DNA of 50,677 nucleotides from Thermoproteota archaeon (GTDB lineage Archaea > Thermoproteota > Bathyarchaeia > RBG-16-48-13 > GCA-020355125), in the NCBI GenBank assembly GCA_030837285.1, contig JAUPKU010000101.1, positions 1-50,677 of the forward strand. Reading direction: 5' to 3'. The notes beneath the pieces are model-generated. The model saw only the letters and a list, made by a program, of their open reading frames with translations. It ran no database searches and was not told where the DNA came from. Position 1 is the stretch's first letter; each line of letters starts with the position of its first letter. The translations under genes and the position numbers were made by a program. Positions 1-50,677 of this stretch are shown in pieces.

Positions 1-480
1 ATCATGATTCCCAAGACTATGAGGCCTAAGATCCCCAAAAGCGATAAGCACCGCTGCGACCCTGGCCCTTGAATCTGAAGCCCTGAAAATCGTTGACAGT
101 TCCTCATGGCTCGGAATGCCCTCATCCTCAATCGTGGGCGTAGCGTTAGGATTGCTGATCTTGATCTTCCTAGTCAAGGTGACATCATTGTACCTGAGCC
201 AGGACCTAACAGCCTTAATCAAACCCCTAACATAACCAGGCGACTTCCTATTAGACTCCAGCTCAGTAATCATATCGTCAATTGAATCCTGTAGACTCTT
301 GAGATCTCGTCTTGCCTTTTCAAGAAGCTCTTTTGGAGTTGTATTAAGTAGCTCACAGGCACGCCCCAATCTGCGCAGGTAAACCTCTGATGTGATAGGG
401 CTGCCCCGCGCAAGATTGGTCAGCCACCGCCGCACATCAATATCCGACTCAAGAACCGCATATTTACCTGTCATTTTCAT
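1..480 (-). CDS. Tyrosine recombinase/integrase, N-terminal part (runs off left edge)
   Basis: Open reading frame on the minus strand from an ATG at 480 (second in-frame ATG at 474) through the left edge, so only about 160 residues are visible. Residues 1-110 are a helical, charged region like the SAM-like core-binding domain of phage-type integrases. Near residue 118 comes IPSHEELSTIF, and near residue 147 FGDLRPHSLGNHD, which matches the start of the archaeal integrase catalytic domain; the Arg in DLRP is the expected first catalytic Arg. The remaining catalytic residues (HxxR, Tyr) lie outside the window. It reads away from the 3' end of tRNA-Arg, the usual arrangement for an element integrated at a tRNA gene. 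A domesticated Xer-like recombinase is possible but less likely given this position. Confidence 0.8.
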   Translation of the reverse strand, partial: MKMTGKYAVLESDIDVRRWLTNLARGSPITSEVYLRRLGRACELLNTTPKELLEKARRDLKSLQDSIDDMITELESNRKSPGYVRGLIKAVRSWLRYNDVTLTRKIKISNPNATPTIEDEGIPSHEELSTIFRASDSRARVAAVLIAFGDLRPHSLGNHD

Positions 481-530
481 CAAATTTACAGAAGCTCAGA
501 AGGAATATAAGGGTATCTGACCCTAATAAG

Positions 531-626
531 TGGCGGGCCCGAAGGGACTTGAACCCTTGACATCAGGCTCCGAAGGCTTTCGCAGTGAATATCTTCTGCG
601 CCCTATCCTTGCTAGGCGACGGGCCC
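531..626 (-). tRNA. tRNA-Arg (anticodon UCG) with an 18-nt intron and encoded CCA
   Basis: Acceptor arms GGGCCCG and CGGGCCC pair perfectly, followed by discriminator G and an encoded CCA (531-533). The T arm is AAGGG-TTCAAGT-CCCTT and the D arm is GCCT/GGGC with the GG of the D loop present. The anticodon stem closes only if 18 nt (578-595) are removed: CAG + GC then pair with GCCTG around the 7-base loop CTTCGGA, giving anticodon UCG (reads CGA Arg). The intron therefore sits inside the 5' strand of the anticodon stem, between nucleotides 29 and 30, not at the canonical 37/38 site. Exon CGCAG can pair with intron CTGCG, as expected for a relaxed bulge-helix-bulge splice substrate. Intron borders are deduced from restoring the stem. 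Confidence 0.9.
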
Positions 627-761
627 AATTCTTGTCTATTACAGTTGTATTCTTCCTATTCTTAAAGAATAGGCTTTAATTTCATTATTATGTTTATTAA
701 GAAAAAAAGGCGTGTCCACAAAATCTCTAAATAGAAAGGAATCGTCTGCTGCATTCGTTGG

Positions 762-1274
762 TTAGAATTTGTTGTAGCCTATTATTTCTCGGAGGTCTTT
801 CTTTCCATGGGGACTTGGGATTTCAGTCGGATAGCCAAAAGCGACTAAGCATACAACCTTATGATCTTCAGGTATTCCGAATAGCCTCTTGACTTCCTCT
901 TCCTTAAAGTCACCCACCCAGCATGAACCGACTCCTTGGGCTGCTGCAGTAAGCACCATATTCTCTAGGGCTATTGAAACGTCCACGGTTGACCATCTTT
1001 GAGCGTATTCGCTACCCATATAGGCGCAGCCTACTATCGTGAACGCTGAGTCCTTGATGAAGGTGTTCCATTTGCCCTGAGAGAGTTCTTGTTTGAGTCT
1101 CTGGTCTGTTACCACTATAAAGTGCCATGGCTGCCTATTCCCCGCTGTGGGTGCCAATCTACCAGCTTCGAGGATGTTGTTTAAAACTTCCTCTTGGATT
1201 GGATCAGGTTTATAGCTTCTTATGCTTCTTCTTTTTAGAATTGGTTCTACAAGTAACAATGCATTCACATCCAA
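762..1274 (-). CDS. Nitroreductase-family FMN flavoprotein
   Basis: A 170-residue protein with the nitroreductase signature near its start: RRSIRSYKPDPI, then ILEAGRLAPTAGNRQPWHF, the phosphate- and FMN-binding region. The C-terminal half has the GVGSCWVGDF segment and ends with VVCLVAFGYPTEIPSPHGKK, typical of short single-domain members. Known members are homodimers that bind FMN and use NAD(P)H to reduce nitro compounds, quinones or other acceptors; the substrate cannot be read from the sequence. The start is TTG at 1274; a GTG two codons later is an alternative. It has its own transcription unit upstream of the tRNA on the same strand. I see nothing that ties it to the integrase. Confidence 0.88.
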   Translation of the reverse strand: MDVNALLLVEPILKRRSIRSYKPDPIQEEVLNNILEAGRLAPTAGNRQPWHFIVVTDQRLKQELSQGKWNTFIKDSAFTIVGCAYMGSEYAQRWSTVDVSIALENMVLTAAAQGVGSCWVGDFKEEEVKRLFGIPEDHKVVCLVAFGYPTEIPSPHGKKDLREIIGYNKF

Positions 1275-1316
1275 ACTACTTTAAATGAAAATTGTCCTTC
1301 CCTTTAAAAAAAGCTT

Positions 1317-1856
1317 TCACAAAGCAGCGATCTTCTTCCTCTTTCCGACAGGCAAGGCAGTGTAACCTCTTGGAGCGTTTGCCCTTCTAGTGTAGCTGCT
1401 CAATCTCAGAGTCAGAGGCTTGTCTGCGACCACTCTCGTCGCAAGCATTTTTTCATCCGCCTTATGCCATTTCTTCCATCTAAGCCGAGTTGGATTCGCT
1501 GACACCACCACTTGAATCGTCTCATCGAAAAGAGGCCAGTACTTTATGTCAACTTTGCTCAGGTAAGGATGTACCGTCTTAGGATGTGAATGATAGCTTC
1601 CAAGAACTTCCATGTTATCTGAGTCCATGAGACAGTCGATCGTCCTCTTAGCACGAAGGTCGGGGGTTATAGAATTAGACGTCCTGTCAACTTCCTGCAT
1701 AACCTGCGCATGAGATACGATCAGTGCTCCATTCCTAGCCTCCCCATACAGAATGCCAAATGACTCCTTTGGATAGGCTTCTACGACAGCATTTCGGATA
1801 GTCATCAGCGCTCCAGCTTCAAAGGCAACCTTAGACACACCGTTAACCACAGTCAT
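1317..1856 (-). CDS. JAB/MPN (JAMM) metalloprotease-like protein
   Basis: The 179-residue protein carries a JAMM zinc-site pattern: Glu31 in KESFGILYGE, His89-Ser-His91 in GSYHSHP, Ser100 and Asp103. In the usual JAMM motif seven residues separate the second His from the Ser; here there are eight (PKTVHPYL), a small insertion. JAMM enzymes cleave isopeptide bonds of ubiquitin-like modifiers or process sulfur-carrier proteins. No E1, E2 or ubiquitin-like gene is next to it, so neither role can be assigned here. The C-terminus is basic (KRKKIAAL). Start is the ATG at 1856. The nitroreductase gene follows 42 bases downstream on the same strand. Confidence 0.82.
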   Translation of the reverse strand: MTVVNGVSKVAFEAGALMTIRNAVVEAYPKESFGILYGEARNGALIVSHAQVMQEVDRTSNSITPDLRAKRTIDCLMDSDNMEVLGSYHSHPKTVHPYLSKVDIKYWPLFDETIQVVVSANPTRLRWKKWHKADEKMLATRVVADKPLTLRLSSYTRRANAPRGYTALPVGKRKKIAAL

Positions 1857-1917
1857 AAGTCCGCACCGGATTCTCGAATATCACTTCTCAGAATTTCACT
1901 ATTAAGATATTTTCCAC

Positions 1918-3141
1918 TTAAGATTTTCCCTTTTCAGACTCCTTGTCCAGGGATTTAGAAACGGTTTTCTCCCTCCACACGAAATTTAGGATAAGGCCCA
2001 CTATGGGAAGGGAAGTAGAAAAGAGGAGTGCTGGCGGTATACTATTATTCGCGGCAACAATGACTTGAGATGACGCCGCGGGTCCAATAAAGTTGCCAAC
2101 GTCCCACATGGTAGTGTAGAATGCATTTGCAACTCCTAGGTTCTTCGTGTCTATGGATTCGGCTACAAACATGGCTCCTAGTGGATAGATGATTCCATGG
2201 CTGAATCCAAGTAATGCAAATGCTAGAATGAATACAAGGGTGTTCGCAAAAGACATTATTACCATCATGCAAACTGTGTTGACTAGTGCGATTATTAGAA
2301 GATTTTTTTTGTCAATAGTCCTCATAATCCTTCTTAAAAAGAACCTCGTGGCAAGAACAATGACGTTGTATCCCACAAAGAGAAGGGGAATTAGATTCTC
2401 GTTGATTCCAAGTGAAATCGCGTATATTGTGCCATAGGCAACGAGAATACTGTAGACAAACGAGTTTGCCAAATATGATATGAACGGCAGTCTTATAGTC
2501 TTGTTCGATAGAACTGCCTTCAAATCAGTTGAAGAGAATTTCGATCCAGAATCTTTGAAACCCTCATTACTAAATATATTCTTTCTGTTCCGAATCACCT
2601 TCGTACTTATTAGAAGACCTATAATTGCGATAACAGAAGCACACAAGAATGTATTCTTAATTCCAAAAATACTATTGCTAAATGTACCGATCATAGGACC
2701 AAAAGCCATGCCAACGCTCGTTATAGTCGTATAACTGCTTATGTTCTGTTGAAGTTGTTTTCGAGAAGAGATTATCGCGATAAGCGTTAGAAGCGGAGTC
2801 CAAATCAAGGCATTTCCTAGCCCTTGTATTAATCGCCAGAATATCAGAGCGGCGGGAGTGACAATAAGAGTCATGGCAAAAGGGGAGATTATCATTAAGG
2901 AAAGCCCAAGAATAGGCATCCAAAGTATCTTCTTTCCCGTAACAAAGAAGCCTAGCAAAGGCTTTGAGAACATGGCTATCATAGAAAAAGCAGAGATTAT
3001 CAACCCGATCTCTTGTATAGATGCTCCAGCATAGTCTCTAGCATAGATGGATATTATAGGATTCAACATTAGATTAGCAGCTGAGAAAGTGAATCCCATA
3101 ATGGATAGTGTTAGGATTGTAGCGGAGGATTTTTCTTCCAT
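1918..3141 (-). CDS. Major facilitator superfamily transporter
   Basis: A 407-residue, strongly hydrophobic protein with roughly twelve predicted membrane segments in two halves separated by a charged loop around residues 185-210. The first half keeps MFS features: FSKPLLGFF after segment 2 and FWRLIQGLGNALIWTP in segment 4, a drug/sugar-efflux-like GxG pattern. The second half has LGFSHGIIYPLGAMFVAES and VANAFYTTMWDVGNFIGP. The ATG at 3141 is preceded by GAGAGGAAGG and by a TATA-like CCTTATATGA near 3170-3180, so the start and promoter are consistent. Substrate unknown. The gene is divergent from the metallopeptidase gene at 3253. Confidence 0.88.
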   Translation of the reverse strand: MEEKSSATILTLSIMGFTFSAANLMLNPIISIYARDYAGASIQEIGLIISAFSMIAMFSKPLLGFFVTGKKILWMPILGLSLMIISPFAMTLIVTPAALIFWRLIQGLGNALIWTPLLTLIAIISSRKQLQQNISSYTTITSVGMAFGPMIGTFSNSIFGIKNTFLCASVIAIIGLLISTKVIRNRKNIFSNEGFKDSGSKFSSTDLKAVLSNKTIRLPFISYLANSFVYSILVAYGTIYAISLGINENLIPLLFVGYNVIVLATRFFLRRIMRTIDKKNLLIIALVNTVCMMVIMSFANTLVFILAFALLGFSHGIIYPLGAMFVAESIDTKNLGVANAFYTTMWDVGNFIGPAASSQVIVAANNSIPPALLFSTSLPIVGLILNFVWREKTVSKSLDKESEKGKS

Positions 3142-3214
3142 TTTAAACCTTCCTCTCTAGGCTTTACATAATCATATAAGGATTTCTAGCTCCAGAATCT
3201 CAGTAATAATTGAA

Positions 3215-3231
3215 AAACGCTTTATAGGATA
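3215..3231 (+). promoter_or_regulatory. TATA-type promoter for the metallopeptidase gene
   Basis: The segment around CGCTTTATAGGATATTC lies about 28 bases before the ATG at 3253, as expected for an archaeal TATA box driving a transcript with almost no leader. It shares the 111-base divergent intergenic region with the promoter of the MFS gene on the other strand. Confidence 0.5.
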
Positions 3232-3252
3232 TTCGCCTTCATCTAAGATTCT

Positions 3253-3696
3253 ATGAGAATTCACTACGAGACAGCGGAAGATGTCAAAGAGTTAGTTGAC
3301 GAGATTATAAAGGCCATAGAATTCGTCCACATTGACGATGACAGAGTGCTTTGCATGAGAAGCAAGGGAAGCAAAGCCAAAAGGACTATAGCGAGGATTC
3401 ACGGACTTCCTAGAATATGGCAGCTAGCATTGACCACCAGCACCTATTATACCATTGAAGTAATCTCTGAGAACTTTGACTCTTTAAGCATTGAAGAAAA
3501 GGAGAAGACGATAATTCACGAGTTACTTCATATACCCAAAGGCTTCCGAGGTGGATTCAGACATCATAAGGGATGGATAAACAGGAGAAAAATAGACGGA
3601 CTCCATAGACTTCTTATAGAAAAGCGCAGACAAGAAAAAGATCAGCCTATTGTTTCAATAAAGCCGATTCCTAAAGGGCAAGCTAGGTTGAATTAG
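3253..3696 (+). CDS. Putative metallopeptidase (phage-metallopeptidase-like family)
   Basis: A 147-residue soluble protein with a zinc-peptidase HExxH motif, His89-Glu-Leu-Leu-His93, within TIIHELLHIPKGFRGGFRHHKGW; His104 or His105 may supply the third ligand. The layout (short N-terminal beta/alpha part, LPRIWQLAL, HELLHIP, GGFRHH) matches a family of predicted metallopeptidases found in archaea and phages. The protein target is unknown. The ATG start sits about 28 bases after a TATA-like element, so the message is nearly leaderless. Its TAG stop abuts the TTG start of the M23-like gene, which implies co-transcription and perhaps coupled translation. Confidence 0.75.
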   Translation: MRIHYETAEDVKELVDEIIKAIEFVHIDDDRVLCMRSKGSKAKRTIARIHGLPRIWQLALTTSTYYTIEVISENFDSLSIEEKEKTIIHELLHIPKGFRGGFRHHKGWINRRKIDGLHRLLIEKRRQEKDQPIVSIKPIPKGQARLN

Positions 3697-4623
3697 TTGA
3701 GTTTTATACCTTTAGCTACATCCATGGGAGTCACAATTCATGCTAGAAATGAGGACTTCTTCTCTTTCTTCAACAGTCCCTATTACTCTCACATAAACTG
3801 CTCAGCCATTGACATTTACCCTAACACTGAAAATCCAATAATTCCTGCCCTCAGCCCTGTAGATGGGATAGTATCAAGACTTTATGAGTTCAAACCTCCA
3901 AGACCAAGACATTTTGAGGCTTCGGAAACCGAGAAATTGATGCTTATTATTCCTAATGAAAATCACAAAATCTATGTTCGTATCCTTCATATCGACTCTC
4001 AAATTCAAGTAGGGACTCGCGTTTCAGTTGGTGATCAAGTAGGCATTCTACTTAGAAGTGGATTCTTTAACTTTTGGACTGGCAAGCACATTCACGTCGA
4101 AGTCAGATGTTTAGAAGAGCCATTGCGAGCGAAGGGAGGGTACGTTCTTGAACCGATCAACAAAGACTATAATATTCTCAGTCAGAGAACTAATGATATT
4201 CCACCTTTGAGCATAAGCGCAATCAATGAAGACTATGCTTTAGCTGATGTTGAAAACGGTTTGTCAAGAATTGGGAACTTCTGGGGTCTAGAATGCAGAA
4301 TTGGAAGCACCTTTGGAATACTCGATGGTGGGATACCCCATTACCAGCATGGAGGTATACACGCTATTGACACTGCCTCTGTACGAGTTGGCGATGCCGT
4401 TTGGCTCTGGGGAACGGAGATTGGGAGAGTAGTCCAAGTCTCTAAAAATCTTATCCACTTCAAATCCACTCAATTATCCATTTCGGTCAATGGCAAAAAG
4501 ATTAGAGGTTTATCATTACACCCGTGGCTTAGTAAAGCAAAAGTAATAAGAATCATACCAGAGTACCCTCGCGGACTCCAAGATCTAAAAAAAGGAGAAA
4601 AGATACACTTGAGCATAGCATAA
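3697..4623 (+). CDS. M23-like (lysostaphin-fold) peptidase-domain protein with altered metal site
   Basis: A 308-residue protein; residues 20-140 resemble the M23 zinc endopeptidase fold. GKHIHVEVR (His131, His133) corresponds to the HxH motif, and VGTRVSVGDQVGILLRSG is the beta-hairpin before it. The first M23 motif (HxGxD) appears as Cys35-Ser-Ala-Ile-Asp39, so the first metal ligand would be Cys, or the site may be inactive. Residues 190-308 form a second beta-rich region with no family I recognise. There is no signal peptide. The start is taken as TTG 3697, immediately after the stop of the upstream gene with AGGT nine bases before; ATG 3724 is an alternative. Archaea lack murein, so the substrate is unlikely to be peptidoglycan. 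Confidence 0.65.
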   Translation: MSFIPLATSMGVTIHARNEDFFSFFNSPYYSHINCSAIDIYPNTENPIIPALSPVDGIVSRLYEFKPPRPRHFEASETEKLMLIIPNENHKIYVRILHIDSQIQVGTRVSVGDQVGILLRSGFFNFWTGKHIHVEVRCLEEPLRAKGGYVLEPINKDYNILSQRTNDIPPLSISAINEDYALADVENGLSRIGNFWGLECRIGSTFGILDGGIPHYQHGGIHAIDTASVRVGDAVWLWGTEIGRVVQVSKNLIHFKSTQLSISVNGKKIRGLSLHPWLSKAKVIRIIPEYPRGLQDLKKGEKIHLSIA

Positions 4624-4625
4624 AT

Positions 4626-5300
4626 TTAGTTTTTTGTCATCTCCACGAAATTCTCGAATATCCGCTGCCCTGCATTCTCCTGAACCATCGTATTTATTTT
4701 TATGTCTCCTTTTTCATCAATTTTGGTCTTGCCTGAATCATCTATTGTACTTCTAGTATAGACTTCAGGATGAAATTGGATACCGCATGTGTTTGAGTTA
4801 TATCGAATGACTTGAATGCAGTTCTCATTATCAGCCAGAACCCTAGTTTTATCATCGCACCTCACAGCTAGAATATGCGATTCAAAAGCCAAAAAGCTGC
4901 CCTTCAAGCCAAAAAACAATGGATCACTCCCCCCATATTCCGTAATGTGGATGCTATGCCACCCGACTTCTGGTTCTTTTAGTACGAACCGACGAAATCC
5001 GAAGGTTGAAGCTAAGACTTGGTTGCCACCACAAATACCCAGAAGACTCACCCCTTCAGAAGCCAAATTCACTAAAATGCTTTTTAAACCTCTTACTCTA
5101 GCATCGCCGTATATTTTCATACTGTTTGAACCGCTTAAGACGATAGCGTCACAGGATTCTAGAAGCTCAAATGGTGATTCTGATGATTCGGATGAGAAAA
5201 GGTGGAGTGTACAGACATCTGCATATCTACTTAATATTTTAGAAATACTCGATTCTCTATGATTCTCTCTGGTGTGCAGGTCAACGATCGTTATTTCCAC
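4626..5300 (-). CDS. Class I glutamine amidotransferase-like protein
   Basis: A 224-residue protein with the class I glutaminase triad: Cys90 in LLGICGGNQVL, His177 and Glu179 in GIQFHPEV. The N-terminal VLSGSN loop and the overall length match stand-alone GMP-synthase-type glutaminase domains. These release ammonia from glutamine for a partner synthase. The usual GuaA ATP-pyrophosphatase partner is not adjacent, so it may serve another amination or hydrolyse gamma-glutamyl compounds. It is convergent with the M23-like gene, with only two bases between the stops. ATG start at 5300. Confidence 0.8.
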   Translation of the reverse strand: MEITIVDLHTRENHRESSISKILSRYADVCTLHLFSSESSESPFELLESCDAIVLSGSNSMKIYGDARVRGLKSILVNLASEGVSLLGICGGNQVLASTFGFRRFVLKEPEVGWHSIHITEYGGSDPLFFGLKGSFLAFESHILAVRCDDKTRVLADNENCIQVIRYNSNTCGIQFHPEVYTRSTIDDSGKTKIDEKGDIKINTMVQENAGQRIFENFVEMTKN

Positions 5301-5402
5301 AATTAGAAAGGGGAAAAGTCAATCCTTATTATGTCTTTCTCGAAGGACACTAGCTAAGTCAAATTGGAGAATAACATTGGTATTAGTGCAACTGTCTTTC
5401 TA

Positions 5403-6107
5403 TTAATAATTCATTGTACTTATTTTTCCTTCTCTGATCATTGCTGGTAGCTGGCTTAGTGATAGAATAACATTGGATGCGCCACTGGCTTTCAGCGTCT
5501 CTTCGTCTGATGTTCCAGTTGTCACTCCAATCGCGGTAATACCAGCTGTTTTAGCGGCTTTCATGTCTGTATGACTGTCGCCAACGAAAAGGGCTTCCTC
5601 CGGTTTGAAGTCCAACATCTTCATAACTCTTTCAATAGGTTGCGAATGGGGCTTCATGAATCCATTTTCCTCCCTAGTTACAATTGTATCGAAGAATGAA
5701 TCCAAACCCACCTTACGAAGCGTGAGAAATGTCGGTTTACTACTATTGTTCGTTACAATGACCAAGCTTATCCCCATTCTCTTGAGTTCTTTCAAAGCCT
5801 CAACCACTCCTTCAATTAACACTGCCTTTTCCGCTCCTTCCATTTCATAAATCTCTACAAGATCGCTCATCCTCCGCTTGAATGTCATCAACCACTCCCT
5901 ATCTTCCTCTGATGAATTGGAATTGAGATACTCCTCGAACTCGTTAAATATCTCAGAAATCCTGTACTCGGGCTTGTAAAGCTCCTGAGAAAATCCGCCC
6001 TCAATAAGCATCTCAACGATCTTCGATCTGGCTCTTCTAGCATCAAAAGCAAAGTGGACTATGGTCCCATCAAGATCAAGAAGCACTGCCTTAGGAATAA
6101 ACCCCAT
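5403..6107 (-). CDS. HAD-superfamily phosphatase (phosphoglycolate-phosphatase-like)
   Basis: A 234-residue protein with all HAD motifs: motif I LLDLDGT (Asp11 nucleophile, Asp13), motif II VIVTNNSSK, motif III Lys in GFMKPHSQP, and motif IV FVGDSHTDMKAA. The inserted helical cap between motifs I and II (about residues 20-100) is the type-I cap of phosphoglycolate phosphatase and pyrophosphatase PpaX relatives. It likely dephosphorylates a small phosphorylated metabolite; the substrate cannot be read from sequence. ATG start at 6107. The neighbours do not form an obvious pathway. Confidence 0.87.
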   Translation of the reverse strand: MGFIPKAVLLDLDGTIVHFAFDARRARSKIVEMLIEGGFSQELYKPEYRISEIFNEFEEYLNSNSSEEDREWLMTFKRRMSDLVEIYEMEGAEKAVLIEGVVEALKELKRMGISLVIVTNNSSKPTFLTLRKVGLDSFFDTIVTREENGFMKPHSQPIERVMKMLDFKPEEALFVGDSHTDMKAAKTAGITAIGVTTGTSDEETLKASGASNVILSLSQLPAMIREGKISTMNY

Positions 6108-6259
6108 ATCGTTGTCCCCCTCAACCGAATATTAATGATAACATATAAAAATAATAAGATACTCCACGTAAAACCCGAGAAATATCATAGGACTAATCGG
6201 AATGATGACTCGGAAATCTTATTTCATATAGTTAATATATGCTACGTAGGGACCTGAAT

Positions 6260-6603
6260 ATGACCTCGGAAAAGCTGCCTCCGAGACAAAGAGCTATCCA
6301 AGAGATTCTGTTCAGAAAGTTAAATGGAATACCTAAATTTAATCCCGAAAAATGATCTCTTTTGATTTATGGCCTCATGGAGAAGCCTTCAACCCTAAGT
6401 TGGAACTAACTTCTGCCAAAACTCGATGAGACCATGGACTTCATTGTGTAGAATGATTGAGTGTACTAAATAACAACTGGGAAGGTGTTTCCTTTTAAGC
6501 GCACGTGTAGGAAAATCAAGTTCACAGCTAAATAGAAACTTGGATTCTGGGAGCAAAGAGGGTATAGCAATACGGCTGACCTTGGAAAGAAGAAAGATAC
6601 TCA
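6260..6603 (+). pseudogene. Decayed sulfite-oxidase-family molybdopterin oxidoreductase
   Basis: This gap holds a heavily damaged gene. From ATG 6260 it reads KLPPRQRAIQEIL and IPKFNPEK, the start of YedY/sulfite-oxidase-fold proteins. A TGA at 6353-6355 stands where Trp is expected, then SLLIYGLMEKPSTLSW, a TAA at 6407-6409, and LLPKLDETMDF. A one-base loss near 6440-6442 shifts frame to HCVE-stop-LSVLNNNWEGV, matching the family's conserved DFHCVxxWSxxxxxWxGV with the cofactor-binding Cys. About 90 codons are missing before KLGFWEQRGYSNTAD (about 6533-6580), which matches the family's C-terminal GFWExxGY. Several stops, frameshifts and an internal deletion show it is non-functional. Confidence 0.82.
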
Positions 6604-6648
6604 GGGTAGCCTCAAGAATATTGAGAAAAGGAAAGTGTCTTCTTAGCT

Positions 6649-7878
6649 TTAGGGTTGACTTGATTCATTTTTTTTCTTTTTCTTCAGAGTCTCTTTAACG
6701 AATAACTGGGTTGTTATTCCACCAATTGCTACAAGTATAGCTGTCCCATAGAATGAGCCTGACAGGCCATAGAGATCCGCTAGAGCACCACACATTATAG
6801 GTCCGATGACTGCGCCTAAATCTCCAACTGTCGTCCAGAATCCAAGAAATGCGCCTCTCAAGTTAGGCGGTGCCAGGTCGGCAGCAAGTGCCATCGTAGC
6901 TCCTCCTCCTATGCCACCTGCTACTCCTTGAAGGGATACTAGAAAGAGGAAGCTGATGAAACTATTTGAGAACGGTATTATTGCATAAGACAAAGCTGAT
7001 ATAATAAGACTTAAAGTTATGCCCACTTTTCTACCGTACTTGTCAACTATCATTCCCCCAGGCATGGCTATTATGATATTAAGAATTGTACAAAAACTTA
7101 GGATTAAGCCAACTTCCGTTGCGGATAAAGATAGTACGTCAACTCCGTATAGTGGTATAAGAAGCCCTCTAGCTGCGAATCTGACGCTGTTTGAAAAACT
7201 TGAGAATGCAGCGATAATGATCATGAAGTTGATGTATTTCAGGACTTCCATCATTTGATTCTGATGTGCACTGCTCCCTTCATCAGTCATCTTCTCCTTT
7301 GGTTGTGCTGTTTCCTTCACTAGTAGATAGCAGGTTATGAATGAGGCAAATGTTGATGCTGCATAGAAGAAGAAAGGTGCTCTATAATCTTTATATAAAT
7401 CATAGATTATCCCTCCAAAAGTCGGACCGGCTGCCGAACCTACCATGTTTACACTCATGAATGTGCTCATGATTCTTCCCCGAATTGAAGGGTCAATAGA
7501 ATCAGCAATCATTGCTTGGCGAGCTATCATCCACATTGACATGCCTGCCCCTCCAATTGCTCTGAAAAGAAGAAGCGCGTAGAAATTAGGAGCCAAACCA
7601 CATAGTATCGCTGCCACCGTAACCACAAGCGGACCGCCAATAGCCAGTGGACGTCTTCCAATCCTATCACACATACTTCCAAGGGGAATATCTGCCAGAA
7701 TCCTACCGGCAGCATTTGCCGTAATTATCAAAGAAGCTAAACCCGTTGAAACACCGAATGACTCAGCATACTGAGGTAAAATTGGACTAATTATACTAAA
7801 ACCAAGATTCACGAAGAAGCCAGGTATGTAAAGTGTTATCGCGAAGTCGAGGATGCTTCTATCAATCTTGGAGTGCAA
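6649..7878 (-). CDS. Major facilitator superfamily transporter
   Basis: A 409-residue protein with about twelve membrane segments. It keeps the MFS motif A in the loop after segment 2 (LGSMCDRIGRRPLAIGG) and its degenerate repeat after segment 8 (MIVDKYGRKVG); segment 5 has GSAAGPTFGG, the antiporter-like motif C region. This pattern is typical of drug/metabolite:H+ antiporters of the DHA1 type. The C-terminus ends in a Lys-rich tail. The start is TTG 7878 without a clear ribosome site. A perfect 16-bp palindrome lies 49 bases upstream. It is a different subfamily from the MFS gene at 1918, whose motif A is much less conserved. Confidence 0.9.
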   Translation of the reverse strand: MHSKIDRSILDFAITLYIPGFFVNLGFSIISPILPQYAESFGVSTGLASLIITANAAGRILADIPLGSMCDRIGRRPLAIGGPLVVTVAAILCGLAPNFYALLLFRAIGGAGMSMWMIARQAMIADSIDPSIRGRIMSTFMSVNMVGSAAGPTFGGIIYDLYKDYRAPFFFYAASTFASFITCYLLVKETAQPKEKMTDEGSSAHQNQMMEVLKYINFMIIIAAFSSFSNSVRFAARGLLIPLYGVDVLSLSATEVGLILSFCTILNIIIAMPGGMIVDKYGRKVGITLSLIISALSYAIIPFSNSFISFLFLVSLQGVAGGIGGGATMALAADLAPPNLRGAFLGFWTTVGDLGAVIGPIMCGALADLYGLSGSFYGTAILVAIGGITTQLFVKETLKKKKKNESSQP

Positions 7879-7926
7879 AGTGAAAACCTGTCTTCATTGA
7901 ATGTTTTTTCAAATTATAGTCTAAGC

Positions 7927-7942
7927 GAATATTTAAATATTC
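7927..7942. promoter_or_regulatory. 16-bp perfect palindrome upstream of MFS gene
   Basis: GAATATTTAAATATTC is perfectly self-complementary. It lies 49 bases before the TTG start at 7878, where a TATA box would place transcription initiation about 30 bases before the start codon. It could be the TATA box itself, an operator overlapping it, or chance in AT-rich DNA. Confidence 0.35.
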
Positions 7943-7999
7943 AAAAATTAGAGAGTGACCCTTCTAGAGGAGTAAAAAACGATGATGAGATATTGTGTT

Positions 8000-8422
8000 T
8001 TAGATTTCGTATGGAAATACTGGCAAGTCGTCCATTACAATACCGACGTAGTCTGGTTTTTCTTTTGCTGATTTATGGCAGACGACGACAAGAGTTTTCA
8101 CGGTTACGCCAGAATGAATTTGGCTCTTTACAAAGTTCATAGCTTTTCCTGTAACCATGACATCGTCGGCGATAAGGATGGTTCCATGTGTAAAAGATTT
8201 AATCTTTCCCAAATCCTCTACCACTACTGGTGTATCCTCAGTGAAGCCTTGGTGTCTTACGAATACTGGATACAAAGGGACGTCTTTTCTGTGGGCTAGA
8301 ATACCCCCGATTATCAAGCCTCCTCTGCCAATTCCCACTATTCCATCAATCGTTACTTCCGCTATGTCCTCACTGAGTTTATCACAAAGAGAAGTGAACT
8401 CCTTCCAATCTATGAATTTCAT
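8000..8422 (-). CDS. Type I phosphoribosyltransferase domain protein
   Basis: A 140-residue protein with the PRTase fold: IVGIGRGGLIIGGILAHR (the PPi loop) and TILIADDVMVTGKAM, which matches the PRPP-binding signature of hydrophobic residues followed by DD and a TG loop. The short length and absence of a hood domain place it with the stand-alone PRTases annotated as xanthine/guanine-type or regulatory. The base substrate is not evident; a purine salvage role is the likeliest. ATG start at 8422. The MFS gene lies downstream on the same strand, 121 bases away with its own promoter region, so they are probably separate units. Confidence 0.8.
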   Translation of the reverse strand: MKFIDWKEFTSLCDKLSEDIAEVTIDGIVGIGRGGLIIGGILAHRKDVPLYPVFVRHQGFTEDTPVVVEDLGKIKSFTHGTILIADDVMVTGKAMNFVKSQIHSGVTVKTLVVVCHKSAKEKPDYVGIVMDDLPVFPYEI

Positions 8423-8539
8423 TAGTAATCACCATTTCTCTGCTTCTATTACGGTACTTTAGAGAATCCTATTTTAAGCTTATGCGTCAAGCTGTATTAT
8501 CCACGTATTATTAGTACATAAACACCTGTATCAATCAAA

Positions 8540-9454
8540 TTACTTCTTCTCAGTTGGGATTATGGTGGCTATCCCTATTTTTCCATTCTTTCCGAAGAGG
8601 GATGAAATGCAGTTGCATTTCGTTCTGAAAAGAGAAACCACATCCCCTACAAAGCTAGCGCGATGCGTTGAGAGGCTGTAGAAGTTAGCTTGTCCCTTCC
8701 CTATAGTTAGGTCAACTCTTGCTATCTCTTGGAGGAATTCCTCTGAAGCTTCACTGAAGATGAAGCCAAGGGTGTCCGCTCCTGTTGTTATGATGTTATC
8801 AACAATCTTATCCGCCCCGATATAGACTAGATCCTCTCTGGTAGCATCGCTTGTCATGGGGCTTCCTCTGATTGCAACTGTCACAAAGTTGCCGTATCTC
8901 TTAAGCTCCCTAATGAGGAGATTATCAAGAGCTATTTCTCCCACGTTATCGAGAACATAGAGGATTTTCTTGGGATTCTTAATCAGGTCGAAAATGGTTT
9001 CTGTATCGTCTATCGAAAGTTTTTCTTTGAATGTTTCGAAGAGCTGATTGTAGAGGTTACTTCCAAAATTGTATCCGGTCCCAACGGTTCTAATGTCTAT
9101 CATATTACCCGAGACAGCCCATTTGACTAAGAATCGGAAGCGTTCATAATCCTCAAGTATAGTCTTCTGCTCTGCGTCAATCCGTTCAGCTACCTTTAAT
9201 CCAACTTCGTTACAGAGACGTCTCTCTTTTTCAAAAGGGTCTTCTCTCCTCGAGTCTCTCTTGAGAATCCTATGTGCCTCTGTAATATAATATGATGGAA
9301 CTTCTTCTCTGGTGCGTTCTCTAGTCAGCATTTTCATCGTGTCATTCATAATCTTCTGCTTAGCCACTTCATCGAGACCTACGGATTCAGCAGCTGCATA
9401 GATGTCTTCGAGGATGCAGAGAATACACGTTGCTTTAGTTCTGATGGCTGTCAT
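8540..9454 (-). CDS. DUF89/ARMT1-like metal-dependent damage-control phosphatase
   Basis: About 304 residues from ATG 9454; an upstream TTG at 9478 would add eight. It begins with the Cys pair CILC typical of this family's N-terminus and carries the DUF89 active-site signature LYVLDNVGEIALDNLLI (Asp-Asn-x-Gly-Glu), followed by VTVAIRGSPMTSDATRED and GADTLGF. Characterised DUF89 enzymes are metal-dependent phosphatases that hydrolyse damaged or overflow phosphometabolites such as fructose-1-phosphate and 4'-phosphopantetheine derivatives. The neighbours (PRTase, class V aminotransferase) do not fix the substrate. Confidence 0.85.
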   Translation of the reverse strand: MTAIRTKATCILCILEDIYAAAESVGLDEVAKQKIMNDTMKMLTRERTREEVPSYYITEAHRILKRDSRREDPFEKERRLCNEVGLKVAERIDAEQKTILEDYERFRFLVKWAVSGNMIDIRTVGTGYNFGSNLYNQLFETFKEKLSIDDTETIFDLIKNPKKILYVLDNVGEIALDNLLIRELKRYGNFVTVAIRGSPMTSDATREDLVYIGADKIVDNIITTGADTLGFIFSEASEEFLQEIARVDLTIGKGQANFYSLSTHRASFVGDVVSLFRTKCNCISSLFGKNGKIGIATIIPTEKK

Positions 9455-9663
9455 TCTTTCCCAACCCGACTGTTTCAAGATAGTCTTCTATTTGACTTAT
9501 TTAGTCATTATGTCACCCTACTTTGTAGAAAGACATTTGTCGTTGGAATGAACTCAGAATAATAAAAAACAAGTATAATTAAAGAAGAAAAACTCCTAAT
9601 ATCATTCTTAAATTATAGAAAAAAGAGATAAAAATAGTGAAGTTTGGAGTTAGATCTTTTTTT

Positions 9664-10839
9664 CTAATGTGAATTATAGAATTCTGTAGCTGCTTTGACT
9701 CCTTCGCCAAAGTTAGTGTGGAAGCCCTCTTTATTCAGTGTGCGCTCCAATGTTTCAAGCATCATTATAACGTTTTTCTCAGTGGAGTTTATTCCCATCA
9801 GACCGATCCTCCAGATCTTTCCTCGGAGTGCTCCTAAACCTCCACCTATCTCTATATCAAAATCATTGAGTAACCGTCTCCTGAGGCTCGCATCTGAGAC
9901 TCCATCAGGGATCACAACAGTGTTCAGGCTTGGAAGACGATGATCCATCTGGGCATGCATCTTCAGTCCCATGGCTTCAATTCCTGCTATAAATGCTTGG
10001 CTGTTTCTTCTATGTCTTTCCCATCTGTTCTCAAGACCTTCCTCTTGGACGACTCTTAAAGCTTCTCGGATGGCATATATCATGGATGCCGGCGGGGTGT
10101 GATGGTAAACTCTAGTCTCAGACCAATACTTGCTTATGAGTGAGAGATCCAAATAGAAGTTCGGAACCTTAGTTTTCCTATTAAGAATAGTATTAAGAGC
10201 TCTCTCATTCACAGTTATGGGCGCAAGACCTGGTGGACAGTTAATGCACTTCTGTGAGCCACTATAACAAACGTCTATCCCCCATCCATCAACGTCAAGC
10301 TCACAACCACTAAGAGATGTCACAGCATCCACTATTAGAATCGCATCATACTTCTTTGTTAGAGCAGCAATCTCTTTGATTGGCTGCTCGATTCCCGTTG
10401 AAGTTTCGCCGTGGACTATTGCTATGATTTTTGCTTTGCTGTTCTTTAGAGCTCCCTCGATTGCGTCTTCGCTTATGATCCTGCCCCACTCTTCTACGAC
10501 TCTAACTGGTGTTCCGCCAAGATGTGTGATGACTTCGCACATTCTCTCTCCAAAGTATCCGTTTACTCCAACAACTACTTCGTCTCCAGCTTCAATAGTG
10601 TTAGAGAATGCTGCTTCCATTCCGGCGGAACCAGTCCCTGACAAGGGCAGCGTAAGTGCATTCTTGGTCTTAAACGTGTTTCTCAGTAGGATTTGGGTTT
10701 GATTCATGATATCAAAGAAGTAAGGGTCCATATAACCTACAATGGGTGAGGATAAGGCTTTCATAACTCTTGCACTGACGTTACTCGGTCCGGGTCCTAG
10801 CAAGATTCTTTCAGGCGGATTTAAATCCATAAATTCCAT
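9664..10839 (-). CDS. Class V aminotransferase (serine/alanine-glyoxylate type)
   Basis: About 391 residues of a PLP-dependent class V aminotransferase. It starts LNPPERILLGPGPSNVS, the usual N-terminus of alanine- or serine-glyoxylate aminotransferases, has the cofactor-binding LPLSGTGSAGMEAA, the Asp in LIVDAVTSLSG, and the PLP lysine in CYSGSQKCINCPPGLAP. Likely reaction: serine or alanine plus glyoxylate to hydroxypyruvate or pyruvate plus glycine; aspartate-type variants exist. I place the start at ATG 10839 because AGAGGA lies eight bases upstream and the family begins there; the frame stays open to 10917. It is divergent from argC. Confidence 0.9.
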   Translation of the reverse strand: MEFMDLNPPERILLGPGPSNVSARVMKALSSPIVGYMDPYFFDIMNQTQILLRNTFKTKNALTLPLSGTGSAGMEAAFSNTIEAGDEVVVGVNGYFGERMCEVITHLGGTPVRVVEEWGRIISEDAIEGALKNSKAKIIAIVHGETSTGIEQPIKEIAALTKKYDAILIVDAVTSLSGCELDVDGWGIDVCYSGSQKCINCPPGLAPITVNERALNTILNRKTKVPNFYLDLSLISKYWSETRVYHHTPPASMIYAIREALRVVQEEGLENRWERHRRNSQAFIAGIEAMGLKMHAQMDHRLPSLNTVVIPDGVSDASLRRRLLNDFDIEIGGGLGALRGKIWRIGLMGINSTEKNVIMMLETLERTLNKEGFHTNFGEGVKAATEFYNSH

Positions 10840-11106
10840 TTCAAGATTCCTCTGTCTAAATATTTTCATAGTAGAGGAGGTTGTTTCTAGTATTATTTGC
10901 TTTCGGCAAGAAATCATTCATTAGACCACTTCAATTAGCGCGTGCTTAGAACGCTATGATATTAAAATCTTAGCTGAGTCAAACTTACTGGCTATGGCTT
11001 CAAGAAATGGCTTTTAACAGCGTCAGGTCCAACCGGAGGAACAACTTTTATACTTTCTCTTTCTTCCCCTTCTACCTTTCTTCATAAAGTGTATTCGACA
11101 AAGTGA

Positions 11107-11119
11107 ATAGATTTAAATT
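11107..11119 (+). promoter_or_regulatory. TATA-type promoter of argC/lysY
   Basis: GATTTAAATTCC near 11109-11120 is an archaeal TATA-like element. Initiation about 26 bases downstream (near 11135-11140) would leave a short leader before ATG 11156, and argues against the TTG at 11132 as start. Confidence 0.45.
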
Positions 11120-11155
11120 CCTTCGTTAGAATTGTATGAGAAAAGGAATGCGAAA

Positions 11156-12259
11156 ATGGGCAACACTATTAAGACTGGAATAATAGGCGGTACAGGCTAC
11201 ACTGGCTTGGCTCTGCTAGAAGTTCTTGTGAGACATCCCAACGTGGAATTGGGTTTCGTTACAACTAGGCAGGAGAGTCTCTCGGGAGAATATGTCCACA
11301 GGGAGCATCCTAACCTTTATGGCTTATCTGACTTGAAATTTTCAATATACAAGCCTGAAGACCCTTCTTTCAAAGAGGCGAATCAGCTTCTTCTAAAACA
11401 AGTTCGAGATAGCGATGTAATATTCTTGGGTGTGCCTTCAGGAGTTTCCATGACCCTGATAAAAGACTTCTTAGACACCGGAACCAAGATTATAGATACA
11501 AGCGCTGATTTCCGTCTGAGGGATCCAGCACTCTACAAGGAGTTCTATGGACGCGATCATCCTCTTCCAGAGCTTCTAAAAGACTTCATTTATGGTCTTC
11601 CAGAGCTTCATAGAGAAGAGATTAAGAATGCAAAGTATATCGCTTGCCCCGGCTGCAACTCAACAGCAATGATTCTCGCAGGCTATCCTCTTACAAAAAT
11701 AGAGAACCTAGATTTCAAAGTGACTTACACTATTATGACCGGCTCTTCAGAAGCAGGTTCAGAACCCTCGAGAGCATCTCACCACGCTGAAAGATCAGGT
11801 GTTACAAGGCCTTACTCTATAAAAGAGCATAGACATCTAGCAGAAGTCAGACAAGAGCTGAAACTGCCGCCCCTAAAAGTCGGAGTCTCAATGTTCGCCG
11901 TTCCAATGGTCAGAGGCGTCGAATGCATAGGTAATGTCTTCACCAATAGACCTGTGGAGGAGAAGGAACTTTGGAAGGCATTCAGATCAGCCTATGAAGG
12001 TTCGCCCTTCATTAGGATAAGAGCGAGGAAGACCGGAGGGCCGGGGAGCCTTCCTGATACGAAGTATGTACGAGGTTCAAACTTTGGTGACGTAGGTTTC
12101 TTCCTTGATGAGAAACACGGTCGAATCGGTGTCTTATCTGCTATCGATAACCTAGTTAAAGGAGACGCTGGCAACGCAATACAATCCATGAACCTTATGT
12201 TTGGCTTAAATGAGACCACGCGACTGAAAGACATGGTACCTAGCTACCTATTCGAGTGA
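11156..12259 (+). CDS. argC: N-acetyl-gamma-glutamyl-phosphate reductase / LysW-linked homologue
   Basis: About 367 residues. The N-terminal NADP-binding loop is GIIGGTGYTGLALLEVL and the catalytic Cys lies in YIACPGCNSTAMILAGYPL. GSSEAGSEPSRASHHAERSG and VRGSNFGDVGFFLDEKHGRIGVLSAIDNL complete the family pattern. ArgC reduces an acyl phosphate to the semialdehyde in arginine synthesis; the archaeal LysY homologue does the same on LysW-bound aminoadipyl or glutamyl phosphate. No other arginine or lysine gene and no lysW is in the window, so ArgC versus LysY cannot be decided. The start is ATG 11156, chosen from the TATA position. Confidence 0.9.
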   Translation: MGNTIKTGIIGGTGYTGLALLEVLVRHPNVELGFVTTRQESLSGEYVHREHPNLYGLSDLKFSIYKPEDPSFKEANQLLLKQVRDSDVIFLGVPSGVSMTLIKDFLDTGTKIIDTSADFRLRDPALYKEFYGRDHPLPELLKDFIYGLPELHREEIKNAKYIACPGCNSTAMILAGYPLTKIENLDFKVTYTIMTGSSEAGSEPSRASHHAERSGVTRPYSIKEHRHLAEVRQELKLPPLKVGVSMFAVPMVRGVECIGNVFTNRPVEEKELWKAFRSAYEGSPFIRIRARKTGGPGSLPDTKYVRGSNFGDVGFFLDEKHGRIGVLSAIDNLVKGDAGNAIQSMNLMFGLNETTRLKDMVPSYLFE

Positions 12260-12307
12260 CAAGGACGCTAAGACTAAAAGATTAATATGAGATTGACATC
12301 TCTTTCA

Positions 12308-12560
12308 TTGGGCGAAGAACTAGGTGTCTGAGCCTAATCCTCTACTCGCAGCGACTCGTACAGACGAATCCGACAGAGGATGGCGTATTACCGCCAACCA
12401 ATGACTATCGGACTTACCCAGATACGGGACATAAGATCGAAGCAAGTGGAGGCGGTGGGCATTGGAAAACCCCCGCATCTGAGAGAGCTCAGCTTAGAGG
12501 GATGTGTTTCCTAGCCATGAGGTTGAGTGTTAGTGTTGCGGGACACAAATGCCCATCGAC
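12308..12560 (+). ncRNA. Candidate structured RNA, class not recognised
   Basis: This gap has no credible reading frame but is GC-rich: 64 of 120 bases at 12361-12480 are G or C. Possible helices: GGGC 12310-12313 with GCCC 12551-12554; GTGTC 12324-12328 with GACAC 12542-12546; ATCCTCT near 12338 with AGAGGAT near 12375; TGGCG/CGCCA around 12381-12395; CCAATG near 12398 with CATTGG near 12460; CTTACCC/GGG..TAAG at 12413-12435. A TATA-like GATTAATATG lies about 28 bases before position 12310. I looked for and did not find SRP RNA helix 8, RNase P RNA P4, or tRNA elements. Strand is inferred from the promoter. It could instead be a leader of tyrS. Confidence 0.5.
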
Positions 12561-12636
12561 AACAAAAGATCGGATGGAAAAAAGAGGAAGACTTCGAAAT
12601 TCTGAACAACTGTTCATTACAATTAAGTGAACTGCT

Positions 12637-13722
12637 ATGGACCTAGAGACAAAGCTTCAACTAATGAAGAATGTTGGCGAGGAGATAGTTACAGAAGAAG
12701 AGTTGAGACTGCTTTTTGAAACTAAGAATCATCCAATAGCCTATGACGGCTTTGAGCCTTCAGGTCTTGCCAATATCGCTTTCGGAATTTACAGAGCCAT
12801 AAATCTTGAAGACTCAATCAAAGCTGGAATAAACTTCAAAATTCTCCTCGCAGACTGGCATGCTTGGATAAATAATAAGATGGGCGGAGACTTGGAGAAG
12901 ATTAGGCGTGTCGGTGAATACTTCGTTGAGGTCTGGAGAGCTGCAGGCGTTGATATGAGTAGGGTTGAAGTGGTTTGGGCAAGCGACCAAACTAATTCTG
13001 CAGATTACTGGAGAAAAGTAATTCTCATTGCAAAGAATACTACTCTAAACAGAGCCATACGATGCCTTAGTATCATGGGACGAACCAAGGCAGAGTTGAA
13101 AGATACCGCCCAGCTCTTCTACCCCGTTATGCAGAGTACTGACATCTTCCATCTAAATGCAGACATCTGTCAGCTTGGCTTAGATCAGAGAAGAGTGAAT
13201 ATGCTAGCGCGGGAAGTAGGACCGAAACTGGGCTTGTGGAAGCCTGTTGTAGTGAGTCATCACATGCTGATGGGATTAGAGGGCATAAAAGAGCCTGAAG
13301 GATACGATGAGAATCGGCGGATTGATGTTCAAATAAGTTCCAAGATGAGTAAGAGCAAGCCCTCAACGAGCCTATACGTTCATGATGATGAAGAACAGAT
13401 ACGGAAGAAGATTCTCACTGCCTTCTGCCCAGAACGTGTTATAGAAGGGAACCCCGTCATAGAATACTGTAGATACATAATCTTCAGGAAGATGAGTGAG
13501 CTGTTGATAGAGCGCCCTTCGAAATTCGGTGGAGACTTGACAGTTGCAAGCCCTGAAGAACTTGAGATGCTTTTCAAAGAGGGTAAAATTCATCCATTAG
13601 ACTTGAAGAATGCGACGGCCAAAGCATTAAACGAGATGGTGAAACCTATTCGAAAGCACTTCGAGTCCGGAAAAGCAAAAGAACTATACGAGTTTGTGGA
13701 AGGAGAGAAGATCACAAGGTAG
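12637..13722 (+). CDS. tyrS: Tyrosyl-tRNA synthetase (archaeal type)
   Basis: A 361-residue class I synthetase charging tRNA-Tyr. The Rossmann core starts at AYDGFEPSG (residues 35-43), ILLADWHAWINNKMGG follows, and KMSKS is exact in ISSKMSKSKPS near residue 236. The first signature is unusual: where relatives have a HIGH-like KIHLGH, this protein has LANIAFG, with no His at either position. The length agrees with archaeal TyrRS, which lacks the bacterial S4 domain. ATG start at 12637. It stands between the candidate RNA and the Toprim gene. Confidence 0.92.
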   Translation: MDLETKLQLMKNVGEEIVTEEELRLLFETKNHPIAYDGFEPSGLANIAFGIYRAINLEDSIKAGINFKILLADWHAWINNKMGGDLEKIRRVGEYFVEVWRAAGVDMSRVEVVWASDQTNSADYWRKVILIAKNTTLNRAIRCLSIMGRTKAELKDTAQLFYPVMQSTDIFHLNADICQLGLDQRRVNMLAREVGPKLGLWKPVVVSHHMLMGLEGIKEPEGYDENRRIDVQISSKMSKSKPSTSLYVHDDEEQIRKKILTAFCPERVIEGNPVIEYCRYIIFRKMSELLIERPSKFGGDLTVASPEELEMLFKEGKIHPLDLKNATAKALNEMVKPIRKHFESGKAKELYEFVEGEKITR

Positions 13723-13784
13723 ACTGTTTTTCCTTCAAATAAGTCTATTCTATTCTTTCCATGCTTAGGGAGATTGGTTAGTTA

Positions 13785-14195
13785 ATGTCAACTCGTGACG
13801 AGAGAAAACTTGAACTCTTGATAAAGCTTCTTGAGAGACTTAATAAGGAGGACCGGAAATGTACTCCAATCCTTGTAGAGGGAAAAAAAGACTTACTTGC
13901 TCTTAGAAGACTTGGCATTGGCGGAGAGATCATATGCGTGAAGAACTCTGGTAAAGTCTTGGTTGACTCTCTCGACGAAATTCAGTCTGAAGAGATCATT
14001 CTATTTGTGGATTTTGACGAGTACGGTATTGCTTTAGCGAAAGATATTATCCAGTATTTAGAAAGGAAGGGTGTGAAAGTAAATTCTGTCATATGGAAGG
14101 AAATCAAGGCGATGGTTAAGAGGGATGTCAAGGATGTTGAAGGTCTTCCTTCCTATTTAGAAAAGTTAAAGAACCACATTGAACATCTAAGTTGA
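13785..14195 (+). CDS. Stand-alone Toprim-domain protein
   Basis: A 136-residue protein that is essentially one Toprim domain: the conserved Glu in PILVEGKKDLLALRRLG and the DxD-type motif in ILFVDFDEYGIALAKDI, the metal-binding residues used by primases, topoisomerases, OLD nucleases and RNase M5. Small archaeal proteins of this sort have no firmly established role; processing of structured RNA or a DNA role near primase are both plausible. It lies directly upstream of dnaG, the other Toprim protein here. A hairpin overlaps its stop codon, suggesting separate termination. ATG start at 13785. Confidence 0.82.
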   Translation: MSTRDERKLELLIKLLERLNKEDRKCTPILVEGKKDLLALRRLGIGGEIICVKNSGKVLVDSLDEIQSEEIILFVDFDEYGIALAKDIIQYLERKGVKVNSVIWKEIKAMVKRDVKDVEGLPSYLEKLKNHIEHLS

Positions 14196-14209
14196 TACTC
14201 ATCGAGTAT
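14195..14209 (+). terminator. Short hairpin at the end of the Toprim gene
   Basis: ATACTC, loop ATC, GAGTAT forms a six-pair stem that overlaps the TGA stop and is followed by an AT-rich stretch. It is weak; archaeal termination normally relies on T tracts, so this is only a candidate. Confidence 0.3.
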
Positions 14210-14293
14210 TAACTCAAATTTCCGTTAGTTTGGTTGATAACTCATGAAAATTAACTATCAACAATCATTAAATATTTGGAGGGATTATAATAA

Positions 14294-15502
14294 TTGGGTA
14301 CTTCTCAAGCTATTGCACCTAAATATGTTATTCGAGCCTCCTTCGAGGTCGGAGGCGTAGTTGAGAAATCAGATGTAATCGGAGCACTATTCGGACAGAC
14401 AGAAGGGCTTTTCGGTCCAGAATTGGATCTACACGAACTGCAGAAGACTGGGCGGATTGGTAGAATAGAGATACATATGGAATCGAAACAGGATAAAACT
14501 AAGGGTTCCATCGTTATTCCATCAAGCCTTGACAAAGCCTTAACAGCCCTTATAGCCGCAGCAGTTGAAAGTATTGACCGAGTCGGGCCATGCTCAGCCT
14601 CAGTTATTTTGGATAAAGTCGAAGATGTTCGAGAGAAAAGACGCGAGTCAATAATCATCAGGGCTAAAGAAATTCTCCACCAGTGGACCATTGACGCTAC
14701 ACCCACAATAGACCAGGTAAGTAGCGAAGTCTCCGAAATAGTCAAACCACCAGACGTCTCAGCCTACGGTTCAGAGAAGCTCTCCGCAGGTCCAGACGTG
14801 GACAAGTCTGACACGCTGATAATAGTTGAGGGAAGAGCTGACATATTAGTCCTGCTTAAGGCTGGAGTGAGAAACATTATAGCCACGGAAGGCACTCAGA
14901 TTCCTGAGGCTGTAATAAGGCTGAGCAAGGAGAAAGAAACAACTGCCTTCCTTGATGGAGACCGTGGCGGCGATCTGATTCTAAAGGAACTTATGCAAGT
15001 TGCTAGAATCCGCTATGTTGCAAGGGCTCCTCGCGGAAAAGAAGTTGAAGATTTGAGTCCAAAGCAGGCCCTTAAAGCTCTCAATGAGAAGATACCTATT
15101 GAGAAGCTTTTCGAAGAAAAACCCCGAGCAAAACCTTTTGTTGAAGAGAAGAAGCTCGTTGCGGTACCTGACACAGTAAGAACTAATGCTTCTACACTTC
15201 GAGGAACCTTAGAAGCAGTTGTCCTTAATGAGAAGTTAGAAGTGATTGAACGACTCCCAGTCAGCGAACTAGCTGAGAAACTCCAAAAAATCAACGGTTC
15301 TCACACCATAGTATTCGACGGTGTCATAACTCAGCGGCTCGTGGACATAGCTGAAGACAAAGGTGTAAAGTGCATAGTGGGTGACAGGATTTCAGGCATC
15401 GCCAAACGTCCAATCAACATTCAATTGTTGACAACCAATGACATTACATCCCAAGCGACAACAATCGAACCCGAAGTCGAGAAAAAGCCTTCAGAAGCCT
15501 AA
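14294..15502 (+). CDS. dnaG: DnaG-type primase, archaeal (exosome-associated)
   Basis: A 402-residue protein. The N-terminal domain has the archaeal DnaG pattern KYVIRASFEVGGVV then IGALFGQTEGLFGPELDLHELQKTGRIGRIE; the central Toprim domain has LIIVEGRADILVLLKAG (near residue 175) and TAFLDGDRGGDLI (near 220). Archaeal DnaG is known both to make short RNA primers in vitro and to be a stable subunit of the RNA exosome that helps bind A-rich RNA. The start is TTG 14294, preceded by GGAGGG at about ten bases. The C-terminal ~80 residues are rich in Lys/Glu/Thr. It follows the stand-alone Toprim gene and is followed by the YbaK-like gene. Confidence 0.95.
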   Translation: MGTSQAIAPKYVIRASFEVGGVVEKSDVIGALFGQTEGLFGPELDLHELQKTGRIGRIEIHMESKQDKTKGSIVIPSSLDKALTALIAAAVESIDRVGPCSASVILDKVEDVREKRRESIIIRAKEILHQWTIDATPTIDQVSSEVSEIVKPPDVSAYGSEKLSAGPDVDKSDTLIIVEGRADILVLLKAGVRNIIATEGTQIPEAVIRLSKEKETTAFLDGDRGGDLILKELMQVARIRYVARAPRGKEVEDLSPKQALKALNEKIPIEKLFEEKPRAKPFVEEKKLVAVPDTVRTNASTLRGTLEAVVLNEKLEVIERLPVSELAEKLQKINGSHTIVFDGVITQRLVDIAEDKGVKCIVGDRISGIAKRPINIQLLTTNDITSQATTIEPEVEKKPSEA

Positions 15503-15599
15503 ACTATTTTTTCTTTCATTAGCAGAATCCTTCTTATTGCAACGAGAACAATTATTTTTTGCCGTTAAAATTTCTGAATTTAATAGAGGTTCGCAAAGC

Positions 15600-16052
15600 T
15601 TGGATTTGAAGAGATATCTTGAGGAAAATCTGGTTTGGCATCGATTCATATTAAAAGAGGAGACTGTTCACACAGTAGACGCGGCAAATGCAACGGGTAT
15701 AGAATTGTACAAGATAACGAAAAACCTTGTCGCCAGGACAAATGAAGGCGAATTTGTTATGTTAATAGTTCCAGGAGATCGCAAAGTTGATCTTAAGAAG
15801 GCAGCCAGTGTCTTAGACGTCAAAAACATCCAGATAGTCCCTTTCGTAGAAGCTGAGGGGATAAGTGGCTATCCTCCAGGTGGAACTCCTTCTATCGGAC
15901 ATAAGACTAAGATGCGAGTAATACTCGATAAAACCCTTCTGGGCTATGATGCTATCTTCTGTGGTGGCGGATCAAGAGATAGGCTTCTCGAACTGAGAGT
16001 TGCAGATGTCATCAAATTGAATAGTGCCTTTGTCGCTGACATCTCAATATAG
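15600..16052 (+). CDS. YbaK/ProX-type aminoacyl-tRNA deacylase
   Basis: About 150 residues from TTG 15600, chosen because GAGGT lies about ten bases before it and because the residues encoded upstream look non-coding and overlap dnaG in another frame. The family pattern is clear: FILKEETVHTVDAANATGIELYKITKNLV, MLIVPGDRKVDLKKAA, and the C-terminal GYPPGGTPSIGHKTKMRVILDKTLL then IFCGGGSRDRLLELRVADVI. These free-standing editing enzymes hydrolyse mischarged tRNA (YbaK acts on Cys-tRNA-Pro; other members on Ala or Ser charges); the specificity here is unknown. It ends exactly where the convergent TrxR-like gene ends. Confidence 0.88.
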   Translation: MDLKRYLEENLVWHRFILKEETVHTVDAANATGIELYKITKNLVARTNEGEFVMLIVPGDRKVDLKKAASVLDVKNIQIVPFVEAEGISGYPPGGTPSIGHKTKMRVILDKTLLGYDAIFCGGGSRDRLLELRVADVIKLNSAFVADISI

Positions 16053-16979
16053 CTATTGCAATACTCTGAACGCGGATATAGCCGCCATGGCTCCTTCTCC
16101 AACGGCAGTTGCTATCTGCATTCCACCACCGGTGCAGTCTCCAGCTGCAAAGACTCCTTCAACATTAGTTCTCTGTCTTCTATCAATCTTTATAGATCCT
16201 CCATCCGCCAATTCAATTCCAGCCCTCTTCATTATTTCAGTGTTTGGAACAACTCCAATGGCGATGAAGACTGCTTTAACCTTCAATTCTCTACTATCTC
16301 CATCTGCTAACCTCTTCACTCGAAGGGAATTCACGAAAATATCTCCGATAATAGCCTCCGCACTGTATCCTCTCAGAATTTCCGTGTTTCTCTTCTCCTC
16401 AAGCTTCCTGATTAATAGGTTTGCAGCTGGGGGATCAATTTCTTTTGAGATTACGTAGACCTTAGATGCTATATCTGAAAGGAATAAGGCGTCTTCAAAC
16501 GCTTCATCCTCAGACCCCACAACTGCTACATCTTGACCCTGAAATAGAGGTCCATCACAGAGGGCACAGTAGGTAACTCCCTTTCCTGAGAATTCCTTCT
16601 CTCCTGGAATAAAGAGGCGTCTCCTCTGAACACCTATAGCGATTATCACTGATCTTGTCGTATACTTCTTTGATCGTGTAATAACAGTCTTGATTTCGTC
16701 GTCTAGTAAGAGGGCGAGAGCCTCTTCATTTACATTCACTTTTCCACCTACTTGCTCAAACTGGCTTAAAATCTTTTTAGCCAGTTCTTCCCCGGTGATT
16801 GGTTCAGGAAAACCGGGATAGTTCTCTATTTGAGGGCCTTCCACGGCTCTTCCGCCTGGAAATTTACTTTCTAAAACTAGGATTCGTAGCCCTCTTCTTA
16901 GAGCATAGATACCTGCTGTTAGTCCCGCTGGTCCTGCCCCAAGAATTATAATGTCAAATTCTGCCTTTAGAGTTTCCAT
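16053..16979 (-). CDS. Thioredoxin-reductase-like flavoprotein with altered NAD(P)H site
   Basis: A 308-residue protein with the low-Mr thioredoxin reductase layout: FAD loop ILGAGPAGLTAGIYALRRG near residue 13, redox pair Cys138-x2-Cys141 in GVTYCALCDGP, and the C-terminal FAD motif VEGVFAAGDCTGGG. The NADPH loop, normally GGGxxA, reads VVGSEDEAFEDALFLS (residues 155-160 GSEDEA), and the HRRxxxR that binds the NADPH phosphate is absent (SKEIDPPAANLL). It may use NADH, reduced F420, ferredoxin or another donor. A Cys-pair substrate (thioredoxin or glutaredoxin-like protein) is expected from the family. A 13-codon open frame and two alternative hairpins lie upstream on the same strand. Confidence 0.85.
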   Translation of the reverse strand: METLKAEFDIIILGAGPAGLTAGIYALRRGLRILVLESKFPGGRAVEGPQIENYPGFPEPITGEELAKKILSQFEQVGGKVNVNEEALALLLDDEIKTVITRSKKYTTRSVIIAIGVQRRRLFIPGEKEFSGKGVTYCALCDGPLFQGQDVAVVGSEDEAFEDALFLSDIASKVYVISKEIDPPAANLLIRKLEEKRNTEILRGYSAEAIIGDIFVNSLRVKRLADGDSRELKVKAVFIAIGVVPNTEIMKRAGIELADGGSIKIDRRQRTNVEGVFAAGDCTGGGMQIATAVGEGAMAAISAFRVLQ

Positions 16980-17062
16980 CCTTCTTCCTCTCAGAAGATA
17001 TAACGGGGAGGCTTTAGAAAAAGATTATGAAAAAATGGAAAAAATAAAGTTGTTAATTTAAT

Positions 17063-17094
17063 CTGAGAATAATGCTGATTCTATTCTCAGCATT
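17063..17094 (-). promoter_or_regulatory. Two mutually exclusive hairpins between mini-ORF and TrxR-like gene
   Basis: On the plus strand CTGAGAAT (17063-17070) pairs perfectly with ATTCTCAG (17083-17090), and AATGCTGA (17071-17078) pairs perfectly with TCAGCATT (17087-17094). Each is an eight-pair stem and they share 17087-17090, so they cannot form together. They lie between the mini-ORF stop (17121) and the TrxR-like start (16979). A T/A-rich stretch follows on the minus strand. Terminator, attenuator or transcript-end stabiliser are all possible. Confidence 0.45.
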
Positions 17095-17120
17095 TTATGA
17101 CAGGTCTAACCAACACGACC

Positions 17121-17162
17121 TTACTTCTTCTTTGCAGGCTTTGCTGGCTTTTTAGCTGGCAT
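17121..17162 (-). CDS. 13-residue Lys/Pro/Ala mini-protein or leader peptide
   Basis: ATG at 17162 to TAA at 17121 encodes MPAKKPAKPAKKK, seven lysines in thirteen residues. A clean GGAGG lies 12 bases upstream in an otherwise T/A-rich region, which makes translation credible despite the length. It could be a tiny basic nucleic-acid-binding peptide, or a leader peptide for the TrxR-like gene that starts 142 bases downstream past two alternative hairpins. The Pro-Ala-Lys stretches could stall or slow ribosomes. No homologue is recognised. Peptide-coupled attenuation is not established in archaea. Confidence 0.45.
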   Translation of the reverse strand: MPAKKPAKPAKKK

Positions 17163-17460
17163 TTTGTATTTTTTTCCTCCAGTTAATCTAATATTTTAGA
17201 GTTTCTGGATAAAAAACTTTCTGTGAGTTTTTTTAATTCTATTTTCATAGATGTTTTTGAAAAATAAGCATTTTTTGAGGTTATTTTAAAACAGCTACTT
17301 GGAGAAATTTAATCCTCGCTTAGTGGGGCAAAATTCTAACTAAACTTCTGGAAAAGAGCTTTTGGAAATCTCTGGATGAGACTGCGTTAAGTAATCAAAC
17401 CTTATAAGATAGAAGTAGGATGATTATAAAATTCAGTTTTCAGTCGGAGATCAATCGCAT
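17163..17460. other. Divergent intergenic region, TrxR side to nfnA
   Basis: AT-rich DNA carrying the ribosome site and presumed promoter of the mini-ORF on the minus strand and, near 17399-17408, CTTATAAG, a TATA-like element about 55 bases before nfnA. No other reading frame or RNA is evident. Confidence 0.5.
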
Positions 17461-19742
<2,282 letters not shown>

Positions 19743-19878
19743 CGTTGTATTCTTGATTGCCATGCTTCCTCCCTACTTTGCAAGTTTAACAATTGCGACT
19801 TGAACTGAATCACGTATTATCTCAATAATATGTGATCTCTAATCATTTTTAAACTACAAATTTCATATTTATCCATTA

Positions 19879-20553
19879 GTGGCTGGAATGAATTACGGGG
19901 AAAGGATGCAGAATATCATTACGGCGTTGGAGCACTATTTTCCAAATATTTATGACCCACATGTCCCTGACTCTTTTCAATTACTAGTCGCCACCATCCT
20001 CAGCCAGAACACTTCTGACAAAAACTCTCAAAAGACCTTTGCGAAGCTTTCGGAGCGTTTTAAAATCAACCCTGAAATCATAGCGGATCTCAGCCCAGAG
20101 GATATCCTACCTCTAATCAATTCCGGTGGTCTCGGCGACATAAAGAGTAAGCGAATAGTACACGTAGCTAAGATCATATTGGAGAAATTCGGGGGTGATT
20201 TGAGTCCAATATTGGCTCTCCCCCTGGATGATGCTCGAGAGATTCTAATGAGCATTAAAGGTATTGGTCCCAAAACAGCTGACGTTGTCTTATCCTTCGC
20301 AGGAAAGAAGTCAGTTATTCCCGTTGACACTAACATTTTTAGAGTGACTAACAGAATAGGACTTGTCGAGGGAAGAAATTATGAGCGGACTCGAAGAGCT
20401 CTTGAGGAATGTATTCCACTTGAGAAGACGCAGGAGATGCATTTACTCTTAATTCAACTCGGTAGAGAGATATGCAAACCTAGAAACCCAAAATGTAGTG
20501 CTTGCCCAATTAACAGTTTCTGTGATTATGCAAAAAGCCTTAATGTGAGGTAA
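19879..20553 (+). CDS. nth: Endonuclease III (DNA glycosylase/AP lyase)
   Basis: A 224-residue HhH-GPD protein. LVATILSQNTSDKNSQ opens the core; the helix-hairpin-helix LMSIKGIGPKTADVVLSFA carries the catalytic Lys132, and the conserved Asp150 follows in IPVDTNIFRVTNRIG. A C-terminal [4Fe-4S] loop has Cys spacing C-x6-C-x2-C-x5-C (CKPRNPKCSACPINSFC). It excises oxidised pyrimidines and nicks abasic sites in base excision repair. The start is GTG 19879; the ATG three codons later is equally possible. It probably forms a unit with the short gene downstream, 45 bases away. Confidence 0.93.
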   Translation: MAGMNYGERMQNIITALEHYFPNIYDPHVPDSFQLLVATILSQNTSDKNSQKTFAKLSERFKINPEIIADLSPEDILPLINSGGLGDIKSKRIVHVAKIILEKFGGDLSPILALPLDDAREILMSIKGIGPKTADVVLSFAGKKSVIPVDTNIFRVTNRIGLVEGRNYERTRRALEECIPLEKTQEMHLLLIQLGREICKPRNPKCSACPINSFCDYAKSLNVR

Positions 20554-20598
20554 TACGAAATACGACTGGTTAACCAATAATTATTGGGATAGGATTCT

Positions 20599-20949
20599 TT
20601 GGTTTATGAAAGTTTCACTGCCGAAATCGAGGAAAGGGAATTTAAGTTCACAGCATCCCTCATAAAGCTTGAGAATGCTGTTTTCATCTTCTTCGACAAT
20701 AAAGGAAATTCCAAGTTGGGGACTCTCTCTATCGCAATGCCACAATTTGATGGAAAAACATGTATTTCCTCGATTATACTAGGAACAAGAAATGAAGTTT
20801 TAACGAAGATTCTTGCGGAGTACTTTGCGAAGACTTTCAACAGCATCGCTTTAGTCTCAACCCATTTTACAGAGATTAGCGAGAGTAAAGTAAGTTCAAT
20901 TTTACTGAAGTTGGCTGAGAAACTATCTGAAAAGGCTAAATCAACATAG
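20599..20949 (+). CDS. Small conserved-looking protein, possible PAC4-like proteasome assembly chaperone
   Basis: A 116-residue soluble protein from TTG 20599. Its order of elements, a beta strand KFTASLIKLENAVFIFF, then KLGTLSIAMP, SSIILGTRNEVLTKILAEYFAK and NSIALVSTHFTE, resembles the eukaryotic proteasome chaperone PAC4/Pba4: a strand pair, SLLG-like loop, amphipathic helix, and a final strand. That is a judgement by eye on a short, divergent fold and not a family assignment. No proteasome gene is adjacent; the neighbours are nth and ileS. The last 25 residues form a Lys/Ser-rich helix. If the match fails, treat it as a conserved hypothetical. Confidence 0.55.
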   Translation: MVYESFTAEIEEREFKFTASLIKLENAVFIFFDNKGNSKLGTLSIAMPQFDGKTCISSIILGTRNEVLTKILAEYFAKTFNSIALVSTHFTEISESKVSSILLKLAEKLSEKAKST

Positions 20950-21097
20950 TGTACGCTAATCGCCTATAAGAAAGATGAAAACGATGTCCCGCCAAACTTA
21001 TTAAACCCATTCAACCTCTACAACACTACTTATGCTACTGTAGAAACGAATGAAACTCTCAAGCAAGTTCTAGAGTTTCGACACAAAAAGGTGAAAA

Positions 21098-24000
21098 ATG
21101 ATGAAAGTTGTCGGTGGACCATACGATTCAGTAGAAGTTGAGAAGAAAGTCTCCCTATGGTGGAACCAAAATAGAATCTTTCAAAAAATGGTAGAATCAA
21201 AGAAGGGAGCTGAACTCTTTCGCTTCCTCGAAGGTCCACCAACAGTCAATGGCTTCATGCACGTTGGACACGCTAGAGGCAGAGCTATGAAAGATGTAGT
21301 TCTCCGATACAAGACGATGGCTGGCTATGATGTCTGGCGACGAGCAGGATGGGACTGTCAGGGATTACCAGTGGAACTAGAGGTTGAAAAGAAGTTTGGA
21401 ATCTCCTCCAAGAAGGAAATAGAGGAAAAAATTGGGCTTCAAAAGTTTGTCGAAGAATGTCAAAAACTTGTTGATTTTTATCTGAACCACTGGCGAAACA
21501 ACTCCGAGAGACTTGGTCTCTGGCTTGACTACGATCTCGCTTACGAAACTAGAAAAAGAGATTATATCGAATTCGTTTGGTGGGCTCTTAAAGAAGCGGA
21601 TAAGAAGGGACTTTTAACCGAAGACTTTAAAGTGGTACCTAGATGCCCTAGATGTGAAACTTCCCTTTCAAGCCATGAAGTAGCTCAAGGTTATGCCACA
21701 ACAACAGACCCATCGATATACGTGAAGTTTCCCATCCAAGGCAAGGAAAACGAGTTCATAATAATCTGGACTACAACACCTTGGACTCTTCCAGGAGACG
21801 AAGCTGTCTCAATCCATCCTCGAAATAACTACACCAAAGTGAGTGTTCGAAATGAGGTTTGGATACTAGCCGAGCAACTTGTTGAGAGAGTCATGAAAGA
21901 TCTTAAAGTAAACCAGTATAAAGTGATAGATGTATTTCCTGGGAAGAAGTTGGAAGGAACCAAGTACATCCATCCTCTTCTTGAGGAAGTGCCTGCTCAG
22001 AGCGAGCATAAGGGAAAATTCGATCATGCAATAATATGTGGCGAGCATGTAACTCTAGAAGAAGGAACTGGATGCGTGCACACAGCTCCTGCACACGGGC
22101 CAGAAGACTTTGAAATAGGAAAGAAGTATAGTCTACCAATATTCTGTCCTGTCAGTGGAGATGGTCATTTCACCAGCGAGGGCGGAAAATACGCTGGGTT
22201 GTTCGTGAAGGAATCTGATTCCAAAATAATAGCGGATTTAGAGAAGAAGGGTCTTCTACTTAAGGCTAGCACATTGGAACATGAGTACCCTTTCTGTTGG
22301 CGATGCAATACACCTCTCATCTATCTAGCTGATAAACAATGGTTCTTAAAAGTTGAATCAGTGAAAAAAAGAATATTGGAGGAGAATAAGGCTACAAGCT
22401 GGGTTCCGGACTGGGCTGGTTCTAGTAGATTCGAAGACTGGCTTGCCAATTCTGGAGACTGGTGTATCTCACGTTCTAGGGTTTGGGGTTCTCCACTACC
22501 CGTTTGGATATGCCAAAAATGCGGCAATAAACATGTAGTGGGAACTTTGAAAGAGCTTACGAAAGAAGCGAAGACTCTTCCAGAAAACTTGGATCTACAT
22601 CGTCCTTGGATAGACGAAGTGGTTTTCAAATGTGGGAAATGTGGAGAAGATATGCGGCGGGTCGAGTATGTCCTCGACTGTTGGCTGGACTCAGGTGTGG
22701 CTCACTCTGCTTCCATAGACTATCTAAAGGATAAGCGATTATTTGAGATTCTTTATCCCTACGATTTCATAACAGAGGCTATAGATCAAACTAGAGGCTG
22801 GTTCTACTCTTTAGTATTCACTGGAGTCATACTTTTTGATAACAGTCCGTACAAGAGAGTTCTTTGTCAAGGTCTCATGCTTGACAGATATGGTCAAAAA
22901 ATGTCAAAATCTAAAGGAAATGTTATCTGGGCCTCAGAAGCCATGGAGAAGATTGGTGCTGATCCTCTACGAGTATACATTCTGTGGAAGTCGTCTCCCT
23001 GGGACTCTCTTTCCTTCGACTACGATGAAACTGAGCAGGTTAAGCGATGGTTATCCATCCTTTGGAATATCTTCTCCTTCGCAACAACATACATGAATCT
23101 TGATGAATTTAATCCAAATGAATTGCAAATTGAGAAGATCAAAGAACATCTGAGACCGGAGGACAGGTGGCTCCTCTCAAGAACTCAATCTCTAGTTAAA
23201 AACGTTACAGCAAATCTTGATGCACTCTACTTGAACCAAGCCATAAGAGACATATTAACTTTCATAACAGAAGACCTAAGTCGCTTCTACATTAGGCTCA
23301 TTAGACGCCGGACATGGGTTGAGAAGAAAGATCCTGATAAGCAAGCTGTCTATGCAACCCTTTATGAATCTTTATCCACGATTCTGAGAATCTTAGCTCC
23401 ATTTGCCCCATACGTTTCAGAAGAACTCTACCAGGCTCTAGTTAGAAGCAATGATTCCAATGCCCCTGAAAGCGTTCATATGGCTGTCTGGCCCAGGGCA
23501 AAGGATGAATGGATAGACGACGAACTGGAAGCTAATATGGCTCTTATAAATGATATGCTAGAAAAAGTCTACACTTCCAGACAGAGGGCTAAGTTGAAAC
23601 TCCGATGGCCAGTCCAAACCCTTTACGTATCACCCCTTGAGGAGAAAGTCAAGAGGGCAGTAGAAGCCCTGAAGGAGATATTCTTGGACCAAGCGAATGC
23701 GAAGACCTTGGAGATTCTAGAAGCTGGTGAGATACCAACTTCAGTGAATGTTAGGGTTGATCTCAATTTCCAAGAGGCAGGTCCACAATTCAAGGAAAAG
23801 ATTCCGGAGATATCTAGTCTTATAAGAAAAGTTGATGGGCGCGTAGTAAAACAAGAAGTTTTCAAGAACGGAAAATACTTTCTTACACTCAGAAACAAGG
23901 AAATAGTAGAGTTATCTCCAAATCTCCTCGTCTTCAAAGAGGAATTACCCGAAAATCTAACTGCCTCAGAGTCATCCTACTCCAAGATCTACTTGGATAT

Positions 24001-24307
24001 CACCAGAACCCCGGAGCTACTTGCAGAGTCTCTAGCGAAGGAAGTTCTAAGACGAGCGCAGATCATGAGGAAAGAGATGAATCTGAAAGTAGACGAATAT
24101 GTGGATGTTGCCATTAAAGTTCTAGAAGATGAAACTTTAGGAACCCTTCAGACTGTAAAGAATTTCCTAGCCACCGAGATAAGAGCGCAAAAACTTTCGA
24201 TACTTCAGAAAGATCTTGAATTATCAGGGGAAGCCTACGTGAAGGAGTGGGAGATCGACGGAGAAACCATAACAATTTGCATAACACGTTTAAACAAGAT
24301 TGATTAA
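21098..24307 (+). CDS. ileS: Isoleucyl-tRNA synthetase
   Basis: A 1069-residue class I synthetase of the length expected for archaeal/eukaryotic IleRS. The HIGH motif is in FMHVGHARG, PPTVNG precedes it, and KMSKS is in GQKMSKSKGNV near residue 602. The CP1 editing domain has IIIWTTTPWTLPGDEAV and GTGCVHTAPAHGPEDF. Cys pairs CPRC and later CQKC/CGKC suggest structural zinc. It attaches isoleucine to tRNA-Ile and clears valine by editing. Two adjacent ATGs (21098, 21101) could start it; a TATA-like ACTTATTAAACC lies about 95 bases upstream. Confidence 0.97.
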   Translation: MMKVVGGPYDSVEVEKKVSLWWNQNRIFQKMVESKKGAELFRFLEGPPTVNGFMHVGHARGRAMKDVVLRYKTMAGYDVWRRAGWDCQGLPVELEVEKKFGISSKKEIEEKIGLQKFVEECQKLVDFYLNHWRNNSERLGLWLDYDLAYETRKRDYIEFVWWALKEADKKGLLTEDFKVVPRCPRCETSLSSHEVAQGYATTTDPSIYVKFPIQGKENEFIIIWTTTPWTLPGDEAVSIHPRNNYTKVSVRNEVWILAEQLVERVMKDLKVNQYKVIDVFPGKKLEGTKYIHPLLEEVPAQSEHKGKFDHAIICGEHVTLEEGTGCVHTAPAHGPEDFEIGKKYSLPIFCPVSGDGHFTSEGGKYAGLFVKESDSKIIADLEKKGLLLKASTLEHEYPFCWRCNTPLIYLADKQWFLKVESVKKRILEENKATSWVPDWAGSSRFEDWLANSGDWCISRSRVWGSPLPVWICQKCGNKHVVGTLKELTKEAKTLPENLDLHRPWIDEVVFKCGKCGEDMRRVEYVLDCWLDSGVAHSASIDYLKDKRLFEILYPYDFITEAIDQTRGWFYSLVFTGVILFDNSPYKRVLCQGLMLDRYGQKMSKSKGNVIWASEAMEKIGADPLRVYILWKSSPWDSLSFDYDETEQVKRWLSILWNIFSFATTYMNLDEFNPNELQIEKIKEHLRPEDRWLLSRTQSLVKNVTANLDALYLNQAIRDILTFITEDLSRFYIRLIRRRTWVEKKDPDKQAVYATLYESLSTILRILAPFAPYVSEELYQALVRSNDSNAPESVHMAVWPRAKDEWIDDELEANMALINDMLEKVYTSRQRAKLKLRWPVQTLYVSPLEEKVKRAVEALKEIFLDQANAKTLEILEAGEIPTSVNVRVDLNFQEAGPQFKEKIPEISSLIRKVDGRVVKQEVFKNGKYFLTLRNKEIVELSPNLLVFKEELPENLTASESSYSKIYLDITRTPELLAESLAKEVLRRAQIMRKEMNLKVDEYVDVAIKVLEDETLGTLQTVKNFLATEIRAQKLSILQKDLELSGEAYVKEWEIDGETITICITRLNKID

Positions 24308-24409
24308 ACTCCACTTATATCTTCTCATATGACCTTTTCATCAGTCTTTATAAACCATGATCGTATTTGAAATAGGGCTAGAATCTGTCTGTCTTAGGAG
24401 GAATACTAC

Positions 24410-25690
24410 ATGCTTGAAATACACTTCATCCGTGAGAATCCTGACACTGTTAAGAACGATCTTGAGAAGAGGGGTGATCTAGACAAAGTCTCTTGGGTAG
24501 ACGACGTAATAACAGCTGACAGAGAATGGCGTCGACTACTAACCGAAGCTAACACCCTGCGGAAGAGGAGAAATGAGATAACCCAAGAGATTGCCAAACT
24601 AAAGAAGGAAGGACAAACCGCTGAAGAGAAGGTTAAGGAAGCTGAAGCCATTCCAGAAGAAATAAGCCAGCTTGAGGAAGAAATACAAAAGCGCAGAGAA
24701 AAAGTTGACTACTTTCTCTTAAGGCTGCCAAACATAATGGACACATCTGTCCCTCTCGGCAAAGATGACAATGATAATGTAGAGGTAAGAAGATGGGGAG
24801 AAATCCCTCTATTCGCATTTAAGCCAAAAGACCATATAGACTTAGCTTTGAACCTTGATCTCATTGATCTGGAGAGAGCTGCAAAAGTCGCTGGAGCAAG
24901 GTTCTACTACTTGAAGAAGAAGCTAGTTCAATTAAATTATGCTCTCATGAAGTACGCCTTAGATTTTGCAGAAAAGAAAGGCTTCACACTAATTCAGCCA
25001 CCCTATACCATAAAAAGGGAAGCTGTAGAAGGAGCTGTAGCCCTCTCAGACTTTGAGGATGTGATATACAAGATTGAAGGTGAAAATCTCTATCTTATTG
25101 CAACTGCTGAGCATGCATTAGCTTCCATGCACATGGATGAAATCTTAGACGGAAGAAGCCTACCTTTGATGTATGGTGGCATAAGCCCTTGCTTTAGGAA
25201 GGAGGCTGGAGCACATGGTCGAGACACTAAGGGTATCTTCAGAGTCCATCAGTTCGAGAAAGTGGAACAATTCGTCTTCTGCAAGCCTGAAGAATCTTTG
25301 AAAGAACATGAGATCCTTATTTCAAACGCTGAAGAATTCTTCCAACAGTTGGAACTTCCATATCGTATAGTCAACGTATGCAGTGGTGACCTTGGAACCG
25401 TGGCAGCCAAGAAATACGACTTAGAAGTTTGGCTTCCAGGTCAGAACAAGTACAGAGAAGCTGTTTCATGTAGCAACTGCACTAGCTATCAAGCTGTGCG
25501 ATCAAGCATAAGATATCGTGATAAACCTAGTGAGCCGACGAACTATGTTCATACTCTAAACAGCACCCTTGTCGCAACAGAACGAGCACTCATCGCTATT
25601 CTAGAGAATCATCAACTTGAAGACGGCTCTATTCAGCTTCCCAAAGTTCTAATTCCGTACATGGGCGGCTTAGAAAGAATAACCAAGTAA
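24410..25690 (+). CDS. serS: Seryl-tRNA synthetase (standard class II type)
   Basis: A 426-residue class II synthetase. The N-terminal ~110 residues form the long antiparallel coiled-coil arm that grips tRNA-Ser (charged KEGQTAEEKVKEAEAIPEEI stretch). Motif 2 is FRKEAGAHGRDTKGIFRVHQFEKVEQF and motif 3 is near the C-terminus (NSTLVATERALIAILENH). It is the common SerRS, not the rare methanogen-type enzyme. ATG 24410 has a strong TAGGAGGA ribosome site nine bases before, and a TATA-like CTTTATAAACC lies near 24344-24354. It is convergent with the TraB-like gene, 13 bases between stops. Confidence 0.97.
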   Translation: MLEIHFIRENPDTVKNDLEKRGDLDKVSWVDDVITADREWRRLLTEANTLRKRRNEITQEIAKLKKEGQTAEEKVKEAEAIPEEISQLEEEIQKRREKVDYFLLRLPNIMDTSVPLGKDDNDNVEVRRWGEIPLFAFKPKDHIDLALNLDLIDLERAAKVAGARFYYLKKKLVQLNYALMKYALDFAEKKGFTLIQPPYTIKREAVEGAVALSDFEDVIYKIEGENLYLIATAEHALASMHMDEILDGRSLPLMYGGISPCFRKEAGAHGRDTKGIFRVHQFEKVEQFVFCKPEESLKEHEILISNAEEFFQQLELPYRIVNVCSGDLGTVAAKKYDLEVWLPGQNKYREAVSCSNCTSYQAVRSSIRYRDKPSEPTNYVHTLNSTLVATERALIAILENHQLEDGSIQLPKVLIPYMGGLERITK

Positions 25691-25703
25691 AAACCTGATT
25701 TGA

Positions 25704-26507
25704 TTAGTCTTTTCTTATAAAGTAAGGCGGAGAGAAGGCTATTCCGAACTGTTCAAGCAGTTGATACGCATTTCCTGGTTGCTTCAATAGCATTTGAATT
25801 CCCCCAACATGAGCAGCGCCTACAAATGCAACTATTTTAAAACTCTTAAATCCTCTACCTAAGTATTGAGAAACTAAATAAATCAGTCTACAAGCCATCA
25901 AAGCATTCCTCTCCAAGATCAAAACTCTCCATAAAGTCGGAAAATTCTTCCTCATTAATTCCAAATCACCATTGAAAAGGAGCATAGATTCGTCTTTTAA
26001 TCCCTCCTCCCAAAGTCTCATTCCGTAAGCTTCCCTCTGCTCTACATACTTCTGTAGTCTCTGCCAAGCTTTAGCCTCCTCTGAAGAAGCTCTAGCTAGA
26101 ATTCTGGCCATGATCTCATCCTGAATCATGTCAATAAGCCAGAAATCCAGGTTCATCTTTTCCCTTTTCAAAGTCTTAATGGTTGCAACGAATTCACATT
26201 TCTTTGAACAAAAGTTTTTTTCTAGACAATAATCGCACATACTAAGAATGTACTCGTATCTATACTGGCAGAGTTCTATACACAATCCAACGGGTTTTAA
26301 ATTGTTTATAATCTGCAATACTTCACTCGTACTTCTAGCACTGAAATGGGCAGAACCTACAAACTCAACGTACTGGAGGCAATCAACCTCAGGAAGCAGA
26401 AAACCTTTAGAAACAGCAGTCGTCCTCTGGATAGACGAGTCCTTTAGGAAGTCCTTAAGATAATCATCTACAATATGCTTAACTTCATTTAGAAACACAT
26501 CAATCAA
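25704..26507 (-). CDS. TraB/PrgY-like protein with a Cys cluster insertion
   Basis: A 267-residue protein. VEFVGSAHFSARSTSEVLQII and PVGLCIELCQYRYEYI (residues 47-87) match the N-terminal TraB motif (GTxHxSxxS and VxxELxxxR), and the C-terminal KIVAFVGAAHVGGIQMLLKQ matches its second GxxH motif. TraB/PrgY proteins, related to TIKI and EreA-like hydrolases, are implicated in pheromone inactivation or membrane-linked proteolysis, but no archaeal role is firmly known. Between the motifs lies Cys91-x2-Cys94-x5-Cys100-x3-Cys104, suggesting a zinc or Fe-S site I do not associate with the family. The usual C-terminal membrane region is absent. TTG start at 26507. Confidence 0.7.
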   Translation of the reverse strand: MIDVFLNEVKHIVDDYLKDFLKDSSIQRTTAVSKGFLLPEVDCLQYVEFVGSAHFSARSTSEVLQIINNLKPVGLCIELCQYRYEYILSMCDYCLEKNFCSKKCEFVATIKTLKREKMNLDFWLIDMIQDEIMARILARASSEEAKAWQRLQKYVEQREAYGMRLWEEGLKDESMLLFNGDLELMRKNFPTLWRVLILERNALMACRLIYLVSQYLGRGFKSFKIVAFVGAAHVGGIQMLLKQPGNAYQLLEQFGIAFSPPYFIRKD

Positions 26508-26597
26508 TTTTGTTTCATCCTGAAAATCAAAGACAGTCTTCTTAAATTAAATCTGTCGGTCATGAGATCATCTATTCAACTCTATGAAGAATCTTAG

Positions 26598-26613
26598 ATA
26601 GCTAATTAGCTAT
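26598..26613. promoter_or_regulatory. 16-bp perfect palindrome upstream of ferredoxin gene
   Basis: ATAGCTAATTAGCTAT is fully self-complementary and lies 120 bases before the ferredoxin ATG and about 90 bases before the TraB-like start, in the divergent intergenic region. A dimeric repressor or activator site is possible; chance cannot be excluded in AT-rich DNA. Confidence 0.35.
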
Positions 26614-26732
26614 GAGTACGAACGAAGAATTTGAAGATAGCATTGCTGGGAAAACTAAACATTTTTATCTCTGTATTTATTAATAGCGTCCGACTTGATA
26701 AGCCTCCAACAACCTATGAGGTGATAGATAGA

Positions 26733-26924
26733 ATGGTTTCCATAAAAATTGACGAAGAAAAATGTACTGGTTGCAGTACCTGTGTCGATACATGTCCTGT
26801 TGGCGTCTACGAACTTAAGGAATCAAAGGGTAAGAAGGCTGTTCCAATAAATATGGATCAATGCCTGATTTGTAGAGCTTGCGAAGTGCAGTGCCCCAGT
26901 AGCGCTATCAAAGTAAACGAATAG
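26733..26924 (+). CDS. 2[4Fe-4S] ferredoxin
   Basis: A 63-residue ferredoxin with two CxxCxxCxxxC motifs: Cys11, 14, 17, 21 (CTGCSTCVDTC) and Cys44, 47, 50, 54 (CLICRACEVQC), each followed by Pro. It is the low-potential electron carrier expected to serve oxidoreductases such as NfnAB. I set the start at ATG 26733 because GAGGTGAT lies nine bases upstream and because this gives the normal ferredoxin N-terminus; the frame is open upstream to 26631 but that part looks non-coding. Confidence 0.93.
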   Translation: MVSIKIDEEKCTGCSTCVDTCPVGVYELKESKGKKAVPINMDQCLICRACEVQCPSSAIKVNE

Positions 26925-27106
26925 ACAAACCGTTACTTTTCCCTTTATCTTTTCCAATTTCGTATTTTAGTATTTTTCCATAGCCCGAATTTCTCTTATT
27001 GAGTGTGAAATAGGTTCTGCTATTTTAAAATCTTCTCGGAAAAATTCTTTTATACATAAGAACACATTCAGTTGTAGGAAAAGAGGTAGAAAAGGAATCT
27101 AATACC

Positions 27107-28774
27107 ATGACCAGATACATATTCGTAACTGGCGGAGTTCTAAGTTCAGTTGGAAAGGGTACTGTCTGTGCATCCATAGGCAAGATCCTTCAAGTAAGAG
27201 GTTTCACAGTCTCCGCCATTAAAATCGACCCATATCTGAACGTAGATGCAGGAACCATGAATCCATACATGCATGGCGAAGTCTATGTATGCGAGGACGG
27301 AGGCGAGATGGACCTAGATCTGGGAACATACGAGCGTTTTCTAAACATCAACGTATCAAGGGAAGCGAACATTACTACTGGTCTAGTCTATAGAGAAGTA
27401 ATCGAGAAAGAACGCCGAGGCGATTACCTCGGGAAATGTGTCCAGATAATTCCTCACATAACCGATGAGATTAAACGTCGATTGCGAAACGTTGCTGAGA
27501 AAACAAAAGTTGATGTAATCCTGGTAGAATGCGGTGGAACAATAGGCGACATTGAGGGTCTTCCATTCTACGAAGCTTTTCGTCAAATGCGCCTAGAAGA
27601 AGGAATGCAAAATACTGTATTCGTTCACGTCCCTCTTGTACCCATCTTAGACGCGACAAAGGAGCAGAAAAGTAAACCTGCGCAACACAGTATTCAAGAA
27701 CTACGCAGAATCGGTCTTCAACCTGACTTGATAGTAGCTAGGTCGAGAAAGATGCTAGATCCTGACCCCCACGACAAGATTGCCCTCTTTGGTAGCATTG
27801 ACAGAAAAGCGGTCTTCACCTCTCCTAACGTTAGGAACATCTACGAGATTCCTCTAATCTTAGACAAGCAAGGACTCGGAGACTTCGTATGTCGCAGATT
27901 CGGCCTGTCAAATAGAAAGCCAGATTGGTCTTCTTGGCGTCAAATTGTCAATTCCTACATTAACGCTGAACATGAAGTGAAAATTGCCGTATGTGGAAAA
28001 TACGCTATGCTCTCAGACAGTTATGTCAGTATAAATGAGGCTTTGAGATGTGGTGCTGCTGCCGCTTCATCTAGAGTGAGTATTGACTGGATTGAAACTG
28101 AGGTATTCGAGAAAGAACCTAATAGTATTGAGGCGCTGGCTGAGTATGATGGAATTCTGGTTCCAGGAGGATTTGGAGTAAGAGCGACAGAGGGAAAGAT
28201 AGCAGCAATAAGGTATGCTAGAGAAAAAAACATTCCCTTTCTTGGTATATGCTTCGGTTTTCAGCTTGCAGTTATTGAATATGCTCGAAATATATGTAGT
28301 CTAGAGAATTCAAATAGCACAGAGTTGAATCCAAATCCCCAACACCCCGTTGTCTTTCTTCTCCCAGAACAGAACAAGGTCTCATATAAAGGTGGGACAA
28401 TGCGCTTGGGAGCAAGTCCAGTAGTGATTAAGGCTGATACATTAGCTTATAGGCTATACGGAGTCAACTTAGCCTATGAACGCCACAGACATCGTTATGA
28501 GGTAAATCCAGCGTATATACAAACTCTTATTGATCATGGACTAATCTTCAGCGGAACAACGCCTGATGAAACTAGAATGGAGATCCTTGAATTACCTAAT
28601 CACTACTTCTTCTTTGCAACTCAGTTTCACCCTGAATTCAAATCAAGGCCAGGGCGACCCGATCCAGCTTATTATGGGTTCATAAAAGCATCTTTAGACA
28701 AGAAATTGGGTAATACTACTTTAACATTGGACAGAGAAGCATTGTATGAAGCAGAATCTAAATATCTCCGCTGA
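27107..28774 (+). CDS. pyrG: CTP synthase
   Basis: A 555-residue two-domain enzyme that makes CTP from UTP, ATP and glutamine. The N-terminal synthase domain opens with the ATP loop FVTGGVLSSVGKGT and KIDPYLNVDAGTMNPY. The C-terminal glutaminase domain has its catalytic Cys in FLGICFGFQLAV (near residue 380) and the HPE pair in TQFHPEFKSRP (near 506). ATG start with a TATA-like CTTTTATACAT about 55 bases upstream and GAGGT in between. It lies downstream of the ferredoxin gene with its own promoter. Confidence 0.97.
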   Translation: MTRYIFVTGGVLSSVGKGTVCASIGKILQVRGFTVSAIKIDPYLNVDAGTMNPYMHGEVYVCEDGGEMDLDLGTYERFLNINVSREANITTGLVYREVIEKERRGDYLGKCVQIIPHITDEIKRRLRNVAEKTKVDVILVECGGTIGDIEGLPFYEAFRQMRLEEGMQNTVFVHVPLVPILDATKEQKSKPAQHSIQELRRIGLQPDLIVARSRKMLDPDPHDKIALFGSIDRKAVFTSPNVRNIYEIPLILDKQGLGDFVCRRFGLSNRKPDWSSWRQIVNSYINAEHEVKIAVCGKYAMLSDSYVSINEALRCGAAAASSRVSIDWIETEVFEKEPNSIEALAEYDGILVPGGFGVRATEGKIAAIRYAREKNIPFLGICFGFQLAVIEYARNICSLENSNSTELNPNPQHPVVFLLPEQNKVSYKGGTMRLGASPVVIKADTLAYRLYGVNLAYERHRHRYEVNPAYIQTLIDHGLIFSGTTPDETRMEILELPNHYFFFATQFHPEFKSRPGRPDPAYYGFIKASLDKKLGNTTLTLDREALYEAESKYLR

Positions 28775-29054
28775 TTAAGTTGTAAACGGCACTTTCTGCC
28801 TCAGTTATATTATCATCTATAGTACTCTCTGTTTGCTTTGATTGAGAACACAAAAGAAATCTATAGAAAGAGGTTTCATACCAGTTAGCATCGATGGAGA
28901 TGTGGCGTTCCTACGGAGGCTACCATGTCAACATTTCTAAAAGCAAGATTTTAAGAGTTAGATTAGTTCAATATTATTTAGTATTCCTTCTTAAGTTCGA
29001 GACTACCTATTAAATATCGGAAAAGAGGCAGATTATGAATTTTTAGTAACGCAA

Positions 29055-31118
29055 GTGAACGGTGGAATCCCACTGCAAAAGTCAGTCGTGTTCGGACTAG
29101 ATGTTTACCCTCAATATAACAAGTCAGAGAATTTCTTCAATAGCAGACTGTATGCTTTGACCATCATGGAAGAAAATGCAGTAATTAAAAGTTTTAGCCG
29201 GATTCCCAAATCCCGTCTATTACGTTTACTACACATTTACAGACCTATCATTTTAGCTGTTGATAACATCTATGAACTTGACTCAAATATCAATGGAGTG
29301 AGACATTTCTTTTCAACTCTACCATCAGAGACAAGGATAATACAGGTAACAGGTTCTCCCAAAGAGGCTATCACCCTACAAGAAGCAGCTCATAAATATG
29401 GTATAAAACCACCATTAAAAACATCACCTCTAGAAGAATCTGAAGCATGCGCTAGACTAGCTACATTAGGAGTAGGATCTGAAGTACAAGTCCTAGAAAA
29501 CGAGACGAAGATCCTTATCTGCAGGGATGTCAGTTTAGGACCAGGAGGATCAAGTCAGTCCAGATACCGTAGAAATATCCACACTGTCATATTGACCGTA
29601 GCCAAAAAGATTGGGGAGTCATTGCGGAAAGCAGGCATTGACTATGACTTGTTTACAGAAGAATCCGACTTTGGTTTAGAAAGGGCAAACTTCATAGTAT
29701 ATGCTCCTAGGACAAGACTTTTAGGCATTATAAGATCAAGCCGAGGGAACTTCATAAGGGTCAAAATCAACCCCATATATAGAAATCAGATAGAATTCGC
29801 TACAAGAGAGACTATTGATTCTCCTACTGCAAAGACTACTTTGACTAGAAAGCTGATTCTAGGTGTGGATCCGGGAACAACATGCGGTTTGGCGGTTTTG
29901 AGTTTCGGATCGGAACCTGTTTACATCGGGAGTCACAGGGGATTAAGCCGAGGAGACATAGCCAGAATCCTCTTGCCTCTTGGAGACGTAATCATAGTTG
30001 CAGCAGATGTAGTTCCCGCTCCTGAATTTGCCGAGAAGCTAGCTAAAAGCTTGAATTCCGTAGTATTCACACCAGCTTCGCTCCTAGAAGCTGCTGAAAA
30101 GCAAGACATTGCAAACAACTACATCTCCAAATCTGGAATTGAAGTTGGAGATTCTCATGCAAGGGACGCCCTTGTGGCTGCCATCAAGGCTTACCAACAT
30201 TACAAGAATAAGTTTGAACAAATTGAAGCTGAGGTTCTTAAGACAGGATTGAATTTGCCCATCGACGAAGTGAAGGCATTGGTCGTACGTGGTTACTCCA
30301 TCCAACGGGCCATCAATCTCGTAACTCCAAAACAGTCGGAAATCGCAAAATTTGAGGCTATAGAGAATGAGGATAACATTGTTCCTGTAGAAGATCAATT
30401 GAAGATAAGACATCTACAAGAGAGAATTTCCATCTATAAGCCTCAAGTAAAGAGGCTGAAGGATCTAGCTGAAAGAGCGAAGCATACCATCAAGCTACTT
30501 GAATCGGAGGTTAATGACCTTAAAATCTCTTTGGAAGTAGCTGTAAGTGATCAAGCAAAAAGAATAAGGGAGGAAAGGGAAAGCCAAATTCTTCAAAGAG
30601 AGATCGAGGTTCTTAGAAAACAAATAGGCGAGGTAAGGGAGGAATCGCAGCTGTATCAGAAGCGATTGGAGAATATGCGCTACTATAAGGAACTGGAATC
30701 TAAAGGGGAAGTTATCCTCCTTAAGCCTGTGGAAGAATTCACAATAGAAGCCATAGATAAAGCCTTCCAAATGCACAATATAAAGACAGGAGACGTAATG
30801 ATATTTATTAATGCTAGTAGTGGAAGCACAGCTGTCTCAGATGAAGTTTCGAGAAGAGGAATAAGGGCAGTGATAGTTTGTACATCTATGGTTTATCAAA
30901 CCGAAGATAGACTGAAGTCACTTGGCATTCCACTCATTCCATCGCATACTATTCATGTAGAATGGATTGAAGATTACCCCTACGTTAAGACTGGAGACTT
31001 AGAGAAAGCCATAAAAGACTCTTCCCAGTTGGATAAGGCTGAAATGGGCAAAACTCTTCAAGAAATAATAGATGAATACAAAACTGAGCGAATAAAGGCT
31101 TTAAAAACTCCACCCTGA
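29055..31118 (+). CDS. DUF460 / COG2433 archaeal protein (RNase H-like fold, coiled coil)
   Basis: A 687-residue archaeal-specific protein. The N-terminal half (FGLDVYP, VDNIYEL) and the block beginning ILGVDPGTTCGLAVLSFG near residue 270 have the RNase-H/RuvC-like strand and acidic residues of the COG2433 family. A long charged coiled coil spans roughly residues 435-560, followed by a C-terminal alpha/beta domain (DVMIFINASSGSTAVSDEVSRRGIRAVIV). Function is unknown; a role in nucleic-acid transactions is inferred only from the fold. The start is GTG 29055. The 280-base gap before it shows no other gene. Confidence 0.85.
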   Translation: MNGGIPLQKSVVFGLDVYPQYNKSENFFNSRLYALTIMEENAVIKSFSRIPKSRLLRLLHIYRPIILAVDNIYELDSNINGVRHFFSTLPSETRIIQVTGSPKEAITLQEAAHKYGIKPPLKTSPLEESEACARLATLGVGSEVQVLENETKILICRDVSLGPGGSSQSRYRRNIHTVILTVAKKIGESLRKAGIDYDLFTEESDFGLERANFIVYAPRTRLLGIIRSSRGNFIRVKINPIYRNQIEFATRETIDSPTAKTTLTRKLILGVDPGTTCGLAVLSFGSEPVYIGSHRGLSRGDIARILLPLGDVIIVAADVVPAPEFAEKLAKSLNSVVFTPASLLEAAEKQDIANNYISKSGIEVGDSHARDALVAAIKAYQHYKNKFEQIEAEVLKTGLNLPIDEVKALVVRGYSIQRAINLVTPKQSEIAKFEAIENEDNIVPVEDQLKIRHLQERISIYKPQVKRLKDLAERAKHTIKLLESEVNDLKISLEVAVSDQAKRIREERESQILQREIEVLRKQIGEVREESQLYQKRLENMRYYKELESKGEVILLKPVEEFTIEAIDKAFQMHNIKTGDVMIFINASSGSTAVSDEVSRRGIRAVIVCTSMVYQTEDRLKSLGIPLIPSHTIHVEWIEDYPYVKTGDLEKAIKDSSQLDKAEMGKTLQEIIDEYKTERIKALKTPP

Positions 31119-31214
31119 TTACATGTATCTAAAGATTATCGGAATATTTCTTAATTGTGTAGTCATCTTGAAGGTTTAAAAAAAGGATTATTTTTTCTTC
31201 ATATTGAAAGGTTT

Positions 31215-31991
31215 CTATTCTTTAGTTGTTCGCTTCTGCCCTAAGAAAACTCTCATGTACATACAGTCTTTCTTAGGGATGATGACTTCATTTGGATCGT
31301 ATTCATCAGTTAATTCAATAGGGGCGTCCCGGATAATTACTGTTGGTGTTCTCTCGGCTGTCTCGCCCATGAGGAGGTGAGCTGCTGCTGCCAAGTCGTC
31401 AACTACATTCATTCTAGTTATTATTAGTGGCTTGTCATAAAGGTCTAGGCTTCCTCTACAGTCTCGTATTGGTTTTAGACCAGCCATTCCTAGAGCGAAG
31501 CCGATTGTTCCCATACGCATGGGATTAACATGACTGTCTACTAGGATAACTCCAACTCTTTTCCTAGTCTTCTCCTCTATTTCCTTTTTGAGTTTCGCCG
31601 CAGCTTTATTCGGATCAACCGACCATAGAACTGCTGCTGCATTCGGGACATTTTTATGATCTATTCCCGCGTTAGCAATAAGAACATTATTTTTTAATGT
31701 TAAGATAGCTTTTGGTACACCTCCAAAGATCTCGTCAGCTTCTTTTAAGACAAGTTCAACGAACTGGGGTTCGAGTTTATACTTTTTTGCGAGGGATAGC
31801 GATTTTTTTGTGAGTTTAACATCTTTGAAGTATAATATTCTACCTTCGCTTGTAGCAATAATCTTATCTGCCACAGCAATGATATCCCCATCCTCAATAC
31901 TGAGTCTTTTCTCTTTAAGGGCTTCCAAGAGAATCTCGACAATGTTATCCCCTTCTCTGACAAGTGGAAGTTTTAATGAAAACAATTCCAT
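31215..31991 (-). CDS. CofE-like coenzyme F420-0:gamma-glutamyl ligase
   Basis: About 258 residues from ATG 31991, which has GGAG ten bases upstream and gives the family's usual length; the frame is open to 32084. The family pattern is clear: ISIEDGDIIAVADKII-type segment near the start, GIDHKNVPNAAAVLW, the metal- and nucleotide-binding VDSHVNPMRMGTIGFALGMAGL, and DCRGSLDLYDKPL, then MGETAERTPTVIIR. CofE adds glutamates to F420-0 using GTP, so the organism may make the deazaflavin carrier F420; non-F420 paralogues exist, and no other cof gene is in the window. It is divergent from the rubredoxin gene. Confidence 0.82.
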   Translation of the reverse strand: MELFSLKLPLVREGDNIVEILLEALKEKRLSIEDGDIIAVADKIIATSEGRILYFKDVKLTKKSLSLAKKYKLEPQFVELVLKEADEIFGGVPKAILTLKNNVLIANAGIDHKNVPNAAAVLWSVDPNKAAAKLKKEIEEKTRKRVGVILVDSHVNPMRMGTIGFALGMAGLKPIRDCRGSLDLYDKPLIITRMNVVDDLAAAAHLLMGETAERTPTVIIRDAPIELTDEYDPNEVIIPKKDCMYMRVFLGQKRTTKE

Positions 31992-32176
31992 ATTTCTATT
32001 CTCCATCATATAGAAGATACTAACACGTGTTTGAAAAGAATGAATTGCCTGAGGAAGATTTAACATATTCTTTTTCTGAATCATGTAAGAACATAATTAA
32101 TAGCTTGTTAACCTATGCCAAGTTATTGTTCTTTTTTTGCTTATATCATTCACCTCATGAAATGTATGTAAATTAC

Positions 32177-32188
32177 TCCAACGTTGGA
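32177..32188. promoter_or_regulatory. Palindrome between CofE-like and rubredoxin genes
   Basis: TCCAACGTTGGA is perfectly self-complementary and, allowing one unpaired base, extends to TACT...AGTA on both sides. It lies midway in the 328-base divergent region (186 bases from the CofE-like start, 132 from rubredoxin), where a shared operator could sit. The GC-containing core makes it less likely to be chance than the AT-only palindromes. Confidence 0.4.
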
Positions 32189-32319
32189 AGTACTAGAACT
32201 AAAGAATCAAATGATTTTAAGACATATGCTATTATGCGGTTTTATTAGGTTGAGTTTATTACAGGCGCATCCTATTTACACCTTTAAGAACTTCAATTTA
32301 AAGGAGATTTAAGAATATC

Positions 32320-32487
32320 TTGGCAACTAAGTGGAAATGTGTAATATGCGGATACATTTATGATCCGCAATTGGGCGATCCTGAGCATGATATCAAATCT
32401 GGTGTATCCTATGAAGACTTGCCTGATACTTGGGTTTGTCCAATTTGTGGAGCTCCGAAAGACATGTTCGAGAAGATAGAGGCTTAG
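32320..32487 (+). CDS. Rubredoxin
   Basis: A 55-residue protein with the rubredoxin iron site: [10 protein letters not shown] at residues 7-16 and [14 protein letters not shown] at 38-51, i.e. two CxxCG motifs coordinating one iron, plus the family's aromatic residues Trp5, Tyr12 and Trp38. The start is TTG 32320, with AAGGAG 12-14 bases upstream; there is no ATG nearby. It is a one-electron carrier, in anaerobes often used for superoxide or oxygen detoxification. No rubrerythrin or desulfoferrodoxin gene is adjacent; the aminotransferase downstream begins 158 bases on. Confidence 0.92.
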
Positions 32488-32645
32488 ATTCAATTCTAGG
32501 TGTGTATTCAGCATCAGCTGATAAGAAGAATCTATTCTTCAATTGAGCTTCCAAAGAAGTGTAGATAGCTTTATTTTTCTAATAGTATTCATGGGAATGT
32601 GAGAAAGATATTCTTCAAATTGAATGGTTTGAAGGCGATGTATGA

Positions 32646-33845
32646 TTGTCATTTTTATCTGAGAGAACTAAGAATCTTGGAACCGAGAATGCGTTTGTTG
32701 TTACACAGGAAGTGAATGATCTACAGAGGAAAGGAAGGAATATCATAAGTTTCTGCATTGGTCAACCAGATTTTGATACTCCAAATTACATAAAAGAGGG
32801 AGCTATCAAGGCTATAAATGAGGGAAAAACAGGTTATACAGTGTCTGCTGGTATACCTGAACTTAGAAAAGCTGTCGCAAAATACTTATCTCAGACTCGG
32901 AGAATAAACATTAGCCCAGATTCTGTTGTTATAGCAAATGGGGCAAAACCTTTTATTGGCTACGCAGTCCTATCGGTTACTGACTATGGTCAGAAACATG
33001 AGGTTCTCTATCCTAATCCAGGTTTTCCAATATATAGCTCCCAAGTAGCTGCTCAAGGTGCGGTGCCTGTTCCTCTTAATCTTCTGGAACGAAATTCGTA
33101 TAGTTTTGATATTTCAGATTTGAAGCGAAAATTGAACAAGCGGTCTAGACTGCTAATATTAAATTCTCCGCATAATCCTACAGGTAGAGTCTTGAATAGA
33201 GAGGAGTTAGAGCAGATAGCTGAGTTAGTTTTGAATTATGATGACCTTTGGGTTCTTTCAGATGAAGTTTATTGTAAGATGATTCATGATGGTGAATTCT
33301 GTAGTATAGCTTCTATTCCTGGAATGCAAGAAAAGACAATAATAGTAGATGGAGTATCAAAAACTTACGCTATGACTGGATGGAGGATTGGTTTTGCATC
33401 GAATGAGAGACTGGCTTCATTCTTTTCTACATGGGTTACAAACACGGATTCTTGTGCAGGACATCCAAACCAGTACGCAGCATTAGCAGCTTTAACAGGT
33501 CCTCAAGATATGTCTCAAATGATGCTGAGATCCTACGTAGAGCGTAGAAATTTAGTATTTAAAGAGATGAACAAGATTAAAGGTGTTAGATGCCTATCAC
33601 CTGCTGGGGCATTCTATATATGGCCTAACGTCTCTGAAGCCTGTAAGCTAGTTGGAGCAAGTGATTCTGAAGATTTTAGAAAACGTTTATTATACGAGGC
33701 TGGCGTCGCCGTTCTTTCTGATGTACACTTTGGTACTAGAATCTCTGGTGAGGGAGAGCATATCAGAATATCCTATGCGACTTCGAAAGAAAATATTATT
33801 GAGGGTGCCAGAAGAATTAAAGAGTGGATCGAGAAAAACAAATAG
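32646..33845 (+). CDS. Class I/II aminotransferase (AspAT-like), copy 1
   Basis: A 399-residue PLP enzyme with the AspC-like fold-type I layout: ISFCIGQPDFDTPNYI, TGYTVSAGIPELRKAV, NSPHNPTGRVLNREEL with the cofactor-contacting Asn, DEVYCKMIHDG, and the PLP lysine in SKTYAMTGWRIGF near residue 238. The last Arg of ISYATSKENI-type tail binds substrate carboxylate. Likely transaminates aspartate or a related amino acid with 2-oxoglutarate; specificity is not readable. The start is TTG 32646. A paralogue follows 143 bases downstream on the same strand. Confidence 0.9.
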   Translation: MSFLSERTKNLGTENAFVVTQEVNDLQRKGRNIISFCIGQPDFDTPNYIKEGAIKAINEGKTGYTVSAGIPELRKAVAKYLSQTRRINISPDSVVIANGAKPFIGYAVLSVTDYGQKHEVLYPNPGFPIYSSQVAAQGAVPVPLNLLERNSYSFDISDLKRKLNKRSRLLILNSPHNPTGRVLNREELEQIAELVLNYDDLWVLSDEVYCKMIHDGEFCSIASIPGMQEKTIIVDGVSKTYAMTGWRIGFASNERLASFFSTWVTNTDSCAGHPNQYAALAALTGPQDMSQMMLRSYVERRNLVFKEMNKIKGVRCLSPAGAFYIWPNVSEACKLVGASDSEDFRKRLLYEAGVAVLSDVHFGTRISGEGEHIRISYATSKENIIEGARRIKEWIEKNK

Positions 33846-33988
33846 ACATCTTTACTCTAAAAGGAAAAGACTTTTGAAAAATCAACTAAATTCAATCTAT
33901 TTGTTAGTGATTTCTCGAATTTCTTTTATTTGTCTAAACACAGATAATGTTATTAGAATGCTCTGTGTTAGCTTGCAGAGGTGTCCCT

Positions 33989-35173
33989 TTGAAGCCTCCT
34001 GTAACAAATCTTTCAAAGCGAGTTTTTAAGCTAGAATCGGAGTTAGCCTTCGACTATCTAAAAGTCGCTGAAGAAGTAGCGGCACATGGAGTTAAGGTAA
34101 TATCTTTTGGAATAGGTCAACCTGATTTTAAAACTCCTGAGCCTATTAAGGAAGCTGCCTTTGAAGCTCTAAAAGCCGGACACACTGGTTACACTGCTAC
34201 GCCTGGTATTCCAGCACTCAGATCTGCAATTGCTGAACACGTCTCTAGTTTTACAGGTTCTGACGTGAAAGCTGATGAAGTAATTGTAACTACAGGTTCG
34301 AAACCAGCAATTTATTTCTCTATGATGAGCTTCGTAGAAGAAGGAGACGAAGTAGTAATCCCCGATCCAGGCTATCCTACTTACGAAAGTGTCGTGAGAT
34401 ATGCTGGTGGAATCCCTGTATTTTTACACCTTAGAGAGGAAGATGATTTTAGGATGACCCCTGAAAGCGTGGAGAAGGCGGTTACTCCCAAGACGAAAAT
34501 GATTGTCTTGAATTCTCCTGAAAATCCAACTGGCGGGGTAAATCTTGGAAAGGATGTTGAGGGAATACTGGACATTGCTAGAAGGAAGAGGATAATCGTA
34601 CTAACCGATGAGATCTACGATCATTACTTGTATGAGGGGGAACACGTCAGTGCATTGTCAGATAATCCTGATTGGCGAGAAAATATAATTTACGTGAATG
34701 GCTTCTCCAAGACTTATTCTATGACTGGATGGAGATTAGGCTACGCAGTTGCAAGAAAAGAAGTGATAGATAGATTCGATCTGATGGCTTCTAACACTAC
34801 TTCATGCGCCAACAATTTTGTCCAACATGCTGGTATAGCAGCTTTGACTATGCCTCAGAACTTCTTCAAGGAAATCCTATCCGAGTATAGGAAGCGCCGA
34901 GACTGCATTTATGATGGACTTAATAGAATTAGTGGCATCAAAGTTAACAAGCCAAGAGGATCATTCTACATCTTCCCAAATGTGGAAAAACTATTGAAGG
35001 AGAAAGGACTCACCGCCAGCGAATTCACGATGGCCATTTTGAGGGAGCGAGGGGTTGTAACTCTTCCTGGAACACCTGCTTTTTCACCAAGTGCTGGAAA
35101 AGACTATCTCCGCTTATCCTATGCTTTACCAATAGAGAAAATCGAGGAAGGACTTAGAAGGATAGGAGAATAA
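33989..35173 (+). CDS. Class I/II aminotransferase (AspAT-like), copy 2
   Basis: About 394 residues. The arrangement repeats that of the upstream copy: ISFGIGQPDFKTPEPI, TGYTATPGIPALRSAI, LNSPENPTGGVNLG, DEIYDHYLYEGEHVSA, and the PLP lysine in SKTYSMTGWRLGY near residue 240. The two are clear paralogues but far from identical, so the duplication is old and the substrates may differ (for example aspartate versus an aromatic or branched-chain amino acid). The start is TTG 33989: GAGGTG lies five bases before it; the frame is open to 33947 but that segment is Cys/Leu-rich and unlike the family. Confidence 0.9.
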   Translation: MKPPVTNLSKRVFKLESELAFDYLKVAEEVAAHGVKVISFGIGQPDFKTPEPIKEAAFEALKAGHTGYTATPGIPALRSAIAEHVSSFTGSDVKADEVIVTTGSKPAIYFSMMSFVEEGDEVVIPDPGYPTYESVVRYAGGIPVFLHLREEDDFRMTPESVEKAVTPKTKMIVLNSPENPTGGVNLGKDVEGILDIARRKRIIVLTDEIYDHYLYEGEHVSALSDNPDWRENIIYVNGFSKTYSMTGWRLGYAVARKEVIDRFDLMASNTTSCANNFVQHAGIAALTMPQNFFKEILSEYRKRRDCIYDGLNRISGIKVNKPRGSFYIFPNVEKLLKEKGLTASEFTMAILRERGVVTLPGTPAFSPSAGKDYLRLSYALPIEKIEEGLRRIGE

Positions 35174-35259
35174 TCGTCATCAATCTTGTAACATTACTTC
35201 TAATTAATGGATTGTGCTAGGCTCCATATAGTACTGCAAATTGGAATGGAGGAAGATAC

Positions 35260-35541
35260 ATGCCGAGAGAATCTCAATTGTTCTGGGCGTCTAGAGGCAG
35301 CGTTTTAGAAGGTTATACGATGCTAAAGAGAGAAGGTAAGAATGTCACTCCACAGTTCGTAGAAACATCTAAGAAGTCTAGAAAACGGCGGGAGAAAGAA
35401 CTAGGAAAAAAGTTAAAATCTGAGAGTTTAGAAGCTACTTCAGTACTTAAAGAATGGGAGATTTCTTATCAAAAAGAGTGTTTCTATCGTGGCGTAAGAG
35501 CTCTTCTTGAGCTTGAGAGGAATGGAAAGACGAAATACTAA
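35260..35541 (+). CDS. Small basic protein, family not recognised
   Basis: A 93-residue hydrophilic protein from ATG 35260 with GGAGG nine bases before it, so translation is likely. It opens with MPRESQLFWASRGSVLEGYTML, has a central run of Lys/Arg (SKKSRKRREKELGKK) and ends in a helix WEISYQKECFYRGVRALLELER. There is no Cys pair, signal peptide or membrane segment. The basic middle would suit nucleic-acid binding, but no function should be assigned. It stands alone between the second aminotransferase and the small membrane protein. Confidence 0.7.
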   Translation: MPRESQLFWASRGSVLEGYTMLKREGKNVTPQFVETSKKSRKRREKELGKKLKSESLEATSVLKEWEISYQKECFYRGVRALLELERNGKTKY

Positions 35542-35629
35542 CGTAGCAAATAAAAACTTGCGGCTTCTTCCTACAAACCATTTAATAATCGTTTAAATCA
35601 GAGTTAACTCTAAGACTTATCTGTGGTCG

Positions 35630-35977
35630 ATGATGGGGCGCACCTTGAATTATGATGTTGGAATTATCATAACTTTAACCATCTCAGTTGGAAGCGCTAT
35701 AATAGCTTACGCAGGGGGATTTGTCGTATATGATGTGTACAATTTGCCAGCTTGGATATTTGGCCCCTTAGGGGTATATACCTTAGTCTATGCTTATACA
35801 AAAAAGGAATCGTCTTATTTTTCAGCGGGGGGGATAACTTTCTTAGCGATCGCAATGATGTCAATGTTTTATAGACTAGTGAATGTTGTGGTAATGATCG
35901 GGATTTTTCTGATCGTTGTAGGTGTTATGGCTACCATCACGTACATGCGAGAGCCAAAGAAAACTCTTCAGAAATAG
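35630..35977 (+). CDS. Small integral membrane protein, four segments
   Basis: A 115-residue protein with four predicted membrane helices: about residues 10-32 (VGIIITLTISVGSAIIAYAG), 38-54, 64-82 (SAGGITFLAIAMMSMFY) and 84-106 (VNVVVMIGIFLIVVGVMATI). Loops are short; the C-terminus is positively charged (REPKKTLQK) and probably cytoplasmic. No family is recognised. Two adjacent ATGs (35630, 35633) could start it. It is the last gene before a 600-base gap. Confidence 0.65.
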   Translation: MMGRTLNYDVGIIITLTISVGSAIIAYAGGFVVYDVYNLPAWIFGPLGVYTLVYAYTKKESSYFSAGGITFLAIAMMSMFYRLVNVVVMIGIFLIVVGVMATITYMREPKKTLQK

Positions 35978-35990
35978 ATAGGCATCTACT

Positions 35991-36011
35991 ATTTATAATC
36001 TGATTATAAAT
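35991..36011 (+). terminator. 21-bp inverted repeat after the membrane-protein gene
   Basis: ATTTATAATC, one base T, GATTATAAAT: a perfect ten-base inverted repeat beginning 14 bases after the stop codon. The one-base centre makes an RNA hairpin strained, so either a protein-binding site or a short terminator is possible. Confidence 0.35.
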
Positions 36012-36585
36012 GATTAATTATCCATAAATTGCAGAAATCGCAAAAATGTTCTTACTTTCTTCACATCTTACCCTAAAACTCGATCTTTGTTAGATAGCAA
36101 AACATTCAATAGCCTTGCTTACCCCGATAATATCTACTACTTTGTGTGACTTTCAAAAACAGCAATCCCGTTCTTAAAATGCCATTTTTCAATACCCGTT
36201 TGCTATCTTACTGATGAAAGATGTGACTATTTTTTCAACCACGCAGAATTATTAATCACAACAGTTCGAGTTAATTTGGAGAAAAAAGTAAAAGGACTAG
36301 GTTTGAATGAAAAAGAGAAGATTTCAATTCTGGTATTGTCGGAGATTATGTAAATAAATACAAGATGATCATTGTTTCCGAACTATTTGCCATAGCATTT
36401 TCTAAAGCTACAAATTATATTTGAAAAATTCTCTTGTTAAAACGTATTTATTAATACGGTAAAAAAACAGCATTTATTTCTGTTTTCTTTTCTTCATTTC
36501 ATTTTCTCTTCGACAAAGGTTGTCAAGTGATGTTTTACATATTACTTTTTGCAATTCAAGTAAATAGAAACATTTTAGAATATTT
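36012..36585. other. AT-rich gap, possible small HTH remnant
   Basis: Mostly AT-rich, with no clear gene. At 36276-36353 on the plus strand a 25-codon open frame from TTG reads KKVKGLGLNEKEKISILVLSEI, reminiscent of the first helix of TrmB-type winged-helix regulators (LGLxxxExxxxxxLL), preceded by a TATA-like GAATTATTAATC. It could be the relic of a regulator; the evidence is slight. The rest shows nothing I can support. Confidence 0.3.
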
Positions 36586-37863
36586 TCAATTATCTTTTAT
36601 CGATGGCAAGACTTCCGGAGCATGGGTAAGAACAGAAATTTTTGCATTCAGGCCATGCTTTTTAAAAGCCATTTCTAAAGCTTTCTCAGCACTGTCTACA
36701 CTTTTGAATCCCAATTTAGCTGCCACACTCGGAGATATTCCTTCAGAAACTAAGATGATTTCGGCTCTTTCTCTGACCATAGCCCAAGCCATAGCCAAAG
36801 CAGCAGCAGTACCATCTTCAATTTCACGACTTCTTACTCTTCGATCAATCTCCTTTGAGGGTAATCCTGCAAAATCTATGACTTCAGGATGCATTTTTGA
36901 CACTCCTTCAAAACATGGTGTAACAACAATTATTGTTCCATTATCTTTGACCGCTAGATCCGATGAGTAAAGACTTTTACCCGCCTGCCAAAACTCGATG
37001 TCGCAAGGGTGAGAACCTGACAGAACGATGTCTGCTCTTGCAGGCAAAGAAACCTCGCAGACTTTCCTCGCCTCCTTCACACCCTCTCTGAATGCCTTTA
37101 TTGGATCTCCTGCAACAACCCTCACAATTCTTCCTTCCCTGTTTAGAATTGTATTTATAATCGCTTTCAGTCCTGCTTTCTGCGCTATCATTTCCATCTC
37201 AGATCTAACGACATTTTCGGTTTCTCCCAGGAGACTGTGGGATTGCCGGACTCCCAATAGATGAGTTTCAGCCGTTGTTACCTCTCCTGAAACACCAGGT
37301 TGAATAATCTTAGCTCCGCCTGCCCAACCTGGAATATGATGGGGAACAATATTCCCAATACCAATTACAAAGTCTGCTTCCAAAACATCCTTGTTAATTG
37401 ATATAGGAGTTCCTTGAGGTGTAATTCCTAAATCTACGAGTTTTTCATGATTTTGAAAGTCATGATTCCCAATCTCAACTCTTTTTGAAACTTCGCTTCC
37501 AACTTTTTCTTTTATCTCTTTATCAGTCATTCGTCTATGAGTTCCTAGTGCTGTAATAACTCTAATGTCTCCATCTTCAACTCCAATCTTATTTAATTGA
37601 TCCAAGCAGGCTGGAATAATCAGGTGAACAGGAGTTATCCTAGTATTGTCATCACTGATTATGATTACATTATTACATCGCTTTATGTTATTGAACAAAC
37701 TCTGGCAGCCAAAGGGTTTCTTAATTGCTCTTAGAACTTCCTCTTTCTCATTTTCTACTCCCGGTACGTCGTTAGGACTAGAAATACAGAGAATGTTTTT
37801 CGTAGGAAGTTCTAAAGTTACTTCATCATCGCCATATGGGATAGTAACTGCAACTTTTTTCAT
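36586..37863 (-). CDS. LarA-like nickel-pincer (NPN) enzyme, DUF2088 racemase family
   Basis: A 425-residue LarA-family protein. Counting from the start, residues that correspond to the lactate racemase site are present: Arg75 in SDDNTR, His109 in LGTHRR, His175/176 and Lys185 in VPHHIPGWAGGAKIIQPGVSG, and His201 in TAETHLLG; FWQAGKSL near residue 300 matches the Gln/Lys pair. In LarA the lysine carries the nickel-pincer nucleotide covalently, and such enzymes racemise or epimerise 2-hydroxyacids. The real substrate may not be lactate, as many homologues act on other acids. LarB, LarC and LarE are not in the window. A PdxA-like fragment lies 36 bases upstream on the same strand. ATG start 37863. 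Confidence 0.88.
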   Translation of the reverse strand: MKKVAVTIPYGDDEVTLELPTKNILCISSPNDVPGVENEKEEVLRAIKKPFGCQSLFNNIKRCNNVIIISDDNTRITPVHLIIPACLDQLNKIGVEDGDIRVITALGTHRRMTDKEIKEKVGSEVSKRVEIGNHDFQNHEKLVDLGITPQGTPISINKDVLEADFVIGIGNIVPHHIPGWAGGAKIIQPGVSGEVTTAETHLLGVRQSHSLLGETENVVRSEMEMIAQKAGLKAIINTILNREGRIVRVVAGDPIKAFREGVKEARKVCEVSLPARADIVLSGSHPCDIEFWQAGKSLYSSDLAVKDNGTIIVVTPCFEGVSKMHPEVIDFAGLPSKEIDRRVRSREIEDGTAAALAMAWAMVRERAEIILVSEGISPSVAAKLGFKSVDSAEKALEMAFKKHGLNAKISVLTHAPEVLPSIKDN

Positions 37864-37899
37864 AAAGAAGCACCTGCATTCTTCATTTCTTTATTTGAT

Positions 37900-38049
37900 T
37901 TAAATCATTTTCCCAAATTTCTTCTTGGCTATATTCGCTGCAACTTTAATGGCTTCAGTCATGCTTTCTGCATTGGCAATACCCCTTCCAGCAATATCGA
38001 AGGCGGGGTCTTCCGGAGAGAAAATGCCAAAATCCTTCTTTGCACCCAT
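37900..38049 (-). pseudogene. Orphan PdxA C-terminal fragment (49 codons)
   Basis: ATG 38049 to TAA encodes 49 residues; the segment FDIAGRGIANAESMTEAIKV, then AANIAKKKFG, matches the extreme C-terminus of 4-hydroxythreonine-4-phosphate dehydrogenase PdxA and PdxA2 (there DHGTAFDIAGKGIADPxSMxEAIKLA). The rest of PdxA, about 280 residues with the metal and substrate sites, is missing: upstream DNA has an in-frame TGA just before and looks non-coding. It keeps an intact frame and lies directly upstream of the LarA-like gene, a partner PdxA2 often has. It is either a gene relic or a small expressed fragment co-transcribed with larA. Confidence 0.65.
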
Positions 38050-38137
38050 ATTATTTAAGTTTAATTCTCAAAATATCACTTAAATAGACAGAGAAATTGG
38101 CGTGTAAGTACGTAATAAACCTAAACTGATTTTCAAT

Positions 38138-38150
38138 ACTCTTATATACT
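38138..38150 (+). promoter_or_regulatory. TATA-type promoter of the small zinc-protein gene
   Basis: ACTCTTATATACT is a near-ideal archaeal TATA box; initiation about 26 bases on would give a leader of roughly 15 bases before ATG 38186. Confidence 0.6.
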
Positions 38151-38185
38151 ATCGAAAGTACTTCTAAATAACTTGGTGTTTAAAA

Positions 38186-38416
38186 ATGGGCACATATGAT
38201 GAGACGAGAGGAGACTTCGGGACTTGGGTATATCCCCCAGTAAGTAGGCCTGTACCTCATATCGGTCATAAGAATCACCTCTGCGATTTGGCTGAGCAAG
38301 GTCAAATATCTTTGGAGCAAATGAAAGCATTGGTGGGAGAACCAAAATTCATCTGTAAAAAATGTGGGAGAGTCGCTGCGAAAGAAGAGAATCTTTGCGA
38401 ACCAGTTCCCCTTTAA
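38186..38416 (+). CDS. Small Cys/His protein, probable zinc-binding, unknown function
   Basis: A 76-residue protein starting MGTYDETRGDFGTWVYPPVS. Potential metal ligands are His31 and Cys33 (NHLCDL), Cys57-x2-Cys60 (FICKKCGRVAAKEE) and Cys71 near the end, a rubredoxin-like knuckle followed by a lone Cys. The middle contains an amphipathic helix (ISLEQMKALVGEPK). The gene has a strong TATA box 36-48 bases before the ATG, so it is likely well transcribed as a single gene. No family name comes to mind; similar small proteins occur as hypotheticals in archaea. Confidence 0.75.
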   Translation: MGTYDETRGDFGTWVYPPVSRPVPHIGHKNHLCDLAEQGQISLEQMKALVGEPKFICKKCGRVAAKEENLCEPVPL

Positions 38417-38747
38417 CTCATTTTTCTCCTTTTAAGAGTGTAAAGTTTCATTTCTAGCTTTACTATTAATTGACTAATAGATTGTAGGTAGGAATTTTTC
38501 CGTATAGTTTATCGATGTATCCTTCCTTAAGGATATTTGTGGCAGTTGATTTGGAGGGTGTTGGTGGCTATATTAAGTAGGATATTGTTGATCATGAGTG
38601 AGAGCGAGAGCTTGCTGCTCATTTTTGCTCTTTTTAGCTTATAGAATTCTCGACTTTTTGCTTTTATGGTTGTTTAATATTTCAGATGATATCTGATTTT
38701 TATTGATGTAATGGGTATATTTTTAAATTGCCGTTTAAAAAATCTAC
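38417..38747. other. Intergenic region before the beta-CASP gene
   Basis: About 330 bases of T/A-rich DNA. Near 38716-38728 a TATATTTTTAAAT stretch can act as TATA box for the beta-CASP gene. No reading frame longer than about 16 codons and no convincing RNA structure were seen. Confidence 0.45.
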
Positions 38748-38795
38748 ATGTTGGAAAAATTTCATAAAAAGATGGTGGTTTTAATTTCTAGCGAG

Positions 38796-40052
38796 ATGAG
38801 TGTCAAGTTTCTGGGTGGGGCTGGAGAGGTTGGAAGATCTGCTATAGCTATTAAGAGTGAGAAGACGCAGATCCTCGTTGACTACGGTGTTATGATGGAT
38901 CATCAGCTTGGATTCCCGATGCATGTTCCACCCAATGATGTTGATGGTATTATTCTTACTCATTGTCATCTAGACCATTGTGGGGCTATTCCTCTATTCC
39001 ATATTAGAAGTCAGAAGCCTGTATATGGCACAGGTCTTTCGTTTGCTTTGTCTCGTTTGCTTATTACAGACTTCATCCATCTGACGGGTTACTACTTACC
39101 TTATGAGTACATTGACTTGCAGACTATGATGAGTTGTGCGGTGGAAGTCGATTATCGAGTGCCCTTTAGTATCGGTGATTTAAAGGTAGAATTGTTGGAG
39201 AGTGGTCATATTCCCGGTGGCTCTCAGGTGATTGTGGAGGTTGCTGGGAAGAGGGTGCTCTATACCAGTGACTTCAACACAGTTGGTACAAGGCTTTTGA
39301 AAGCTGCAGATCAGGCTTATGGTAAGATTGACGCAATCATTATGGAGAGTACTTATGCTGACGCTGATCATGAGGAACGGGGAGCAGTTGAGAATAAGTT
39401 CATGGAAAAGGTCAATGAAGCTGTGGAACGAGGAGGGACAGTTCTAGTTCCTGCTTTTTCGGTGGGTCGGTCGCAAGAGATCCTATGTATACTCGCTGCC
39501 AATGGTTTTAAGTATCCTGTTACAGTGGATGGAATGGCAAAGGACACGAATGAGATTCTAACGAAGTATCCTCAATACCTCTCGGACAGTAAGTTGTTCA
39601 TGGATGCTGTACACATGGCCAACTGGGTTAGAGGTTGGCGTGATCGCCGGTTGGCAACGAAGAAGCCTGGAGTGATTGTTTCGCCTGCTGGAATGCTGAA
39701 GGGTGGTAATGCCCTTTTTTATATGAATTCAATCGCTCGGAAGAGCGAGAATGCTGTCTTCCTTGTTAGTTATCAGGTTCCTGACAGTCCAGGTAATAAG
39801 CTCTTAGAATCGAAGAGGTTTCTCATAGGCGGGAAGATGAAGGAGGTCAAGGCTGAGGTTGAGCAATTCGACTTCACTTCTCACTGTGGAAAGACCCAGT
39901 TAATTGAGACTGTGAGGAAAATCGGTACGGACGTTAGAGTCTTCGTTATGCATGGAGCTGAGGGTAACTGTCAGCGCTTGGCTAAGGATATTGAAGCGGA
40001 ATTTGGTTTGGAGGTTGCAGCTCCGAGGACGGGAGACACCTTTGAACTATGA
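38796..40052 (+). CDS. aCPSF2-type metallo-beta-lactamase/beta-CASP ribonuclease
   Basis: About 418 residues from ATG 38796; the frame opens at ATG 38748, but the TATA position and the family start VKFLGGAGEVGRS favour the later start. Catalytic metal motifs are present: THCHLDHCGAIPLF (HxHxDH, near residues 56-61), the Asp in LYTSDFNTVG, and the beta-CASP motifs VPAFSVGRSQEIL, FTSHCGKTQLIE and VMHGAEGNC. There are no N-terminal KH domains, which separates it from aCPSF1 and points to aCPSF2 or archaeal RNase J relatives: RNA endo- or 5'-3' exonuclease. Confidence 0.9.
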   Translation: MSVKFLGGAGEVGRSAIAIKSEKTQILVDYGVMMDHQLGFPMHVPPNDVDGIILTHCHLDHCGAIPLFHIRSQKPVYGTGLSFALSRLLITDFIHLTGYYLPYEYIDLQTMMSCAVEVDYRVPFSIGDLKVELLESGHIPGGSQVIVEVAGKRVLYTSDFNTVGTRLLKAADQAYGKIDAIIMESTYADADHEERGAVENKFMEKVNEAVERGGTVLVPAFSVGRSQEILCILAANGFKYPVTVDGMAKDTNEILTKYPQYLSDSKLFMDAVHMANWVRGWRDRRLATKKPGVIVSPAGMLKGGNALFYMNSIARKSENAVFLVSYQVPDSPGNKLLESKRFLIGGKMKEVKAEVEQFDFTSHCGKTQLIETVRKIGTDVRVFVMHGAEGNCQRLAKDIEAEFGLEVAAPRTGDTFEL

Positions 40053-40179
40053 GTTATGATGAGGCTTGAACTAGAGGCTCTTTCTTGCAAATAGAATTTG
40101 AAAGTAATCTGTATACAGATTGAAGTGCAAAATTTTTCCATCAGGATGCCAATCGCAGTTCGAGTGGTGTTTATACTAT

Positions 40180-40686
40180 CTATGCCTTTTCTATCTCTGA
40201 CGTGGTGAATCTCTTTCTCAATAGGACTATGTCTGGGCCTCCCACTCCATCTCTTATGTATCCTTCTACTGAGAATCCTCTGTTTGAGTATAGTGCGACG
40301 GCGTTTGTGTCTTTGGATGCGAGGCTTACGTCTATGCAGGGGACTTTTGGAAACCTGCGTTTTAGTTCGTTTATGAATTCGTCGATGAGCATTCCGTAGA
40401 GTCCTTTCATCGCTTCTTCTTGGTTCTCCACGCCCATGAAGACTATTTTTGGGGCTTGGTTGCTGTAGAGTTTGTATGGGACGAAGCCGTAGATTACTCC
40501 GACTATCTTCTCTCTGCTTCTGGCGATTAGTGTTACAACGTTTGGATCTCTTATGCTCTGTTTGACGAAGTCTTTGTTTATGTTTGGGTCACCCATGGCC
40601 TTGACTATAACGTCGACACAGTTGCTTAAGTCTTCGAGCTTCATTGGTTCGAAGAGGTACTCTTGAGGGGGCTTTTCTAATGCCAA
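40180..40686 (-). CDS. GNAT-family N-acetyltransferase
   Basis: A 168-residue protein of the GNAT fold: the N-terminal MKLEDLSNCVDVIVKAMGD helix region, VTLIARSREKIVGVIYGFVP (strands 2-4), and the C-terminal CIDVSLASKDTNAVALYSNRGFSVEGYIRD, which is the classical RimI-like NxxAxxLYxxxGF acetyl-CoA motif B. The motif-A loop (QxxGxG/A) is weak: QEEAMKGLYG stands there. It probably acetylates an amine on a protein or metabolite; the target is unknown. ATG start at 40686. It lies alone, convergent with the beta-CASP gene and divergent from the COG2509 gene. Confidence 0.8.
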   Translation of the reverse strand: MALEKPPQEYLFEPMKLEDLSNCVDVIVKAMGDPNINKDFVKQSIRDPNVVTLIARSREKIVGVIYGFVPYKLYSNQAPKIVFMGVENQEEAMKGLYGMLIDEFINELKRRFPKVPCIDVSLASKDTNAVALYSNRGFSVEGYIRDGVGGPDIVLLRKRFTTSEIEKA

Positions 40687-40814
40687 TTGTTCATCCAGCC
40701 ATCTATATTCGTGGTCTTCTTTGATTTAAATCTGTCTTATTCTATGAATGAATGTATAAGCATATAAGTTTCCCTTGATACTGTCCTTTGCGGTCAGGTT
40801 TTAGGGGAAGGATT

Positions 40815-42191
40815 ATGAAATTCGATGTTGCGATTGTTGGGGCTGGGCCCGCAGGGCTTTTTGCTGCTAAGGAGATTGCTGAGAAGAGCCGGTTGAAGAC
40901 TCTTGTGATTGATATGGGTCGGGAGGTTGAAGATAGGGCCTGTCCCGCGTCTAATTATAAAAGTTGTTTGAAGTGTTCTCCTTGCTCTATCATGTGTGGA
41001 GTTGGGGGAGCTGGAACCTTATCCAGTGGCTTGTTGAATCTGCGCCCTGATATTGGGGGTGACTTGTCTTCTATTTTGAAGAATGAGAAGGCGAGTTGGG
41101 ATCTGGTTAGATATGTTGATGAGATTTTCTTGAAGAATGGTGCACCCGAGAAGGTATATGATCCTGGTCATGATGAGGCTGAGGACTTGGAGAGGAAGGC
41201 TGCGAGTGTTGGTGTAAGGTTCATTCCGATTCGTCAGCGTCACATCGGTACGGATAATGCACCTCTGGTTATCGATAACATTAAGAAGAGTCTTGATACA
41301 TGTGGTGTCGAATTTCTCCTGTTGAAACGGGTTTCGAGTATTGATAAAGGCGTCGTAACATTAGATGACGGCTCCAAGATAGAGAGTAAGTACATTCTTG
41401 CTGCTCCTGGCCGGAGTGGGGCTAACTGGCTGGCTGAGGAGGCTCGGAGACTGAGGATTCCAATGAAGTATCAGCCAATTGACATTGGGGTGAGGGTTGA
41501 GGTTCCTGCTGTCGTTATGGATCCTGTGATCAAGATAAGTCGTGATCCAAAATTTCACATTTATCCGGATACTTATGATGATTTTGTCAGGACGTTCTGT
41601 GTTAATTCAAGGGGTTTTGTGGTTCAAGAGGTGTATGACGACTTCATTGGTGTAAATGGTCATGCGATGACCCATAAGACTTCTGAGAATACGAACTTCG
41701 CGTTTCTTGTCAGAGTGGAGTTGACTGAACCTCTTGAGGACACTACCGCTTATGGTAGGCGGATAGCGATGATGACTACGACGCTGGGTGGGGGGAAGCC
41801 TCTTCTTCAGAGGCTTGGGGAGCTGAAGAGGGGTCGAAGATCTACTTGGGATAGGATTAATAGGGGGAATGTGAAGCCGACTCTTCTTAACGTGACGCCG
41901 GGTGATGTGACGATGGGGCTGCCTCACAGGATTGTGACAGACTTAGTTGAAGGATTGGATAAGCTGGATAGTATTATTCCGGGGGTTTCTACGGCTTCAA
42001 CACTGATTTACGCGCCTGAGGTGAAGTTCTCGGCTAATTTGATCTGCACGAACGATGATTTAGAGTCTCCTTTGGAGAACGTGTTTATGGCTGGAGATGG
42101 GGCGGGCTTATCGAGGGGTTTGGTCACTGCTGCTGCCACGGGTATCATCGCGGCGAGGGGCATTCTCAAGAAGGAAGGGGTTGAAGAATAG
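40815..42191 (+). CDS. FAD-dependent dehydrogenase, COG2509-type
   Basis: About 458 residues from ATG 40815 (GGGGAAGG precedes it; the frame extends to TTG 40788). The FAD loop is FDVAIVGAGPAGLFAAKEIA. A Cys-rich segment, CPASNYKSCLKCSPCSIMCGVGGAG around residues 40-65, is typical of the COG2509 group of uncharacterised flavoproteins, and the C-terminal VFMAGDGAGLSRGLVTAAATGIIAARGIL completes the FAD site. Related proteins are annotated as geranylgeranyl-reductase-like or dehydrogenases; the substrate is unknown. Codon third positions are strongly G/T, as in the neighbouring genes of the 38.7-42.6 kb block. Confidence 0.85.
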   Translation: MKFDVAIVGAGPAGLFAAKEIAEKSRLKTLVIDMGREVEDRACPASNYKSCLKCSPCSIMCGVGGAGTLSSGLLNLRPDIGGDLSSILKNEKASWDLVRYVDEIFLKNGAPEKVYDPGHDEAEDLERKAASVGVRFIPIRQRHIGTDNAPLVIDNIKKSLDTCGVEFLLLKRVSSIDKGVVTLDDGSKIESKYILAAPGRSGANWLAEEARRLRIPMKYQPIDIGVRVEVPAVVMDPVIKISRDPKFHIYPDTYDDFVRTFCVNSRGFVVQEVYDDFIGVNGHAMTHKTSENTNFAFLVRVELTEPLEDTTAYGRRIAMMTTTLGGGKPLLQRLGELKRGRRSTWDRINRGNVKPTLLNVTPGDVTMGLPHRIVTDLVEGLDKLDSIIPGVSTASTLIYAPEVKFSANLICTNDDLESPLENVFMAGDGAGLSRGLVTAAATGIIAARGILKKEGVEE

Positions 42192-42581
42192 GTTTTTCAA
42201 CTCTTTTTTATTCGATCCCTTTTTTCTTCTCTGTGGTATTCGCTTTGACTGTTGCTGAGTCACAGTGTCTTGTTGTGTGGGGGTTCTTGGGGGTGAAAGC
42301 TTTATTTTTGGCTTGTTTTCTTGTTTAAGGTTGTATTCTGGTTTTTCCGATGTAGTGGAATGGTGTATTATGGAGTAGAATGGTTGGTATGGCGTGAGTA
42401 GGGTTGGTATAGGCTGTTCTGGCGTGTTGTGGTTTGGAACGGTGTGATTTGGAGAAAGAGGATTTGATGTTTTGGATTTTAGAGGTGTAGTGGGAGTCAG
42501 AAGCGGATAACTATTCCTCGGGTTTACGTTGTGGCGTTCGCGCTTTCGGAGGGGAGTTGGTGTCGGTTTTTCTATCAGAGG
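42192..42581. other. G+T-rich gap with degenerate TGG-containing repeats
   Basis: The plus strand is markedly G+T-rich; between about 42340 and 42450 the trinucleotide TGG recurs in loosely repeated blocks such as GGAATGGTG, GAATGGTTGGTATGG and GGGTTGGTATAGG. There is no plausible plus-strand gene here. The complementary strand is open only because A+C-rich DNA lacks stop codons. It forms the downstream end of a wider compositional block. Confidence 0.5.
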
Positions 42582-42734
42582 ATGCGACTGAGGAAGATTC
42601 AAGCTTCCTCGCGAATATTCAGAAGGGCTTTAGGATACCTATTCCCAAGGCCGATTTACGACACGATGGAGCTGAGCCAGAGAAAGATAATCGAAGTTGA
42701 GATAGAGCGAGTGAAAGATCAGGTGCAAGTTTAG
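42582..42734 (+). CDS. Possible small basic protein or gene remnant
   Basis: ATG 42582 to TAG encodes 50 residues: a basic N-terminal half (MRLRKIQASSRIFRRALGYL) and an acidic/basic helix (MELSQRKIIEVEIERVKDQ). The frame is open upstream to 42531. There is no good ribosome site next to the ATG and no recognised family. It may be the tail of a decayed gene or chance; composition here returns to the normal A-rich pattern of the genome, which is mildly in favour of coding. Confidence 0.25.
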   Translation: MRLRKIQASSRIFRRALGYLFPRPIYDTMELSQRKIIEVEIERVKDQVQV

Positions 42735-43050
42735 GTATGAGAAAATCAGTATGGAAGTTAACTAGCGCGTGCAACTAAATTTAGTAAACGTTTCTTTCCT
42801 GATTCTAAATGAAATATTGAGTATCGAATAATATTTCTATCAGAAGGTGCTTTGGTTTTACTTAGAATATAAGAATAGCTAGTTAGAAGGCTTAATTGTA
42901 CTAAAGATTGTGCTTCTCAAGTTTTCTTTTAAATAGCGTTATTAAAAAAATAATTAATAGTCTTCTAGACAAGAAATAGCTTTGTTTTTGTTTCTTCTGC
43001 CTTAAAGTTTATTATTGTCTTGTTTTATTTGTCAATGGGGGTAATTCGAA
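42735..43050. other. Intergenic region before the aldolase gene
   Basis: About 315 bases of AT-rich DNA. A TATA-like TTTATTATTG near 43008-43017 and GGGGGT about 12 bases before ATG 43051 are the likely promoter and ribosome site of the aldolase. No other gene or RNA could be supported. Confidence 0.45.
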
Positions 43051-43797
43051 ATGAATAGTGGAAAAGCCAATAGATGGAACCATATCTTTAGAGATGACGG
43101 AAAGTCAGTCATAGTTGCAATGGATCATAGTCAAAGTGGACGATCTGCTGAACTAACAGACTACCTATCAGTTGTAAGGAAGGTAGCTGCTGGAGGCGCT
43201 GATGCCATCCTTCTCAGTTATGGAAATCTCATACAGCACGCAGGCAAATTCCCAAGAAATCTAGGCTTGATTGTAAGCGTTCCAAGACCACCTCGTCCAG
43301 AAATTGCAAAGCAAGTTCTTCTGGCTGGTGGTGACGGACTTAAATTCACCCATTTCGGAAGTCTTCAAGACCCGAATCTTCAAGCAATACAGCCCATCTC
43401 CGCCGCATGTGAGGAATATGGTTTAGTCTTCATGCCAGAGGTAGTACCACAGGATGAAAAGCGTAACACAATCTACAACGAAGTCGTATATGCCGCCAGA
43501 TTAGGACAGGAAGCTGGAGGAGATTTCATTAAAACCGCATATACTGGAAGCCCAGAGAGCTTCAAGAAAGTGGTGGCGAACTGTCCCATCCCAATAGTCA
43601 TCCTTGGTGGACCAAAGATGGAGACTGATGAAGATCTACTGAAGGTGGTTAAGGGTGCGATGGACGGTGGTGGAGCAGGCACATCCATAGGTAGAAACGT
43701 CTTCCAACATAAAGATCCACAAGCAATTACCGCTGCCTTCTGCAAGATTGTTCACGAAGGAGCTAGTGTTAAAGACGCTCTAAAAGTCCTGAAATAG
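43051..43797 (+). CDS. Class I aldolase of the DeoC/FbaB (DhnA) family
   Basis: A 248-residue TIM-barrel Schiff-base aldolase. SVIVAMDHSQSGR near residue 25 corresponds to the family's MDHG motif, the likely Schiff-base lysine lies in GGDFIKTAYTGSPESF (near residue 160), and GGGAGTSIGRNVFQHKDP is the C-terminal phosphate-binding loop. Archaeal members are fructose-bisphosphate aldolase or ADTH synthase (first step of the alternative aromatic amino-acid route); bacterial LsrF/LacD relatives also exist. At 248 residues it is somewhat short, and specificity is undecided. ATG start with a G-rich site upstream. The next gene, an SDR dehydrogenase, begins 296 bases on with its own promoter. Confidence 0.85.
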   Translation: MNSGKANRWNHIFRDDGKSVIVAMDHSQSGRSAELTDYLSVVRKVAAGGADAILLSYGNLIQHAGKFPRNLGLIVSVPRPPRPEIAKQVLLAGGDGLKFTHFGSLQDPNLQAIQPISAACEEYGLVFMPEVVPQDEKRNTIYNEVVYAARLGQEAGGDFIKTAYTGSPESFKKVVANCPIPIVILGGPKMETDEDLLKVVKGAMDGGGAGTSIGRNVFQHKDPQAITAAFCKIVHEGASVKDALKVLK

Positions 43798-44049
43798 ACC
43801 TATAATCCCCTTTTTCCTTTTTTAGAAAATAACACTGGCATTATCAAATATAAATTTTAGTCATCAGTTCTGGTAAACTCATTACTTTCACTACTAAAAA
43901 TGCCAGTTTAGGTACTCTTTTGTAGTGTAGATAGCTTTAACTATATTTAGTCTAGATAAATTGTTTACAGGTTATGAATAGCCATGAATTGGGTATCTAT
44001 AAAAAGTCTGACTTCTTGTTAACACATTTTTGAGTGTCTTGTTGTTCTG

Positions 44050-44058
44050 TTTATATAG
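44050..44058 (+). promoter_or_regulatory. TATA box of the SDR gene
   Basis: TTTATATAG is an excellent archaeal TATA box. Initiation about 26 bases downstream (near 44080) makes ATG 44094 the start and rules out the in-frame TTG at 44034. Confidence 0.65.
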
Positions 44059-44093
44059 CTGATATGTTCCAATCATTTCCTCGGTGGAACAAA

Positions 44094-44882
44094 ATGGGAA
44101 TTCTCGATAAGTTCAAACTTGATGGAAAAGTAGCTCTTGTTACGGGTGGTGGACAGGGTATCGGTCGAGCTTTTTGTCTAGCCTTAGCCGAAGCTGGTGC
44201 TGATATAGCTATTGTCGACATAGTTGAAGAGACTGCTAAAAAAGTAGCTAAAGAAGTTGAGGATCTGGGAAGAAAATCAATTGTTGTGAAGACTAATGTC
44301 ATGGACAGGGATCAAATAGATGAGATGGTACTTACCATCACTGAGAAACTCGGAAAACTTGACATTGCCGTGAACAATGCGGGTATAGGATTGCCAGGGA
44401 CAGCTGAGGGGATGACAAGAGAAAACTGGGATCGGACTTTGGGAATTGATCTCACAGGTGTCTTCATGTGCTGTCAGTCAGAAGCACTTCAAATGATGGC
44501 TCAAGGAACAAAGGGGAAAATAATCAATGTCGGCTCCATCTCAGGCGTCGTAGCCAACTCAAACATCGCCTACGGAGTCTCCAAAGCTGGTGTAATAATG
44601 CTAACCAAGCGTATGGCGGTAGAGTGGGGGATGTATGGCATAAATGTTAACGCCATAAGTCCTAGCTGGTGTATAACACCTATGACAGATAGAGTTCCTG
44701 AAGCGACGAAACAGCGTTGGAAGGAACTGACGCCGATGGGCTGGGCGGAAACTCCTGACGACTTACTGGGAACTTTGGTATTTCTAGCTTCTGACGCCTC
44801 AGATTACGTGACTGGACAGAATGTCATCGTTGATGGCGGCCATCTGCTGAGTGTCTGGTTAGATAAGGCACCGAGCAAATAA
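44094..44882 (+). CDS. Short-chain dehydrogenase/reductase
   Basis: A 262-residue classical SDR: NAD(P) loop ALVTGGGQGIGRAFC near residue 15, NNAG motif in IAVNNAGIG, catalytic Ser in INVGSISGV, and the Tyr-x3-Lys pair in AYGVSKAGV (Tyr near 160). The first basic-residue position after the Asp in IAIVDIVEE suggests NAD(H) rather than NADP(H). The opening ILDKFKLDGKVALVTG and the C-terminal VTGQNVIVDGGHLLSVW resemble sugar-acid dehydrogenases such as gluconate 5-dehydrogenase and KduD, but this is only a family likeness. The promoter is just upstream. A stable hairpin follows the stop. Confidence 0.92.
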   Translation: MGILDKFKLDGKVALVTGGGQGIGRAFCLALAEAGADIAIVDIVEETAKKVAKEVEDLGRKSIVVKTNVMDRDQIDEMVLTITEKLGKLDIAVNNAGIGLPGTAEGMTRENWDRTLGIDLTGVFMCCQSEALQMMAQGTKGKIINVGSISGVVANSNIAYGVSKAGVIMLTKRMAVEWGMYGINVNAISPSWCITPMTDRVPEATKQRWKELTPMGWAETPDDLLGTLVFLASDASDYVTGQNVIVDGGHLLSVWLDKAPSK

Positions 44883-44885
44883 GAG

Positions 44886-44907
44886 AATAGCCCAACATAG
44901 GGCTATT
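44886..44907 (+). terminator. Intrinsic-type hairpin after the SDR gene
   Basis: AATAGCCC, loop AACATA, GGGCTATT: an eight-pair perfect stem starting three bases after the TAA stop and followed by TTTTC-rich DNA. It separates the SDR gene from the convergent HTH gene. Confidence 0.6.
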
Positions 44908-44969
44908 TTCAAGTGTTTTCTATTTTAAGAAAAGAATGAAAAAGGCAGATCCGAGTTTTAGAGGATATT

Positions 44970-45251
44970 CTACGTCCAATCAATATTTTCCATGTCGAGT
45001 TTCTCGACATAACCTAGAATTTCTTTTCCGCGCTCCGTCAAACTGATCTGCTTATTATCAGCTGTCTTCACAAGACCCAAATCAACCAGAATCTTCAAGT
45101 GATCCTCGAATATCTTCTTATTCACCTTGGAAGCTTTTGCCAATTCATCCGGAGTCTTTGAACCTTTTTTTAGATTTGAGAGTATAGCCTTCCTAGTTGG
45201 GTAATTTGCAGCCTGTATCTCCTTAAAATTGGATTCTTTATCACTCATCTC
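44970..45251 (-). CDS. Winged-helix DNA-binding regulator (ArsR/PadR-like)
   Basis: About 93 residues from ATG 45251, which has GAGGT upstream; the frame is open to 45332 but the added residues are not family-like. It is a single winged-helix domain: AANYPTRKAILSNLKKG, then the recognition-helix region TPDELAKASKVNKKIFEDHLKILVDLGLV and the wing ADNKQISLTERGKEIL. It probably acts as a dimeric DNA-binding transcription regulator. No sensor residues (Cys pairs, metal sites) are visible. It is on the same strand as, and downstream of, the broken ZIP transporter gene, and convergent with the SDR gene. Confidence 0.8.
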   Translation of the reverse strand, partial: EMSDKESNFKEIQAANYPTRKAILSNLKKGSKTPDELAKASKVNKKIFEDHLKILVDLGLVKTADNKQISLTERGKEILGYVEKLDMENIDWT

Positions 45252-45431
45252 TACATATACCTCGCAATAATTCTTTCTTTTACTTTCTAATGGAGAAATA
45301 TAAACGTAATGCACAACCTGTATTATTGACATAATCTATGTAACGTTTTCCAGCGGTTATTATTTCTTCGATTTTACCCTTTTCTACAGAGAAGCTGAAA
45401 TTAGCCATCCACAATATGAGGAGGATTGGGT

Positions 45432-46185
45432 TTAGAAATTCAAAAGGCGAGTTAATATGAATGCTAGAATGAATATCAGTACACACCCAATGGTGAATAA
45501 GACTACTGTTAGTGTGGGAGGGTTATTCTCATGTGCTTGGTGGTAGGAGGTCACTTGCCCCTAGATGTAGAAAGCCACCTGCAAAGAAGGACAAAAGAAG
45601 AATTAAGTAGTACTTTGGCAATTGGAAGATAATTGTGGTTACCACTCCTAGAATCGGTGTGATAGCGTCTAAAAACAGCATTCGTAGAGAATTCTTCAAT
45701 GAATTGTTAGACTTTAACATTATTGTAACTGTTCTGAACCCATCAGTGAAGTCGTGGCATACAACGGCAAACGCAATGATGATTCCAACGTGAAAATCAG
45801 CTTCAAGACCAAATCCAATTGCCAAACCATCTATGAAACTATGAACCGACAATTCTGAAGTTACAAATACTCCACCCAAAGGATGTTTAACTTCAGTATA
45901 ATCACAGTTTTAACTGAAAATATGCGCGCTAATAATTCGAGAAATGATGTAGAGGAAAAGAAACCCGACAACTGTTAGTATTAACACATCTTCAAGAAGC
46001 ACGTTTATGGATATGGCAAGTATGAAAGTCTGTGACAGAATATCAACTAGGGCAGTGGTAATCAGGATCCCGGCTGCAAAGGCGCCAAGGATCCCTACGT
46101 TTCTCCTATAGCGCACCCTAAAGGTTCCGCTTAACAAAGTCGAAAGGCATATAAGAGCAGCCAAAAAAATTGCGACAAAACTCAT
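45432..46185 (-). pseudogene. ZIP-family metal transporter, broken by a stop and a frameshift
   Basis: Starting at ATG 46185, hydrophobic segments of a ZIP transporter run to ISAHIFS, where TAA at 45912-45910 interrupts the frame. The same frame continues directly (EVKHPLGGVFVTSELSVHSFIDGLAIGFGL) and includes the two ZIP signature helices, HSFIDG and VVCHDFTDGF, the metal-binding HxxxD(G) positions. At SDLLP (about 45540) the frame is lost; a shift by one restores the last helix, HQAHENNPPTLTVVLFTIG, ending at TAA 45434-45432. Two independent lesions argue for a decayed gene rather than one sequencing error. A C-terminal part could still be made from TTG 45879. Probable original role: Zn2+ or Fe2+ uptake. 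Confidence 0.82.
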
Positions 46186-46348
46186 TTACTTAATATGATT
46201 TAACATTGACTAATAAAAAAATAATATGATAATATAATTCATCGCTCGTGCTAAATAACCGAATATATTTGAACGTTGTCTATTGGTTTTCGAATCCTAC
46301 AAATATGAAATGCATTAACACTTTTGTTATTATTGACTAGAAAGACTA

Positions 46349-46927
46349 ATGAGGAGAGCGTTAAATAATTCTAACAGTTTAGAGACAGAGGAATATTACT
46401 TGGAAAGAATTGAGTGCAGTACTACCGAGTTCATAAAAGTAATGAGTGATAAACTGAGCCATGGTCTCCTACTTACCTCGATAGGTCAGAATGGAAAGCC
46501 AAATGTGATGACGATAGGATGGGGTCTTCAAGGAATCCTTTGGAGGAAACCCGTCTTCATGGTAGCGGTTAGACACTCCAGATACACTCATAAGCTCCTA
46601 GAGGAAACTGGCAATTTCACGGTGAATATTCCTCGAGGGGACATGGGTAAAGTCATTGACTACTGTGGCACAGTCTCGGGCAGAGATCACGATAAGATTG
46701 TGGAATTAGGATTAAAAACGAGAATAGGAAAGATGGTGAAGGCTCCGATAATCGAAGATTGCATTATTAACTATGAGTGTAAAACCATTGGTAAAGCAGA
46801 GATTGGATCGATGTTATTGGATAATGATGTTATTTCAAGCTGCTATCCTAAAGGCGACAATCACACAGTCTACTATGGAGAAATCCTCGCGACATACTCG
46901 ACAAAAGACGTTATAACAAGACTGTAG
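46349..46927 (+). CDS. Flavin reductase-like FMN-binding protein
   Basis: A 192-residue protein of the flavoredoxin/flavin-reductase split-barrel family: LLLTSIGQNGKPNVMTIGWG, then PVFMVAVRHSRYTHKLLEETGNFTVNIP and VIDYCGTVSGRDHDKIVELGLKTRIG. These bind FMN tightly and transfer electrons between NAD(P)H or ferredoxin and acceptors; the specific partner is not evident. ATG 46349 is the first in frame. It is divergent from the broken ZIP gene, and convergent with the glycosyltransferase gene (34 bases between ends). Confidence 0.88.
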   Translation: MRRALNNSNSLETEEYYLERIECSTTEFIKVMSDKLSHGLLLTSIGQNGKPNVMTIGWGLQGILWRKPVFMVAVRHSRYTHKLLEETGNFTVNIPRGDMGKVIDYCGTVSGRDHDKIVELGLKTRIGKMVKAPIIEDCIINYECKTIGKAEIGSMLLDNDVISSCYPKGDNHTVYYGEILATYSTKDVITRL

Positions 46928-46961
46928 AAATAGAAATCATTTTTGAATAGTATGATGCTCA

Positions 46962-48116
46962 TTATGAGACAACTTGGATGAAGTTTTGTGCAACTTCTGT
47001 CCAATCGAATTTCCTTGCTCTTTCATAGGCATTCTCTCCCATTTTTAAGCGTAACTTCTCGTCGACTATGAGCTGTTCAATGTATTCAGTCATCCGATTG
47101 ACGCTGTCGGTTTTGAATAGAAGTCCTTCAACATTTTCATCAACGATTTCGGGAACTCCACCGTTTGCTTGAGCTACTATAGGTTTACCCACTGCCATCG
47201 CTTCCATTATCGACATGCCTAGATGCTCATTGTTCGCTGGATGAACGTAAATATCGCAAGCGTTGTAGAGACTGAGTAAAACCTTCTCGCTCGTAGCTGG
47301 AAACGCGATGACATGGTCTTCAAGCTTTAACTCTTTGACTATTCGTCCTACAAGTGGGTGGAAGTTTCTGGTTCGTCTGTCCTTTGAGCAGGTCAAGATA
47401 CATTTCACCTTGTAGTCTTTCTTAACGAGCGTTCTTAATCCCCTTAAGAGGATTTCATGCCTTTTTCTGTGGCCAGCAGCTGCTGAATAAAAGAGGAGGA
47501 TAGTTTCATCATCAATTCCAAGTTTCTCCCTCAATTGAACACCAAGCTTCTTTTCAGGCTTGAATACATCATGATCCACACCTGCAAGGAGAGGTGTTGG
47601 AGAGATGTTCTCAAACTTCTCAAATAGGATTCGATTCCATCTGGAGTTGGTGAAAAAGAAGTCTGAGTATGGAGCGAGCATCTTCCAGATGGTGTGAATT
47701 TGACGATTCTTCTCTGACGTCTGCCTGTACGAAGATAAGCCTTCTCCAGATAGCTCCCAAGTCAAAGGCGGTGAGTGTAGAATACAGGCTACCTGGCTTC
47801 CGTGTAAACTCTTGGAAAATACCGCTGGAAAAATGGTACTCATGTGGTGAGAGCAGACGAGATCATACTCTTCAAGGCGCTCCGCCATAAAAGCGCTATT
47901 CATTAAGATGTCAATGATATCTGGACTTGAAGGAATGTTGTTCTCTAGAACTTTGATAAAATTATCGTACCTCTTTAGACTATCGCTTCCCCAGCTGACT
48001 ATTTCTGAGTCTACGCCTAATCCTCGAAGACCCTTGGACAATCCTAGCGCCCACCTCTCCGCCCCACCATAGAGGGGTAATATGTACCAAAGATGCGCGA
48101 TCTTCACGGATGTCAC
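46962..48116 (-). CDS. Glycosyltransferase family 4
   Basis: A 384-residue GT-B fold enzyme. The N-terminal domain opens with KIAHLWYILPLYGGAERWALGLSKGLRGLG, the acceptor-side Gly-rich loop. The C-terminal nucleotide-sugar domain has ILLFYSAAAGHRKRHEILLRGL and the signature CDIYVHPANNEHLGMSIMEAMAVGKPIVAQANGGVPEIV, with the E-x7-E pair (EHLGMSIME). It is retaining and soluble, probably adding a sugar to a lipid, S-layer glycan or small molecule. ATG start at 48116. It is divergent from the ATP-grasp gene, 118 bases away; both could serve a common modification, but nothing in the sequence proves this. Confidence 0.9.
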   Translation of the reverse strand: MTSVKIAHLWYILPLYGGAERWALGLSKGLRGLGVDSEIVSWGSDSLKRYDNFIKVLENNIPSSPDIIDILMNSAFMAERLEEYDLVCSHHMSTIFPAVFSKSLHGSQVACILHSPPLTWELSGEGLSSYRQTSEKNRQIHTIWKMLAPYSDFFFTNSRWNRILFEKFENISPTPLLAGVDHDVFKPEKKLGVQLREKLGIDDETILLFYSAAAGHRKRHEILLRGLRTLVKKDYKVKCILTCSKDRRTRNFHPLVGRIVKELKLEDHVIAFPATSEKVLLSLYNACDIYVHPANNEHLGMSIMEAMAVGKPIVAQANGGVPEIVDENVEGLLFKTDSVNRMTEYIEQLIVDEKLRLKMGENAYERARKFDWTEVAQNFIQVVS

Positions 48117-48234
48117 CTAGCACTAATTATAAATGTTAGAGTAGAAAAGAGCCCTTAATATCTTATATAAGTCTGTACTGAATGCAAGGATTAGCTTTCC
48201 TTTAGATGATGGTAGACTGACCTGTTTCCTTAAT

Positions 48235-49134
48235 ATGATAATAGGGGCGAAAAAAGGGAAATTGGAATTCCTCATCTTCACCGATAATCCAACATTAGAA
48301 GAGACTCTTCTAGTATTCAATGAAGCCCGTAATAGGAGAATGAATGTTAGCATAAAAGTTCCCTGGGACATGAGTCTACCAAAAACCTTTAAGTCGTCAT
48401 CGATAGTCTACGTTCCCTCTAACATTTTCAATAAGGGATCATACTTCGAATTCCTGAATAGATATTTAATCCTTGAGGAACTTGGAAAAGATGCTAAAGT
48501 AATAGTGAATCCTCTTGAGAGCCTCCTCCACTACTCAAAAGCATATTTCTCCATCATCGCTTCAAAACAGGGTATTCCCCATCCAAAGACCATTATAACA
48601 GAGAATATAGATGTAGCCTACGAGTTCGCTTCGAAGCTCATTGATGAAGGAAAGTCTTGTGTACTCAAGCCAATTGCTAGAGGAGAGGGAACTGGAATAT
48701 CAAAACTGACAGATATTAGAGATGCAAAAGACTTGAGGCAGTTCCTCCTCTACCATAGCCGAATACGCGGTTTAGGTGTCTTCTACCTCCAAGAATTCAT
48801 CGAGAACCTCGGCTATGACCTACGCCTCTTCCTAATAGATGGACGAGTAATAGGAAGAATGAAGAGGACGAATTCCAAAGACTTCAGGTACAATGCAAGT
48901 CTAGGAGGAGAAGTTGAAAACTATTCCTCAGACGCCTTTGACAGTCTCGCTTTGGAGGTAGCAGAAGCTCTGAACTATAAGATAGCTGGAATAGATATCC
49001 TCCCATCTAAAGAAGGGAAACCCATAGTGCTTGAAGCAAACTGCTATCCAAAATACACTCATCTTAGTCTAGCAACGGGGATTGAAGTTCACAAGAAGAT
49101 AGTCGACTATCTCGAAAGTATTGAAAATACCTAA
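48235..49134 (+). CDS. RimK-like ATP-grasp ligase
   Basis: A 299-residue ATP-grasp protein in the RimK/MptN order: an N-terminal Rossmann-like part, then NPLESLLHYSKAYFSIIASKQGIPHPKTI, the ATP-binding CVLKPIARGEGTGISKL and VFYLQEFIENLGYDLRLFLIDGRVIGRM, and the metal-binding IAGIDILP...IVLEANCYPKYTHLSLATG. RimK relatives form amide bonds with glutamate on proteins, F420 or tetrahydromethanopterin. The final motif is changed: family members usually read ExNSSPG, here EANCYPK. With a CofE-like ligase in the window, a cofactor-modifying role is conceivable but unproven. ATG start at 48235. Confidence 0.85.
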   Translation: MIIGAKKGKLEFLIFTDNPTLEETLLVFNEARNRRMNVSIKVPWDMSLPKTFKSSSIVYVPSNIFNKGSYFEFLNRYLILEELGKDAKVIVNPLESLLHYSKAYFSIIASKQGIPHPKTIITENIDVAYEFASKLIDEGKSCVLKPIARGEGTGISKLTDIRDAKDLRQFLLYHSRIRGLGVFYLQEFIENLGYDLRLFLIDGRVIGRMKRTNSKDFRYNASLGGEVENYSSDAFDSLALEVAEALNYKIAGIDILPSKEGKPIVLEANCYPKYTHLSLATGIEVHKKIVDYLESIENT

Positions 49135-49195
49135 AAGAAAATGAGAAAGTATGGAAACAAAAAAGAATTTCTTGGAAAAAGAAGTTTGAATTATC

Positions 49196-50230
49196 TTACA
49201 GAGTGCCTTTCTCTTTCCTCAAGTCTATGACATGATCTAGCCCAGGTCCTGTTCCTATCAGCGTAATCGGTGGTTTTCCCTTCCATGATTTTTCCAGCTT
49301 TTCTATAAATCTCTGGCACTTCTCAGGTAATTTACTATAATCAGTAACACCATATGCATCCGGATAGAGTATGTCAACCTTCGTCAATGCTATATCAGTA
49401 GGATAGTTTAGTCTTATCGAGTCTCTCGCGAGTTCAACATCGAAGGGTGCTGCTCGTCTAAGTCTACCAGAAACTGTCCCCCGCTCTGTCCAACCACGCT
49501 TTTCAGCTTCTTCCAGCGATAGCTCTCCATTTAGAGGACCCTGACCAACTCTTGAAACAAAGGACTTGAATACAAGAATCACATTATCAGCTCTTCCAGG
49601 TCCGACTCCCGTCTGACTTAATAGGGCAGCGGCTATGTCATCGTAGGCATTTGTGTACGGGTAGGTTCCGTGAAAATTAGATAGAAAAGTTCCATGAGCT
49701 CCTTCAATTCCAACCTTTTTTTCCTCATCTAAATATCCATTAACTATTTTACTAACGTTTACGCCTTCGCTGTACTTCTTTAGTTCAGGAACGAATTTTA
49801 CCAGTATGTTCGGTCGTCTCATCACCCTATCAGAAAATGCTATTCCCGTCCCAGTACCAACTGACCCTATTGACTTTACAAGTTCCTTTTCTCTTTCTAT
49901 ATGCTCATCGAGAATTACTGTTGCATTCTCATCAATCTTTAGTCTCTTCTCAACATTGAACTCTTTATATCGCTCCAATTCCTCGAATAGGACTTTTGAA
50001 CTTACGAAAGAGCCTACAGACAAGAGTAATTGAGTTTTCAGGTTGAAGACAGCTGTTGGAATTTGTCTAAAGACGTATTTCTCATTGTTATATTCTATAG
50101 TGTGACCTGCTTGTGGTCCTTGACCTCTAACAACGGCTTGATAGTCGTCTTTGTTCACAAGATATCCAAATAATTTACCTTTTCCCTCATCTCCAAAAAA
50201 TCCGCCAACAAGAACTGTACAGGGCATGTT
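49196..50230 (-). CDS. purA: Adenylosuccinate synthetase (archaeal short form)
   Basis: About 344 residues from ATG 50230; the frame opens at 50248, but GGAGGT seven bases before 50230 decides the start. The GTP loop VGGFFGDEGKGKLFGYLV, the IMP-binding QAGHTIEYNNEKYVFRQIPTA, GTFLSNFHGTYPYTNAYD and GWTERGTVSGRLRRAAPFD are all present. PurA converts IMP, aspartate and GTP to adenylosuccinate, the first committed step to AMP. The protein lacks some insertions of the ~430-residue bacterial enzyme, as is usual in archaea. Confidence 0.96.
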   Translation of the reverse strand, partial: NMPCTVLVGGFFGDEGKGKLFGYLVNKDDYQAVVRGQGPQAGHTIEYNNEKYVFRQIPTAVFNLKTQLLLSVGSFVSSKVLFEELERYKEFNVEKRLKIDENATVILDEHIEREKELVKSIGSVGTGTGIAFSDRVMRRPNILVKFVPELKKYSEGVNVSKIVNGYLDEEKKVGIEGAHGTFLSNFHGTYPYTNAYDDIAAALLSQTGVGPGRADNVILVFKSFVSRVGQGPLNGELSLEEAEKRGWTERGTVSGRLRRAAPFDVELARDSIRLNYPTDIALTKVDILYPDAYGVTDYSKLPEKCQRFIEKLEKSWKGKPPITLIGTGPGLDHVIDLRKEKGTL

Positions 50231-50403
50231 TGAAACCTCCAGTATCACACAGTTTCACTAACAGGGGGTACTCCATTTAAAACTTTTTAATAAGATAAAA
50301 ATCACTCGCTCCATAATCTTCTAACACAATTAGAAATTGTAAATGCGTTAATGAATAAATAATTAAAATTATTACTTAAAATTTCTTAATTAAAAAATGA
50401 GGA

Positions 50404-50502
50404 ATGATTAAGAAATTGAATAACTTCGAGAAAGCTGTTTTAGTGATGTTGTTCTTCATAATTATTCTTCTGATTCTCAATATTCCTGGTCAACATAGCT
50501 AG
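50404..50502 (+). CDS. Possible 32-residue single-pass membrane peptide
   Basis: ATG 50404 to TAG encodes MIKKLNNFEKAVLVMLFFII followed by further hydrophobic residues and NIPGQHS: a positively charged N-terminus and one membrane helix. GAGG lies only a few bases before the ATG, closer than usual. No homologue is recognised; it may be chance in AT-rich DNA. The rest of the last 430 bases holds nothing else convincing. Confidence 0.35.
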   Translation: MIKKLNNFEKAVLVMLFFIIILLILNIPGQHS

Positions 50503-50531
50503 ATAACCTTCCTAAACGCTATCACTAAAGT

Positions 50532-50543
50532 ACATGTACATGT
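50532..50543. repeat. 12-bp perfect palindrome
   Basis: ACATGTACATGT is self-complementary and lies 30 bases after the small membrane-peptide frame. It may be a protein-binding site or chance; no gene start is close enough to decide. Confidence 0.25.
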
Positions 50544-50677
50544 GGAATAGTCTTAAGCGTTAAATTAGTTGAAGGCACGATAATGAAATTGAGTATCTTT
50601 TCCTATCTCCAAAATCTATACGAGTCTTAAATTACAAATTTTATAGGAAATCATAATAAGAGTCTTTCCAATACTGG

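Follow-up and report, generated by a model that had tools for sequence, protein, structure and literature searches.

The DNA analysed here (the window) is a stretch of 50,677 nucleotides from a contig of a Thermoproteota archaeon, and the intergenic region between two of its divergent genes raises the question of whether a very short lysine-rich open reading frame (ORF) serves as a regulatory leader for the thioredoxin-reductase-like (TrxR-like) gene behind it or encodes a tiny basic protein in its own right. The features on which the answer depends are listed below in window coordinates.

16053..16979, minus strand: TrxR-like flavoprotein of 308 aa (Pfam PF07992; NCBIfam TIGR01292 at 308 bits, below the cut-off of 343)
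17044-17039 and 17035-17030, minus strand: two T6 tracts, read from the sequence as the probable archaeal transcript end between the mini-gene and trxR (putative terminator)
17063..17090, minus strand: hairpin B, 9 bp, CTGAGAATA/TATTCTCAG, about -9.5 kcal/mol; excludes hairpin A and was not found in relatives
17071..17094, minus strand: hairpin A, 8 bp, AATGCTGA/TCAGCATT, about -8.5 kcal/mol; overlaps hairpin B
17121..17162, minus strand: 13-codon ORF MPAKKPAKPAKKK, from ATG to TAA
17176..17180, minus strand: GGAGG, a possible ribosome-binding site 13 nt from the ATG; anti-SD pairing of -9.3 kcal/mol
17209..17220, minus strand: AAAGTTTTTTAT, a putative TATA region and promoter; the identical 12-mer lies about 50 nt 5' of the 13-codon ORF of genome G011
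17461..18312, plus strand: sulfide/dihydroorotate dehydrogenase-like (DHODB-like) FAD/NAD-binding protein, the divergent neighbour (NF004862, 424 bits)

Reading of the minus strand from the ATG at 17162 to the TAA at 17121 bears out the original prediction of a Lys-rich mini-gene of 13 codons, after which the frame stops with nothing further in it. The encoded peptide, MPAKKPAKPAKKK, is 46% Lys, contains neither Arg nor Trp, and draws 92% of its residues from K, A, P, G, S and T. The mini-ORF is intergenic, with a promoter-like box and a ribosome site upstream and a T-tract downstream, all in putative roles. A GGAGG is indeed present at 17180-17176, and the motif is uncommon in this genome (22 of 426 large ORFs), but to call the site strong was generous, its 13-nt gap to the ATG being longer than the usual spacing and too long for that description. 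To judge from the sequence, AAAGTTTTTTAT is placed as would be expected of a TATA element that is followed by a leader of ~20-25 nt. A further inverted repeat, AAAAAACT...AGTTTTTT (window 17210-17237), overlies this putative TATA box and may be either an operator or no more than AT-rich DNA. On the other side of the region, the gene 3' of the divergent FAD/NAD gene encodes a GltA-like protein (TIGR01316).

To assess how rare such an ORF is, 61 stretches of the window genome were examined, which together contain 136 kb of intergenic DNA. This DNA has a single ORF that combines a length of 11-16 codons with a Lys content of 45% or more, the mini-ORF itself, against 0.05 expected in dinucleotide shuffles and 0.017 when a nearby SD-like site was also required. 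Scaled to the whole genome (2.74 Mb), the expectation rises to ~0.2, or ~0.07 with the SD, so that chance could account for the ORF in a single genome and the case rests on comparisons; taken alone, the rarity is suggestive only.

The original prediction likened the locus to a leader peptide with an attenuator; on that reading, translation through the Lys codons would select one of two hairpins and so decide transcription into trxR. Much of the described layout is there: the mini-gene, the hairpins and the flavoprotein gene, which starts at 16979 and carries the PF07992 domain, follow one another along one strand, and the two hairpins at 17063-17094, with stems of 8 and 9 bp, are mutually exclusive, AU-rich, built on common bases and near-equal in energy. 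The regulatory claim attached to it did not hold. TrxR orthologs were sought in the genus and family, and upstream of the nearest ones (G001, G002, G005 and G006, 43-61% identity), where the original prediction had proposed to look, neither the mini-ORF nor the hairpins occur in any of the four regions; a toprim/DnaG-like gene flanks the orthologs of G001, G002 and G005 as it does in the window. The T-runs stand ahead of trxR, the first T6 run beginning ~19 nt past hairpin B on the minus strand, with no U-run directly after the stem, and Lys supply has no logical link to a TrxR-like gene. Moreover, the counterpart in G011 described below has no close same-strand gene behind it. The competition between the stems also carries little weight: 605 kb of the window genome contain one mutually exclusive pair of perfect 8-bp stems at most 15 nt apart, at the mini-gene, and the 157 perfect 8-bp stems in those 605 kb would by simple arithmetic yield ~0.6 such pairs from random placement, which makes competing hairpins by themselves unremarkable. 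Thus, among four testable features of a leader-peptide attenuator, the sequence has a short ORF with mutually exclusive RNA hairpins behind it, whereas a hairpin running directly into a U-run, a leader conserved ahead of the regulated gene and control codons that match the pathway are all lacking, and the layout fails as such an attenuator. Attenuation was dropped because nothing is conserved upstream of TrxR; we consider it highly improbable and judge the TrxR-like gene to lie outside the mini-gene unit.

A counterpart of the mini-ORF was found beside the divergent neighbour. In G011, which belongs to another family of the same order, the FAD/NAD ortholog (64% identity) has divergently upstream of it a 13-codon Lys-rich ORF, MSKKKAKAKPKKK, and alignment shows AAAGTTTTTTAT to be common to both loci, ~50 nt before each ATG. 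Between the G011 mini-gene and the next gene (L147, ~950-1150) there is also a tRNA-like sequence, GCCCCGGCATCGAGCC...CGGGGCTCC, which ARAGORN did not call and which is perhaps an intron-containing or odd tRNA. G011 provides the one positional counterpart of the window copy: no comparable divergent mini-ORF accompanies the FAD/NAD orthologs of G003, G005 and G006, and the TAG noted in the G005 and G006 genes is simply the stop that normally ends them. Among the seven genomes of the window's own family, the window genome is the sole match; a fixed-frame pattern for the exact peptide recovered only the window copy from the order and the phylum; a DNA search with the intergenic region gave no repeats and only matches that were weak or at chance level; and in 800 kb of G003, a genome from this family that consists of one contig, three tiny ORFs reach the Lys threshold, none of them of the K/A/P type.

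Similar ORFs recur more widely. Search patterns were modelled on the earliest examples, and a scan for ATGNCNNNNAARAARN{12,21}AARAARAARTRR with the frame left free, run on 257 genomes of the class, returned nine matches, all of them in frame and all intergenic, compared with three matches for a reversed-pattern control. The gap allows 10 lengths, 4 of which keep the frame, giving odds of 0.4^9 = 0.00026, a figure that assumes slightly more independent events than there are, as two of the nine matches come from one genus. The encoded peptides are MASKKAKKAKKKK, MAKKKGKKKGKGKKK, MPKKKKGKSGKKKK, MPKKKKVKSGKKKK, MPKKKKAEEKKK, MAKKKATKKKKKKK, MPKKKSTAKSKKKK, MPAKKPAKPAKKK and MSKKKAKAKPKKK, and the window mini-ORF fits the general form ATG-NCN-NNN-Lys-Lys ... 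Lys-Lys-Lys-stop, with 11-18 codons and ~45% Lys or more. When the counterparts were compared for Lys content, SD pairing, TATA-like sites and T-tracts, most class matches had TATA-like and SD-like sequences before them and T-tracts after them, and some counterparts had no recognised T-tract, TATA or SD. In G502 and G563, members of different families, a mechanosensitive-channel-like gene (assigned by eye in G502) is the divergent neighbour of the mini-gene. A relaxed pattern added intergenic ORFs in G010 (same order, MPKKKKPAKKK) and G030; its matches were mostly due to chance, the low-Lys ones examined lying mostly inside longer genes. Allowing mismatches yielded many matches, several of them real-looking mini-ORFs and others coding-sequence artefacts (for example, L205, inside a longer gene).

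Scanning of 398 genomes from the phylum brought up additional Lys-rich mini-ORFs outside the class, including MAEKKPEKKGKKKK and MAEKKPEEKGKKKKK in G073 and G144, behind a textbook AGGAGGTG. In these two genomes (L276 and L275, respectively), the gene ahead of the mini-gene ends in a long poly-Glu stretch and is separated from it by a hairpin and a T-run, which places an acidic tail next to a basic peptide. At L262/L264 (G523, G062), a 14-codon Lys-rich ORF and another small ORF, MKAKKKQARTAYQS/H, overlap at the stop of the former (TAATGA/TGATGA), and at L258 (G556, ~4192-4330), the 14-codon MAKKKQKKGKKTKK lies a few bases 5' of a small ORF that starts MPECFLCGMETDALYTCKRCGERFCEEC and encodes a zinc-ribbon-like protein. 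What the Lys-rich peptides have in common is a composition of Lys with Ala, Pro, Gly and Ser, a small residue in second position and their length; their sequences do not match column by column. This likeness in composition only means that lineages may have gained such ORFs independently; at the same time, shared composition and length without a column match suits a disordered polycation that binds polyanions by charge. No description of such Lys-rich peptides was found among the papers searched, which by itself is no proof of novelty.

The strongest coding evidence comes from outside the window's class, which is probably Bathyarchaeia-like, namely from genus g60, which may comprise ammonia-oxidising archaea. 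Three genomes of this genus in the phylum scan encode MAAKKK(A/P)AAKKASKKK. The Lys/Ala ORF, of 16, 17 or 18 codons, is kept in 13 of the 16 orthologous intergenic regions that could be read throughout. Alignment gaps are all of 3 bases inside the ORF and of 1-2 nt in the flanks; identity is 91% across the ORF, 77% in the 60 nt before it and 73% in the 60 nt after it; and sense-codon variation among the copies of 16 codons is synonymous at two positions and exchanges Ala and Pro at one. This pattern of substitutions and gaps clearly points to coding constraint on the g60 mini-gene. A conserved upstream neighbour of ~200 aa without a Pfam or NCBIfam match was also seen in this genus (L280, L288-L299 and L304).

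Three further explanations of the window mini-ORF have to be weighed against these comparisons. The ORF could have arisen by chance within AT-rich intergenic DNA, as the absence of the mini-ORF from close relatives and a per-genome expectation that makes it only moderately unlikely would allow, but chance does not readily account for a counterpart in G011 that lies beside the corresponding gene and has the identical box before it, nor for a class-wide excess in which every match is in frame and intergenic, and we regard this origin as unlikely. It is less probable still, and in our view very unlikely, that a small RNA is the functional product and the ORF its by-product or an upstream regulatory element. 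The transcript would span just ~150 nt, and the segment with the hairpins folds into a more stable RNA than 200 shuffles (z -2.98), yet an Rfam search of the segment found no family near its threshold, the Lys-rich ORF is common to G011 and other genomes while the hairpins are not, and in g60 it is the coding frame that is kept.

Ribosomes contain very small basic proteins, for example eL41, and a Lys-rich composition would fit contact with rRNA, so the peptide might be a very small component of the ribosome or of another ribonucleoprotein and not a diffuse polycation. We find this very doubtful: composition alone is kept between lineages, most genomes have no match, unlike the case of ribosomal proteins, and the proteins added for the Sulfolobus ribosome, aL45, aL46 and aL47, each have a fold of their own (PMC10516650).

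The reading we favour on balance, with some reserve, is that 17121-17162 on the minus strand is a genuine, independently transcribed Lys-rich mini-gene for a free, disordered, polyanion-binding peptide. The original prediction had offered an overlooked tiny basic protein as its alternative, and the counterpart at the divergent neighbour, together with similar genes in other lineages, supports that option. Transcription would probably start ~25 nt past the AAAGTTTTTTAT box, giving a leader of ~20-25 nt that includes the GGAGG, and would probably end in the U-tracts at 17044-17030, ahead of trxR. The product would be a free, disordered Lys/Ala/Pro peptide resembling a histone-H1-type tail without the body, whose charge would allow binding of DNA, RNA or another polyanion such as polyphosphate. 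The promoter and terminator, the translation of the ORF in this archaeon, the homology of such ORFs across lineages and the binding function are our inferences, the last drawn from composition. The window mini-gene is probably one member of a set that recurs without being annotated and encodes disordered polycations with an affinity for nucleic acid or some other polyanion.

A broader proposition, which we advance tentatively and hold to be possible more than likely, is that many archaea of the phylum carry an unannotated gene of 11-18 codons for a free Lys-rich 'tail' peptide, kept by composition and working like a polyamine, either as a counter-ion to DNA, RNA or polyphosphate or by condensing them. 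Genes of this length do not reach the minimum size for a protein call in standard annotation and, if the proposition is true, would rank with the shortest protein-coding genes that archaea conserve. Archaea would then keep dedicated genes for free polycationic peptides of ~15 residues, and conservation could reside in composition instead of sequence. The Lys-rich mini-genes are concrete, testable candidates for proteomics and ribosome profiling, including those of g60, where they are kept across species.

Among known systems, the bacterial trp, ilv and pheA attenuators resemble the mini-gene locus in having a short ORF with an SD, alternative hairpins and then a gene, but at this locus the link to the gene behind is not conserved, the amino acid makes no regulatory sense and no U-run adjoins the stem. 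Very small ribosomal proteins such as eL41 are likewise very short and strongly basic; eL41, however, is a sequence-conserved protein of ~25 aa or more built on Arg, Trp and Lys, whereas the mini-gene peptides combine Lys with Ala, Pro or Gly and keep only composition, and MPAKKPAKPAKKK has 13 residues without Arg or Trp. The H1-like KPAA-repeat tails of AlgP and PhaF are Lys/Ala/Pro-rich, disordered and of low complexity, as is the Lys/Ala/Pro sequence of MPAKKPAKPAKKK; there, a repeat tail of ~150 residues is fused to a folded domain, whereas the archaeal peptide consists of 13 residues alone, encoded by a separate gene. Peptides with KPAA repeats bind DNA in vitro (as cited in PMC9239181), which offers an analogy for the mini-gene peptides. 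Finally, the archaeal small basic nucleoid-associated proteins are also small, basic and lysine-rich, exemplified by WP_019177984.1 of Methanomassiliicoccus, a protein of 74 aa shown by proteomics (PMC7613761), in comparison with which the mini-gene peptides, at 11-18 aa, are far shorter and are predicted from sequence.
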